A stretch of 42,904 nt of DNA, taken from positions 1-42,904 of the forward strand of contig JAIBCK010000021.1 of the NCBI GenBank assembly GCA_019694215.1, written 5' to 3'. The stretch comes from Thermoflexales bacterium (GTDB taxonomy: Bacteria > Chloroflexota > Anaerolineae > J036 > Brachytrichaceae). How positions within the stretch are numbered: the first letter of the stretch is position 1; each line of letters begins with the position of its first letter. Positions 1-42,904 of the stretch are shown one piece after another. The position numbers were made by a program, and so were the translations under genes. The notes beneath the pieces are model-generated. The model ran no database searches. It was not told the origin of the DNA and saw only the letters and a program-made list of their open reading frames with translations.

Positions 1-309
1 AGCGATCATGCTCAGGAAGCGCTCAGCGACCTCGTCTACGTCGAAGTGCCGCGCGTCGGCGCGACGTTCAAGGCCGGCGATGCATTCGCCGTCGTCGAGT
101 CCGTCAAGGCAGCGTCCGACGTGTATGCCCCCATCGGTGGCACCGTCGTCGAAGCCAACAGCGCACTCGAGTCCTCGCCTGAGACGATCAACAAGGACCC
201 CTACGGCGCCGGCTGGCTGGTGAAGCTGCGCCCGAGCAACGTCGCCGAAGTCGAGCACCTGCTCGATGCCGCCGCCTACGAGAAGCTCCTCCAGGAAGAA
301 GAGCACTAA
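1..309 (+). CDS. gcvH: Glycine cleavage system H protein, 5'-truncated by the window edge
   Basis: GcvH carries the methylamine group of glycine on a lipoyl arm between the P, T and L proteins of the glycine cleavage system. The frame is open from base 1, so the N-terminus (about 25-30 residues) lies outside the window; 102 residues remain. The family hallmark [12 protein letters not shown] is present, with the lipoylated lysine codon at 106-108. The following [25 protein letters not shown] is the standard lipoyl-domain end of GcvH (quoted here only as the region at about 148-216). The stop TAA at 307-309 lies four bases before gcvPA, so the two are surely co-transcribed. An internal ATG at 46 falls inside the lipoyl domain and is not the start. 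Confidence 0.95.
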
Positions 310-313
310 TCGC

Positions 314-1678
314 ATGAACTACATCCCGCATACGGAAGCCGAGCGCCAGCACATGCTGGATGTCATCGGCGTGAAATCCATCGAGGACCTGTTCGACGCC
401 GTCCCCGAGAAGGTTCGCTTTCCGAAGCTCAAGCTGCCCGAGCCGCTGACCGAAATGGAAGTGGCCTGGGAGATGCAGAGCCTCTCCGACGCGAACGCCG
501 ACGTCAATCACTACGCCTGCTTCCTCGGCGCTGGCGCCTATAACCACCACGTCCCGTCGCTGGTCGATCACCTCATCCGCCGCGGCGAGTTCCTGACGGC
601 GTACACGCCCTACCAGCCGGAAGTGAGCCAGGGCACGCTGCAGGCCATCTTCGAGTTTCAGTCGATGATCGGCCAGCTCACCGGCATGGAGATCGCCACC
701 GCCTCGCACTACGACGGTGCCACGGCCTTCGCTGAAGCCGTCTCGATGTCTGTCAACACCACCCACCGCAACAAGGTGTTGATTTCGGCCGGTGTGCATC
801 CGATGTATCGCCAGGTCGTGCGCACCTACACCCAGTTCCTGGACGGCGTCCAGGTCTCCGGTGACGAGGTCGATGCGACGGGCTTCAAGAGCATCGATGC
901 GCTGGTCGATCTGATCGACGACGACACCGCGGCACTGTGTGTGGCCAACCCCAACTTCTTCGGGCAACTCGAAGCGCTGGAAGGGCTGGCTGAGCGCGTG
1001 CACGCCAAGGGCGCGCTCCTGGTGTTGACGGTGAACCCGACCTCACTCGCCCTGTTCAAGACGCCGGGCGACTACGGCGCCGACATCGTCACAGGCGAGG
1101 GTCAGCCCCTCGGTGTGCCGATCAGCTACGGGGGCCCCTTCGTTGGCTTCTTCTGCACCCGCCGCGAATACATGCGCCGCATCCCCGGCCGCATCGTCGG
1201 CGAGACGGTTGACCGCGAGGGCAAGCGCGGCTACGTGCTGACGCTGAAGACGCGCGAGCAGGATATCCGCCGCGAGAAGGCGACCAGCAACATCTGCACC
1301 AACCAGGGCCTGATGGCGCTGTGCGCGACGATCTACCTCAGCGTGATGGGCAAGAACGGCCTCAAGCAGGTCGCCAACCTGTCGTATCAGAAGGCGCACT
1401 ACGCCGCCCAGCGCATCGCGACGCTCAAGGGCTTTACGGTCCACGATCAGGGTCCGTTCTTCCACGAGTTCGTCGTGAAGTGCCCGGCGCCCGTCTCGGA
1501 GATCAACGCCCTGCTGCTCGACGACTTCGACATGATCGGCGGATATGACCTCGGGCGCGACTATCCGCACCTCAAGGATCACATGCTGATCTGCTGCACG
1601 GAGCAGAACACGCGCGACGAGATCGACGAGCTGGTCGATGCCCTCGACGCCGCGCGCGACGAGCTGGCCCAGGCCTGA
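314..1678 (+). CDS. gcvPA: Glycine dehydrogenase (decarboxylating) subunit 1
   Basis: This is the N-terminal half of the two-subunit P-protein, which with GcvPB decarboxylates glycine and loads aminomethyl onto GcvH. The product is 454 residues, the normal size of GcvPA. It begins MNYIPHTEAERQHMLDVIG, the typical start of the family, and contains the expected stretches VNHYACFLGAGAYNHHVP, YTPYQPEVSQGTLQAIFEFQ and ATSNICTNQGLMAL. An upstream in-frame start at 266 would overlap gcvH by 44 bases and adds residues foreign to the family, so 314 was chosen. The catalytic PLP lysine is in GcvPB, which is not downstream: a strong terminator follows and the next gene is unrelated. gcvPB must therefore lie elsewhere or before gcvH. 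Confidence 0.95.
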   Translation: MNYIPHTEAERQHMLDVIGVKSIEDLFDAVPEKVRFPKLKLPEPLTEMEVAWEMQSLSDANADVNHYACFLGAGAYNHHVPSLVDHLIRRGEFLTAYTPYQPEVSQGTLQAIFEFQSMIGQLTGMEIATASHYDGATAFAEAVSMSVNTTHRNKVLISAGVHPMYRQVVRTYTQFLDGVQVSGDEVDATGFKSIDALVDLIDDDTAALCVANPNFFGQLEALEGLAERVHAKGALLVLTVNPTSLALFKTPGDYGADIVTGEGQPLGVPISYGGPFVGFFCTRREYMRRIPGRIVGETVDREGKRGYVLTLKTREQDIRREKATSNICTNQGLMALCATIYLSVMGKNGLKQVANLSYQKAHYAAQRIATLKGFTVHDQGPFFHEFVVKCPAPVSEINALLLDDFDMIGGYDLGRDYPHLKDHMLICCTEQNTRDEIDELVDALDAARDELAQA

Positions 1679-1699
1679 CGCGCGCCACTCTCGAACCTG

Positions 1700-1734
1700 A
1701 CGCGGCCCGGAGCCCCCGGGCCGCGTTTCTTTTT
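1700..1734 (+). terminator. Intrinsic terminator after gcvPA
   Basis: A perfect 11-bp stem (ACGCGGCCCGG at 1700-1710 pairing with CCGGGCCGCGT at 1716-1726) with a 5-base loop is followed by the T-rich tract TTTCTTTTT. It ends the gcvH-gcvPA transcript. Confidence 0.93.
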
Positions 1735-1782
1735 CGCAGTTCCCCGCGCGACACGGCAGGCCGCGCGCGACGCCCGCGGGAG

Positions 1783-1788
1783 TACCAT
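1783..1788 (+). promoter_or_regulatory. Putative -10 element of lhgO (leaderless)
   Basis: TACCAT ends 6 bases before the lhgO ATG. No Shine-Dalgarno sequence is present. The spacing places the transcription start at or next to the start codon. Confidence 0.5.
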
Positions 1789-1794
1789 CCGGGC

Positions 1795-2994
1795 ATGACC
1801 ATCCATGATTTTGCGGTCGTGGGCGGCGGGCTGGTCGGGCTCGCCACGGCGCGCGGCCTGCTCACCCGTTTCCCCGGCAAGAGCCTCGTCCTGATCGAAA
1901 AGGAAGACCGTTGGGCCTTTCACCAGAGCGGCCACAACAGCGGGGTGATCCACTCCGGCATCTACTACCGGCCGGGCACGTTGCGCGCCAAACTGGCCGG
2001 TGAGGGCAATCGGCGCATGGTCGCCTTCTGTCAGGAACACGGGATCGCCCATGACGTGTGCGGCAAGGTCATCGTAGCAACCGAAGAGCGTGAGCTTCCA
2101 CAGCTGGACAAACTCTTCGCGCGCGGGCAGGAGCACGGCCTGGACGTGCGCATGATCGGGCCGGAGGAACTGCGCGAGCGTGAGCCGCACGGCACCGGTC
2201 TGAAGGCCATCCACGTCCCCTCGGCCGGCATCGCCGACTACAAGGGCGTGGCCGCAAAACTGGTTGAGCTCAGCCGCGCCGCAGGCGGGGACCTGCGCCT
2301 GGGCGTCAGGCTCAAGCGCATTACCCACCAGCCCGATGCCGCGACGCTCGAGACCAGCCAGGGCGACCTGCGCGCCCGCTTTGTCATCACCTGTGGCGGG
2401 CTGCACGCCGACCGCATCGCGTTGCAGGCCGGTGCCGAGCTGGATGCCCGCATCGTCCCGTTCCGTGGCGAGTACTTTCATCTCAGCGAGGGGAAGCACC
2501 ACCTGGTCAACCACCTGATCTACCCGGTTCCCAACCCCGATTTCCCGTTTCTGGGCGTGCACTTCACGCGCATGATCGACGGCGAGCGTCACTGCGGCCC
2601 AAACGCCGTCTTCACGCTTAGCCGCGAGGGCTACACGAAACTGGATGTCAACGTTCGCGATGCGCTGGAGGCGATGGCCTTTCCCGGCTTCCAGCGCCTG
2701 GCGGCGCGCAACTGGCGGATGGGGTGGGAGGAAATCGTGCGCTCCTACAGCAAGGCGCGCTTTGTGCAGACGCTGCAGCGGCTGATTCCCGAGGTGCGCG
2801 CCGAGGACCTCACGCCGTCGCCGGCCGGGGTGCGCGCGCAGGCCCTCACGCCGCAGGGGGCGCTGGTCGACGACTTCCTCATCGTCAACGGGCCGCGCGC
2901 CATGCACGTGTGCAACGCGCCATCCCCAGCCGCCACCTGCTCGATCGTGATCGGCGAAGAAATTGCCCGACGTACCGAAGCGCTTGCCGGCTGA
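1795..2994 (+). CDS. lhgO: L-2-hydroxyglutarate oxidase (FAD-dependent, DAO fold)
   Basis: LhgO oxidises L-2-hydroxyglutarate to 2-oxoglutarate, removing a metabolic by-product or acting in lysine/glutarate catabolism, and passes electrons to the membrane or oxygen. The 399-residue product starts with an FAD dinucleotide-binding motif VVGGGLVGLATARGLL (about residues 8-23) and an E at the end of the second strand. It then has HQSGHNSGVIHSGIYYRPG, the diagnostic signature of this family rather than of generic DAO oxidases. The C-terminus holds the second FAD segment (GVRAQALTPQGALVDDFLI and NAPSPAATCSIVIGEEIA). It is monocistronic: a terminator precedes it, and a hairpin with a convergent gene follows. 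The start is supported by the -10 at 1783. Confidence 0.93.
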   Translation: MTIHDFAVVGGGLVGLATARGLLTRFPGKSLVLIEKEDRWAFHQSGHNSGVIHSGIYYRPGTLRAKLAGEGNRRMVAFCQEHGIAHDVCGKVIVATEERELPQLDKLFARGQEHGLDVRMIGPEELREREPHGTGLKAIHVPSAGIADYKGVAAKLVELSRAAGGDLRLGVRLKRITHQPDAATLETSQGDLRARFVITCGGLHADRIALQAGAELDARIVPFRGEYFHLSEGKHHLVNHLIYPVPNPDFPFLGVHFTRMIDGERHCGPNAVFTLSREGYTKLDVNVRDALEAMAFPGFQRLAARNWRMGWEEIVRSYSKARFVQTLQRLIPEVRAEDLTPSPAGVRAQALTPQGALVDDFLIVNGPRAMHVCNAPSPAATCSIVIGEEIARRTEALAG

Positions 2995-3082
2995 GTTTCA
3001 CCGAACGCTCATCCCACCTTCACGTCGCTCTCAGTGCGGGGAGCGATAAACGGGATGTTCGTGGTTACTCCAACCTTTTGTG

Positions 3083-3124
3083 ATCAGGGCGACGGCCGGG
3101 CACCGTTGCCCTGATTGCGTTTTC
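3083..3124 (+). terminator. Probable terminator after lhgO
   Basis: ATCAGGGCGACGG (3083-3095) pairs with CCGTTGCCCTGAT (3103-3115), 13 bp with one G-T pair, followed by TGCGTTTTC. The T tract is modest and runs into the 3' end of the convergent channel gene. No T tract is present in the opposite direction, so it serves lhgO only. Confidence 0.65.
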
Positions 3125-4175
3125 AGCGCTCGCGGTTGGCGTCGACCAGCCCCTGGATGCTCTCCGGGCTGCCAAAGACCGCGATGGCGTCGCCGACTGC
3201 CACCGTGATGCCATCGGCGGGATGCATATCGGTGGTGCCGGCCCGGCGCACCATGACCATGCTCAGGTTGTAGGCCTGTTCGAGGTCGCCCACGCTGCGG
3301 CCGGCCAGCGCCGAGCCGGCCGTGATCTCCAGCTGCGTCAGCCCCAGGGTCTGCCCGCCCAACGTCAGGGGTTGGTTTGCGTCCAGACCCGCGGCCGATG
3401 CGGCGAAGAACGGTGCGGCCAGGCTGGTCGCGCTCATCGCCGTGAAGCCAAACTGCGCGCGCAGGGCCTCGGCAAAATCGTCGTCGAAGATGCGCACGAT
3501 CACCTCGACCGAGGGGTTGAGCGCGCGCGCCTTGAGCGCGATTTTGAGGTTCAGCGCATCGTCCTGCACCGCGAGCACGATCGCGCGGGCGCGCCGGATC
3601 CCCGCGCCCTCCAGCACGCTGTCGCGCGAGCCATCGTCCATGATGACGGCGACATCGCGTTGGCGGATCGCCGCGACGAGGTCCTCCTTGGGCTCGCGCT
3701 CGATCACGACGATCTCCCGACCCATGTCGCGCAGCCGGTTGGCGATGCGATACCCGAGGTGCCCGAGACCGACCAGCACCGTGTGTGATTTCAATGTCGA
3801 GGCGATGGCCATCTCCCACTCCTTGCTGCGTGAACGACGGTTGAAGAACTGCACACCAAAATCAGCCAACCCAAATCCCAGCACGCCGAGGCCGAGCAGC
3901 GGCATGACGAAGTAGAACACCCGCAGCCCACCTGTCTGCGGGAAGCGATCCCCGCCCTGAAAGAAGACCAGCTGCGTCATGCGGTAGAGCGTCTCGCCGA
4001 AGTTGCTGTGCTCCTCGTCAGGCGGCTTGGGCACCCACGACCAGATCAGCGCGCCCAGCACGATCAGGGCGGCAAAGGCGAGCAGCGAGAACTTGAACTC
4101 GTCCAGCAGCAGCAGCGTGTCGCGCCAGCCGGCGCGCAGGCGGCGACGCAGGGAGGGTTTGGCCGGTGTCCCCAT
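3123..4175 (-). CDS. Two-TM ion channel subunit with RCK (TrkA-N/TrkA-C) domains
   Basis: The 350-residue protein has the layout of a ligand-gated potassium-type channel. A TM helix (FSLLAFAALIVLGALIWSW, about 24-42) and a pore-like loop come first, then a second TM helix (VFYFVMPLLGLGVLGFGLADFG). Next is an NAD-binding RCK domain with VGLGHLGYRIANRL and an acidic strand end (VVIERE), and last a TrkA-C domain ending at the C-terminus. The pore loop reads QLVFFQGGDRFPQTG and lacks the TVGYG potassium filter, so ion specificity is uncertain. Longer in-frame starts reach into the divergent gene; ATG at 4175 was chosen because it is preceded by a -10-like TAGACT with 7-base spacing. It faces lhgO convergently without overlap. 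Confidence 0.85.
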   Translation of the reverse strand: MGTPAKPSLRRRLRAGWRDTLLLLDEFKFSLLAFAALIVLGALIWSWVPKPPDEEHSNFGETLYRMTQLVFFQGGDRFPQTGGLRVFYFVMPLLGLGVLGFGLADFGVQFFNRRSRSKEWEMAIASTLKSHTVLVGLGHLGYRIANRLRDMGREIVVIEREPKEDLVAAIRQRDVAVIMDDGSRDSVLEGAGIRRARAIVLAVQDDALNLKIALKARALNPSVEVIVRIFDDDFAEALRAQFGFTAMSATSLAAPFFAASAAGLDANQPLTLGGQTLGLTQLEITAGSALAGRSVGDLEQAYNLSMVMVRRAGTTDMHPADGITVAVGDAIAVFGSPESIQGLVDANRER

Positions 4176-4182
4176 GACCGCC

Positions 4183-4188
4183 AGTCTA
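4183..4188 (-). promoter_or_regulatory. Putative -10 element of the RCK channel gene
   Basis: On the minus strand TAGACT ends 7 bases before the ATG at 4175. It matches 4 of 6 bases of TATAAT and lies back to back with the promoter of the divergent phosphodiesterase gene. Confidence 0.4.
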
Positions 4189-4203
4189 GCCCAGCCGCAT
4201 TTG

Positions 4204-4209
4204 TACAAT
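4204..4209 (+). promoter_or_regulatory. Putative -10 element of the phosphodiesterase gene (leaderless)
   Basis: TACAAT ends 6 bases before ATG 4216, with no ribosome-binding sequence between. It is the clearest member of the leaderless pattern in this window. Confidence 0.6.
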
Positions 4210-4215
4210 GACGGC

Positions 4216-5487
4216 ATGCTCAATGCGCACTCGCGCTCGCTCATCGATGCCAGCACCTGGAAGGGCCCCTTCATCCGACCGCGTTACGACGCGTATTGCT
4301 TTGCCAACCTGCCGTCGGCGATCGAACGCGCATTGACAGGGAAGGGCGAGACCGCCCTGCCGGCGCAGGCGTTGGCCGGCCTGCCCGCACAGCCCGATGC
4401 CGTCATCCTGCTCTTTCTGGATGCCTTCGGTTGGCGCTTCTTCGAGCGCTATCGCGAGCGTTCGGCCTTCCTCAAGCACTTCATGGGGCCGTCGGGTGTG
4501 GCGTCGACCATGACCTCGATGTTCCCCTCCACGACCTCGGCGCACGTCACGGCCATTCACACCGGCCTGGCCCCCGGCGCGTCCGGCGTTTACGAGTGGT
4601 TTATGAACGAGGACAGCCTCGATGCCACGATCGTGCCCTTGCCCTTCTGCTTCGCCGGCGACCGTGCGCGCGATACGCTGCTCGAACGCGGCTTCACCGC
4701 GGACAGGCTCTTCCCGCCGGACAACCTGTATCGCCGGCTGCAGAAGGCCGGCGTCGACAGCTATGTCTTTCATCCCTCGGACTACTCGCGCGGGGCCACC
4801 GGAAAGTGGCTGTACTCGCTGCCGCATGTCGTCGACTACAAGGTGCTGCCCGAGGCGCTGGTCAAACTCGAACGCTGTCTGTCGCGGCAGCGCCAGCGCT
4901 CGTACTACTTCCTGTACTACCCCGAACTCGACACGCTCCTGCATCAGTATGGCCCCGACACAGATGAAGTTGACGCGTTGGCCGAACAGCTCTTCTTCAC
5001 CCTCGAGCGCTTCTTTGAGAGGTTGGCCGGCCGGCATCCGAACACCTGGCTACTGGTCACCGCCGATCATGGTCAGACCGCCGTGGACCCGAAGACCTGT
5101 CTGTACTTGAATGAGCGCGTGCCCGGCATGGCGCGCTGGATGCGCACCCGTGCCAATGGCGAGCCCATCTGGCCGTCGGGCTCGGCGCGCGACACGTTCT
5201 GGCACCTCAAGCCCGAGCGCGTCGACGAGGCCGCGCAGGCCCTGGCCGGCGTTCTGGAGGGCCGCGCCGAAGTGATCCGCACCTCGGCGCTGATGGAGCA
5301 GGGCTTTTTTGGCCCCGTCGTCGGGGATGTCTTCCGCGCGCGGGTGGGGGAGCTGACCATCCTGCCCTACGCGCGCGAAACCGTGTGGTGGAAGGTGCCC
5401 GGCGTGTATGAGCAGCGCCTGCTTGGCCATCACGGCGGCCTCACCCGTGACGAGATGGAGATTCCGCTGCTGGCCTGCGCGCTCTAG
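4216..5487 (+). CDS. Type I phosphodiesterase/nucleotide pyrophosphatase-family hydrolase
   Basis: The 423-residue protein belongs to the alkaline-phosphatase superfamily, which uses two metal ions and a Thr/Ser nucleophile to cleave phosphomono- or diesters. The metal and catalytic residues can be followed in order: D in LLFLDAFGW (about residue 75), the nucleophile Thr in FPSTTSAHVTAIHTG (about 105), D and H in ELDTLLHQYG, D and H in TADHGQT, and the last H in LLGHHGGLTRDE near the C-terminus. There is no signal peptide, so it is probably cytoplasmic. The substrate cannot be read from sequence; nucleotide pyrophosphate or phosphonate esters are options. The ATG at 4216 is set by the -10 at 4204; longer frames run into the divergent gene. 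Its TAG stop overlaps that of the next gene by four bases. Confidence 0.87.
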   Translation: MLNAHSRSLIDASTWKGPFIRPRYDAYCFANLPSAIERALTGKGETALPAQALAGLPAQPDAVILLFLDAFGWRFFERYRERSAFLKHFMGPSGVASTMTSMFPSTTSAHVTAIHTGLAPGASGVYEWFMNEDSLDATIVPLPFCFAGDRARDTLLERGFTADRLFPPDNLYRRLQKAGVDSYVFHPSDYSRGATGKWLYSLPHVVDYKVLPEALVKLERCLSRQRQRSYYFLYYPELDTLLHQYGPDTDEVDALAEQLFFTLERFFERLAGRHPNTWLLVTADHGQTAVDPKTCLYLNERVPGMARWMRTRANGEPIWPSGSARDTFWHLKPERVDEAAQALAGVLEGRAEVIRTSALMEQGFFGPVVGDVFRARVGELTILPYARETVWWKVPGVYEQRLLGHHGGLTRDEMEIPLLACAL

Positions 5488-6734
5488 ATTGTCGCGCCTA
5501 ACGCTCGCGCCTCTTCCATCAGGCTCGGGCTGATGGCGATCTCGCTCAAGGCCAGGGTATTGCGGATGCGCGCCACGCGCGCGTTGCCGGGATCGGGTCG
5601 GCCGCACATGCGCAGCGCCAGCTGCATCGCGCCGGCCTCGTCGGCGGCCGCCCACGGCACCTTGACCCGCCACAGCCCGAGCAGCCCCGAGGTCAGCGCG
5701 TTCATCCGCACGGCGTTCCAATCGACTTTTGACAGCAGCTGCTCGGTGACGACGTCGGCCAGTCCAATCCCGTTTGCATTGCCCCCGGTCTCGGCGCTCA
5801 GGTCGAGGACGACGATGACGGCGATGCGCGGCCGCACGGGATCGGCGACGCCGGGGATGAAGACGCGCCCAATGGTGTGGGTGTCCATCCCGGTGCCGCT
5901 GATGTTCTTGCCCATCTCCTCGACCACCAGCACATCCAGCTCGTCAAAGGGAATGCGCGGCAGCAGCGTCGTGGCGCGCTCGAGCAACGCCGCCTCGGCC
6001 GGCCCGCCAATTTCGGCGCCGCTCAGGCCGTGCAGCTCGGCCGTGTCATGCGCGCCGTTTTCGAGCACGGCCAGGCCGCCGATGACGCGCCCGCGCGTGA
6101 TGATCTCGCGGGCCACCAGCGGGATCAATCGGCGCAGCCCCATCGGCCCGCGCGCGTGCAGGGCCTCGGCCACCGGTTGCTTGCCCAGGCCGATGGCACA
6201 CATCTTGGCCAGCCCGCTCTGAATTGGCCCGCCAAACGAGGTGTGCGGCTTGATCCGATTGATCACCACCGTTGCGTCAGCGTCATAGGCCAGGCGGTCC
6301 ATCCTCACCGGCGCGCCCTCGATCTCGCCGAGGGGCACGGTCTCAAAGTTCGATTGCACGGGGCAGCCGACCGACGTCTCGTCCACACCAAGCTCGGCGA
6401 GCACCGCGCGCTGGCCCTCGGCCGTGGCGCCGCCGTGCGAGCCCATGGCGGGCACGACGAAGGGCTCCGCGCCGCGGGATCGCAACACGCGCGCGGTCTC
6501 GCGCACGAGGGAGGGCAGGTTGGCGATGCCGCGGCTGCCCACACCGATGGCCACCCGCATCCCGGGGCGGAGCGCGTGATCCGCAAAACGGGAGATCGCA
6601 GCCTCTACCGCGCGCGGCAAATCCGCGACGCGCGGCGTCGGCCAGTCGAAGTGGACGGGCCGCAGGGGTGGGACGGCGACAGGCGGAAAGCGCTGCAAGT
6701 CGCGCGTGACGGGATCGAGGTGCATCGATGGCAT
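5484..6734 (-). CDS. LarA-like (DUF2088) nickel-pincer family protein
   Basis: The 416-residue product resembles lactate racemase LarA, whose family uses a nickel-pincer nucleotide cofactor for hydride-transfer racemisation or epimerisation of 2-hydroxyacids. Residues matching the pincer-binding pattern can be proposed: H in AMGSHGGATAEGQ, H in NRIKPHTSFGG, K in QSGLAKMCAIGLGKQ, and H in VAEALHARGP. These matches come from memory of the family, not from an alignment. No larB, larC or larE is present here, so the cofactor would have to be made from genes elsewhere. ATG 6734 was chosen because TATCAT lies 6 bases upstream on the minus strand; ATG 6725 is an alternative. The gene is divergent from the LCP gene, with only 34 bases between start codons. 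Confidence 0.75.
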   Translation of the reverse strand: MPSMHLDPVTRDLQRFPPVAVPPLRPVHFDWPTPRVADLPRAVEAAISRFADHALRPGMRVAIGVGSRGIANLPSLVRETARVLRSRGAEPFVVPAMGSHGGATAEGQRAVLAELGVDETSVGCPVQSNFETVPLGEIEGAPVRMDRLAYDADATVVINRIKPHTSFGGPIQSGLAKMCAIGLGKQPVAEALHARGPMGLRRLIPLVAREIITRGRVIGGLAVLENGAHDTAELHGLSGAEIGGPAEAALLERATTLLPRIPFDELDVLVVEEMGKNISGTGMDTHTIGRVFIPGVADPVRPRIAVIVVLDLSAETGGNANGIGLADVVTEQLLSKVDWNAVRMNALTSGLLGLWRVKVPWAAADEAGAMQLALRMCGRPDPGNARVARIRNTLALSEIAISPSLMEEARALGATI

Positions 6735-6740
6735 GCAGCG

Positions 6741-6746
6741 ATGATA
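6741..6746 (-). promoter_or_regulatory. Putative -10 element of the larA-like gene
   Basis: Minus-strand TATCAT ends 6 bases before ATG 6734. It lies 9 bases from the oppositely facing -10 of the LCP gene, so the two polymerases would collide. Confidence 0.5.
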
Positions 6747-6755
6747 GCGCCGGGC

Positions 6756-6761
6756 TACAAT
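6756..6761 (+). promoter_or_regulatory. Putative -10 element of the LCP gene (leaderless)
   Basis: TACAAT ends 7 bases before ATG 6769; no Shine-Dalgarno sequence is visible. Confidence 0.6.
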
Positions 6762-6768
6762 TCCGGCG

Positions 6769-8262
6769 ATGGCTGGCGGTCGAACTCGACCTCTCGAAGG
6801 CGCACTCATCGCGCTCACCCTGGTGTCTGTGGCACTGGGCATCGGTGCGCCCCTCGGCGCCCCGTCGGGTGCGTCCGCCATCGGCCTGCCGGCCAGCCCT
6901 CGCCCCGGCCAGACGCCGGTCGCGCTGGCGCGCGCACCGGTGCCCGGGCAAGCGACGGCGACGCCTCAACCCGGCAGCGCACCCGCGCCCGCTGCCGTGG
7001 GCGCGCCAACCGCATTGCCAACGGTCGATCCCAAGCGCGCCATCACAGCTGAAAAGATCGAGCAGAACATCAAGATCGAGCAGGGCGACGCCGAGCTGAT
7101 CCGGCAGGCGCCCGGCACGATCAACATTCTGCTGATGGGCATCGACATCACGAACGATCGCCGCCTGGCGCGCAGCGATACGGTCATGGTCGCCAGCATC
7201 AATCCGGAAATCCCGTCCGTCAGCATCCTGTCGATTCCCCGCGACTTGCAGGTGCGCATCCCCGGCCGCGGCGAGGACCGCATCAACACAGTCAGCGAAT
7301 ACGGCTATCTGGACAACTACCCGGGCGGTGGGCCGTCCTTTCTCGCGGCGGTGCTGCGCAAGAACTTCGGGATCAGGATCGATCACTACGCGCGCATCGA
7401 CCTGACCGGCTTTATGAAGGTCATCGACGCCATTGGTGGCATCGACGTGCTGGTCGAGTGCGAGGTCAAGGACACCTTCTTCAACGTCAAGGAGCCGGAC
7501 GGCCGGATCATCGACAGCGTGCAGCCAGGGCTGGTGCGCATGTCCAGCGCGATGGCCAACTTCTACGCGCGCTCGCGTTACAGCACAACGGACTTTGATC
7601 GGGCGCGACGACAGCAGCGCATCCTGAAGGCAATCGCGTCAAAGGCCCGCCGCGGTGACATCCTCAACAATGTGCCGGCCCTGATCGCGACGGTGCAGGA
7701 AAACTTTGACACCGATCTGGGGTTGGCGGAGCTGCCCTTTTTCATCGACCTGGCGCGCCGGATGGACGACATCGCGATCAAGCAGCGCGTTGTGACCTTC
7801 CCGGTGGTGGAGAACTATCTGCGCCGCGATGGCGCGATGGTGCTGCGCCCGACCAAGGATGCCATCCCCTTCATCGTCGAGGCGCTCGCGCCGCCGCCGG
7901 TTGCGCCGAAAGGGCAGAGCAGCAAGCGCTACACGCTGGAGATCATCAACAACTCCGGCCGCAAGGACATGGAGCTGCTGGCCGCCGACCGCATGAACGG
8001 CGAGGGCTTCACCGTCGTCGCCGCAAAGGCCGGTGACAAAGTCCAGCCGCGCACGCAGGCAATTGACATCGCGGAGGGGGACCAGAAGCCGGCGCTGACC
8101 TTTCTCGCCCAGTTCTTCGGGCTTGCGACTGCCGATGTCCTCCAGCTGCCGTCTCGGGGGGCGGAGGCGGATGCCCGCCTGGTGCTGGGCCAGGACTACG
8201 AATCCTGCCCGAACACAAGCAGCGCGGCACGGGAACGCCCAACGCTCCCGGCCAAGCCCTAA
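6769..8262 (+). CDS. LytR-CpsA-Psr (LCP) family cell-envelope transferase with LytR_C domain
   Basis: LCP enzymes transfer lipid-linked glycopolymers to peptidoglycan or other cell-wall acceptors on the outer face of the membrane. The 497-residue protein has one N-terminal membrane anchor (LIALTLVSVALGIGAPL, about 14-30), then a Pro/Ala-rich linker to about residue 90. The LCP catalytic domain follows (about 115-310), with the conserved arginines and aspartates in RSDTVMVASINP, SIPRDLQVRIPG and DFDRARRQQRILKA. A LytR_C domain starts at YTLEIINNSGRKDMELL (about 386-470). No teichoic-acid genes are nearby, so the polymer is unknown. The gene is monocistronic, and its TAA overlaps the stop of the convergent PPOX gene. 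Confidence 0.92.
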   Translation: MAGGRTRPLEGALIALTLVSVALGIGAPLGAPSGASAIGLPASPRPGQTPVALARAPVPGQATATPQPGSAPAPAAVGAPTALPTVDPKRAITAEKIEQNIKIEQGDAELIRQAPGTINILLMGIDITNDRRLARSDTVMVASINPEIPSVSILSIPRDLQVRIPGRGEDRINTVSEYGYLDNYPGGGPSFLAAVLRKNFGIRIDHYARIDLTGFMKVIDAIGGIDVLVECEVKDTFFNVKEPDGRIIDSVQPGLVRMSSAMANFYARSRYSTTDFDRARRQQRILKAIASKARRGDILNNVPALIATVQENFDTDLGLAELPFFIDLARRMDDIAIKQRVVTFPVVENYLRRDGAMVLRPTKDAIPFIVEALAPPPVAPKGQSSKRYTLEIINNSGRKDMELLAADRMNGEGFTVVAAKAGDKVQPRTQAIDIAEGDQKPALTFLAQFFGLATADVLQLPSRGAEADARLVLGQDYESCPNTSSAARERPTLPAKP

Positions 8263-8624
8263 ATTGCCGCGTCGACGTTCGTGAGCTCGATACCCTGCCA
8301 CTGCGCGCGACGCAAAGCATTCAGCACGTCGAAGAAGCGCGTCATCAGGCCGTACTTGCGCCGGAAGTCCTCCGCCAGCGCCAGGCTCTGAGGTGAGTCG
8401 AGCAACCTGCCGTTGACGGAGCGCCACTCGCCCATGGGCTCGCCGCGCCGGCCGCAGGGCTGAATGCGCGCAGCGGGGTTGTTGCGCAGGCGCTTGGCCT
8501 TGCCGGCGCCGACCCAGGTGCGCACATAGCGCTTGTCGCCGCGCTCGACAAACCACACCGGCGTGACGACGGCCGCGCCGGACTTGCGATACGTCTCGAG
8601 GTTGATAAACTGATCGGTCTTCAT
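8259..8624 (-). CDS. PPOX-class flavin/F420-dependent small oxidoreductase
   Basis: The 121-residue protein has the split-barrel pattern of pyridoxamine-phosphate-oxidase-like proteins that bind FMN or F420. It begins FINLETYRKSGAAVVTPVWFV, then RGDKRYVRTWVGAGKAKRLRNNP and a short RRKYGLMTRFFDVL helix near the end. This form is typical of the small F420-type proteins often annotated as 'probable F420-dependent enzyme'. The substrate is unknown. It is the last gene of the seven-gene minus-strand operon: its ATG overlaps the stop of the histidine phosphatase gene as ATGA, indicating translational coupling. Longer in-frame starts read through the neighbour and are rejected. Confidence 0.8.
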   Translation of the reverse strand: MKTDQFINLETYRKSGAAVVTPVWFVERGDKRYVRTWVGAGKAKRLRNNPAARIQPCGRRGEPMGEWRSVNGRLLDSPQSLALAEDFRRKYGLMTRFFDVLNALRRAQWQGIELTNVDAAI

Positions 8625-9238
8625 ACGTTGTGCGGGCGGGTGCCCGCCCAGGACTCGCAGGTGAAGGGTACGCCGCTGCCGGTAATGACGATGGACTCCG
8701 CGTTGGGGAGGCCGTAGCGGGCCGCGGCATCGAGCGGGAGGTTGTTGCAGATGCGGGGCAGCAGGTTGCCCAGCAGGCTGCCATGTGCGACGATGGCGAC
8801 GGGGCCCTGCCGCACCTCGCGCGTCGCGAGCAACAGGCGCATAAAGCCTTCGAAGCGCGCGCGGACCTCGAGCAGGCTTTCCCCGCCCGGAGGGCGCGCG
8901 CTCTCGTCGCCGGCAACCCAGGTCGCGACGACGCTGTCGTGCACCTTCCATGAGGCCGGGTCGCCCAACCCTTCGAGGACGCCGCAATCCGGCTCGCGCA
9001 GTCCGTCAGCTCGAATCGGCCGAAGCTTGCAGGCCGCGCCGACGATCTCGGCCGTCTGCACGGCGCGCAGGATCGGGCTGCAGTACAACGCAACGGGCTT
9101 CTCTGCGGCCACGCTGACAGCCAGCCGGGTCGCCTGCTCCCGCCCGAGGGTCGTCAGGCCATGCGGCAGATCGCGGTTGGACATCAAGCGTAGGACGTTT
9201 GCCTCGCTCTGCCCATGCCGGGCGAAGATCAGACGCAT
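8621..9238 (-). CDS. Histidine phosphatase (phosphoglycerate mutase-like) family protein
   Basis: Members of this superfamily remove phosphate through a phosphohistidine intermediate. The RHG motif is present at the start (LIFARHGQSEAN, about residues 3-14), R and E follow at the expected places (SPILRAVQTAEI; GLREPDCGVLEGLGD), and the second catalytic histidine is in VAIVAHGSLLGNLL (about 160). At about 205 residues it is a single-domain member. The substrate could be a nucleotide, cobalamin precursor or sugar phosphate; the MazG-like and phosphoribosyltransferase neighbours favour nucleotide-related chemistry. The ATG at 9238 overlaps the MazG-like stop; a GTG directly before it at 9241 is an equal alternative. 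Confidence 0.87.
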   Translation of the reverse strand: MRLIFARHGQSEANVLRLMSNRDLPHGLTTLGREQATRLAVSVAAEKPVALYCSPILRAVQTAEIVGAACKLRPIRADGLREPDCGVLEGLGDPASWKVHDSVVATWVAGDESARPPGGESLLEVRARFEGFMRLLLATREVRQGPVAIVAHGSLLGNLLPRICNNLPLDAAARYGLPNAESIVITGSGVPFTCESWAGTRPHNV

Positions 9239-9576
9239 CACCGGTTGTCTCCGTCGCCGCGGATCTTCCCGCGTTCGAGACGGTCAAACAACTTGCTCAG
9301 GTTGGCCGCTGCAATCTCTTCGAGGCTGAGATCGAGCTCGGTCGCGATCTGGGCGAGATACCACAGCACGTCCCCGAGCTCGCCCTTGAGCGCCTCGCGG
9401 TCGGCATCGCTGATCTGACCGCCGCGGTCTCGGAAGATCTTCTTGACCTTGCCGGCGACCTCGCCGGCCTCATTCGTCAGACCCAGGGTGGGGTAGACAA
9501 TGGCATGATCGGTTTTGATCAAGTTCCATGTCTTGCGCGACTGGCGCTGGTATTCGTTGAAATCGATGTCGCTCAT
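9238..9576 (-). CDS. MazG-like nucleoside triphosphate pyrophosphohydrolase
   Basis: The 112-residue all-alpha protein carries the metal-binding EXXE and EXXD motifs of the MazG superfamily in NEAGEVAGKVKKIFRD (about 35-50) and LKGELGDVLWYLAQIA (about 63-78). These enzymes hydrolyse (d)NTPs, often non-canonical ones, to the monophosphate and pyrophosphate. The short form is a stand-alone dimerising or tetramerising domain, unlike the two-domain E. coli MazG. It overlaps both neighbours by four bases (ATGA), so it sits in the middle of a tightly coupled operon between a phosphoribosyltransferase and a phosphatase, which suits a role in nucleotide sanitation. Confidence 0.88.
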   Translation of the reverse strand: MSDIDFNEYQRQSRKTWNLIKTDHAIVYPTLGLTNEAGEVAGKVKKIFRDRGGQISDADREALKGELGDVLWYLAQIATELDLSLEEIAAANLSKLFDRLERGKIRGDGDNR

Positions 9577-10043
9577 TCGGCTTCCTCTTCGGCGGGTTCC
9601 CAGGGGTAGACCACCCAGGCATCGGTCTCCTGCGCGAAGACATCGGGGCGATGCCCGGGAAATCGGTTGGCCGTTGGCTTGAAGTCGATCACGGCCACCG
9701 TCGGCACGCCGCCCGCGGCGCGCACCCGCTCACTCACCGCGACGGCGGTCTTGCCGGAATCCCACACATCGTCGACGATCAGAATGCGTTTGTCGACCAG
9801 CAGGGCGTCGGACGGGAACTGCAGGAAGCGCGGCACGTCCATGCGCGTCTCGATGGCGGTGTAGAACATCACCGCCGCGGTCATGACGTTGCGGATGTCC
9901 AGCCACTCGCTGACCAGGCAGCCTGGGATCATCCCGCCGCGCGTGATCGCGAGCAGGGCGTCAAATCGCTGTCCGCGCAACTGGACGACCAGCGTGCGCG
10001 TCAGCCGCGCGATGTCTTCCCACGAGTAAATGACCTTGGCCAT
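9573..10043 (-). CDS. Phosphoribosyltransferase (purine-type, PRT fold)
   Basis: The 156-residue protein carries the PRPP-binding signature RILIVDDVWDSGKTAVAV (about 87-104) and the early loop AITRGGMIPGCLVSEWL of type I phosphoribosyltransferases. Length and composition resemble xanthine/guanine or hypoxanthine PRTs, which convert a base plus PRPP to a nucleotide; the exact base is not readable. The C-terminus AWVVYPWEPAEEEAE is typical of XGPRT-like proteins, where W and P stack on the purine. Its stop overlaps the MazG-like start. The pairing of a salvage PRT with a nucleotide pyrophosphohydrolase suggests recycling of bases or control of mis-formed nucleotides. Confidence 0.87.
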   Translation of the reverse strand: MAKVIYSWEDIARLTRTLVVQLRGQRFDALLAITRGGMIPGCLVSEWLDIRNVMTAAVMFYTAIETRMDVPRFLQFPSDALLVDKRILIVDDVWDSGKTAVAVSERVRAAGGVPTVAVIDFKPTANRFPGHRPDVFAQETDAWVVYPWEPAEEEAE

Positions 10044-10046
10044 GCC

Positions 10047-10490
10047 CTATTCCTCCCCCTCATCCATCAGTTTGAGATGCCCCTTGTCCTCGGCCAGATC
10101 ACCGACCTCGAGGGCCTGCATCAACCGTTCGCCCGTCGTGGCGAGAAACGTCACGCGCCGCCACCTGAGCGATGGGATCGGACGCGGCAGGCGCTCCAAC
10201 GGTCCAAGCTGGTACTTGAGATACGTCTCCTGCGCGCGTGGGTGCGCGGGCTCGGCGGGGAAGAGATCGACCCTTCGCACCAGCTCGTGTCCGCGCACCC
10301 GCGCGTATTCGGAGATCGCCCACTTTTCGTCGCCAAATTCCGCGGTCAGGAAGAAGGCGAGCACATCGGGCAGCGGCTCCCGCGGGGCCGACCGCGTCGG
10401 CACCCGGTACCAGTGATCCCAGCGCGCAATCTCGAGATCGCGCGCCCGGTTGATCAGGCAGACGAGGACGCGGTCCTCGGGGTGCAGCAT
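10047..10490 (-). CDS. Conserved hypothetical protein, unknown function
   Basis: I do not recognise the family with confidence. The 147-residue product is soluble, rich in aromatic and charged residues, and starts MLHPEDRVLVCLINRARDLE. It contains WDHWYRVP, DVLAFFLTAEFGDEKWAI and RRVTFLATTGERLMQALEVGDL, and has no signal peptide or TM segment. It sits three bases before the phosphoribosyltransferase gene and 12 bases after the PLP enzyme, so it belongs to the operon. ATG 10490 was chosen as it lies just downstream of the previous stop; an in-frame GTG at 10568 would overlap that gene by 67 bases. The mixed beta pattern and the operon suggest an accessory or enzyme-like role, but no catalytic motif is visible. 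Confidence 0.75.
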   Translation of the reverse strand: MLHPEDRVLVCLINRARDLEIARWDHWYRVPTRSAPREPLPDVLAFFLTAEFGDEKWAISEYARVRGHELVRRVDLFPAEPAHPRAQETYLKYQLGPLERLPRPIPSLRWRRVTFLATTGERLMQALEVGDLAEDKGHLKLMDEGEE

Positions 10491-10501
10491 GCCCGGTCGA
10501 A

Positions 10502-11890
10502 TCAGCCGCGCAGCGCGCGGATGCGGCGGTCGGTCTCGGCCACCATGGCCTGATGGCCCAGCCACCACTCCGGATCGAGCTGGTCGTTCAGCTCCTTGAC
10601 CGTCTTGCCCTGCTGCTCGACCCAGGTGTAGTACTTCAGGTTGTGCCAGCGGCGGCGCTCATCGGGCGTGCCATCGCGGAACCAGTCGGTTTTCTGATGG
10701 CGCAGGATGCCGCCGATGCGCGTGCGCGCGACCGTGGCGTCCATCGACCCGTGCTTCTCCTCCATCCAGCCCATGACCGAGTGATAGCGGTCGGCGCCAT
10801 CGGTCGCAATCGAAAGCACGACGTCCTTCTTGCCCAACCCGTAGTGGCGGGCGGTCTTGATCGCGCCGATCAGGTTGCAGATGCCGCTGATGCCGAAGAT
10901 GTGCGTCATGCGTTCGGCATCGGCCTCGCTCACACCGTAGTGCTTGACCAGCGCCTCGGCGCCCGCCTCGTGCGTGAAGACGTGCAGGATGCGCAGGCAC
11001 TCCATGTCATCGATGCAGGCCAGGCCGTCCATGTTGGTCACATGGTGAATCCAGGTGACGTGCTTGTCGCCGATGCCCTGAATCTCGTGGCTGCCGTACC
11101 CGTTGTTGTAGAGCGTCGGGCACTGGGTCGGCTCGAGGCCGACGACCTTGCAGTCACCAAAGACCTGCTTGAGGCGATCCCCCGCCGCGATGGTGCCGGC
11201 GCTCCCCATCGCCGAGCAATACGCGCTGATCCCGTGCGTGCCAAGCTTGGCCGACAGCTCGGCCTCCAGCTCCACGGCCGTGTTGCCGGTGACGTGATAG
11301 TGGAAGCGGTAATTGCCCATCTCGGCAAACTGGTTGAGGATGCGGACGGTGTCGGGCTGCTCGCGGGACAACCGGTTGCACTCGTCGTAAATCTCCTTGA
11401 CGTTGCTCTCGCTGCCGTAGGTCTTGATGATGCCCGCGCCATATGACTCGATCTTCTCGAAGCGCTCGCGGCTCATGCCCTCGGGCAGGATCACCATGCC
11501 CTTGAAGCCGGCCCGTCCGCTCACCCAGGCGCCGCCGATGCCGTAGTTGCCGGTGCTGGGGAAGACCAGTGTGTGGCGGTCACGGTCAAGCTCGCCGCGC
11601 ACATACTTCTCGATCATGCACGAGTAGGCCGGGCCGACCTTGTGGCTGCCGGTCGGAAATTCGCGGGCCACCAGCATAACGATCTCAGCATCGACGCCAG
11701 TGAGCGCCTTCGGCACGACGAAATAATTGGTCGCGCCGGTCTTCGGCTGCTTCCAGTGCATGTTGAACAGGTTGATCGGATCGAGCGGCCGGGTCTCCCG
11801 GGCCGCGTCCGCCTTCGCGCGGATTGCGGGGTCAACGGTGTTTGGGTGAAGGAGCTCTTCAAACGTGGGGGCAAGCAGGGGATTTGTCAT
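10502..11890 (-). CDS. PLP-dependent fold-type II enzyme (cysteine synthase/threonine synthase-like beta subunit)
   Basis: The 462-residue protein has the tryptophan-synthase-beta fold pattern. The PLP lysine is probably K84 in EFPTGSHKVGPAYS, the phosphate/substrate loop is FPSTGNYGIGGAW, and glycine-rich AMGSAGTIAAGDRLK is the cofactor phosphate cradle. Fold-type II enzymes do beta-replacement, beta-elimination or dehydratase reactions on Ser, Thr, Cys or related amino acids. The protein is longer than O-acetylserine sulfhydrylase (about 310) and has a His/Trp-rich C-terminal extension, so it is a separate subgroup of unknown substrate. ATG 11890 is preceded by AGAGAGAACC, a weak ribosome site. 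Its neighbours give no obvious pathway. Confidence 0.85.
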   Translation of the reverse strand: MTNPLLAPTFEELLHPNTVDPAIRAKADAARETRPLDPINLFNMHWKQPKTGATNYFVVPKALTGVDAEIVMLVAREFPTGSHKVGPAYSCMIEKYVRGELDRDRHTLVFPSTGNYGIGGAWVSGRAGFKGMVILPEGMSRERFEKIESYGAGIIKTYGSESNVKEIYDECNRLSREQPDTVRILNQFAEMGNYRFHYHVTGNTAVELEAELSAKLGTHGISAYCSAMGSAGTIAAGDRLKQVFGDCKVVGLEPTQCPTLYNNGYGSHEIQGIGDKHVTWIHHVTNMDGLACIDDMECLRILHVFTHEAGAEALVKHYGVSEADAERMTHIFGISGICNLIGAIKTARHYGLGKKDVVLSIATDGADRYHSVMGWMEEKHGSMDATVARTRIGGILRHQKTDWFRDGTPDERRRWHNLKYYTWVEQQGKTVKELNDQLDPEWWLGHQAMVAETDRRIRALRG

Positions 11891-11910
11891 GGTTCTCTCT
11901 TTTACGAAGA

Positions 11911-12741
11911 TCAGAATTCTAGCGTGTGCGTCGCGGCCGGAAGGCTCACCCGACCCTTGAAGCACGCCGCAGCTTCACTCAGGTAGATGTCGCGCTGTCC
12001 GCCCTCGATGGCGGCAGCATCGACGTGGACCAGCGCGAGGTGCAGCGCGCCCGCCCGCTCGGCATCGCGGGCGGCCTCGGCGGCCGTGGCGTGGACCTTG
12101 CCCCCGGCGCGCTCGGGGTTCAGCGTTTCGCTGTAGCACGCGTCGTGGACGAGCAGGTCGGCATCGCGAGCCAGCGCCAGAACGGCGTCCGTTGGACCCG
12201 TGTCTGCCGTAAAGGCCAGGGTCACCGCTTCGGCGGCCGCAGGGGGTCGAATCTCGAAGCGCGCCCCCAGTGTGGGTGCCCAGGCGCTATGCTGCATCGG
12301 CAGGGTGCGAACGGTCAGGCCGGCCGCCAGCAAGGCTTCGCCGGGCGCGGCGTCGGGCAGCACGATTCGCGGGGCCATGCGGGCGCGGTTGGCGATGAAC
12401 GCGTCGCCATAGCTGTTGTCCAGCACGGCATCGAGCGACTGAAAGGTGGTCGGCCCCGCAAGCAGCGTTGGGAGGGGAGCCGCCGGCGGCAGCGACAGCG
12501 CCCACCACAGCGCCAGCATCGGGAAGCCCAGGGCGTGGTCACCGTGGCGGTGCGAGATGAAGAGGTGGGTGAGCGCGCCGGGCGAGACGTCCACCGCCGC
12601 CAATTGCTGCAGGATGGTCGGCCCGCAGTCGAACAGGATTGTTCGGCTGCCGATGCGGAGGAGATACGCGGAATTCGTCGTGCCGCGTGCGGGGAGGGCG
12701 GCGCCCGTTCCCAGAAAGACGACTTGGGCATTCATGGGCAT
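11911..12741 (-). CDS. Metallo-beta-lactamase-fold hydrolase, RNase Z-like
   Basis: The 276-residue protein begins VVFLGTGAALPARGTTNSAYLL and carries the zinc motif SHRHGDHALGFP (about 63-74), an FTADTGPTDAVL metal-bridging aspartate (about 183-195) and a final VHVDAAA histidine. This order matches RNase Z/arylsulfatase-type MBL proteins, which act on phosphodiesters, sulfate esters or lactones. Without the RNase Z exosite being recognisable I do not assign tRNA 3' processing. It is the first gene of the seven-gene operon. TATAAC on the minus strand ends 5 bases before ATG 12741, marking the likely operon promoter; ATG 12735 is an alternative. Confidence 0.83.
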   Translation of the reverse strand: MPMNAQVVFLGTGAALPARGTTNSAYLLRIGSRTILFDCGPTILQQLAAVDVSPGALTHLFISHRHGDHALGFPMLALWWALSLPPAAPLPTLLAGPTTFQSLDAVLDNSYGDAFIANRARMAPRIVLPDAAPGEALLAAGLTVRTLPMQHSAWAPTLGARFEIRPPAAAEAVTLAFTADTGPTDAVLALARDADLLVHDACYSETLNPERAGGKVHATAAEAARDAERAGALHLALVHVDAAAIEGGQRDIYLSEAAACFKGRVSLPAATHTLEF

Positions 12742-12746
12742 GACGG

Positions 12747-12752
12747 GTTATA
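12747..12752 (-). promoter_or_regulatory. Putative -10 element of the seven-gene house-cleaning operon
   Basis: Minus-strand TATAAC ends 5 bases before ATG 12741 of the MBL-fold gene; no Shine-Dalgarno sequence is visible. Confidence 0.5.
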
Positions 12753-12780
12753 CCATGCCGCAAAACGGCCCTTTTTCCCG

Positions 12781-12786
12781 TAGAAT
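12781..12786 (+). promoter_or_regulatory. Putative -10 element of the ATP-grasp gene (leaderless)
   Basis: TAGAAT ends 8 bases before ATG 12795, divergent from the operon promoter 28 bases away. Confidence 0.55.
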
Positions 12787-12794
12787 CCCCGGGC

Positions 12795-14231
12795 ATGGTC
12801 AACCCCCTGTCCGCCGCCGACGAGCATGGTTTGAAGGGATTATCGTTGGACTCGCAACTGCGCAGGGCCTTCTTCGACCTGCCCGCGAGCGTGATCTGGC
12901 GACTGGCGGAGGCGGTGCCAAAGGCGGCCCGCGCGCGCGGTCTGGCGTACTGGCGCGACGGCAAAGAAGAGACGATCAACGTGCTGCTGCGGCCCACCGC
13001 CGTGATGACCGAGCAGCTGAACTACTATCACACGGTCAGCAATGTCCTGCTCGAGGCGCTCAAGCGCCTGCCGGACATGTATCTCGACAATCCCGAGATT
13101 CGCGCATTGCTGCCGCTCGAGCCCGATCATGATGCGCTCCTGCGCGAGACCTGGACCGACGGCCATCGCAATTCGCACTGCGTGTTTGGCCGTCTGGATG
13201 CGATGGCCGATTTCGTCTCGCCGTCGTGGAAGGATGCTCTGGAGTTCGTCGAGCCCAACCTGGTCGGGGTGGGGGGCATCACGCTCGTGCCAGGTGCGGA
13301 GCGCGTGGTTGAAGAGCAGGTGCTGCCGGCCTTGTTGCAGGTCGCGCCGGACCTGCGCATCGAAACCGGCGAGGACCTGCGCGATCTGTTCCTGCGCGAG
13401 CTGCTCGACCACCTGGAGACCATCGGCCGGCCGAATGGCAGCATGGCCTTTGTCGATCCCAAGTATTCTGGTGATGGGCCCAGCGAGTTGGGCTTGCTCG
13501 CGGAATACGCCCAGTCGCAGGGCATCCGCGCCGTTTACGTCGATCCCACCGAGCTCAGCCTGAAAGACGGTGAGGTATGCCACGAGGGGAAGCAGATCGA
13601 CATCGTCTACCGCGACTACGAGACGCGCGATTGGCTGGACCTGGCCTATGAGGGCGGCGATCCGGCGGTCGGGCGCGCGCTCTTCCGTCGCAACCAGATG
13701 GTCTCGAGCATGGCCGGGGATTTTGACCACAAGAGCGCCTTCGAGATCTTTACGGACCCGCGTTTCGCCCGCTTCTTCACCGTGGGCGAGCGCCAGCTGC
13801 TGCGCCGGCACATCCTGTGGACGCGCATCCTGAGTTCGCGAGAGACGACCGACACGCACGGCGACACCGTTGACCTGCCCGAGTTTGTCCGTGCGCACCG
13901 CGACGTGCTGGTGATCAAGCCCAACCGCAGCTATGGCGGCGACCGCGTGTTGATCGGGCCGTCATGCACGGACGCCGAATGGGCGGCGGCCATCGACACT
14001 GCCGTGGCCGAACCCGGTGAGTGGGTGACACAGAAGATGGCGCGCGTGGCGGCCTATGAGTTCCCGGTTGCCCAACGGGACAAGTCGATTGGCGTCGAGC
14101 CGTTTTACGTGGTGTTTGGGTTCGCGCCGACGAAATACGGCACCGGCGTGCTCGGACGCGCCTCGCAGAAGCAGGTCGTCAACGTCGCGCAGAAGGGCGG
14201 GCTGGTGGTCGTGTTGCACGGGCGGCATTGA
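12795..14231 (+). CDS. Circularly permuted ATP-grasp-like protein, substrate unknown
   Basis: The 478-residue product looks like the circularly permuted ATP-grasp group (glutathionylspermidine-synthase-like and DUF404/403 relatives), which form amide bonds by activating a carboxylate with ATP. Supporting stretches are LEFVEPNLVGVGG (about 149-161), HILWTRILSSRETTD (about 337-351), LVIKPNRSYGGDRVLIG (about 372-388), which resembles the KPN-x2-GG ATP loop, and WVTQKMA (about 412) near the adenine pocket. The assignment rests on motif memory, not alignment. Short repeats follow instead of a partner gene, so no product can be inferred. It is monocistronic and divergent from the MBL-led operon. 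Confidence 0.62.
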   Translation: MVNPLSAADEHGLKGLSLDSQLRRAFFDLPASVIWRLAEAVPKAARARGLAYWRDGKEETINVLLRPTAVMTEQLNYYHTVSNVLLEALKRLPDMYLDNPEIRALLPLEPDHDALLRETWTDGHRNSHCVFGRLDAMADFVSPSWKDALEFVEPNLVGVGGITLVPGAERVVEEQVLPALLQVAPDLRIETGEDLRDLFLRELLDHLETIGRPNGSMAFVDPKYSGDGPSELGLLAEYAQSQGIRAVYVDPTELSLKDGEVCHEGKQIDIVYRDYETRDWLDLAYEGGDPAVGRALFRRNQMVSSMAGDFDHKSAFEIFTDPRFARFFTVGERQLLRRHILWTRILSSRETTDTHGDTVDLPEFVRAHRDVLVIKPNRSYGGDRVLIGPSCTDAEWAAAIDTAVAEPGEWVTQKMARVAAYEFPVAQRDKSIGVEPFYVVFGFAPTKYGTGVLGRASQKQVVNVAQKGGLVVVLHGRH

Positions 14232-14448
14232 GCGGATTACCGCTGACGGCGGATGGAGGACCGAGGACGGAGGACCGAGGACGGAAGAAGGCTCTGGCGG
14301 ATTGCCGCTGACGGCGGATGGAGGACCGAGGACGGAGGACCGAGGACGGAAGAAGGCTCTGGCGGATTGCCGCTGACGGCGGATGGAGGACCGAGGACGG
14401 AGGACCGAGGACGGAAGAAGGCTCTGGCGGATTGCCGCTGACGGCGGA
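14232..14448. repeat. 65-bp tandem repeat, 3.3 copies
   Basis: Copies start at 14232, 14297, 14362 and 14427 (last one 22 bases only); the three full copies are identical except for one base near the start of the first. Each unit begins GCGGATTGCCGCTGACGGCG and contains two tandem copies of the 14-mer GGAGGACCGAGGAC. Because 65 is not a multiple of three, the same peptides appear in successive frames, so the small open frames here are artefacts. The array directly abuts the stop of the ATP-grasp gene. Confidence 0.95.
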
Positions 14449-14585
14449 CCGGCGCGAGCCGCGGCGTCGCCGGGCCGCGTCGCCCCTACGGATTACGGAT
14501 CGGGCATAGCCTGCTGCGGATTGCCTTCGTTCTTCTGTTTGCGAGATCTGACCGCCGACGACATCGAGCAATTGCAACGGACTGC
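14449..14585. other. Repeat-derived non-coding spacer upstream of the pyrophosphatase gene
   Basis: No gene is visible. The stretch carries CGCCCCTACG at 14481-14490, also found in the hairpin repeats near 32.1 kb and the repeat mosaic at the window end. It also has GCCTTCGTTCTTCTGT at 14523-14538, identical to part of the 70-bp repeats after 42.2 kb. It therefore appears to be built from fragments of dispersed repeats. Confidence 0.7.
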
Positions 14586-14591
14586 TAAAAT
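14586..14591 (+). promoter_or_regulatory. Putative -10 element of ppaC (leaderless)
   Basis: TAAAAT ends 9 bases before ATG 14601; no ribosome-binding sequence is seen. Confidence 0.5.
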
Positions 14592-14600
14592 TACGGATTC

Positions 14601-15920
14601 ATGATTTTCGTTGTTGGCCACAAGAACCCGGACACCGATGCCATCGCGTCGGCGCTGGGCTATGCCTGGGTCAAGCGCGAGCGGGATGGCGTCGAGGCGG
14701 CCGCGGCACGGGCCGGGGCCCCCAACGCACAAACGGCCTTTGCGCTCAAACGCTTTGGCGTCGAGGCACCACCCTTGCTGGACGATGCCTCACCGCGCTT
14801 CGGGGCCATCGCCCAGACGGTGCGGCCGCTCATGCCCAGCCAGCCCCTCTCGGCCGCCTGGCGCAAACACTCCGAGACCGAACGCGCGGCGCCCGTCGTC
14901 GATGTCGACGGCACCCCGATCGGCCTCATCACCGGCAAGAGCGTCTTCGACTATCTCTCGATGCGCCTGGACATGGCAGACATGCCTTTCCGCGAGCTGA
15001 TCAGCGTCTCTTGCCAGCACGCCTGTGACACCAACGCGCCCCGCTTCGCGCGCACCGACCGCGTCTCTGACCAGCGCGCCCGCATGTCGCACACCCAACG
15101 TGATGACTTCATCGTCGTCGACGGCGATGGCCGCTATGTCGGGATCTGTACGCGCGCCGACGTGCTTCGGCCGCCGCGCACCCAGCTCATCCTCGTCGAC
15201 CACAATGAGCCCTCGCAAGCCGTGTCCGGACTGGACGAATCCGACGTGCTCGAGGTGATCGACCACCACAGGCTCAACACCATCGGAACGACGGCGCCGA
15301 TCTCCTTTACGGTCGACACCGTGGGCAGTACCTCGACGCTCGTCGCCGAGCGTGCCCGCGAGGCGCGCCTGACACCGCCCCCGGGCATTGCCGGCATGCT
15401 ACTTTCAGGCATCCTGTCGGACACGCTGGTCTTCAAGAGCCCGACCACGACGGCCCGTGACAAGGCCGTGGCTACCTGGCTGACCTGGGTGGCCTTTGGC
15501 GTGGTGGGGGCGGGAAGCGCCCTGGCCGAATACGGCGAACAGCTGTTGCGCGCCGGCTCGGACTTGACCGGCCGGTCAGCGACGGACATCGTCAGCGGTG
15601 ACTTCAAGGCCTTTGAGGGTGGCGGCGTCAAATTTGGCGTTTCCCAGGTCGAGGTCACCAACTTCAACGCACTGGAGGACAGAATCGAGGAGATTCGCAC
15701 CGCATTGCGGGCACTCGGCGAGCGCCGGGGCCTGGACTTTGTCGCCCTGATGGTGACCGACATCGTCGAGAATGACAGCCTTCTCCTGGCTGCCGGGGAC
15801 ATTCGCAAACTCGCCTCAATGCCCCACAAGCAACGCCAAAGCGCCCTCTGGGAAATGCCGGGCGTCGTGTCCCGCAAGAAACAGCTTCTCCCGACGCTGC
15901 TGGGTCTGCTTGAAGGTTGA
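14601..15920 (+). CDS. ppaC: Manganese-dependent (family II) inorganic pyrophosphatase with CBS domains
   Basis: The enzyme hydrolyses pyrophosphate to phosphate and drives biosynthetic reactions. The 439-residue product has the DHH-family motifs VVGHKNPDTDAIASALGY (about 4-21), LILVDHNEPSQAV (about 198-210) and VIDHHRLNTIG (about 222-232), and a C-terminal DHHA2 domain ending RKKQLLPTLLGLLEG. Two CBS motifs are inserted between motifs one and two (about 70-190, e.g. PVVDVDGTPIGLITGKS and FIVVDGDGRYVGICTRADVL), as in nucleotide-regulated family II enzymes, where AMP/ADP inhibit and ATP or dinucleotides activate. There is no DRTGG domain. It is monocistronic with a leaderless promoter. Confidence 0.93.
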   Translation: MIFVVGHKNPDTDAIASALGYAWVKRERDGVEAAAARAGAPNAQTAFALKRFGVEAPPLLDDASPRFGAIAQTVRPLMPSQPLSAAWRKHSETERAAPVVDVDGTPIGLITGKSVFDYLSMRLDMADMPFRELISVSCQHACDTNAPRFARTDRVSDQRARMSHTQRDDFIVVDGDGRYVGICTRADVLRPPRTQLILVDHNEPSQAVSGLDESDVLEVIDHHRLNTIGTTAPISFTVDTVGSTSTLVAERAREARLTPPPGIAGMLLSGILSDTLVFKSPTTTARDKAVATWLTWVAFGVVGAGSALAEYGEQLLRAGSDLTGRSATDIVSGDFKAFEGGGVKFGVSQVEVTNFNALEDRIEEIRTALRALGERRGLDFVALMVTDIVENDSLLLAAGDIRKLASMPHKQRQSALWEMPGVVSRKKQLLPTLLGLLEG

Positions 15921-15991
15921 CATTGTTATGTCATGTGTGAGGATGAACCGGTTTTGGCCACCTCACCCCGGCCGGTGGGCAGGACTTTGAC

Positions 15992-16606
15992 GTGGACGCG
16001 ACTATAACTTCGACGGGAGCGGGGGAGACATCCAATCACCGTGATGAGGACCGCGGGCTCGCAGAACGCGTGCGTGTGGGGGACTCGGCCGCCATCGAGC
16101 ACTTCTGTGTCACCTTTGGCCAGGCGGTTGCACGTTATGCGCGGCGCTTCCAGGCCAATCTCTCCGCCGAGGAAATCGAGGACATTACGCAAACGGTGCT
16201 GATCAGCGCCGTGGAAGGAATAGACACTTTCAAGCAATACAGCAGTCTGAAGACCTGGGTGCTGCGGATCGCACATCACAAACTGGTGGATGCCGTGAGG
16301 CGCTCGACGTCGCGAGAGCGGCGCGAGCGCGTCTTTGCGGAAATGCCAGACGAGTGGGAGCCAGAGCATCCAGAAGAGCCACATGCGGCCGTTCTGGCAA
16401 AGGACCAGCAACAGCGGGTGGCGGCGGCTCTGGGGGCGCTCCCGGCGTTGGAGCGGGCGGTCGTCTCATTGCGCTACATCGAAGACATGGACACCGTGCA
16501 GATCGCTGACATCATTCACAAATCCCACCGCTCCACGCAGGCATTGCTGACGAGTGCGCGGGCGCGGCTGCGCGCCATCTTGGGGTCGGAGGACCCGGTC
16601 GAATGA
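15992..16606 (+). CDS. ECF-type RNA polymerase sigma factor
   Basis: The 204-residue product contains sigma region 2 (ERVRVGDSAAIEHF onward, with EEIEDITQTVLISAVEGI and SLKTWVLRIAHHKLVDAVRR, about 26-105) and region 4 (ALPALERAVVSLRYIEDMD and an HTH up to ALLTSARARLRAI, about 148-197), with no region 3, as in ECF sigma factors. It directs RNA polymerase to a specific regulon. The start is uncertain: GTG 15992 is the best in-frame start before region 2, but neither a Shine-Dalgarno site nor a clear -10 lies in front. Its stop overlaps the start of the FecR-like gene (ATGA), which marks the pair as sigma factor and likely regulator. Confidence 0.9.
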   Translation: MDATITSTGAGETSNHRDEDRGLAERVRVGDSAAIEHFCVTFGQAVARYARRFQANLSAEEIEDITQTVLISAVEGIDTFKQYSSLKTWVLRIAHHKLVDAVRRSTSRERRERVFAEMPDEWEPEHPEEPHAAVLAKDQQQRVAAALGALPALERAVVSLRYIEDMDTVQIADIIHKSHRSTQALLTSARARLRAILGSEDPVE

Positions 16607-17937
16607 GCGCGCCCGACCGCATGACCCTCCGGGAGACCGAACTCGCGCCCCGCGTCGAGGCGGACCTTCGTGCGCTTCGTGCCGAGGCTCCCCTCTCGTC
16701 TGCGGCGCTTTCGCGCATCACAGCTGCGGCCATTGCCACGCGGCGAGCGCAGATCGCAGCGCAGCGACGTGAGTCACCGTGGCGCCGCCTCGTGCGCGCC
16801 CTGAGTGGGCTTGACCTTCGTCGCAGCGGGGGATGGGTGTTCCCGGCGCTGTCCGGCAGTCTGGCGGCCATCGCGCTTTTCTTCGCTGGCTGGATCGCCC
16901 TCGGCGGCACGCCCGGCCCGGGCGATATCTCTGCTAGCAGCACGGGTAGCTTTACCGCCCACAAGCGACACACGGCCTGGGTGTTCGCCTGGTCGAATCC
17001 CGTCACCGTGCGCGGCCAGACCTCGGTCGGAGCGGGTGACACCATCGTCGCGCACGATGCCGTGACGCTGACCTTCCCGGATGGCACGGTCGCCATCCTC
17101 AGCCCCGGCACTGAGGCGCATGTCCTGGAAGATCAGCCAGGTCTCGCATTGACGCGCGGCGAGGTCGAAGCCACCGTCGGCGACCGCGCGCGGGCGGACG
17201 CAAATGGCGCGCGCTTCTCGATCACGACATCCCGCGGCACGTATCGCGATCTCGGCACGGTCTTCCGCGCCCGCAGCGACGCCAACGACGACTTGCTCGC
17301 CACAGATCAGGGACAGGTTGGGGCCGAAATTCATACGCACTCCGGCGGCACGCTGGATGCCCGCGTTCGGGCTCGCGAGGAATTGAGCGTGCCCAACGGC
17401 GTGACCCGGCTCGAAGTGCAATTGCAGGCGCCGCGGGCGCGGATGATGTTGCCTGACGGGCGCGCCGTCGGGTCGGGCGGGCTCTCCAACAGCGGCACGC
17501 TCACCGTCAGTGGCGTTGCCTTCCCCGGTGGTTTGCTGTCCGTCTCCGGCGCAACGGCCAATGTCCAGACCCGCGTCGACGGGGATGGGCGCTTCGCGGT
17601 GCCGATCAAGTTGCCGGAAGGGCCAATCACACTGACCCTGCAGATCGCCTCCGAGGATGGGCGCACGCGGTCGTCGCAAATGACCGTGTTCGTGGACAGC
17701 GTTCCACCGCCACTCTCCTTCAAGACCCGCAATTTGGGCGGGGGCCGCATTGCCTATGAAGGGACGAGCGAGCCGGGTGCCAACGTCACGCTCAATGGCT
17801 TACCGATAGCCGTCGACGCAATGGGTCGTTTCTCGGGCGAGATGACCGCCCCGGCCAACCGCAGACTCACGGTTGTGGCCGCTGACGCGGTTGCCAACCA
17901 GACCCTGGTCCTCGCGGTGCTCGACGCGACGCCCTAG
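16603..17937 (+). CDS. Membrane FecR-domain protein with Ig-like repeats, putative anti-sigma partner
   Basis: The 444-residue protein has a cytoplasmic N-terminal region (about 1-75), one TM helix (FPALSGSLAAIALFFAGWIAL, about 80-100) and an extracytoplasmic FecR-type beta domain (about 120-260, containing DAVTLTFPDGTVAILSPGTEA and TTSRGTYRDLGTVFRARSDA). Two C-terminal Ig-like repeats follow, VSGVAFPGGLLSVSGATANV (about 300-370) and YEGTSEPGANVTLNGLPI (about 383-444). FecR proteins pass an outside signal to an ECF sigma factor through the membrane. The cytoplasmic part lacks the HxxxCxxC zinc anti-sigma motif, so the control mechanism may differ. The ATGA overlap with the sigma gene implies translational coupling. 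Convergent coaD overlaps its stop by four bases. Confidence 0.8.
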   Translation: MSAPDRMTLRETELAPRVEADLRALRAEAPLSSAALSRITAAAIATRRAQIAAQRRESPWRRLVRALSGLDLRRSGGWVFPALSGSLAAIALFFAGWIALGGTPGPGDISASSTGSFTAHKRHTAWVFAWSNPVTVRGQTSVGAGDTIVAHDAVTLTFPDGTVAILSPGTEAHVLEDQPGLALTRGEVEATVGDRARADANGARFSITTSRGTYRDLGTVFRARSDANDDLLATDQGQVGAEIHTHSGGTLDARVRAREELSVPNGVTRLEVQLQAPRARMMLPDGRAVGSGGLSNSGTLTVSGVAFPGGLLSVSGATANVQTRVDGDGRFAVPIKLPEGPITLTLQIASEDGRTRSSQMTVFVDSVPPPLSFKTRNLGGGRIAYEGTSEPGANVTLNGLPIAVDAMGRFSGEMTAPANRRLTVVAADAVANQTLVLAVLDATP

Positions 17938-18434
17938 TGGGCCTGGGAGGCGGGGCGTTTGGCGAGCAGGGCGCGCGTGACGTGCGCGGGCACGAGTTCA
18001 TGGACATCCCCGCCCAGCGTAAAAACCTCACGCACCAGCGTCGCGCTCACGAAGCTGTAGGGCGCGTTGGCAAAGAGACAGACGATCTCCACATCGCGCG
18101 CCATCCAGTGGTTGGTCTGCGCCATCTGCCACTCATAATCAAAGTCCACGCTGTTGCGTAGCCCACGCACGATCGTGCCGGCTCCCGCCTGACGAGCGAA
18201 CTCAACCGTCAACCCGTGATAGACCACGACTTTGGCCCGCTCACCGCCGTCCAGCGCGCGCATCGCCTCGAGGGCCAGCCCCAGGCGCTCCTCGGCGGAA
18301 AAGAGCAGGGCCTTGTTGGGCCGGTCATACACGCCGACGACGACTTCATCGAACAGGCGCAGCGCGCGCTGAGCGATGTCGAGGTGCCCGTTGTGGATCG
18401 GATCAAAGGTGCCGGGATAAAGCGCGCGCGACAT
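17934..18434 (-). CDS. coaD: Phosphopantetheine adenylyltransferase
   Basis: CoaD transfers AMP from ATP to 4'-phosphopantetheine, the fourth step of coenzyme A synthesis. The 166-residue product has the nucleotidyltransferase signature YPGTFDPIHNGHLDIAQRA (about 6-24) with the TFDPxHxGH motif, and SATLVREVFTLGGDVHELVP (about 130-149) for the second ATP site. VYHGLTVEFARQAGAGTIVRGLRNSVDFDYE is the usual phosphopantetheine-binding region (residues about 71-101). ATG 18434 is preceded by TACAAT at 9-base spacing. Although recG lies upstream on the same strand, coaD has its own promoter. Confidence 0.96.
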   Translation of the reverse strand: MSRALYPGTFDPIHNGHLDIAQRALRLFDEVVVGVYDRPNKALLFSAEERLGLALEAMRALDGGERAKVVVYHGLTVEFARQAGAGTIVRGLRNSVDFDYEWQMAQTNHWMARDVEIVCLFANAPYSFVSATLVREVFTLGGDVHELVPAHVTRALLAKRPASQAH

Positions 18435-18443
18435 AGGCCGGCG

Positions 18444-18449
18444 ATTGTA
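18444..18449 (-). promoter_or_regulatory. Putative -10 element of coaD
   Basis: Minus-strand TACAAT ends 9 bases before ATG 18434 in the 26-base gap after recG. Confidence 0.5.
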
Positions 18450-18460
18450 GCGGAGCGCGG

Positions 18461-20998
18461 CTATGAAGCATCCCCTGCGGTCACCCGGCGGGCCCAGAAC
18501 GTGGCGATCTGATCGCGCAGCGCGGTGTGTTCCGGCGCGGCAAGCTCGGGATCGAGTTCGTTCAGGCGCTCGGCCTGCTCGCGCGCACGCAAAAGCAGAT
18601 CGCGGTCATTGGGTCGGACGAGCTTGAACTCGGGATCGCCGCTCTGACGCTTGCCAAAGAACTCGCCCATGCCGCGCAGCTCGAGGTCGCGCTCGGCAAG
18701 CTTGAACCCATCCTGCGTATCGACGATGGCCTGCAGGCGCTCATCGCTGACATCGCTTGAGGCGTCCGAGAGCAGCAGGCAGTATGAAGCGTGCGCGCCG
18801 CGCCCGACGCGGCCACGGAACTGGTGTAGCTGGCTGAGGCCAAAGCGGTTGGCGCCCTCGATCATCATCACCGAGGCATTGGGCACGTCAATGCCGACTT
18901 CGACGACCGACGTCGACACCAGGATGTGGCTGTCGCCCGCGCTGAAGCCCGCCATGACGGCCTCTTTCTCGGACGGCTTCATTCGCCCGTGCAGCAGCGC
19001 CAGACGCAGATCGGGGAAGATCTCGGCCTGCAGACGGGCGTGCTCCTCGACGGCGGCCCTGGCTTCGACCTTGTCTGATTCCTCCACCAGCGGGCAGATG
19101 ATGAACGCCTGACGTCCCTCCGCAACCTGCGCACGGATGAAGGCATAGGCGCGCTCGCGCTCGGCGGGCGTGAACCAGTGTGTGCTGATCGGTTTGCGTC
19201 CCGGCGGCATCTCGTCCAGGACCGCATAATCGAGGTCGCCATACATCGTCAGCGCCAGCGTGCGCGGGATGGGCGTTGCGGTCATGACCAGCGTGTGCGG
19301 GTTCGTCCCCGCGCTGGTGGTGCCCTTCTCGCGCAACGTCTTGCGCTGCTCGACGCCAAAGCGGTGCTGTTCATCCACGACGATCAGGGCCAGGTTGTTG
19401 AAACGCACGCCCTCCTGAATCAGGGCGTGCGTGCCGATCACGATCTGGCAGGTGCCATCCGCCAGTTGTGCGTAGACCGCCTCCTTCTCGGAGGCCTTGG
19501 CCTTGCCGGTGAGCAACCGCACGGTGATGGGCGGGACGGCGCGTTTGTCCGACATCTGGGCAAAGAGCGTCCGCAAGTTGTTGTAGTGCTGCTCGGCCAG
19601 GATTTCGGTGGGGGCCATGAGCGCGGCCTGCGCGCCGACGCTGGTGGCCAGCGCCATGCACACTGCGGCGACGGCAGTCTTGCCGCTGCCGACATCGCCC
19701 TGCAACAAGCGGTGCATGGCGAAAGGACGTCGCAGGTCCTGAAAGAGCTCGCCGATGGCGCGGCGCTGCGCGCCGGTGAGGGTGTAAGGCAGGGCGGCGA
19801 TCAGCCGATCGAGGGTGGGCTCACCGACTTGCAGCGGCGTGGCCGGCGTGGCCCGCCACAGCGCGCGCTGGCGCTGAATCGCGACCTGCATGGTGAAGAG
19901 CTCATCGAAGGCCAGGCGACGGCGGGCGTTCTCCGCGGCGCGCAGGTCGCGCGGCCAGTGGATCTCGCGCAACGCATCCCCCAGCGACATCACGCCCACC
20001 GCGCGTCGCACGCCGTCCGGAAGTGGGTCCGGCACGCGCGTCGGCCAGTACTCGGCCATGCGTCGCATGATCCGGCGCAGTAGCAGCGGCTGTAGTCCCT
20101 CCGTCAGGTGATACACCGGCACGACGTTGCCGCCGGTGATCCAGTCTCGTTCAGCGGGCTCGTAGGCCGGGTTCTGAAAGACCAGCCGGCCAAGATACTC
20201 GCTCACCTTGCCCGAGATCACCACCTCGCGTCCGACCTCGAAGTTGCGCACCATGCGGTCGACGAAGCGTTCGGTGGTGAAGAAGACGCACTCGATCATC
20301 CCCGAGGCGTCCTCAATCGTCACCCGCACGATGCGCATGCTGCCGCGGGTGGGCGTCTTACGTACAGCAAAGACGCGCCCGAGCACGGTCACCTGCTCGC
20401 CGTATTCGAGCTGATTGATGGTCTTGAGCGCGCTGTAGTCGTCGTAGCGGGCCGGGAAGAAATACAGCAGGTCGCGGATGGTGCGCACGCCCAACTTTTC
20501 GAGGCGTTCGCCCGTTGCGTCGCCCACGCCGCTGATGCGGCTGACGGGCGCGTCAAGCCCCAGCCCGGTCTCGGACGGGCGCTGGTGGCGGGCGGCGGCG
20601 TCCGCCGCCCGCGTCGGCGTGGGGGCCGGTTGGGCGCGAGGCGGTGGCGGTTCGCCAACCACGGGGCGTGGGTTGGCGACGTCTTCGCCCGGTGCGCTGG
20701 CGGGACGCTCGCGCACCGGGACGTTGCTGGCAGGTGCCGCAGACGGGCCGCCCTGCAGGCGCTGGATCAGCGCCGCCAGCACCGGCCGCCGCGCGTCTGG
20801 CTCGCTCAGGCCGCCGTAGGCGCGCATGCTTTCCGCGACTTCCTCCGCGAAGGCCGGCTCGATGCCACTACGGCCGGCGTCAGCCAGCCAGGCCTGCGCG
20901 AAGGAGGCGAGGCCGCGCGTGACGGCCTTGTCCAGACAGCCCATCTGCGACTCCAGCCGCAGGATCTTGAGAAGTTTTTCGGTGGCGGGATTTGCCAT
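18461..20998 (-). CDS. recG: ATP-dependent DNA helicase RecG
   Basis: RecG remodels stalled replication forks and branched DNA. The 845-residue protein is some 150 residues longer than the E. coli form because of an N-terminal extension (about 1-145). Its second half is a Pro/Ala-rich linker. The standard part then begins with the wedge/OB domain (SRISGVGDATGERLEKLGV), helicase motif I (LLQGDVGSGKTAVA), Ia, motif II as DEQHRFGVEQR, III (TATPIPRTLALT), and IV-VI ending LHQFRGRVGRG. The C-terminal TRG motif region is present (GFKLAERDLELRGMGEFFGKRQSG). MANPATEK at 20998 was preferred to an upstream ATG that reads across a palindrome. The N-terminal extension is common in several phyla, including cyanobacteria and, as I recall, Chloroflexota. 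Confidence 0.95.
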   Translation of the reverse strand: MANPATEKLLKILRLESQMGCLDKAVTRGLASFAQAWLADAGRSGIEPAFAEEVAESMRAYGGLSEPDARRPVLAALIQRLQGGPSAAPASNVPVRERPASAPGEDVANPRPVVGEPPPPRAQPAPTPTRAADAAARHQRPSETGLGLDAPVSRISGVGDATGERLEKLGVRTIRDLLYFFPARYDDYSALKTINQLEYGEQVTVLGRVFAVRKTPTRGSMRIVRVTIEDASGMIECVFFTTERFVDRMVRNFEVGREVVISGKVSEYLGRLVFQNPAYEPAERDWITGGNVVPVYHLTEGLQPLLLRRIMRRMAEYWPTRVPDPLPDGVRRAVGVMSLGDALREIHWPRDLRAAENARRRLAFDELFTMQVAIQRQRALWRATPATPLQVGEPTLDRLIAALPYTLTGAQRRAIGELFQDLRRPFAMHRLLQGDVGSGKTAVAAVCMALATSVGAQAALMAPTEILAEQHYNNLRTLFAQMSDKRAVPPITVRLLTGKAKASEKEAVYAQLADGTCQIVIGTHALIQEGVRFNNLALIVVDEQHRFGVEQRKTLREKGTTSAGTNPHTLVMTATPIPRTLALTMYGDLDYAVLDEMPPGRKPISTHWFTPAERERAYAFIRAQVAEGRQAFIICPLVEESDKVEARAAVEEHARLQAEIFPDLRLALLHGRMKPSEKEAVMAGFSAGDSHILVSTSVVEVGIDVPNASVMMIEGANRFGLSQLHQFRGRVGRGAHASYCLLLSDASSDVSDERLQAIVDTQDGFKLAERDLELRGMGEFFGKRQSGDPEFKLVRPNDRDLLLRAREQAERLNELDPELAAPEHTALRDQIATFWARRVTAGDAS

Positions 20999-21010
20999 GC
21001 TGAAGCGTGT

Positions 21011-21031
21011 CCGGCCGTGTGTCACGGCCGG
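21011..21031. repeat. Perfect palindrome upstream of recG
   Basis: CCGGCCGTG-TGT-CACGGCCGG, a 9-bp stem with a 3-base loop, lies 12 bases before the recG start and 25 bases after the degV stop. No T tract follows on either strand, so it is not a typical terminator; it may be a leader hairpin or protein-binding site. Confidence 0.7.
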
Positions 21032-21056
21032 AAGGAACTACGGCGTGCGCAAGGCG

Positions 21057-21911
21057 CTACGCGAGAATGACGACCAGACCCAGCCCGGCGGGGCCGGTAT
21101 GGGTGCCGATGATGGGCGTGACGACGCGCGGTGCAACAGGCTCGATGCCCCACAACGTGCGGATGCGGGAGGCCATGTCCTGGAGGTCGCGTTCGATCGG
21201 GCCGGTGCTGTGCATGATCGAGGCTGACAGCACCTTGCGTCCCGCCGCGAAGCGCACCGCGTCCTCGAACATGCGGTCGATGCCCTGGCTGCGGGTGCGG
21301 GCCTTGTCGATGGTCGTGATGAGCCCGTCCTTGACATGGACGAGTGGCTTGATCTTGAGCAATTCGCCAACGAAGGCGGACAGGTTGCTGACACGGCCGC
21401 CCTTGCGCAGATAGGTCAGCGTGTCGATCAACGCATACATGCGGATTTCAAGGCGCTTGGCGTCCAGCGCATCGCCGATCTCCGCCAGCGTGGCGCCTTT
21501 TTCACGCATCTCGCCGGCCAGCTCGAGCAGATACCCGAGCCCCATGCTCAGGCTCATCGAGTCAACCACGCGCACATCGATGCCCTCGGCCCGGGCATCC
21601 TCGGCCGCGATGTTGGCCGCCGCGCACACACCGCTCAAGCGCGCCGAAATGTGGACGGACAGGATGCCGGTCGCCCCGGCTCGGTGCGCGGCGCGATAGG
21701 CCTCGAGCAGCGAGCCGGGCGAGCAGGCCGCCGTCTTGGGGATGTCGCGGAATCGGGGAAGACCATCGAAGAACTTGTCACGGGTCATCTCGATGCCATC
21801 ACGATAGGTCACACCATCGATCTCAACCAGCATGGGCTCGACGTGAATGCCGTATTTCTCGATGGACTCCGGGGTGAGGTCGCAGGTCGAATCTGTGACG
21901 ATCTTGATCAT
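21057..21911 (-). CDS. DegV family fatty-acid-binding protein
   Basis: DegV (FakB-type) proteins bind a fatty acid and present it to the kinase FakA for phosphorylation. The 284-residue product begins MIKIVTDSTCDLTPESI, the family start, with TAACSPGSLLEAYRAA, ISARLSGVCAAANIAAEDA and SMSLSMGLGYLLELAGEM (about 100-135). It ends in THTGPAGLGLVVILA, typical of the family. No fakA (DAK-type kinase) gene lies in the window. ATG 21911 was preferred over ATG 21920 because minus-strand CATAAT ends 7 bases before it and the longer start adds three residues not usual in the family. Confidence 0.9.
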   Translation of the reverse strand: MIKIVTDSTCDLTPESIEKYGIHVEPMLVEIDGVTYRDGIEMTRDKFFDGLPRFRDIPKTAACSPGSLLEAYRAAHRAGATGILSVHISARLSGVCAAANIAAEDARAEGIDVRVVDSMSLSMGLGYLLELAGEMREKGATLAEIGDALDAKRLEIRMYALIDTLTYLRKGGRVSNLSAFVGELLKIKPLVHVKDGLITTIDKARTRSQGIDRMFEDAVRFAAGRKVLSASIMHSTGPIERDLQDMASRIRTLWGIEPVAPRVVTPIIGTHTGPAGLGLVVILA

Positions 21912-21918
21912 GTCGTCC

Positions 21919-21924
21919 ATTATG
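21919..21924 (-). promoter_or_regulatory. Putative -10 element of degV
   Basis: Minus-strand CATAAT ends 7 bases before ATG 21911. Confidence 0.45.
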
Positions 21925-21975
21925 GCGCATCGAGCGGCGGCGCTGCGGCCCGTCGAGGCGCCGCAATCCGCTGGT

Positions 21976-23040
21976 CTAGAACGGCGTCGATGTGCCGCAA
22001 TATGCGCACTTGATCGCTGTCTGTCCGCGCAAGATGGGGTCCTCGAACGGCGCGTGACACGTTGGGCAGTGCCGCGGTGCGTTGGCCAATCGGTCCCTGT
22101 CCGCTTGCGAGATAGGCACGGCTCGCGTTGCTTCCAGCTCGCCGGCCTGCAGCCGGCGCAGCGTCAACGACCACTCCTTGCAGTCCTGCCCGTCGATGTG
22201 AAAGTGAACGGTGGGGAAGCGCGCGCCGGCTCCGAAGCGCGCATCGAGGTGGTCTTCGTTCTTGAGCAGGCCGCGCTTGCTCGCTTCGAGCTCGGTCATC
22301 CGCGCGACGGGCTCGTCGATCTGAATCTCCTGCACGCGCTTCTTCTCGGTCACGACAAAGAGCGTCTTCTTGGTCGCAACTTCCTCGTCGCGTTCGAAGA
22401 TCAAGCGTTGGTCGCTCAGATACAGCCAGCCCTTCGGGTCGTCCTTGCCATCGCGATCCCAGCGTGCCTTGACCGCCCGCACGAGCGACTCGCCGGCGCG
22501 CCACGCCACCGATGAGCCGGCGGCCTGCTTGAGCTGTTCAAGTAGGCTTTTCAGCGTTGTGCTGAGCTTGCGCACCTCGACGCCCAGCGGGTCGAACATG
22601 TTGTCGATCGCGTCATTGGCCGCATTCGCGGCGCTCTCGAGCCCGGCCACGGCCTGGTCGGCCTGGGAAAGCGGCCCCAGTGCGGATTCGTAGTCCGTGG
22701 CCTGCGCAAGGGCACCGTTGAAGCGCCACTCGGCGTCTGCCACGCGCGAACGCAGTGCCTCGGTCTCGCGTTCCATGGCGCTGAAGACGCCCGGACGGAT
22801 GCCCGCCCAGCGGTCGCGCAGGTCGATGCAGCGGGCTTCGAGATCGCGCTCCCAGGCGTAGCCGCGTTCGCGCAGGTCGTGGGCGAGGCGGAGCATGCCA
22901 CTGGCGGCCGCGTCGAGCTCGCCGGCCTTGTCGCGGACGGGGCCGAGCAGGGCCGCCTTCTGGGCCTTCTGCATGCGGTCGCGCAGGGAGCTGGTCTTGC
23001 TCTGAAGGTCCAGCGCACTGGTTGGCTGAGAGAGGGTCAT
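21976..23040 (-). CDS. Coiled-coil protein with C-terminal zinc ribbon, unknown function
   Basis: The 354-residue product is not recognised. The first half (about 1-195) is strongly helical and heptad-like, rich in A, L, R, E and Q (e.g. SLRDRMQKAQKAALLG, ERDLEARCIDLRDRWAG). The middle is a beta-rich PH- or GRAM-like stretch (GWLYLSDQRLIFERDEEVATKK, about 219-240; VHFHIDGQDCKEWSLTLRRLQ). The C-terminus is a zinc ribbon with CPTC and CAYC pairs (about 325-350). ATG 23040 follows CTCAGGAG with the AGGAG core 7 bases upstream, a clear ribosome site. The gene follows an unknown 200-residue gene by 31 bases. The layout suggests a protein- or membrane-associated scaffold, but this is inference. Confidence 0.82.
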   Translation of the reverse strand: MTLSQPTSALDLQSKTSSLRDRMQKAQKAALLGPVRDKAGELDAAASGMLRLAHDLRERGYAWERDLEARCIDLRDRWAGIRPGVFSAMERETEALRSRVADAEWRFNGALAQATDYESALGPLSQADQAVAGLESAANAANDAIDNMFDPLGVEVRKLSTTLKSLLEQLKQAAGSSVAWRAGESLVRAVKARWDRDGKDDPKGWLYLSDQRLIFERDEEVATKKTLFVVTEKKRVQEIQIDEPVARMTELEASKRGLLKNEDHLDARFGAGARFPTVHFHIDGQDCKEWSLTLRRLQAGELEATRAVPISQADRDRLANAPRHCPTCHAPFEDPILRGQTAIKCAYCGTSTPF

Positions 23041-23047
23041 GGCGTTG

Positions 23048-23052
23048 CTCCT
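23048..23052 (-). promoter_or_regulatory. Shine-Dalgarno site of the coiled-coil zinc-ribbon gene
   Basis: Minus-strand AGGAG lies 7 bases before ATG 23040 and fixes that start. It is one of only a few clear sites in this window. Confidence 0.8.
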
Positions 23053-23071
23053 GAGCCCTTCTGGGCGCGGT

Positions 23072-23674
23072 TCAGACTTGATGGGTGCCGAGCACACGAG
23101 GCTGTGCCCAGGCCGCCCAGGTGTAACGGTGATTGCCGAGTGCCTCGGTGCGCAACTCGATGGCGGCCATATTACCCGCTTCCACGGGCAGCGCAAGATC
23201 GATGTCCTCCCAACGTCGGGCGTTGGTGTGGGCCGACCAGACGCGATAGCCATTGACGCGGATGCGAAAGGCCACCAGGTTGTCGTCGGCGATCCCGGCT
23301 CCATCGCGCAGGCCGAAACCGACCCGCAGGCGCGGATCTCGTAGCCCGGCTGGGATGGCGACGCGCAGCGCGATCACGCATTCACCGCGCACGGGAGGGT
23401 GGGCAAATAGCGCGGCGCGCTCGACGCCGTCGGCAATGGCCATCCCGAGGTGGGCCTCGAGCCCGGCCGCATCACCGGTGCTGGCCGAAACGGATTGAGG
23501 CGAGAACAGGTCGAGCAGGTCCTCGCGCCACAGGCCGGGGTCGGCGATGCCGCCATCGCTGCGCTGGCGGCGCTGCCACGCGAGAAAGTCGATGAAGTGG
23601 CCGGCCAGCGCACGCTCATCCGCATTCAGCGCGCGCAACCGGGCAACGAGGTCGTCAAGGGTGGAATCTGTCAC
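23072..23674 (-). CDS. Hypothetical protein with helical N-terminus and beta-rich C-terminal domain
   Basis: The 200-residue product is not recognised. The N-terminal third is helical and charged (LDDLVARLRALNADERALAG). From about residue 100 it becomes a beta-sandwich-like domain (ECVIALRVAIPAG, LVAFRIRVNGYRVWSAHTN, DIDLALPVEAGNMAAIELR, GNHRYTWAAWAQPRVL). Patterns of this kind occur in carbohydrate-binding-like modules, but no binding residues can be claimed. The start is GTG 23674, deduced from TACAAT ending 7 bases upstream and from the absence of another start near it; the ATG at 23791 would overlap the nth-like gene. It precedes the coiled-coil gene by 31 bases and is probably co-transcribed with it. 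Confidence 0.7.
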   Translation of the reverse strand: MTDSTLDDLVARLRALNADERALAGHFIDFLAWQRRQRSDGGIADPGLWREDLLDLFSPQSVSASTGDAAGLEAHLGMAIADGVERAALFAHPPVRGECVIALRVAIPAGLRDPRLRVGFGLRDGAGIADDNLVAFRIRVNGYRVWSAHTNARRWEDIDLALPVEAGNMAAIELRTEALGNHRYTWAAWAQPRVLGTHQV

Positions 23675-23681
23675 GGGCTGG

Positions 23682-23687
23682 ATTGTA
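23682..23687 (-). promoter_or_regulatory. Putative -10 element of the 200-residue hypothetical gene
   Basis: Minus-strand TACAAT ends 7 bases before the GTG start at 23674. It would also serve the coiled-coil zinc-ribbon gene. Confidence 0.55.
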
Positions 23688-23717
23688 GACGGCCGGCCCG
23701 TGCGACGCCATCGCGGC

Positions 23718-24407
23718 TCAGCGCACGCCCGGGGCGACGGCGAGGCATTCCCGGCGCAGACAGCAGGCCTCGCAGCGTGGGTTGCGGGCATGGCAGATCT
23801 GCCGGCCGTGCCGGATCAGGTTGATGTGAAAGGGTCCCTCAGCGCCGTCGGGGCAGAGCGCCTCCATGAGGCCGTGCGTCTCGTCCGCGCTTGCTTTCTC
23901 GGGCCGCAGCCCAAGCCGGCCGGTGACCCGATGCACGTGCGTGTCGACCGGGAAGGCGCGATGGCCATAGCAAAACAGCAGCACGATGGCAGCGGTCTTC
24001 GGGCCGATGCCATTGATCGCGGTCAGCCACGCACGCGCCTCGTCCAACGGCATGTCAGCCAGAAAGTCGAGCGTGAGCGATCCCCGCGCCTCGGTGATGC
24101 GCGCCAGCGCGGCCTGGATGCGCGGGCCTTTCTGATTCGCGAGCCCGGCCGGCCGGATCGCCTCGATGACGGCCTCGGTCGAGGCATCGCGCACGGCCTC
24201 CCAGCTCGGGAAGCGGGCGCGCAGGCGCGCGTAGGCCAGATCGCGGTTGCCATCGTTCGTGTTCTGCGACAGGATCGTGGCGACCAGCTCGCTCACGCCG
24301 TCCTGCTGCGTCCAGACCGGCGTGCCATATTCGGCAAGGAGGCGTTTGTGGATGCGGGCGGCCTTGGCTTTCAGGGCGGACGCGACGGGTGGGGCGGTGT
24401 TCTTCAT
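23718..24407 (-). CDS. Endonuclease III-type DNA glycosylase/AP lyase
   Basis: The protein removes damaged bases and cuts at abasic sites in base-excision repair. The 229-residue product has the HhH-GPD helix-hairpin-helix INGIGPKTAAIVL with catalytic lysine K137, the catalytic aspartate D155 in VDTHVHR, LSQNTND (about 47-53) in place of the common LSQQTTD, and a 4Fe-4S cluster loop C205-x6-C212-x2-C215-x5-C221. All catalytic and cluster residues are therefore intact. The N terminus is short, as in Nth. The ATG overlaps the stop of the upstream gene (ATGA), so it depends on that transcript. The substituted Q/N loop could shift substrate range, as in Nth-like subfamilies. Confidence 0.9.
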   Translation of the reverse strand: MKNTAPPVASALKAKAARIHKRLLAEYGTPVWTQQDGVSELVATILSQNTNDGNRDLAYARLRARFPSWEAVRDASTEAVIEAIRPAGLANQKGPRIQAALARITEARGSLTLDFLADMPLDEARAWLTAINGIGPKTAAIVLLFCYGHRAFPVDTHVHRVTGRLGLRPEKASADETHGLMEALCPDGAEGPFHINLIRHGRQICHARNPRCEACCLRRECLAVAPGVR

Positions 24408-25084
24408 CGCAGGTTCAGCAGTTCAGCGGCATCATCGCCAACGACCAGACAGACCGATGGCGAGCAGGCCGCCTCGCCCGGCGCAAGGGGCAGGCCGTCA
24501 ACCCGGGTCAGGGCGGTGAAGCGCTCGAAGCGCTCGCCGCTCAGGTCGACGCGAAAGTCGCAGCTGGAGGACTCGGGTGCGCCGACGCCCCCGGATGTGT
24601 GTGTGACGAACAGGAGAGCGGGTGGATGGCTGCGGTTGGACACCGCCGGTTGCAGCAGCATCCGGCCACTGCGCGAAAAGCCACCCGTCGCAGCGGCGTT
24701 GTCGGACCAGCACTCCCAGGCACCGTCGCCGCGCGCGCAGCGCCACAGACCGCTTGGCGCGCCGAGGTTGAGCGCGCCGCCAAAGGCGCTGTCGATGCGC
24801 AGCGGTTCGAGCGCATCCAGAAAAATGGGTGCATCTCCGACGTTATGCACCTCGAGGTGAACGCGCCACCCGGCGTCTTCGGCCCGCCACACCCAGCGCG
24901 CTTCGAGGGTGCTGTCGCGAACGGTGCGCGGGTCGGTCACCGAAATGCGCAGCGTCTGCACGCTGGCCGCATGGGGTGTGTGGTAGCGGGCTTGCGCGCC
25001 GATGCGGGCCAGCCGCGGGCCGTCCTCCCAGCTCAAGGTGACCCCGCGCTCGCCTGGGGTGAGGGTGCCCGCGCGATTCAACAT
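24404..25084 (-). CDS. Orphan beta-sandwich domain resembling the N-terminal part of GH36-like alpha-galactosidases
   Basis: The 226-residue product has no enzyme domain. The sequence LEVHNVGDAPIFLDALEPL, then IDSAFGGALNLG and a W-x(n)-W-x-W/CWS stretch, resembles the beta-supersandwich that precedes the TIM barrel in GH36-like alpha-galactosidases. The expected barrel (starting after a segment like DDAAELLNL) is absent, since the frame stops and overlaps the glycosylase start. It could be a truncated remnant or an independent carbohydrate-binding domain. This reading is from motif memory and not secure. The start ATG 25084 is set by TATGAT 8 bases upstream. It shares a 62-base divergent region with psuG. 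Confidence 0.6.
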   Translation of the reverse strand: MLNRAGTLTPGERGVTLSWEDGPRLARIGAQARYHTPHAASVQTLRISVTDPRTVRDSTLEARWVWRAEDAGWRVHLEVHNVGDAPIFLDALEPLRIDSAFGGALNLGAPSGLWRCARGDGAWECWSDNAAATGGFSRSGRMLLQPAVSNRSHPPALLFVTHTSGGVGAPESSSCDFRVDLSGERFERFTALTRVDGLPLAPGEAACSPSVCLVVGDDAAELLNLR

Positions 25085-25092
25085 GCGCGTGC

Positions 25093-25098
25093 ATCATA
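25093..25098 (-). promoter_or_regulatory. Putative -10 element of the orphan sandwich domain and nth-like operon
   Basis: Minus-strand TATGAT ends 8 bases before ATG 25084. Confidence 0.5.
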
Positions 25099-25126
25099 CG
25101 CGACTTGAGGAGCAGGCAAGTCCTGC

Positions 25127-25132
25127 TACCAT
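25127..25132 (+). promoter_or_regulatory. Weak -10-like element before psuG
   Basis: TACCAT ends 14 bases before ATG 25147, slightly farther than the leaderless pattern, so a short leader of about 7 bases is possible. Weak evidence. Confidence 0.3.
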
Positions 25133-25146
25133 CAGATCAATCAGCC

Positions 25147-26028
25147 ATGAATGCCCAGAGTTCCACTCCCGCGCGACCCGTTGTTGCGCTCGAATCGACC
25201 GTCATCACCCACGGCCTGGCGTATCCTGCCAACCTGCACACCGCCCAGGCAATGGAGCGCCACGTCCGCGAAGGCGGCGCGGAGCCCGCGACGATTGCCA
25301 TCATCGATGGCGCGGTGAAGGTGGGCCTGAGTGAGGCCGAGCTGCTCATGTTGAGCCAGGTCAAGGGCGCGCGCAAGTGCAGCGTGCGCGACATCGGCAT
25401 TGTGGTGGCGCAGCGCGGCATCGGCGCAACGACGGTGGCCGCGACGATGTTCCTGGCCGCGCGGGCCGGGATTGGCGTCTTTGCCACCGGCGGCATCGGC
25501 GGCGTCCACCGGGGCCATCCCTTCGACGTCAGCGCCGACCTGACCGAACTCAGCCGCACGCCCGTCACGGTCGTGTGCGCCGGGGCCAAGGCGCTGCTCG
25601 ATCTGCCGCTCACCTTCGAGCACCTCGAAACGCTGGGCGTCCCGGTGATCGGGTATGGTACGGATGAGATTCCAGCGTTTTACTCGCGTCGCAGCGGCCT
25701 GCGGGCCGATGCGCGCGCCGACACACCCGAGCAGGTTGCGGAGATCGTGCGCGCGCGCCGCGCGCTCGGCCTGCCGGGTGGCGAGCTGGTGTGCGTGCCC
25801 GTCCCTGCCGAGGACGAGCTTTCCGTGGATGCTGCCGAGGCGGCCATCCAACGCGCCCAGGCCGAGGCCGATGCCGCCGGCGTGCATGGCGCAGCCAGCA
25901 CGCCCTTCCTGCTTGGGCGCATCGCCGCCTTGACAGAGGGTGCCAGCGTGCGCGCCAACACGGCGCTCCTGGCCAACAATGCGCGCGTGGCAGCCGCGAT
26001 CGCGCGCGCACTCGCCCCACTACAATAA
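25147..26028 (+). CDS. psuG: Pseudouridine-5'-phosphate glycosidase
   Basis: PsuG splits pseudouridine 5'-phosphate into uracil and ribose 5-phosphate in RNA-nucleoside salvage. The 293-residue product has the hallmark segments VVALESTVITHGLAYPANL (about 12-30, with catalytic-site E), ATGGIGGVHRG (about 116-126), PVTVVCAGAKALLDL (about 140-154) and ASTPFLLGRIAALTEG, ending with the family's NTALLANNARVAAAIA. Its usual partner, the pseudouridine kinase psuK, is not in this window. A nucleoside hydrolase lies 2.3 kb downstream on the same strand. ATG 25147 is preferred to an upstream in-frame TTG-like extension. Confidence 0.95.
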   Translation: MNAQSSTPARPVVALESTVITHGLAYPANLHTAQAMERHVREGGAEPATIAIIDGAVKVGLSEAELLMLSQVKGARKCSVRDIGIVVAQRGIGATTVAATMFLAARAGIGVFATGGIGGVHRGHPFDVSADLTELSRTPVTVVCAGAKALLDLPLTFEHLETLGVPVIGYGTDEIPAFYSRRSGLRADARADTPEQVAEIVRARRALGLPGGELVCVPVPAEDELSVDAAEAAIQRAQAEADAAGVHGAASTPFLLGRIAALTEGASVRANTALLANNARVAAAIARALAPLQ

Positions 26029-26055
26029 GACAGGGCAAGATTTGTGGTCATCCCC

Positions 26056-26062
26056 AAGGAGG
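26056..26062 (+). promoter_or_regulatory. Strong Shine-Dalgarno site of the DinB-fold gene
   Basis: AAGGAGG lies 5 bases before GTG 26068 and selects this start over the in-frame GTG at 26044. Confidence 0.85.
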
Positions 26063-26067
26063 CACCC

Positions 26068-26580
26068 GTGACGCATCTTCTGGTCGATCAACTTCGCTTT
26101 GCGCGCGCCGAGTTCATGCGAGGCTTCGAGGGGGTCTCGGCGGAGGACGCCACCCGCCGGCTCGGGCCGATGAACTGCATGAGTTGGATCATCGCCCACC
26201 TCGCCTACCATGAGCAGGCCTACTGGCTGCGGATAATGAACAACCCGCCGGCAGCACCGGAGGTGGATGAGTGGGCGGGCTACGGTCGGCCGGCCAGCCA
26301 GCCCCCGCTCGCGGACGCGCTCGACGCCTGGCGGCGCGTGACCGCCGCGTGTGACCCCTTCCTGGATTCCCTCACGTCGGAGCGGCTGCTCGAAGTGCCC
26401 TTGCGCAAGGGCAAGCCGTTCTCGCACAACGTGGGGAGCATGATCCAGCGCGTGATCTATCACTACTTTTATCACACCGGTGAGGCCCAGGCCATCCGGC
26501 AGATGCTCGATCATCCCGGCCGACCCGAATACATCGGCGACATCCACCTGCTCGCGCCCTATCGCGCCGAGCGTTCCTGA
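26068..26580 (+). CDS. DinB/YfiT-like four-helix metalloprotein
   Basis: The 170-residue product has the DinB-2 fold pattern, a four-helix bundle that uses three histidines to bind a metal and often acts as a thiol-dependent S-transferase. Candidate ligands are H44 or H48 in IIAHLAYHEQAYWL, and H132 and H136 in YHYFYHTGEAQAIRQML. The substrate is unknown. GTG 26068 is the start because AAGGAGG ends 5 bases before it; an upstream in-frame GTG at 26044 has none. The -10-like TACAAT at 26021 overlaps the end of psuG and would give a roughly 35-base leader. It is the first gene in a run of three toward iunH. Confidence 0.8.
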   Translation: MTHLLVDQLRFARAEFMRGFEGVSAEDATRRLGPMNCMSWIIAHLAYHEQAYWLRIMNNPPAAPEVDEWAGYGRPASQPPLADALDAWRRVTAACDPFLDSLTSERLLEVPLRKGKPFSHNVGSMIQRVIYHYFYHTGEAQAIRQMLDHPGRPEYIGDIHLLAPYRAERS

Positions 26581-26604
26581 GACGACAAGACGACTGAGTT
26601 CACC

Positions 26605-28323
26605 ATGCGAAAGGTCCTCGATCTCCATCTCGACAACCACTCGATCCAGACCCGCACCGTCGAGGGTCTCGATGCCGCACGCGCTGGCCGCTGGCTGATC
26701 GCCAAGACGCTGCTCGACCTCGGGGCCGCGACTGCCGACCCGCTCGGCCCTGCCAATCCGCTGCTGTTCTCGGCCGGGCCATTTGCCGGCACAACGTTCT
26801 CAAATGCTAACCGGACCAGCGTCGGCTGCCGCAGCCCGCTGACCGGTGGGATCAAGGAGGCCAATGCGGGCGGCACGTTTGGCTATGGCATGGGGCAGCT
26901 CGGCATCGCGACGCTCACCCTGCATGGCGCGTCGAAGGACTGGGTGGTCATCCACCTGCGCAAGGATGGCGGGATCGACTTTGACGATGCGACGCCGTAT
27001 CTCGGCAAGGGCAACTTCGCCGCTGCGGAGGCGTTGTTCGCCAAATATGGCCGCAAGGTGGCGCTGGCCCTGTGCGGGCCCGTGGGCGAGTATCAGGGGC
27101 TGCTGGCCGGGATCGGCATCAGCGATATCGATGGTCGCCCCTCGCGCATGGCCGCGCGCGGCGGGGTGGGTGCGGTGATGGGCGCCAAGAAGGTCAAGGC
27201 CATCGTCGCCGATCTCGACAAAGTGCCGCAGTTCCACGATGCCAAGGGCGTGCGCGACGCGGCGAAGGACTACGCGCAGAAGCTCAACGTCGACGACGTC
27301 GTGCTCAAGTTCTACCGGGCCGTCGGCACGATGGGCATGGCCGACTTTCAGAATTACATCGGCGGCATGCCGAACAACAACTTCCGCAGCGGTCAGCAGA
27401 CCGACGCCGCCAAGGGCCAGGTTTTCCAGATGGGCGGCGATTTCATCGGCCCGCTCAACACCTCGCGCGGCGGCGATCAAACGCACGCCTGCATGCCCGG
27501 CTGTGTCATCCAGTGCAGCAACGTCTACTTCAACGCCGAGGGCAAGGAGGTGGCCTCGCCGATCGAATACGAGACACTGGGCCTGCTCGGGACGAACTGC
27601 GGGCTGTCGCACCCTGATCATCTGGCCGCGCTGAATTACCTCGCCAACGACCTCGGCGTGGACTCGATCGAGCTGGGCGCCATGATCGGCGTGCTGATGG
27701 AGGCGGGGCTTGGCGCCTTTGGCGACGTCGACTTCATGACCCGCGTGCTGGCCGAGCTTGGGGCGGGAACGCCCAACGGACGATTGTGGGCAGAAGGCAC
27801 CGCCCGGGTGGGCGAGCGGTACGGCATCAAGCGCGTGCCCGTCATCAAGAAGCAGGCCATCAGCGCCTATGACCCGCGCGTGGTCGAGGTGACCGGCCTG
27901 TCGATGATGGCAACGGCGCAGGGCGCTGACCACACCGTCGGCAACCTGCCGCGCCTCAAGTCCCGCGCCATGCCGATCGAGGAGCTGCTTCCGCTCAGCC
28001 GCGAGGATCAGATCAAGACTGCGACGAGCGACTCGCTTGGGCTGTGCATCTTTGGCCGCACCGTGACCACGGCAAACATGGAGTTCATCATGAACGCGGT
28101 CAACGCGTCGTGCGGAACGTCCCTGACCAAGGAAGACTTCCACAAGATCGGGCGCGAGACGCTGGCAATGGAGCACGAGTTCAATCGCCGGGCCGGGTTC
28201 ACCAGCGCCGACGACGAGCTGCCTGCCTTTTTCTACGACGAGCCGCTTCCTCCCACCGGGCAGACCGCGCGCTTTCACGGCGCCGATGTCAAGACCATGT
28301 TCGACGGGCTTTCCATGCCCTGA
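26605..28323 (+). CDS. Aldehyde ferredoxin oxidoreductase-family tungsten/molybdenum enzyme
   Basis: These enzymes oxidise aldehydes to acids (or reduce acids) with ferredoxin, using a tungstopterin and one 4Fe-4S cluster. The 572-residue product follows the family: an N-terminal beta domain with LLFSAGPFAGTTF and RTSVGCRSPLTGG (about 53-82), helical domains, and cluster cysteines C296-x3-C300-x3-C304 in HACMPGCVIQC plus C481 in DSLGLCIFG. The usual spacing as I recall is C-x2-C-x3-C; here the first gap is three. No cofactor-biosynthesis genes are nearby. ATG 26605 lies 24 bases after the DinB gene, with no clear ribosome site. The aldehyde is unknown. Confidence 0.9.
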   Translation: MRKVLDLHLDNHSIQTRTVEGLDAARAGRWLIAKTLLDLGAATADPLGPANPLLFSAGPFAGTTFSNANRTSVGCRSPLTGGIKEANAGGTFGYGMGQLGIATLTLHGASKDWVVIHLRKDGGIDFDDATPYLGKGNFAAAEALFAKYGRKVALALCGPVGEYQGLLAGIGISDIDGRPSRMAARGGVGAVMGAKKVKAIVADLDKVPQFHDAKGVRDAAKDYAQKLNVDDVVLKFYRAVGTMGMADFQNYIGGMPNNNFRSGQQTDAAKGQVFQMGGDFIGPLNTSRGGDQTHACMPGCVIQCSNVYFNAEGKEVASPIEYETLGLLGTNCGLSHPDHLAALNYLANDLGVDSIELGAMIGVLMEAGLGAFGDVDFMTRVLAELGAGTPNGRLWAEGTARVGERYGIKRVPVIKKQAISAYDPRVVEVTGLSMMATAQGADHTVGNLPRLKSRAMPIEELLPLSREDQIKTATSDSLGLCIFGRTVTTANMEFIMNAVNASCGTSLTKEDFHKIGRETLAMEHEFNRRAGFTSADDELPAFFYDEPLPPTGQTARFHGADVKTMFDGLSMP

Positions 28324-28338
28324 CCCCATGGAAATCAC

Positions 28339-29301
28339 ATGACCCATCACATCCTGATCGACACCGACCCCGGTGTCGATGACGCCATGGCCATTTTCCT
28401 GGCCCTGCGATCGTCCGAAATCGAGTTGCTCGGCCTGACGACGGTTTTTGGCAATAGCACCGTGGACGCCACGACGCGCAACGCGTTGAACCTCCTTCAC
28501 GTTGCGGGGCGCGACGACATCCCGGTGGCCCGGGGCGCGTGGCGGCCGCTGGTGCTGCCGCTGGGCGAGACCGGCGAGTGGGTGCATGGCGCCGACGCGA
28601 TGGGCAACATCGGCTGGACGGACGTGCTGAAGCCGGAGCTGCGCGCCGTCGACGCGCCGGCCGCGCGCTTCATTGTCGAGACCGTCATGGCGCGGCCGGG
28701 CGAGATCACCCTGGTCCCGATTGGCCCGCTGACCAATCTGGCGCTGGCCCTGCAGCTCGAGCCGCGCATTGCGCAGGCGGTCAAGGCCGTCGTGATGATG
28801 GGCGGCAGCGCCATGGCCCCGGGCAACGTCTCACCGCTGGCCGAGGCCAACGTGCACAACGATCCACACGCAGCCTCGCTGGTCTTTGGCGCGGGCTGGC
28901 CCATCGTCATGGCCGGCCTGGATGTCACCGAGTCCATCCCCATGGACAACGACGATTTCGCCGCACTGGCGGCATCGTCGGACCCGCTCGGGCGTTTCAT
29001 CCCGCGCATCGTCGGGCACTATCAGGATTTCCACCGCGACTGGTACAAACTGCCCAACGGTGAAATCCACACCCATGACGCCTGCGCCGTGCTGCACCTG
29101 ATCGATCCGACGCTTTTTGGCGGCCAGGATTGGAGCATCAACGTACCGTTGGACGGCCTTGCCAAGGGCGCGACGCTGGTCGACCGGCGCGGCAGCTTCT
29201 ACACCACGCCGAAGGTGCATTGCCTGACCACGGTCGATCACGCCCGCCTCATCGATGTGTATCGCACCCGCATGGGCGCGACGGCGCGGGTACGCCGCTA
29301 A
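28339..29301 (+). CDS. Inosine-uridine preferring nucleoside hydrolase
   Basis: Nucleoside hydrolases release free bases from ribonucleosides through a calcium-bound ribose site. The 320-residue product carries the metal signature LIDTDPGVDDAMAIF (about 6-20, aspartates in DTDPGxDD), the ANVHNDPHAA site (about 167-176), VTESIPMDNDDF, and IHTHDACAVLHL (about 240-251) with H and D at the catalytic pocket. Together with psuG upstream it suggests breakdown of ribonucleosides and pseudouridine to bases. Its TAA overlaps the convergent oxidase stop by four bases. Confidence 0.92.
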   Translation: MTHHILIDTDPGVDDAMAIFLALRSSEIELLGLTTVFGNSTVDATTRNALNLLHVAGRDDIPVARGAWRPLVLPLGETGEWVHGADAMGNIGWTDVLKPELRAVDAPAARFIVETVMARPGEITLVPIGPLTNLALALQLEPRIAQAVKAVVMMGGSAMAPGNVSPLAEANVHNDPHAASLVFGAGWPIVMAGLDVTESIPMDNDDFAALAASSDPLGRFIPRIVGHYQDFHRDWYKLPNGEIHTHDACAVLHLIDPTLFGGQDWSINVPLDGLAKGATLVDRRGSFYTTPKVHCLTTVDHARLIDVYRTRMGATARVRR

Positions 29302-30521
29302 GGCATCGCGCGCTCGGCGAAGCGGCCCAACCGGAAGGGGCGCAGGCCCGCCGATGGGCTGCCGCTCAGTGCGGACTCGGCGAGGCGCTTGCCAAACGCG
29401 AAACCGAAGGGCATGCCCAGCCCGCAGAACCCGCCGGCGAACCAGGCATTGCGCGCGCCGGGGGCGCGATCGGCGATGGGTGTGTAGTCGGGGGTGAAGG
29501 CCATCGGCCCCGCCCAGCGGTGCTGGACGCTCAGCCCGCGCAGGGCGGGGAAGAGGCGCGGCAGCACCTGCTCTATGGCCGCCTGGGTGCCCGGCGTTGC
29601 CACATTGCTGAGCACGTTGACGTCGCGGTTCGGGGCGACGGCGCGGCAGCCGCCGATGACGATGCTGCCGTCCAACGTCTGTTGCCAGTACTCGCCCGTC
29701 GGGGTGACGCTTGTGCCCATCCCGGGGCCGAAGACCGGCTCGTGGGGTGCGTAGGAGAGCGCCTCGCCGCGGACGGGGACAATCAGCTCGCGCGTCACGG
29801 GAGCCAGGCGGTGCGTCCAGGCGTTGGCGGCGATCACGATGCCGCGCGCTGTGATCGTGCCCTGGTCGGTGATGACGCGCTCGTCCTCGATGCCGGTGAC
29901 GGTCGCCCGGGCCAGCACGGCACCGCGACGCACAGCGGCGGCGGCCAATCCGCCAGCCAGCCGGCTGGAGTGCAACAGGCCGCATTGCGGCGTGTAGCGC
30001 GCGCCGACGATCTCGGCGCTGAGCGGTGTCCCCACCAGCGCCTGGGTTTGCGCGGGCGTCAGCGACTCGGCATAGAAGCCGTCCCTGCGCAGGGCTTCGA
30101 CGCTGGCCTGGTCGGCCTCCCAATCCTGCGCGTCGAGCGAGAAGTCGAGGTGGCCGGTCTCGCGATACCAACAGTCAAGACCCTCTTCGCCGATGATTTG
30201 CCGCGCGAGGGCGCGGTTATCCACCGTGAGCTGCCACATGGCGCGCGCCGTCTCGTGGCCGAACAGTGCGAGGGTGCGGGCATAGCCGAGGGCGGTGCCC
30301 TCGGTGAGGAAGCCACCATTGCGCCCCGTGGCCCCCTCGGCGGGACCAAACTGGTCGATCAGCACCACCCGGGCGCCGGCCCGTGCGCCTGCATACGCGG
30401 CGTTGACGCCGAGCACGCCGGCCCCAACCACGACAAGGTCCGCGGACTCGGGGAGCGGCTGTGTTTCAAGGGTGATGGGGAACGTGAGATGCCAGTAGGA
30501 ACGAGGTTCGGGGGCGTTCAT
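29298..30521 (-). CDS. FAD-dependent amino-group oxidase of the DAO/gamma-glutamylputrescine-oxidase type
   Basis: The 407-residue product has the FAD motif LVVVGAGVLGVNAAYAGARAG (about 29-49), the EGATGRNGGFLTEG loop that contacts FAD, and the second FAD segment GLGMPFGFAFGKRLAE at the C-terminus. It opens with a 10-25 residue stretch with SYWHLTFPI, which resembles the SYWxATA start of gamma-glutamylputrescine and related amine oxidases. The ODC-type decarboxylase gene diverges from it by 155 bases, which fits polyamine metabolism, though the link is inference. The start is set by minus-strand GATAAT 6 bases upstream of ATG 30521. Confidence 0.82.
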   Translation of the reverse strand: MNAPEPRSYWHLTFPITLETQPLPESADLVVVGAGVLGVNAAYAGARAGARVVLIDQFGPAEGATGRNGGFLTEGTALGYARTLALFGHETARAMWQLTVDNRALARQIIGEEGLDCWYRETGHLDFSLDAQDWEADQASVEALRRDGFYAESLTPAQTQALVGTPLSAEIVGARYTPQCGLLHSSRLAGGLAAAAVRRGAVLARATVTGIEDERVITDQGTITARGIVIAANAWTHRLAPVTRELIVPVRGEALSYAPHEPVFGPGMGTSVTPTGEYWQQTLDGSIVIGGCRAVAPNRDVNVLSNVATPGTQAAIEQVLPRLFPALRGLSVQHRWAGPMAFTPDYTPIADRAPGARNAWFAGGFCGLGMPFGFAFGKRLAESALSGSPSAGLRPFRLGRFAERAMP

Positions 30522-30527
30522 GTCTCT

Positions 30528-30533
30528 ATTATC
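30528..30533 (-). promoter_or_regulatory. Putative -10 element of the DAO-family oxidase gene
   Basis: Minus-strand GATAAT ends 6 bases before ATG 30521; leaderless spacing. Confidence 0.5.
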
Positions 30534-30590
30534 CGCGCCCCATCTTTCCCCGAAAACGCCGTCGTTTTAATGTGATACTGACGCAACCGA

Positions 30591-30599
30591 TGATATAGT
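30591..30599 (+). promoter_or_regulatory. Putative extended -10 of the decarboxylase gene, with long leader
   Basis: TGATATAGT contains the extended -10 TGn plus TATAGT. Transcription would start near 30606, giving an approximately 70-base leader containing GGAGG at about 30655-30659, some 18 bases before ATG 30677. No good -35 is visible. Confidence 0.5.
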
Positions 30600-30676
30600 C
30601 GCGCCGCTTTCGGGTCAACGCTCAGCGATTCAGCGAGCCACGAACCCGGGTCCGGAGGAAAATAGTCATCTAGTCA

Positions 30677-31963
30677 ATGGAAGAAATCGTTCGTCGCGCA
30701 CGCGCGTCTCGCGCTTCTGTTACGGTCGCTTCGTCCCCAACATCCACCCCAACCGCCGGGAGCCCGGCGCGTCGTCCGATCCGGACGACCCAGAGCGTCT
30801 TTCAGGCCACCCCGCAGTCGCATGCCCTGTGGCAGGTGCCCACGCCGTCGCTGATTTTGTCACCGCAGCGGGCCGTGGCCAACTACGAATCCATCCAGCG
30901 CGCGTTTCCCTATGCGCATGTGTGCTATACGGTCAAGTCAAACGCACACATGTCCATCCTGGAGGCGATCTCCAAGCTCGAACACGCCTGGTTCGAAGTG
31001 GCCTCCGCGGGTGAGATCACGGCGTTGGCCGCGTGCGGTGTGCGCGGCGAGCGCATCCTGTACAGCAACCCGGTCAAGCAGGCCTCGCACATTCAGGTCG
31101 CGATCGATCATGGTGTGCGCTGCTTTTCGTTTGACTCCGAGGCCGAAATCGAGAAGCTGGCCGTGCACGCCGAGCGCCATCCCATCGAGGTGTACTGTCG
31201 CATGACCGTGCCGCATGCCGGCGCGATGTGGCCACTCACGCACAAGTTCGGCGTCGAGCCGCACCGGGCCGTGGACCTGCTCAAGCTTGCGCGCGGGCGC
31301 GGGTTGAAGCCTGTCGGGATGGCCTTCCACGTCGGCTCGCAGTGCATCCGGCCCGAGACCTGGGCGGACGCGCTGCGCACGATCTCGCCGGCCTGGCTGG
31401 CCGCGCGCGAGGCCGGGCTAGCGCTTGACTTGCTGGATCTGGGAGGCGGTTTTGCCGCGCCGTATGTTGGCCCGGTCCCGCCGCCCTCAGCCATTGCCAA
31501 TGTCGTGTCGCCGCTGCTGGAGACGTTGACGCCTGGCGCGCGCCGCATCATGCTCGAGCCGGGGCGCGGGGTGAGCGCAACGGCCGGGGACATGGTGCTC
31601 GAGGTGACGGGCATCGCCGCGCGCCCGGATGGCCAGACCTGGCTGTATCTCGATGGCGGCTACTTCAGCGGCCTGTATGAGATCCCGGACGGCATCCGCC
31701 CCGCGGCGCGGCCGATCATCCGCGAGTCACGCCCGGCCTCGATGCGGACGTATCGCCTGGCCGGCCCGACGTGCGACTCGATCGACAAGCTGTTCGAGAT
31801 GCGTTCGCCCGTCGAGATGAAGGTGGGGGATCGTCTGCTGTTGAAGATGACGGGTGCTTACGTTTACGGGGTGTCGTCGCCGTTCAACAGCTTCCCGCTG
31901 CCGCAGGTCTTGAACGCCGCGGAATGGATGATCGATCTCGACGAATTCGTCGGGATTTGTTGA
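30677..31963 (+). CDS. PLP fold-type III decarboxylase of the ornithine/lysine decarboxylase family
   Basis: The enzyme decarboxylates a basic amino acid to a polyamine precursor such as putrescine or cadaverine. The 428-residue product has an alanine-racemase-type barrel with PLP lysine K87 in CYTVKSNAHM, the phosphate loop region VGSQCIRP and EPGRGVSATAGD, and C366 with D367 in GPTCDSIDK, which in ornithine decarboxylases closes the active site from the partner subunit. GPTCDS is typical of ODC, so diaminopimelate decarboxylase is unlikely. About 40 N-terminal residues are low-complexity (R/S/T/P-rich) and may not be translated. An in-frame stop at 30671 makes 30677 the first possible ATG. 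A terminator follows. Confidence 0.88.
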   Translation: MEEIVRRARASRASVTVASSPTSTPTAGSPARRPIRTTQSVFQATPQSHALWQVPTPSLILSPQRAVANYESIQRAFPYAHVCYTVKSNAHMSILEAISKLEHAWFEVASAGEITALAACGVRGERILYSNPVKQASHIQVAIDHGVRCFSFDSEAEIEKLAVHAERHPIEVYCRMTVPHAGAMWPLTHKFGVEPHRAVDLLKLARGRGLKPVGMAFHVGSQCIRPETWADALRTISPAWLAAREAGLALDLLDLGGGFAAPYVGPVPPPSAIANVVSPLLETLTPGARRIMLEPGRGVSATAGDMVLEVTGIAARPDGQTWLYLDGGYFSGLYEIPDGIRPAARPIIRESRPASMRTYRLAGPTCDSIDKLFEMRSPVEMKVGDRLLLKMTGAYVYGVSSPFNSFPLPQVLNAAEWMIDLDEFVGIC

Positions 31964-31990
31964 TCGCGCGACGCACGTTGCGGTTGATTC

Positions 31991-32023
31991 GGGGGCGCAT
32001 GCCATGCGCCCCCGTTTCTTTTT
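31991..32023 (+). terminator. Intrinsic terminator after the decarboxylase gene, formed by a repeat copy
   Basis: GGGGGCGCATG (31991-32001) pairs with CATGCGCCCCC (32003-32013), 11 bp, and is followed by a T-rich tract at 32015-32023. The same hairpin is repeated twice downstream without the T tract, so one copy of a dispersed repeat seems to have become the terminator. Confidence 0.85.
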
Positions 32024-32246
32024 GGGGCGCGTGGCCGGGTGTGATTTTCGGCGGGTGCGATGCGGTCCGGAGGGCGGGGTCGTGGGAGATCGGGGCGCAT
32101 GCGATGCGCCCCTACGATTTCGGCCGGGTGTGATTCGCGGCGGGTGCGATGCGGTCGGAGGGCGGGGTATCGGGAGATCGGGGCGCATGCCATGCGCCCC
32201 TACGACGGTGGCCGGGTGTGATTCGGGGCGGGTGCGATGCGGTCCT
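31991..32246. repeat. Three imperfect copies of a hairpin-containing repeat of about 90-100 bp
   Basis: Copies begin at about 31991, 32092 and 32180. Each starts with a hairpin built on GGGGCGCATGCSATGCGCCCC, followed (after CCTACGA in copies two and three) by GGCCGGGTGTGATT and GGCGGGTGCGATGCGGTC. The last copy runs into the 3' end of the FmdB-like gene, and its CCTACGG supplies that gene's TAG stop. No gene lies between 31964 and 32244. Confidence 0.9.
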
Positions 32247-32748
32247 ACGGCGTTTTCTTTCGGCGGCGCTTGGGCTTGGATTTCGGCTCGGGCGGCGGGG
32301 GTGGGGGTGGGGGCGGCGGCGCATCCAAATAGTCGTCCATGCCATCGGTAGCCTCACCGCCAAAGGCATCGCCCATATGGGCCTCGATGTCCTCCGGCGT
32401 CTCGCCCCGCTCGAGACGGTTGACGACCTCATCAAACTCGGGCCCAAAGGCTTCAGCGCCATCGTCGCGGGCCTGGCTGGCCACCTTGCGCATGAAGCGC
32501 CCGAGCGAACGCGGATCATCCTCGTTCAGCGTGGACATCTCGCGCTCGATGTCATCCAGTGCGGGGTCCGCAGACGGGTCGGCGGGCGCGCTTCCGCGCA
32601 TGACCCGCACACGTGAGACAAGCCGCGTCAGTCCGGTGCGGCCACAGTGCGGGCATGCCGCCGCCGCATGATCGACCGCTGAAAGTGAGCGGAAAAACAC
32701 AGAGACGCGGCGCTTGCACGTGGGGCAGCGATACTCATGAATGGGCAT
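32245..32748 (-). CDS. FmdB-type zinc-ribbon protein with acidic and polyproline tail
   Basis: The 167-residue product starts MPIHEYRCPTCKRR and has a second CPHC pair, the N-terminal zinc ribbon of the FmdB (putative regulatory protein) family. After residue about 45 it departs from the short family form. An acidic helical region (PALDDIEREMSTLNEDD and MRKVASQARDDGAEAFG) leads to ten consecutive prolines and a basic end (PKRRRKKTP). The function of FmdB proteins is not established; a nucleic-acid or protein-binding role is inferred. TAGAAT ends 9 bases before ATG 32748 and is part of a palindrome shared with the gmk promoter. The stop codon lies in a repeat. Confidence 0.82.
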   Translation of the reverse strand: MPIHEYRCPTCKRRVSVFFRSLSAVDHAAAACPHCGRTGLTRLVSRVRVMRGSAPADPSADPALDDIEREMSTLNEDDPRSLGRFMRKVASQARDDGAEAFGPEFDEVVNRLERGETPEDIEAHMGDAFGGEATDGMDDYLDAPPPPPPPPPPEPKSKPKRRRKKTP

Positions 32749-32757
32749 CGAAAATTC

Positions 32758-32772
32758 ATTCTACTGTAGAAT
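32758..32772. promoter_or_regulatory. Palindromic back-to-back promoter of fmdB-like gene and gmk
   Basis: ATTCTAC-T-GTAGAAT is a perfect 7-bp inverted repeat. Read on the minus strand it gives TAGAAT (32763-32758) 9 bases before the FmdB-like ATG; read on the plus strand it gives TAGAAT (32767-32772) 11 bases before the gmk ATG. The two -10 hexamers are only three bases apart. Confidence 0.65.
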
Positions 32773-32783
32773 CTCCGTCGCCC

Positions 32784-33431
32784 ATGACACCACAGACCGC
32801 CCTCCCGAACATCGACGCCGGCGATCCGTACAACGTCCAGAGTCGTCCCCTGTTGGTGGTCGTTTCCGGCCCCTCCGGCGTTGGCAAGGACACGCTGCTG
32901 CAGCGCCTCAAGGATGTCGGCTGCGAGTTCTGGTTTGTCGTGACCATGACCAGCCGCGCCCAGCGCCCGGGCGAGGTGGATGGCAAGGACTATTTCTTCG
33001 TCACCCGCGAGGAATTTGATGCGCTGATCGAGGCCGACGAGCTGCTGGAACACAGCCTGGTCTATGGCGAATACAAGGGTATCCCCAAGGCACAGGTGCG
33101 CGAGGCGCTGGCCACCGGCAAGAACGTCGTCATGCGCATCGATGTGCAGGGCGCCCAGAAGATCAAGCGCATCGTCCCCGATGCCGTGACCATCTTCCTG
33201 ATGCCGGAGTCCGAGGAAGAGCTGATCCGCCGGCTGACCGAGCGCAAGACAGAGACGCCCGAGGGCCTGCGCCGTCGCATCGAGACGGCGCGCGATGAAA
33301 TGCGCCGCATCCCCGAGTTCGACTACGTCGTCGTCAACCGCGCCTATCAGATGAACGATGCCGCGGACGACATCGAGGGCATCATGCGAGCGGAGCGCTG
33401 CAGGGTCGGGCGTCAACCCATCCGTCTGTAG
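32784..33431 (+). CDS. gmk: Guanylate kinase
   Basis: Gmk converts GMP to GDP with ATP and is essential for guanine-nucleotide synthesis. The 215-residue product has the P-loop VVSGPSGVGKDTLLQ (about 27-41; the usual T is GKST or GKDT), SRAQRPGEVDGKDYFFV (about 57-73, GMP binding), GIPKAQVREALATGKNVVMRIDVQGAQ and the lid region LTERKTETPEGLRRRI. A 20-residue N-terminal tail precedes the first strand. ATG 32784 was chosen because of the TAGAAT at 32767; a much longer frame starting at 32613 overlaps the divergent gene. Rhomboid follows by 8 bases with a good ribosome site, so they are probably co-transcribed. Confidence 0.94.
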   Translation: MTPQTALPNIDAGDPYNVQSRPLLVVVSGPSGVGKDTLLQRLKDVGCEFWFVVTMTSRAQRPGEVDGKDYFFVTREEFDALIEADELLEHSLVYGEYKGIPKAQVREALATGKNVVMRIDVQGAQKIKRIVPDAVTIFLMPESEEELIRRLTERKTETPEGLRRRIETARDEMRRIPEFDYVVVNRAYQMNDAADDIEGIMRAERCRVGRQPIRL

Positions 33432-33439
33432 GAGGGACC

Positions 33440-34192
33440 GTGCGACGCATACCGACCGATACGCCCCTGTGGACGTATGTCCTGCTCGCCATCAACCTGC
33501 TGATCTTCATCCTGATGGAGGCGAGCGGGGGCACCCTGCGGGCATCGACGCTGGTCCGTTTTGGGGCGAACTATGCGCCTTTGGTGGCAAACGGCGAGGT
33601 GTTCCGGTTGGTCACCGCCAACTTCATCCACATCGGCGTGATGCACTTTCTGCTGAACGCGCTCTCGCTGTACAACATCGGCCCGCTGACGGAGTCGCTG
33701 TTTGGCAAGCCGCGCTTCATCATGCTCTACCTGCTGTCCGGGATTTCCGGCGCCACGCTGAGCTATTTCCTCACGCATGGCCTGAGCGCCGGGGCATCGA
33801 CGGCTCTGGCCGGCATGACGGGTGCGCTGTTCGTCTATTTCTTCCGCCATCGCAACGAGATGCGCGACGTTGCCCGCCAGTACATGATCCGCATCCTCAT
33901 GATTGTCGCGATCAACGTCGCCTACGGCTTGTCTCCGGGTTCCGGCGTTGACAACTGGGGCCATCTGGGTGGCCTACTTGGCGGCGCCGCGCTGGGCTGG
34001 TTCTTCTGCCCGCGCTACGAGGTCTCCCAGCACGCGTTCGGCGTGGTCAACCCGCGCAAGCCGCGCCATGAGCCCGAGCTGGACAACGGCAGCCTGATGG
34101 ACACCAACACAATCGCCGGGAACTGGCTGACGGTGCTCATCTTCGTCGCCGTGATCGCCGCGCTGGTGTTTCTGCGCGGGAGAATTGGCTGA
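33440..34192 (+). CDS. Rhomboid-family intramembrane serine protease
   Basis: Rhomboids cut membrane proteins inside the bilayer with a Ser-His dyad. The 250-residue product has about six TM helices plus a C-terminal TM (VLIFVAVIAALVFLRG). HIGVMHFLLNALSLYNIG (about 72-89) is the TM2 histidine-asparagine motif. The catalytic serine is in GASTALAGMTGALFVYF (about 116-132; the usual motif is GASG, here GAST), and the catalytic histidine is in NWGHLGGLLGGAALG (about 173-187). GTG 33440 is preceded by AGGAGGGACC, a strong ribosome site. The G-to-T change next to the serine is unusual and may affect activity. Confidence 0.9.
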   Translation: MRRIPTDTPLWTYVLLAINLLIFILMEASGGTLRASTLVRFGANYAPLVANGEVFRLVTANFIHIGVMHFLLNALSLYNIGPLTESLFGKPRFIMLYLLSGISGATLSYFLTHGLSAGASTALAGMTGALFVYFFRHRNEMRDVARQYMIRILMIVAINVAYGLSPGSGVDNWGHLGGLLGGAALGWFFCPRYEVSQHAFGVVNPRKPRHEPELDNGSLMDTNTIAGNWLTVLIFVAVIAALVFLRGRIG

Positions 34193-34195
34193 CGG

Positions 34196-35167
34196 ATGAA
34201 GCCCATCCTCGTTCTCGGGGCGACCGGTTTCATCGGCGGGCAGATCGCGCGCGCGGCTGCAGAAGCCGGGCATGACACCCGCGCCGGGCGGCGACGCGCG
34301 GACGCAGTGGGCGCAATTGGCGATGTTCCGGTGCACTGGGTGCGCGCGGACCTGGAGGACGAAGCTAGCCTGGTTGACGCCATGCGCGGGTGTGGGGTGG
34401 TGATTCATGCCGCCGCTTCGTATCCGCAGAACTTCAGGAAGGTGTCGGCCGAGGTCGCGCGTGCCGAGGCGGAAATCCGGCGTGTCCTGACCGCCGCCCG
34501 CACCGCCGGTGTCGAACGATTTATCTACACCAGCAGTCTGACCACAACGGCGGCCTGGACGGCCGGGCAGGGTCCGGGTCGTCTGGCCGATGAGCGCGAC
34601 TTCTACCAGCCGGGCAGCGCGCGCAGCGCCTATTACGAGGCCAAGCTCGCCATGGAGCGCATCGTGCTCGATGAGCGCGTCCTCCCGACGGTCGCGCTTT
34701 TGCCGACGGCGGTCTTTGGCCCCGGGGATATCAAGCCGACGACGGGGCTGGTGCTGTTGGAGGCCGCGCGCGGCCACTTCCCCGTGGTCTTTGACGCGAC
34801 ACTCGATGTCGTGGACGGCCGCGACGTGGCCGCCAGTCACCTCGCAGCGATCGAGCGCGGTGTGCCTGGTGAGCGCTACATCCTGGGTGGTCACGCCATC
34901 TCGGTGGCCGATTTGATCGGCCTGGCGTGTCGCATCGCGGGGCGCAAGCCACCGACGCTGCGCGTTTCACGCGGGCTGGTGGGTGGGGCCATCGGGCTTG
35001 CGGACGCGCTGCCATTTGTCTCACTGCCGGAAAACATCCGCATGTTTCGATTCTGGCAGGCGCTGAATTCTGAAAAGGCCGCGCGCGTCCTGGGCCATCG
35101 CGCGCGCCCGGTCGAGGACATGGTGCGCGATACGCTGGCCTGGTTTGCCACGCAGGGTCGCCGGTAG
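34196..35167 (+). CDS. NAD(P)-dependent extended SDR (epimerase/dihydroflavonol reductase-like)
   Basis: The 323-residue product has the extended-SDR cofactor motif VLGATGFIGGQIARA (about 6-20), with R residues after the second strand (RAGRRRAD) that favour NADP. It continues with ADLEDEASLVDAMRGCGVVIHAAA, the catalytic S in YTSSLTTTAAW and Y-x3-K in SAYYEAKLAMERI (about 142-154). The C-terminus (DVVDGRDVAASHLAAIERG; YILGGHAISVADLIGL) is typical of dihydroflavonol-4-reductase-like and hopanoid-associated HpnA proteins. The substrate is not clear. It begins three bases after the rhomboid stop. Its TAG stop forms part of the -10 (TAGAAT) of the next gene. Confidence 0.86.
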   Translation: MKPILVLGATGFIGGQIARAAAEAGHDTRAGRRRADAVGAIGDVPVHWVRADLEDEASLVDAMRGCGVVIHAAASYPQNFRKVSAEVARAEAEIRRVLTAARTAGVERFIYTSSLTTTAAWTAGQGPGRLADERDFYQPGSARSAYYEAKLAMERIVLDERVLPTVALLPTAVFGPGDIKPTTGLVLLEAARGHFPVVFDATLDVVDGRDVAASHLAAIERGVPGERYILGGHAISVADLIGLACRIAGRKPPTLRVSRGLVGGAIGLADALPFVSLPENIRMFRFWQALNSEKAARVLGHRARPVEDMVRDTLAWFATQGRR

Positions 35168-35170
35168 AAT
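35165..35170 (+). promoter_or_regulatory. Putative -10 element of the pseudo-GH57 lipoprotein gene
   Basis: TAGAAT overlaps the SDR stop codon (TAG 35165-35167) and ends 9 bases before GTG 35180. Confidence 0.45.
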
Positions 35171-35179
35171 CGGTGCGCT

Positions 35180-38119
35180 GTGAGTCGCCCCGCCTGGGTG
35201 GCCGCGCTGGCCGTCCTGCTTCTCTCGGCTTGCGCGACCCCGACCCCTGATCTGCCGCCGCCGACGCCAACGCCGGTTGAACCGATTGCGCCTACCGCGC
35301 TTCCGACCGCCAGCCCTACGCCCCGGCCCGCCGCGTCCTTCCTGCTGGTGTTGACCGCCCCCGTTGGCGTCGAGCATCGCGACCCGGCGACCGGCCTGAT
35401 CATGGATGCCGATGCGCGTGCGATGGCGCTGGGGTCGCTGAGTGCGGCGCTGCAGGCCATTGACGCGTATCCCGACCTGCCGCTCACGCTCTCGCTCTCA
35501 CCCAGCCTGCTGCGGCAACTGCGTGAAATGCTGGACGGCGACACCCCAGCCCGCGATGTGTTCTGGGAGTTGAGCGCGCGTCCCGCCACCGAGCTCACGG
35601 CGGACGACAAGCGCTTCATCATCCAGCACTTCTTCGACGGGCGCAGCCTCGAACGCATCGCGCGCGATGCGCGGGTCTTTCCCCGTTGGGCAGAGCTTCG
35701 TCGGCTGCGCGAGCAGGCGCTGGCGGGGGGCCGCGGCGAGGCCGGCCCGTCGCTCTCCATGGCGGACTGGCGCGACCTGCAGGTGCTCTACAACCTGAGC
35801 CTGTTCAGCCCGCGCGCGTTGCAGAGCCCGCTCCTGGCCGGCCTGGTCGCGCGTGGACGCAACTTCACGGAAGATGACAAACAAGTGCTGTTCGAGCAGA
35901 CGCGCCAGGCGCTGGTTGGCACCGCGGCGGCCTTGCGCCGAATGAGCACGGCGGGCAAGGTCAGCCTGGCAGTGTTGCCGTTGGTCGAGGCCACGGCCGC
36001 GGTGTGGCGTGGCGATGCCGCCTATCCGTATCCCGCTGACGCCGACCGCCTGCTGACCGCGGCTGCATCCGAGTATTCAACGTGGTTTGGGCGCAGGCCG
36101 GATGCCGTTGTGGTCGAGGCTGATCTCAGCGCGGCGCAGGCGTCAGGTCGGTTGCGCGCGGGTGTCGCCGGCGCCGTGCTCAGCGTGCCAAACACGACCG
36201 GGCGCGTCTCCGAGTTCGCCACCGATGCCGCGCTGGCGGCCCTGGCCGCCGGGTTGGGGGCGGATGCCAGCCTTGCCCTGCCGGTGACGCTGGGCGCGGA
36301 GGGGGATCTGGAGGCCGAGGCCTCGTTGCTCGACACGCTCTTTCGCCTGCCTGCGCGCGCGCAGGGGCGCTATCGCCTGATCGACGTGCGCGATGGGGGC
36401 CTGACCACTGCGCCGCTCACCCGCACGGTGGCGGCTCCTGTTGCGGAGGCTGCGCTCCCGGCTGCCACGGCGATGTTCAGCGAGGTCTTGCGCTCGCGCG
36501 CCTTCCTGGAGGACTATCTCGCCGGGCGGCGCATCGCCGGCATCGACACCGTCCGCGCAGCGCAGGACGCGCTGCTGGCGGCAACGGATGCCGGCCTCTA
36601 TCGCGTGCGCCCGGACATGACCGCCGTCGAGCAGCAGGCGCGTGTGCGCGATCACCTCGGGCAGGTCTTCGCGCTGCTCGGTGTGCCAACCCCGGACTAC
36701 ATCGATGCACCGCTCGCGGCGCCAACGCGGGCGGCCAACCTGCGCGCCATGCGCGGGCCGATCACGCCGACGCTGGAAGGTGACCCGGATGGCGCGGCCT
36801 GGGCGCAGGCCGCGCGGGTGACGCCCGCGCTGGCTTCGCTGACGCAGGCCGCAGATGTGTTTCAAGCGTTGTCCGTTGGCGTCGGAGGCCGGACACTGTA
36901 TGTGCGCCTGGAGCTTCGGCAACCCTGGGAGACGCTGGGTGAGGCCGATGGGGTCCCGACGCGCCTTGGCGTGTATCTGCAGCGCGGCCCGGCTGGTCCC
37001 GGCGGCGCGCCCGTGTCGACGTTCATGACCCGCATCGGCGGGGACGGTGAGCGCAAATTGCCGTTGGGTATCACGGCCACGCACCTGCTGGAATGGACGC
37101 CCGCCGATGGCGCGCTGGGCGCCTTCGTCTCGAACGGGGAGGGCGGCTGGACGCCCCTCGCGCTTCCCAATGCGCGGGTCGGGTTGAGCGAGCGGGTGAT
37201 CGAGATGGCGGTGCCGCTCGACGCGCTGGGCTTCACCAGCGACGATGCGCTTGCTGCGATGGCTGTGCTGCGGCGCGGGGCCTCGGAGGTGAATCGCCTC
37301 CCCGAGCAGGCCGTCCTCGCGCTCACGCTGCCGGACATCGGCACGCCCCGTCAGCTTGGCCGGATCGAGGATCCGGCCGGCGACGATCGTGGCCCGGGCA
37401 GCTATGTCTATCCCACGGATGCCTTGTTCGTGCCCGGCAGTTTCGACCTGCGCGCTGTGACCGTTCAGCGCGATGCGAACGATTTGGTTTTCGCCATCGA
37501 GCTCGGGGCGGCCATCCGCAATCCGTGGGGCTCGCCAATTGGCCTGTCACTGCAGACGATCGACCTCTACCTCGACCGCGACCCGGGCAAGGGCACGGGC
37601 GCGCGGGCGCTGTTCCCCGGCCGCAATGCGGCGCTTCCGGCAGGTTATGGCTGGGATGCCGCGGTTCGGGTCGACGGTTGGGAGCAAGCGTTGTATTTCC
37701 CGGGGGCCAACGGCGCACCGGTCGTGCGGCCGGTTCGGCCGCGCGTCGTGGTCGATCCGCGCGGGCGGGTGACCGTGCGCGTGCCACTCGCGGCGCTTCC
37801 GGAGGGCAATCCGGCCGAGTGGGCGATTGGGCTGGTGGTCCTCAGCCAGGAGGTCTACCCGAGCGAAGGCGTGTGGAACGTGCGCGATGTTGATCTGGTG
37901 GCCGGCCCGTGGCGGTTTGGCGGCGGGCCGGATGACCTCAACCATACCCGCATCATCGATGTGCTGCTGCCGGCCGGTGTGACGCCGGCGCAGTCTGCAT
38001 TGCTCGGCGGCTATCGGCCCGTCCGTGATCCGCGCGCCCGGGTCACCGTGGACGACTTGCCGGTAGTTCCCATGGTTACAATCGGTCTGGCGTCCACCCC
38101 CGCCACAGGAAAACCGTAA
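35180..38119 (+). CDS. Lipoprotein with degenerate GH57-like domain and glucodextranase C-terminal domain
   Basis: The 979-residue protein is exported and lipid-anchored: LLLSACA with C18 in the lipobox, then a PTPTP-rich linker to about residue 50. Residues 55-470 follow the GH57 alpha-glucan hydrolase pattern (DLPLTLSLSPSLLRQLREML, TADDKRFIIQHFFDG, DLQVLYNLSLFSP, GRNFTEDDKQVLFEQTRQAL). However, the family's starting H-x-H-Q-P motif is replaced by LTAPVGVEHRD and the P-x-E catalytic glutamate region reads RRPDAVVVEAD. Residues 720-960 match the glucodextranase C-terminal module (DPAGDDRGPGSYVYPTDALF, NPWGSPIGLSLQTIDLYLDRDP). It is probably a non-catalytic surface glycan-binding or assembly protein. 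Downstream DUF624-like gene overlaps as TAATG. Confidence 0.75.
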   Translation: MSRPAWVAALAVLLLSACATPTPDLPPPTPTPVEPIAPTALPTASPTPRPAASFLLVLTAPVGVEHRDPATGLIMDADARAMALGSLSAALQAIDAYPDLPLTLSLSPSLLRQLREMLDGDTPARDVFWELSARPATELTADDKRFIIQHFFDGRSLERIARDARVFPRWAELRRLREQALAGGRGEAGPSLSMADWRDLQVLYNLSLFSPRALQSPLLAGLVARGRNFTEDDKQVLFEQTRQALVGTAAALRRMSTAGKVSLAVLPLVEATAAVWRGDAAYPYPADADRLLTAAASEYSTWFGRRPDAVVVEADLSAAQASGRLRAGVAGAVLSVPNTTGRVSEFATDAALAALAAGLGADASLALPVTLGAEGDLEAEASLLDTLFRLPARAQGRYRLIDVRDGGLTTAPLTRTVAAPVAEAALPAATAMFSEVLRSRAFLEDYLAGRRIAGIDTVRAAQDALLAATDAGLYRVRPDMTAVEQQARVRDHLGQVFALLGVPTPDYIDAPLAAPTRAANLRAMRGPITPTLEGDPDGAAWAQAARVTPALASLTQAADVFQALSVGVGGRTLYVRLELRQPWETLGEADGVPTRLGVYLQRGPAGPGGAPVSTFMTRIGGDGERKLPLGITATHLLEWTPADGALGAFVSNGEGGWTPLALPNARVGLSERVIEMAVPLDALGFTSDDALAAMAVLRRGASEVNRLPEQAVLALTLPDIGTPRQLGRIEDPAGDDRGPGSYVYPTDALFVPGSFDLRAVTVQRDANDLVFAIELGAAIRNPWGSPIGLSLQTIDLYLDRDPGKGTGARALFPGRNAALPAGYGWDAAVRVDGWEQALYFPGANGAPVVRPVRPRVVVDPRGRVTVRVPLAALPEGNPAEWAIGLVVLSQEVYPSEGVWNVRDVDLVAGPWRFGGGPDDLNHTRIIDVLLPAGVTPAQSALLGGYRPVRDPRARVTVDDLPVVPMVTIGLASTPATGKP

Positions 38120-38898
38120 TGCTTGGATTTCGCATCTTCTTCAAGGGCATCCGAAACATCTGGGAGGAAATGCTCCCCCTCGGTGCGATGAGCTTTGTCA
38201 CGTTCCTCGCCCTGGCCCTTGCGCCCCTGCTGGTGTGGGCGGTCCTCCAGTTCCAGTTGCCGCTCGTGTTGCTCGTGCTCGCGGTCCCGCTGGCCCTGCC
38301 GGGGCCGCCGGCCTGGTACGCCTTGCACGTCGTGGCGCAGCGGGTGGCCAATGGCTTTGCCATCCGCTGGGATCACTTCTGGGAGGCCTTTCGTCCGTGG
38401 TTTGGCAAGGTGTGGGCGTACTCGGCCGTCTCGGCGGCGATTTTCGGGCTGGCCCTCTTCAATGGCGTGTTCTATGCCAACCAGTTCCCCGATGCCGGTT
38501 GGTCGACCTGGGCGGCGGGTGCGTGGCTGGCGGTGGGCGTGCTGTGGCTTGCGTTGCAGCTCTACGTGATCCCGTATTTCATCGAGCAGGAACAGAAGCG
38601 CTGGCGTACGGCGCTGCGCAATGCATTTCTCACCCTTGGCGCGCATCCGCTGATGACGTTGATCCTGCTGGTTCTGACCGTCATCGTGCTTGTCATTTCG
38701 ATCCTGATCGTGCCGCCGATGTTTGTGGTGTATGGGCCAATCTGGTGGGTGATGATGGGCACAACGGCCGTGACGCACGTCGTGGCCGAATTTCGCAAGG
38801 CTCAGCCCGCGACCGAGCCCGGCGTCGAAGTGACGCCCGAGGCCGCCGAGGACCCGGCGGCGTTGGTGGCGAAGTACAAGAACCGGGGCATCCAGTAG
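38119..38898 (+). CDS. DUF624/YesL-like integral membrane protein
   Basis: The 259-residue product has five or six TM helices (FVTFLALALAPLLVWAVLQF, LVLLVLAVPLALPGPPAWYAL, AAIFGLALFNGVFYA, AWLAVGVLWLALQLYVIPYF, LILLVLTVIVLVISILIVPP, MFVVYGPIWWVMMGT) and a hydrophilic acidic C-terminus. The short cytoplasmic start MLGFRIFFKGIRNIWEE and a central NPF-like loop (RWDHFWEAFRPWFGK) resemble DUF624/YesL proteins, often found next to carbohydrate ABC transporter or glycosidase genes. Its ATG overlaps the TAA of the lipoprotein gene as TAATG, which implies translational coupling and a joint role. Function is unknown. Confidence 0.72.
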   Translation: MLGFRIFFKGIRNIWEEMLPLGAMSFVTFLALALAPLLVWAVLQFQLPLVLLVLAVPLALPGPPAWYALHVVAQRVANGFAIRWDHFWEAFRPWFGKVWAYSAVSAAIFGLALFNGVFYANQFPDAGWSTWAAGAWLAVGVLWLALQLYVIPYFIEQEQKRWRTALRNAFLTLGAHPLMTLILLVLTVIVLVISILIVPPMFVVYGPIWWVMMGTTAVTHVVAEFRKAQPATEPGVEVTPEAAEDPAALVAKYKNRGIQ

Positions 38899-38952
38899 GC
38901 GATCGCGTCCCCTGCGGCCCCCGAGACGGGATCGCGCGACGACCCCTCTCCC

Positions 38953-39687
38953 ATGGCCACAACCCCCATCGGTTCGATGCCCCGCGGGCGCGCCTTTCTG
39001 CTGGGTGTCCGCGACATCCTGCCGATCCTGATTGGCACCGCACCGTTTGGGATGATCTATGGCGCGTTGGCGCGCGATGCCGGGCTCAGCCCCGAGCTTG
39101 GGCAGGCCATCTCGAGCGTCATCTTCGCCGGATCTGCGCAGTTCCTCCTTGCCCAGCTCGTCAAGGCGGGTGCCCCCGGCTTCATCATCCTCGCTTCCGT
39201 CGCGGTGATCAACCTGCGACACGCGCTCTACTCGGCATCGCTTGCCCCGCACCTCAAGGATTTACGTTGGTCGGCGCGCCTCTTTCTAGCCTACCTGCTG
39301 ACCGATGAGGCCTACGCGGTGGCGATCAAGGCATATCGCGAGCCCGCCCCGAGCGGGCCAGATGCGCGGCCGTTCTACTTCGCCGGCACCGGGATCACGC
39401 TGTGGGTGGTGTGGCAGGCCACGACGGCGCTGGGGCTGTTCGTCTCGGCGCTGATCCCGGCCGGGTGGCAGCTCGACTTTGCCTTACCGTTGACCTTCAT
39501 CGCTATCGTTGTCCCGGCGCTGCGGGATCGCCCCAGCGTCGTTGCCGCGGCCGTCGGTGGGCTGCTCGCGATGCTGGCGGTGGGTCTGCCCTTCAAGCTC
39601 GGGCTGATCGTGGCGGCGGTGGCCGGCATCGCTGCCGGCACGCTGACCGAGCGCGTGCTCGCCCGCCACGGGGAGGCAGCCCGATGA
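38953..39687 (+). CDS. azlC: AzlC-family branched-chain amino acid exporter, large subunit
   Basis: AzlC and AzlD form a two-subunit exporter for branched-chain amino acids and analogues. The 244-residue product has the AzlC start (RAFLLGVRDILPILIGTAPFGMIYGALARDAGLS, about 13-46), SVIFAGSAQFLLAQLV, a conserved RHALYSASLAPHL (about 89-101), and seven or eight hydrophobic segments. ATG 38953 lies 54 bases after the DUF624-like gene with no ribosome site of note. azlD overlaps it by four bases (ATGA). Confidence 0.9.
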   Translation: MATTPIGSMPRGRAFLLGVRDILPILIGTAPFGMIYGALARDAGLSPELGQAISSVIFAGSAQFLLAQLVKAGAPGFIILASVAVINLRHALYSASLAPHLKDLRWSARLFLAYLLTDEAYAVAIKAYREPAPSGPDARPFYFAGTGITLWVVWQATTALGLFVSALIPAGWQLDFALPLTFIAIVVPALRDRPSVVAAAVGGLLAMLAVGLPFKLGLIVAAVAGIAAGTLTERVLARHGEAAR

Positions 39688-40004
39688 CGTCGCTGTGGAC
39701 GATTGCTCTCTTGGCCGGTCTGGCCACCTATCTCATCCGCCTGAGTGTGATTGCGCTCGCCAGCCGGATGGAGCTCCCCATCTGGCTTTTGCGCGTTTTG
39801 CGTTTTGTGCCGATGGCCGCCCTGACGGCCATCATCGTGCCCGAAGTGGCCTATCGTGATGGCGCGCTGGCCCTCGGGCCCGGCAACCCGCGCCTGCTGG
39901 CCGCGCTGGTTGCGACGCTCGTCGCCTGGAAGACGCGCAATGCGCTGTGGACGATCGGCCTTGGCATGGTGGCGCTGTGGCTGTTCAGCGCGCTGCTGGG
40001 CTAG
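39684..40004 (+). CDS. azlD: AzlD-family branched-chain amino acid exporter, small subunit
   Basis: The 106-residue product has four hydrophobic helices and the family features IALLAGLATYLIRLSVIAL (about 7-25), WLLRVLRFVPMAALTAIIVPE (about 34-54) and a final NALWTIGLGMVALWLFSALLG. It overlaps azlC by ATGA and is co-expressed with it. The stop TAG lies on the convergent MocR gene stop (CTAG 40001-40004), whose product may control transport-related genes. Confidence 0.9.
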   Translation: MTSLWTIALLAGLATYLIRLSVIALASRMELPIWLLRVLRFVPMAALTAIIVPEVAYRDGALALGPGNPRLLAALVATLVAWKTRNALWTIGLGMVALWLFSALLG

Positions 40005-41536
40005 TCCGTGGCAAGGTGCGCGCGCTCCAGGATTGGCGTCAGGCGCGCAGCGGCCTTGCGCAGGTCGCGCGGCGTGTAGGCGGCGTATCCGAGCGCCAGC
40101 CCGTCGCGGGAGAGTGGCCGCGAGGCAAAGGCCGAGAGTGGGATCACGGTCACGCCCTGCGCGGCAGCCTGCCGCGCGATGTGTTGCGCGTCGCAGCCCG
40201 GCTCGAGACGCCCGACGACATGCAGGCCGGCGTGCCCCGGCTGCATCTCGATCAACCCCGCCCAAAGGTGCTGCGCGATATCCAGCAGCGCTTCCTGACG
40301 CTCGAGATACAGTGTCCGCATGCGGCGCAGGTGCTGGTCGAAATGTCCTTCCTGGATGAAGTCCGCCAGCGCGGCCTGTTCGAGCGTGTTCACGTGGCGG
40401 TCCGAAACCGCGCGGGCGCTGCGGAAGGCATCCACCAGGTCGGGTGGGGCGACGACGAAGCCCAGGCGCAGGGCGGGTAGCAGCGACTTGCTGAACGTTC
40501 CGACGTAGATCACGCGGCGGTCCTCGTCGAGGCTTTGCAGCGAGGCCAGCGGTCGGCCGGAGTAGCGAAACTCGCAGTCGTAGTCGTCCTCGATCACCCA
40601 CACCCCCGTGCGGCGCGCCCAGTCGAGCAGGGCAAGGCGGCGGGCCAGGCTCATCGTCACGCCGGTGGGGTACTGATACGACGGCGCTACGAAGACGAGA
40701 CGAGGGAGTGTGTCGAGCACGCGCGCATCGGCAACCCGCAGGCCCTCACTGTCGATGGGGATCGGTGCGAGGCGCGCGCCGGCCTTGGTCAGGCCGGCCG
40801 ATGCGCCGAGATACACGGGATCCTCGATGCAGACGGTGTCGCCGGGGTTGATCAGCGTGTGCGCGATGACGTCGATGGCCTGTTGGGTGCCGCCGACGAC
40901 GATGACCTGCTCCGGATCGCAGCGCACTGCGCGGGCCTCGCGCAGCCGCTCGGCAATCGCCTTGCGCAACGGCCAGAAGCCAGCCGGATCGCCATACGAG
41001 AGGTCGTGGGCGGTCAGTTTGTGCCAGGCCTTCCCGGCCACCCGCGTCCAGGTCTCCATCGGGAAGGCATCCACCGCAGGCACGCCCGTGACGAAGGGTC
41101 GGATGCCATGTGACAGATCGTAGGGCGAATACACGCGCAGCTCGCTCGTCTCGCGCCCGCGCTGCGACAGGGCACGTGATGGGGTCGCCGGGGCAGAAGG
41201 AAGGATGGCGGGTTCGTTCGTTGGACCGGCATGCGTGGCCGGTTCAGCGTGCAGCAGCTCGTCGGGCAGGGCGCGCGATACATAGGTGCCGCTGCCGATG
41301 CGCCCTTCGAGGTACCCCTCGGCGAATAGCTGATCGAAGGCCAGGGCGACGGTGTTGCGCGAGAGTGAGAGCTCGTCGGCCAGCGCACGGGTCGAGGGCA
41401 GGCGCGCGCCCGGCGCAAAGCGGCCGATGAGGATGGCTTTTCGGATGGCGTCATACAGCTGGCGATACAGCGGGGTTGACGCGTCCGGGTCGAGCGGTGC
41501 CGCCAGGAGCGCGAGGTCCGGGGCGTGTTTGGCCAT
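40001..41536 (-). CDS. MocR/PdxR-family transcription factor (GntR HTH fused to aminotransferase domain)
   Basis: The 511-residue product has an N-terminal GntR winged helix (TPLYRQLYDAIRKAILIG, LPSTRALADELSLSRNTVALAFDQL, GYLEGRIGSGTYVS, about 20-88). A long fold-type I aminotransferase-like domain follows (GTQQAIDVIAHTLINPGDTV; PSYQYPTGVTMS; PLP lysine in YVGTFSKSLLPALRLGF at about residue 325). MocR proteins sense pyridoxal phosphate or amino acids and regulate PLP, GABA, taurine or amino-acid genes. The neighbouring exporter azlCD is convergent rather than divergent, so it is not the obvious target. ATG 41536 is set by minus-strand TAGAAT 6 bases upstream; a GTG just before is an alternative. 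Confidence 0.93.
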   Translation of the reverse strand: MAKHAPDLALLAAPLDPDASTPLYRQLYDAIRKAILIGRFAPGARLPSTRALADELSLSRNTVALAFDQLFAEGYLEGRIGSGTYVSRALPDELLHAEPATHAGPTNEPAILPSAPATPSRALSQRGRETSELRVYSPYDLSHGIRPFVTGVPAVDAFPMETWTRVAGKAWHKLTAHDLSYGDPAGFWPLRKAIAERLREARAVRCDPEQVIVVGGTQQAIDVIAHTLINPGDTVCIEDPVYLGASAGLTKAGARLAPIPIDSEGLRVADARVLDTLPRLVFVAPSYQYPTGVTMSLARRLALLDWARRTGVWVIEDDYDCEFRYSGRPLASLQSLDEDRRVIYVGTFSKSLLPALRLGFVVAPPDLVDAFRSARAVSDRHVNTLEQAALADFIQEGHFDQHLRRMRTLYLERQEALLDIAQHLWAGLIEMQPGHAGLHVVGRLEPGCDAQHIARQAAAQGVTVIPLSAFASRPLSRDGLALGYAAYTPRDLRKAAARLTPILERAHLATD

Positions 41537-41542
41537 CACCGC

Positions 41543-41548
41543 ATTCTA
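41543..41548 (-). promoter_or_regulatory. Putative -10 element of the mocR-type gene (leaderless)
   Basis: Minus-strand TAGAAT ends 6 bases before ATG 41536. Confidence 0.55.
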
Positions 41549-41584
41549 GCAGAGTGGCACCATTGTTATGGGCGGAAATGGCTC

Positions 41585-41613
41585 TTGTGGGGGTGCCAGT
41601 TTCTTGCTAGGAT
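41585..41613 (+). promoter_or_regulatory. Putative promoter of the 55-residue membrane protein gene
   Basis: TTGTGG (41585-41590) and TAGGAT (41608-41613) are separated by 17 bases, an ideal -35/-10 spacing. Transcription near 41620 would give an approximately 70-base leader. Confidence 0.5.
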
Positions 41614-41680
41614 ATGTGTGTTGCCAGACGGAATGCGGGGAGAGGAAATCCGGAACGGGTCGAACGCGCCGAACTTGGCC

Positions 41681-41685
41681 AGGAG
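41681..41685 (+). promoter_or_regulatory. Shine-Dalgarno site of the 55-residue membrane protein gene
   Basis: AGGAG lies 7 bases before ATG 41693. It is followed by AAATGAA, whose ATG is out of frame, and then the chosen ATG. Confidence 0.75.
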
Positions 41686-41692
41686 AAATGAA

Positions 41693-41860
41693 ATGACAAC
41701 CAAGACAAATGAAATGATGATTGGCAAGTACCCGGTGGTTGGTTCGCGCGATCCGATCAGCATCGAGACCACCAGCTTCCGCTTCGGCAACCCGATCGTC
41801 GTGGCCGGCCTTGCGCTGGCGGCGATCTTCGCTGTGGCCATTTTGGCGATTCTCCTCTAG
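41693..41860 (+). CDS. Small single-pass membrane protein, 55 residues, unknown
   Basis: The product starts MTTKTNEMMIGKYPVVGS, has a polar first half with SRDPISIETTSFRF, and ends in a continuous hydrophobic helix of 24 residues (residues 32-55, finishing in ILAILL) at the very C-terminus, which suggests a tail-anchored protein. A -35/-10 promoter, AGGAG seven bases upstream and a perfect 13-bp terminator 40 bases after the stop define it as a stand-alone gene. No known family is recognised; a small regulator, stabilising subunit or toxin-like peptide are all possible. The extended frame back to 41525 overlaps the divergent mocR start and lacks a ribosome site. Confidence 0.75.
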   Translation: MTTKTNEMMIGKYPVVGSRDPISIETTSFRFGNPIVVAGLALAAIFAVAILAILL

Positions 41861-41899
41861 AACGACGGGAACACGCTCTGAGCGAGAGTGCTTGCACGG

Positions 41900-41936
41900 G
41901 ATCAGGCGCACCGGTGGGTGCGCCTGATCTTTTTTT
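41900..41936 (+). terminator. Strong intrinsic terminator after the small membrane protein gene
   Basis: GATCAGGCGCACC (41900-41912) pairs perfectly with GGTGCGCCTGATC (41917-41929) around GGTG, followed by seven T residues. It cleanly isolates the 55-residue gene from the repeat region. Confidence 0.95.
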
Positions 41937-42135
41937 CGGGCCTGCATGGCCGAAGTCTGCGGTCTGCGGGCGCCTTCACAGAAGAACGAAGGGACGAAGG
42001 CGAACGAAGGGGGCCGGGGGGTGGGTTGGTCCCGACCACAGCCATGCAGACCACACCCACGCATGACGCGTCGCGAACCGTTGTCCAACGTTCGTACATT
42101 TTCGTCCAAGGCAAACGCGTACCCGGGCGCGGGGC

Positions 42136-42194
42136 GGGCGAAGCGATCGCCGCTTCGCGTCCCCTGCCTCGATCCCGTGGCGATCGCTTCGCCC
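42136..42194. repeat. Long inverted repeat in module B, first copy
   Basis: GGGCGAAGCGATCGCC (42136-42151) and its exact reverse complement (42179-42194) flank a 27-base loop. The right arm continues into TACGAAATG. Two GCGATCGC octamers lie in the arms. Confidence 0.9.
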
Positions 42195-42533
42195 CTACGA
42201 AATGGACTCCGCACAGCCTTCGGCCCTTCGTTCTTCTGTGAATGCAGCCTCAAGGCCATGCAGACCAGTCCAACGCATGACGGATGACGCATGACGGACC
42301 ATCGAAATGGGCTCCGCACAGCCTTCGGCCCTTCGTTCTTCTGTTCCCAACCCAGGCGTACGGCCGTGCGCGGGGTCGAGGAAAACAGAAGAACGAAGAA
42401 GCGAAGGCGAACGAAGGGGGCCGGGGGGTGGGTTGGTCCCGACCACAGCCATGCAGACCACACCCACGCATGAAGAACCGTCGTCGGCATGGTACTTCTG
42501 CGCGCGAGATGCATATCGGGCCGGGCGCGGGGC

Positions 42534-42592
42534 GGGCGAAGCGATCGCCGCTTCGCGTCCCCTGCCTCGATCCCGTGGCGATCGCTTCGCCC
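42534..42592. repeat. Long inverted repeat in module B, second copy
   Basis: The 16-bp arms at 42534-42549 and 42577-42592 and the 27-base loop are identical to those of the first copy. Confidence 0.9.
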
Positions 42593-42904
42593 CTACGAAA
42601 TGCACTCCGCACAGCCTTCGGTTGCCATCGGCCCTTCGTTCTTCTGTGAATGCAGCCTCAAGGCCATGCAGACCAGACCAACGCATAACGCATGACGGAC
42701 CATCGAAATGGGCTCCGCACAGCCTTCGGTTGCCTTCGGCTCTTCGTTCTTCTGTGGATGCGGCCTCAAGGCCATGCAGACCGGACCAACGCATGACGGA
42801 TGACGCATGACGGATGACGGACCATCGAATTGGGCTCCGCACAGCCTTCGGTTGCCTTCGGCTCTTCGTTCTTCTGTGAATGCGGCCTCAAGGCCATGCA
42901 GACC

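Follow-up and report, generated by a model that had tools for sequence, protein, structure and literature searches.

A predicted lipoprotein that has lost the GH57 catalytic residues, encoded beside a DUF624-like membrane protein in a Thermoflexales bacterium

Results

Layout of the locus

The stretch of DNA analysed here, the window, comprises 42,904 nucleotides of contig JAIBCK010000021.1 from a Thermoflexales bacterium and carries the two genes listed with their features in Table 1. Both open reading frames and their coupling by TAATG, as described in the initial annotation, are present in the window sequence, and the overlap is not conserved, 116 bases separating both genes in the sister. 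The lipobox that it had reported is likewise there: LSAC closes the signal sequence, its Cys is shared by all 58 rows of alignment A2, and a lipobox-like pattern was found in 74 of the 82 rows of the motif alignment described below. The AF2 model has a helix at residues 3-16, and the window protein has the signal peptide with lipobox cysteine of a bacterial lipoprotein. Its nearest named relative belongs to a Thermoflexales MAG (Chloroflexota). The Rfam scan of the window gave no match.

Table 1. Genes and features of the locus; residues refer to the protein in which the feature lies
Feature	Position in window	Strand	Basis or remark
GH57-derived lipoprotein gene	35180-38119	+	GTG start, 979 aa
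Lipobox LSAC, residues 15-18	35222-35233	+	sequence; Cys = C18
N-terminal half of GH57 barrel and helical insertion, residues 50-309	35327-36106	+	profile, conserved columns
HQP site, here VLTAPVGV, residues 57-64	35348-35371	+	alignment
Catalytic-half remnant, residues 261-430	35960-36469	+	YAHP, Glu and LDGEN motifs gone; about 70-90 residues shorter
C-terminal helices of GH57 module, residues 421-500	36440-36679	+	AF2 helices, profile
CBM9/CBM74-like beta-sandwich, residues 513-720	36716-37339	+	fold match
Glucodextran_C module, residues 728-947	37361-38020	+	PF09985
TAATG, stop of the first gene overlapping the start of the second	38117-38121	+	sequence
DUF624-like multi-pass membrane protein gene	38119-38898	+	259 aa
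Extra hydrophobic segment of membrane protein, residues 32-55	38212-38283	+	row comparison

Retained and eroded parts of the lipoprotein

Glucodextran_C (PF09985) was the only Pfam domain found in the window protein (170 bits, above the cut-off over the whole module, profile positions 3-218 of 228), in agreement with the glucodextranase C module of the initial annotation, and the same scan gave no CBM match, nor any GH57 match at E<=1. The GH57 profile PF03065 scored 223-232 bits in three intact long forms, 128-159 in genus g7 and 72-80 in genus g8, and found nothing in g1, the genus of the window and its sister, with 0 matches in genomes G000 and G001.

The comparison with GH57 structures that the initial annotation had proposed superposed residues 50-498 on the GH57 amylopullulanase of Aquifex aeolicus (PDB 9jlq and related; Z 22.8, 355 residues), an enzyme with which it shares ancestry, with an input alignment (A2, 57 of 74 listed proteins and the window) of mostly intact enzymes that favours a GH57-like model. 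The N-terminal half of the (beta/alpha)7 barrel and the end helices were confidently predicted and residues 313-423 were of low confidence, the catalytic half being modelled at pLDDT about 30-40 and <50 at 313-368 and 391-423. A profile of rows from outside the window's family matched residues 90-309 (125 bits) and a family profile matched residues 430-515 (44 bits); residues 310-436 gave no match in the profile search. The window keeps 38 of 74 family-conserved columns in the N-terminal half-barrel, where identity per 20 residues is best at residues 101-240, and 22 of 92 in the catalytic half. The interval from YAHP to SDWFWW spans 203 residues in the window, 220 in the sister and 284-294 in 11 other counted rows, about 60-90 residues of the catalytic half being missing in g1 members, and the two g1 species share 25% identity over this segment. 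An assembly error was rejected as its cause because the sister, a separate MAG, is similarly shortened. The claim that the fold-defining stretches of GH57 are retained holds for the N-terminal half-barrel and the end helices and fails for the shortened, unconserved catalytic half.

The modules that follow are of binding type. Residues 513-720 resemble Sas6/CBM74 (Z 14.1, 15-16% identity) and CBM9 (Z 11.0, 8% identity; VIA-align) in fold only, above the background of Z 7-8 that unrelated antibody chains gave against this part, and 12 of its 16 family-conserved columns are kept. Residues 554-972 align with the glucodextranase of Arthrobacter globiformis (PDB 1ug9; Z 28.4, 306 residues), the catalytic domain of which the window protein lacks; the rmsd is 8.5 A over both domains and the domain arrangement may therefore differ. 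Glucodextran_C, and not the helices, is the best conserved part of the window protein (50 of 58 family-conserved columns), and 84-93% of its family-conserved positions are kept across the 9 of 10 family rows with the module. The exception is a g7 genome (G022) with a decayed GH57 part and no Glucodextran_C, in which the module is therefore dispensable. Anaerolineae lipoprotein homologues with Glucodextran_C have the same module order. Carbohydrate binding by the window protein is a prediction from its two binding-type domains, fold alone being no proof of it.

Loss of the catalytic residues

Enzymes of GH57 have a Glu nucleophile and an Asp proton donor and carry the conserved regions HQP, the Glu region, LDGEN and SDWFWW. 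Relatives were aligned in 88 rows, loci L128 and L141 (<700 aa) being dropped, and removal of six duplicates left 82 rows (the window, 9 of its family and 72 from outside) for the counts of catalytic and conserved columns. All outside rows that cover the respective site have the catalytic Glu (71 of 71), the Asp (72 of 72) and HQP (68 of 68), the Glu and Asp columns corresponding to E256 and D352 of the A. aeolicus amylopullulanase. Inside the family none of the other 9 rows has the Glu. HQP and mostly also the Asp are retained in genera g7 and g8; in g1 every motif is gone in both members, with HQP, the Glu region, LDGEN and SDWFWW found in neither and YAHP lost in the window protein. The three replacements named in the initial annotation, LTAPVGVEHRD, RRPDAVVVEAD and LPLVEATAAVW, were found at the aligned positions. 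In the ungapped register, compared by eye, the nucleophile position is Ala314 in the window and Ala in the sister, and the pair of Glu nucleophile and Asp donor is not in place. Compared with GH57 amylopullulanase, the window protein thus lacks the catalytic residues, the motifs, 60-90 residues of the catalytic half and the Pfam GH57 match, and the initial proposal of a catalytically dead, GH57-derived lipoprotein that retains Glucodextran_C next to a DUF624-like gene is supported by the alignment, the predicted structure, the trees and the order of the genes.

Graded loss and divergence within the family

The relatives came from 80 loci, the best of 536 retrieved by pattern searches of the Glucodextran_C region, so that relatives without this module are under-sampled. 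In both module trees, made by a quick method from 36 hand-picked rows of the 82, the ten family rows fall on one side of a branch with SH-aLRT 100. In the family sample the nucleophile is lost in three genera (g1, g7 and g8), and the loss is graded by genus from intact enzyme through nucleophile lost and more motifs eroded to half of the barrel lost. The GH57 part evolved fast within the family, the N/C distance ratio being 1.25-2.28 in family pairs against a median of 0.54 in 325 outside pairs.

Neither g1 species has a broken lipoprotein frame. Protein identity between window and sister is 0.41-0.61 in every module except residues 310-430, outside which first and second codon positions also stay highly identical. 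Third positions are near saturation at 0.39-0.50 identity, about 0.35 being expected by chance at G+C 0.80-0.82 by our own arithmetic.

Neither Glucodextran_C nor a long GH57-like gene was found in 18 of 28 family genomes, and loss of the gene is therefore tolerated. Weak matches to the window protein in four genomes (G002, G010, G016 and G019; E 5e-5 to 6e-4) came without Glucodextran_C. The PF03065 search for a second, intact GH57 in the window's own genome gave no match, and, of the weak PF03065 matches in g6-g8 genomes, the two that were inspected (L155, L156) resemble GH38 mannosidase-type proteins by eye. GH13-type matches occur in 28 of 28 family genomes, with 7 in the window's own, and alpha-glucan enzymes are therefore not gone.

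The membrane protein and its linkage

PF04854 had no match in the window membrane protein at E<=10 and the cut-off was passed by 3 of 7 scanned relatives, so that the label DUF624-like stands through relatives and not through the window protein itself, the model of which is poor (pLDDT 59). An extra hydrophobic segment, 24 residues long in g1, occurs in 9 of 9 rows from g1, g7 and g8 (24-39 residues) and in none of 18 rows from g2-g6. Wherever a family genome showed both genes (9 of 9), the membrane-protein gene lies directly 3' of the lipoprotein gene; the family genomes that lack the lipoprotein also all have it (18 of 18). Among 16 outside genomes having both genes none had them on one contig, as judged by eye, and contig ends may mask such a case. 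Conservation of the pair is hence confirmed inside the family, and fails for the TAATG overlap and for the 18 of 28 genomes with the membrane gene alone. The three genera that lost the nucleophile are also those with the linkage and the extra segment, and a single origin of the latter two is not rejected.

Discussion

The window protein descends from a GH57 enzyme, has lost its catalytic residues and has decayed selectively, its frame having been held open over a long divergence. It is probably a non-catalytic surface lipoprotein, derived from a GH57 amylopullulanase and predicted to bind carbohydrate. The ancestral gene would have encoded an extracellular lipid-anchored amylopullulanase. Its nucleophile presumably disappeared in an ancestor shared by three genera within a single Chloroflexota family; in the window's genus the remaining active-site motifs followed, together with a large share of the catalytic half. 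Judged by the lipobox, Cys18 would anchor the protein, with half-barrel and helices possibly serving as a spacer or docking platform, and the folds suggest that the CBM9/CBM74-like domain and Glucodextran_C bind alpha-glucan or an envelope polysaccharide. The sensing of envelope state that the initial annotation offered as another role is speculative. Gene order and the extra segment in the same genera make the adjacent DUF624-like protein the likely membrane partner.

A rather unlikely alternative is that the lipoprotein has lost carbohydrate binding and acts as scaffold or assembly partner for the DUF624-like protein, docking by its GH57 helices. Such a role would fit the invariable adjacency within the family, the extra membrane segment of g1, g7 and g8 and the helical insertion 101-240 being among the better conserved parts; the membrane gene does, however, persist wherever the lipoprotein is missing in the family and was not seen on one contig with it in the 16 outside genomes having both, linkage and segment can be one inherited event, and conservation peaks in Glucodextran_C rather than in the helices. 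It is less probable still that the gene is simply decaying, with selection relaxed on the whole protein, function gone and the C-terminal part just slower. Fast evolution of the GH57 part, the shortened, unconserved middle, the g7 species without Glucodextran_C and the tolerated loss in 18 of 28 genomes all agree with decay, but both g1 species have kept the frame open despite near saturation of third positions, outside 310-430 the proteins and the first two codon positions remain highly identical, and the 9 of 10 family rows with Glucodextran_C keep 84-93% of its family-conserved positions. That the protein is still a hydrolase through E313, which sits one residue ahead of the ungapped nucleophile position, and another acid is extremely improbable: the alignment with free gaps does line up E313 with the nucleophile and a D with the proton donor, but the sister has no Glu there, all motifs are gone, and the segment is short, divergent between g1 species and poorly modelled, so that the intact but shifted pair, which by the initial annotation would have overturned its reading, was rejected on alignment and structure prediction.

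GH57 homologues without catalytic residues are already known. GH57 'like' groups, alpha-amylase-like and others, have been described (PMC6037648); in the part of that study available they retain five conserved regions, other proteins are excluded, and no 'like' group is given for plain amylopullulanases. The window protein differs from these groups, as there described, in also lacking half of the barrel. A literature search on GH57 pseudoenzymes gave no match; among the matches listed, none on GH57, Glucodextran and Chloroflexi concerned a dead GH57 by title or abstract start, and none on DUF624/YesL was about DUF624 by title.

For the non-catalytic binding lipoprotein favoured here, successive stages of loss, from intact enzyme to loss of half of the barrel with the binding modules retained, are kept in living genera, and the change from enzyme to binder is therefore testable stepwise in one lineage. 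The protein also exposes an annotation blind spot, since Pfam cannot see its GH57 origin, and DUF624 proteins gain a candidate partner. More speculatively, and with considerable doubt, a starch hydrolase may have been turned into an extracytoplasmic receptor for a DUF624 membrane protein, to which it could report surface polysaccharide; if so, the catalytic half would have been discarded in one genus and a binding lipoprotein left.

Composition and ancestry of the locus

The predicted lipoprotein has a signal sequence that by sequence closes with LSAC, and its sole Pfam domain is Glucodextran_C (residues 728-947, 170 bits). No GH57 domain was found in its 979 residues by Pfam scan, and NCBIfam gave no match for it or for the DUF624-like membrane protein encoded next to it. 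Upstream of the pair lie a guanylate kinase-like gene (by eye), a rhomboid gene and an epimerase-like gene, and the same three genes in unchanged order precede the same pair on the contig of the sister, the other member of the window's genus (g1). The repeat array at the contig end is probably what halted the assembly.

Features of the lipoprotein locus and its surroundings
Feature	Position	Strand	Remarks
Epimerase-like gene, directly upstream of the pair	34196-35167		Resembles hopanoid-associated HpnA (210 bits, cut-off 368); sister copy 75% identical
Lipoprotein frame, 979 codons	35180-38119	+	GTG start
Membrane-protein frame, 259 codons	38119-38898	+	Overlaps preceding frame in TAATG
AzlC and AzlD genes	within 38953-41539		3′ of the pair
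MocR-type regulator (by eye)	within 38953-41539		Opposite-strand frame
Repeat array	41965-42904		Dense direct and inverted repeats to contig end; units ~83-102 nt, inverted arms 24-46 nt

Matches to the lipoprotein, shorter paralogues included, occurred in 87 of the 149 related genomes searched. The best 80 of 536 relatives found through Glucodextran_C-region patterns carried mostly Chloroflexota titles, a small minority being Spirochaetota or actinobacterial MAGs, and the closest of these 80 was a Thermoflexales MAG. Three long forms scanned from outside the window's family had a complete GH57 domain (223-232 bits) together with Glucodextran_C, and an outside short paralogue had GH57 alone (182 bits). 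Apart from the sister, the listed long-form relatives matched the window protein separately in an N part (~1-310) and a C part (~430-970), the stretch between ~310 and ~430 being unmatched. The nearest solved structures by sequence were Aquifex aeolicus amylopullulanase entries. In GH57 the nucleophile is a Glu and the proton donor an Asp (PMC6037648), and these residues of the relatives align with A. aeolicus residues 256 and 352, which according to entry titles are mutated in several of the amylopullulanase structures.

The AlphaFold2 model from 58 rows (pLDDT 78.8), whose input alignment of mostly intact enzymes biases it toward a GH57-like fold, was confident for most of 60-265, 421-500 and both beta-sandwiches, with pLDDT below 50 at 313-368 and 391-423. 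Fold comparison, for which Foldseek was also used, matched residues 50-498 to A. aeolicus amylopullulanase (Z 22.8, 355 residues, 3.5 A), 513-717 to Sas6/CBM74 (Z 14.1), 516-719 to CBM9 (Z 11.0) and 554-972 to glucodextranase (Z 28.4, 306 residues, 8.5 A), against a background in which antibody chains reach Z 7-8.

Loss of the active site

Among 72 rows from outside the family, the catalytic Glu was present in 71/71 and the YAHP His in 71/71 of those covering the site, the HQP residues in 68/68, and the Asp in 72/72. All nine other family rows have lost the YAHP His and also the Glu, which is replaced by Gly (6), Ala (2) or Asp (1). HQP is retained in eight of them, the sister being the exception, and the donor column is D in eight, so genera g7 and g8 are stripped only partly (for example TFHQPLY, SPYAQP and LDGES in g7; LLHQPLQ, LAYP and LDVAG in g8). 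In both g1 members every motif is absent, and the YAHP-to-SDWFWW distance is 203 residues in the window and 220 in the sister, compared with 284-294 in the eight further family rows and three outside rows that were counted. The PF03065 score declines in parallel with motif loss, from 128-159 bits in g7 to 72-80 bits in g8 and no match in either g1 genome. Weak PF03065 matches in g6-g8 come from ~815-residue proteins (L155, L156) that by eye are GH38 mannosidase-like. Glucodextran_C is present in 9/28 family genomes, confined to g1, g7 and g8. One g7 genome, G022, has a nucleophile-less GH57 part without Glucodextran_C (L069 4137-6572), directly followed by the membrane gene.

Alignment with free gaps placed an E in the nucleophile column and a D in the donor column of the window row, which counts against loss. 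Counting without gaps from the common FG..P stretch puts Ala314, next to E313, at the window's nucleophile position; the sister likewise has Ala there and no Glu nearby. The outside-row profile matched the window at 90-309 (125 bits) and the family-row profile at 66-310 (145 bits), both again beyond 430 and neither between ~310 and 430. Given the ungapped Ala and the missing profile match, the two letters were taken as gap placement, and loss of the catalytic residues is the preferred reading.

Uneven decay and maintenance

Of the positions conserved at 90% identity or more among outside rows, the window retained 38/74 in the N half-barrel, 22/92 in the catalytic half, 7/24 in the end helices, 12/16 in the CBM-like domain and 50/58 in Glucodextran_C. 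The helical insertion 101-240 is the best conserved part of the GH57 remnant. Quick-method trees of 36 rows, one for residues 50-309 (GH57 part) and one for 525-960 (C part), each separated the ten family rows from the others by a branch with SH-aLRT 100. Across 325 outside pairs the GH57 part has changed more slowly than the C part (median distance ratio 0.54), and in family pairs it has changed faster, with ratios of 1.25 in g7 (10 pairs), 1.89 in g8 (3 pairs), 1.48 in g1 (1 pair) and 2.12 for g1 vs g7 (10 pairs).

Protein identity between window and sister was 0.51 at 51-309, 0.41 at 431-524, 0.46 at 525-720 and 0.61 at 725-960, but just 0.25 at 310-430. Identity at third codon positions was 0.39-0.50, where ~0.35 is expected by chance at a G+C of 0.80-0.82. 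Since a frame of ~1000 codons has stayed open across such divergence, the lipoprotein gene is, on sequence grounds, maintained.

The membrane protein

A membrane-protein homologue occurs in 27/28 family genomes; in the remaining one, G018, the contig stops 97 bases past the GH57-like match. In 9/9 genomes showing both, the two genes share a strand and the membrane gene comes 3′ of the GH57-like one; 116 bases separate them in the sister. The membrane gene's neighbours in g2-g6, which are without Glucodextran_C, include by eye PriA, argininosuccinate synthase and prenyltransferase genes, among others. Outside the family, 0/16 genomes having both genes carried them on one contig (by eye). The DUF624 cut-off was passed by three of the seven relatives that were scanned and was not reached by the window protein. 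All nine g1, g7 and g8 rows have 24-39 additional, mostly hydrophobic residues, a segment absent from 18/18 rows of the other family genera. Because the data were compatible with a single origin of this form (p-AU 0.10 and 0.23), its occurrence together with the lipoprotein was counted as one event. A second, seemingly broken DUF624-like copy (pieces of 139 and 72 residues) was seen in G016 (L065 4155-4789), ~7 kb from the intact one.

Discussion

The window protein is GH57-derived and falls outside the GH57 enzymes, and it has almost certainly ceased to act as one. Non-catalytic GH57 'like' groups have been published; the parts of PMC6037648 drawn on here give none for plain amylopullulanases and describe the exclusion of sequences without any one of five conserved regions. 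No account of this lineage turned up in the literature searches made. The protein likely binds carbohydrate, as we infer, and the DUF624-like protein is a plausible partner. On the preferred reading, a surface lipoprotein would have abandoned catalysis and been retained for ligand binding by its C-terminal half, while the GH57 remnant may act as a spacer or docking part.
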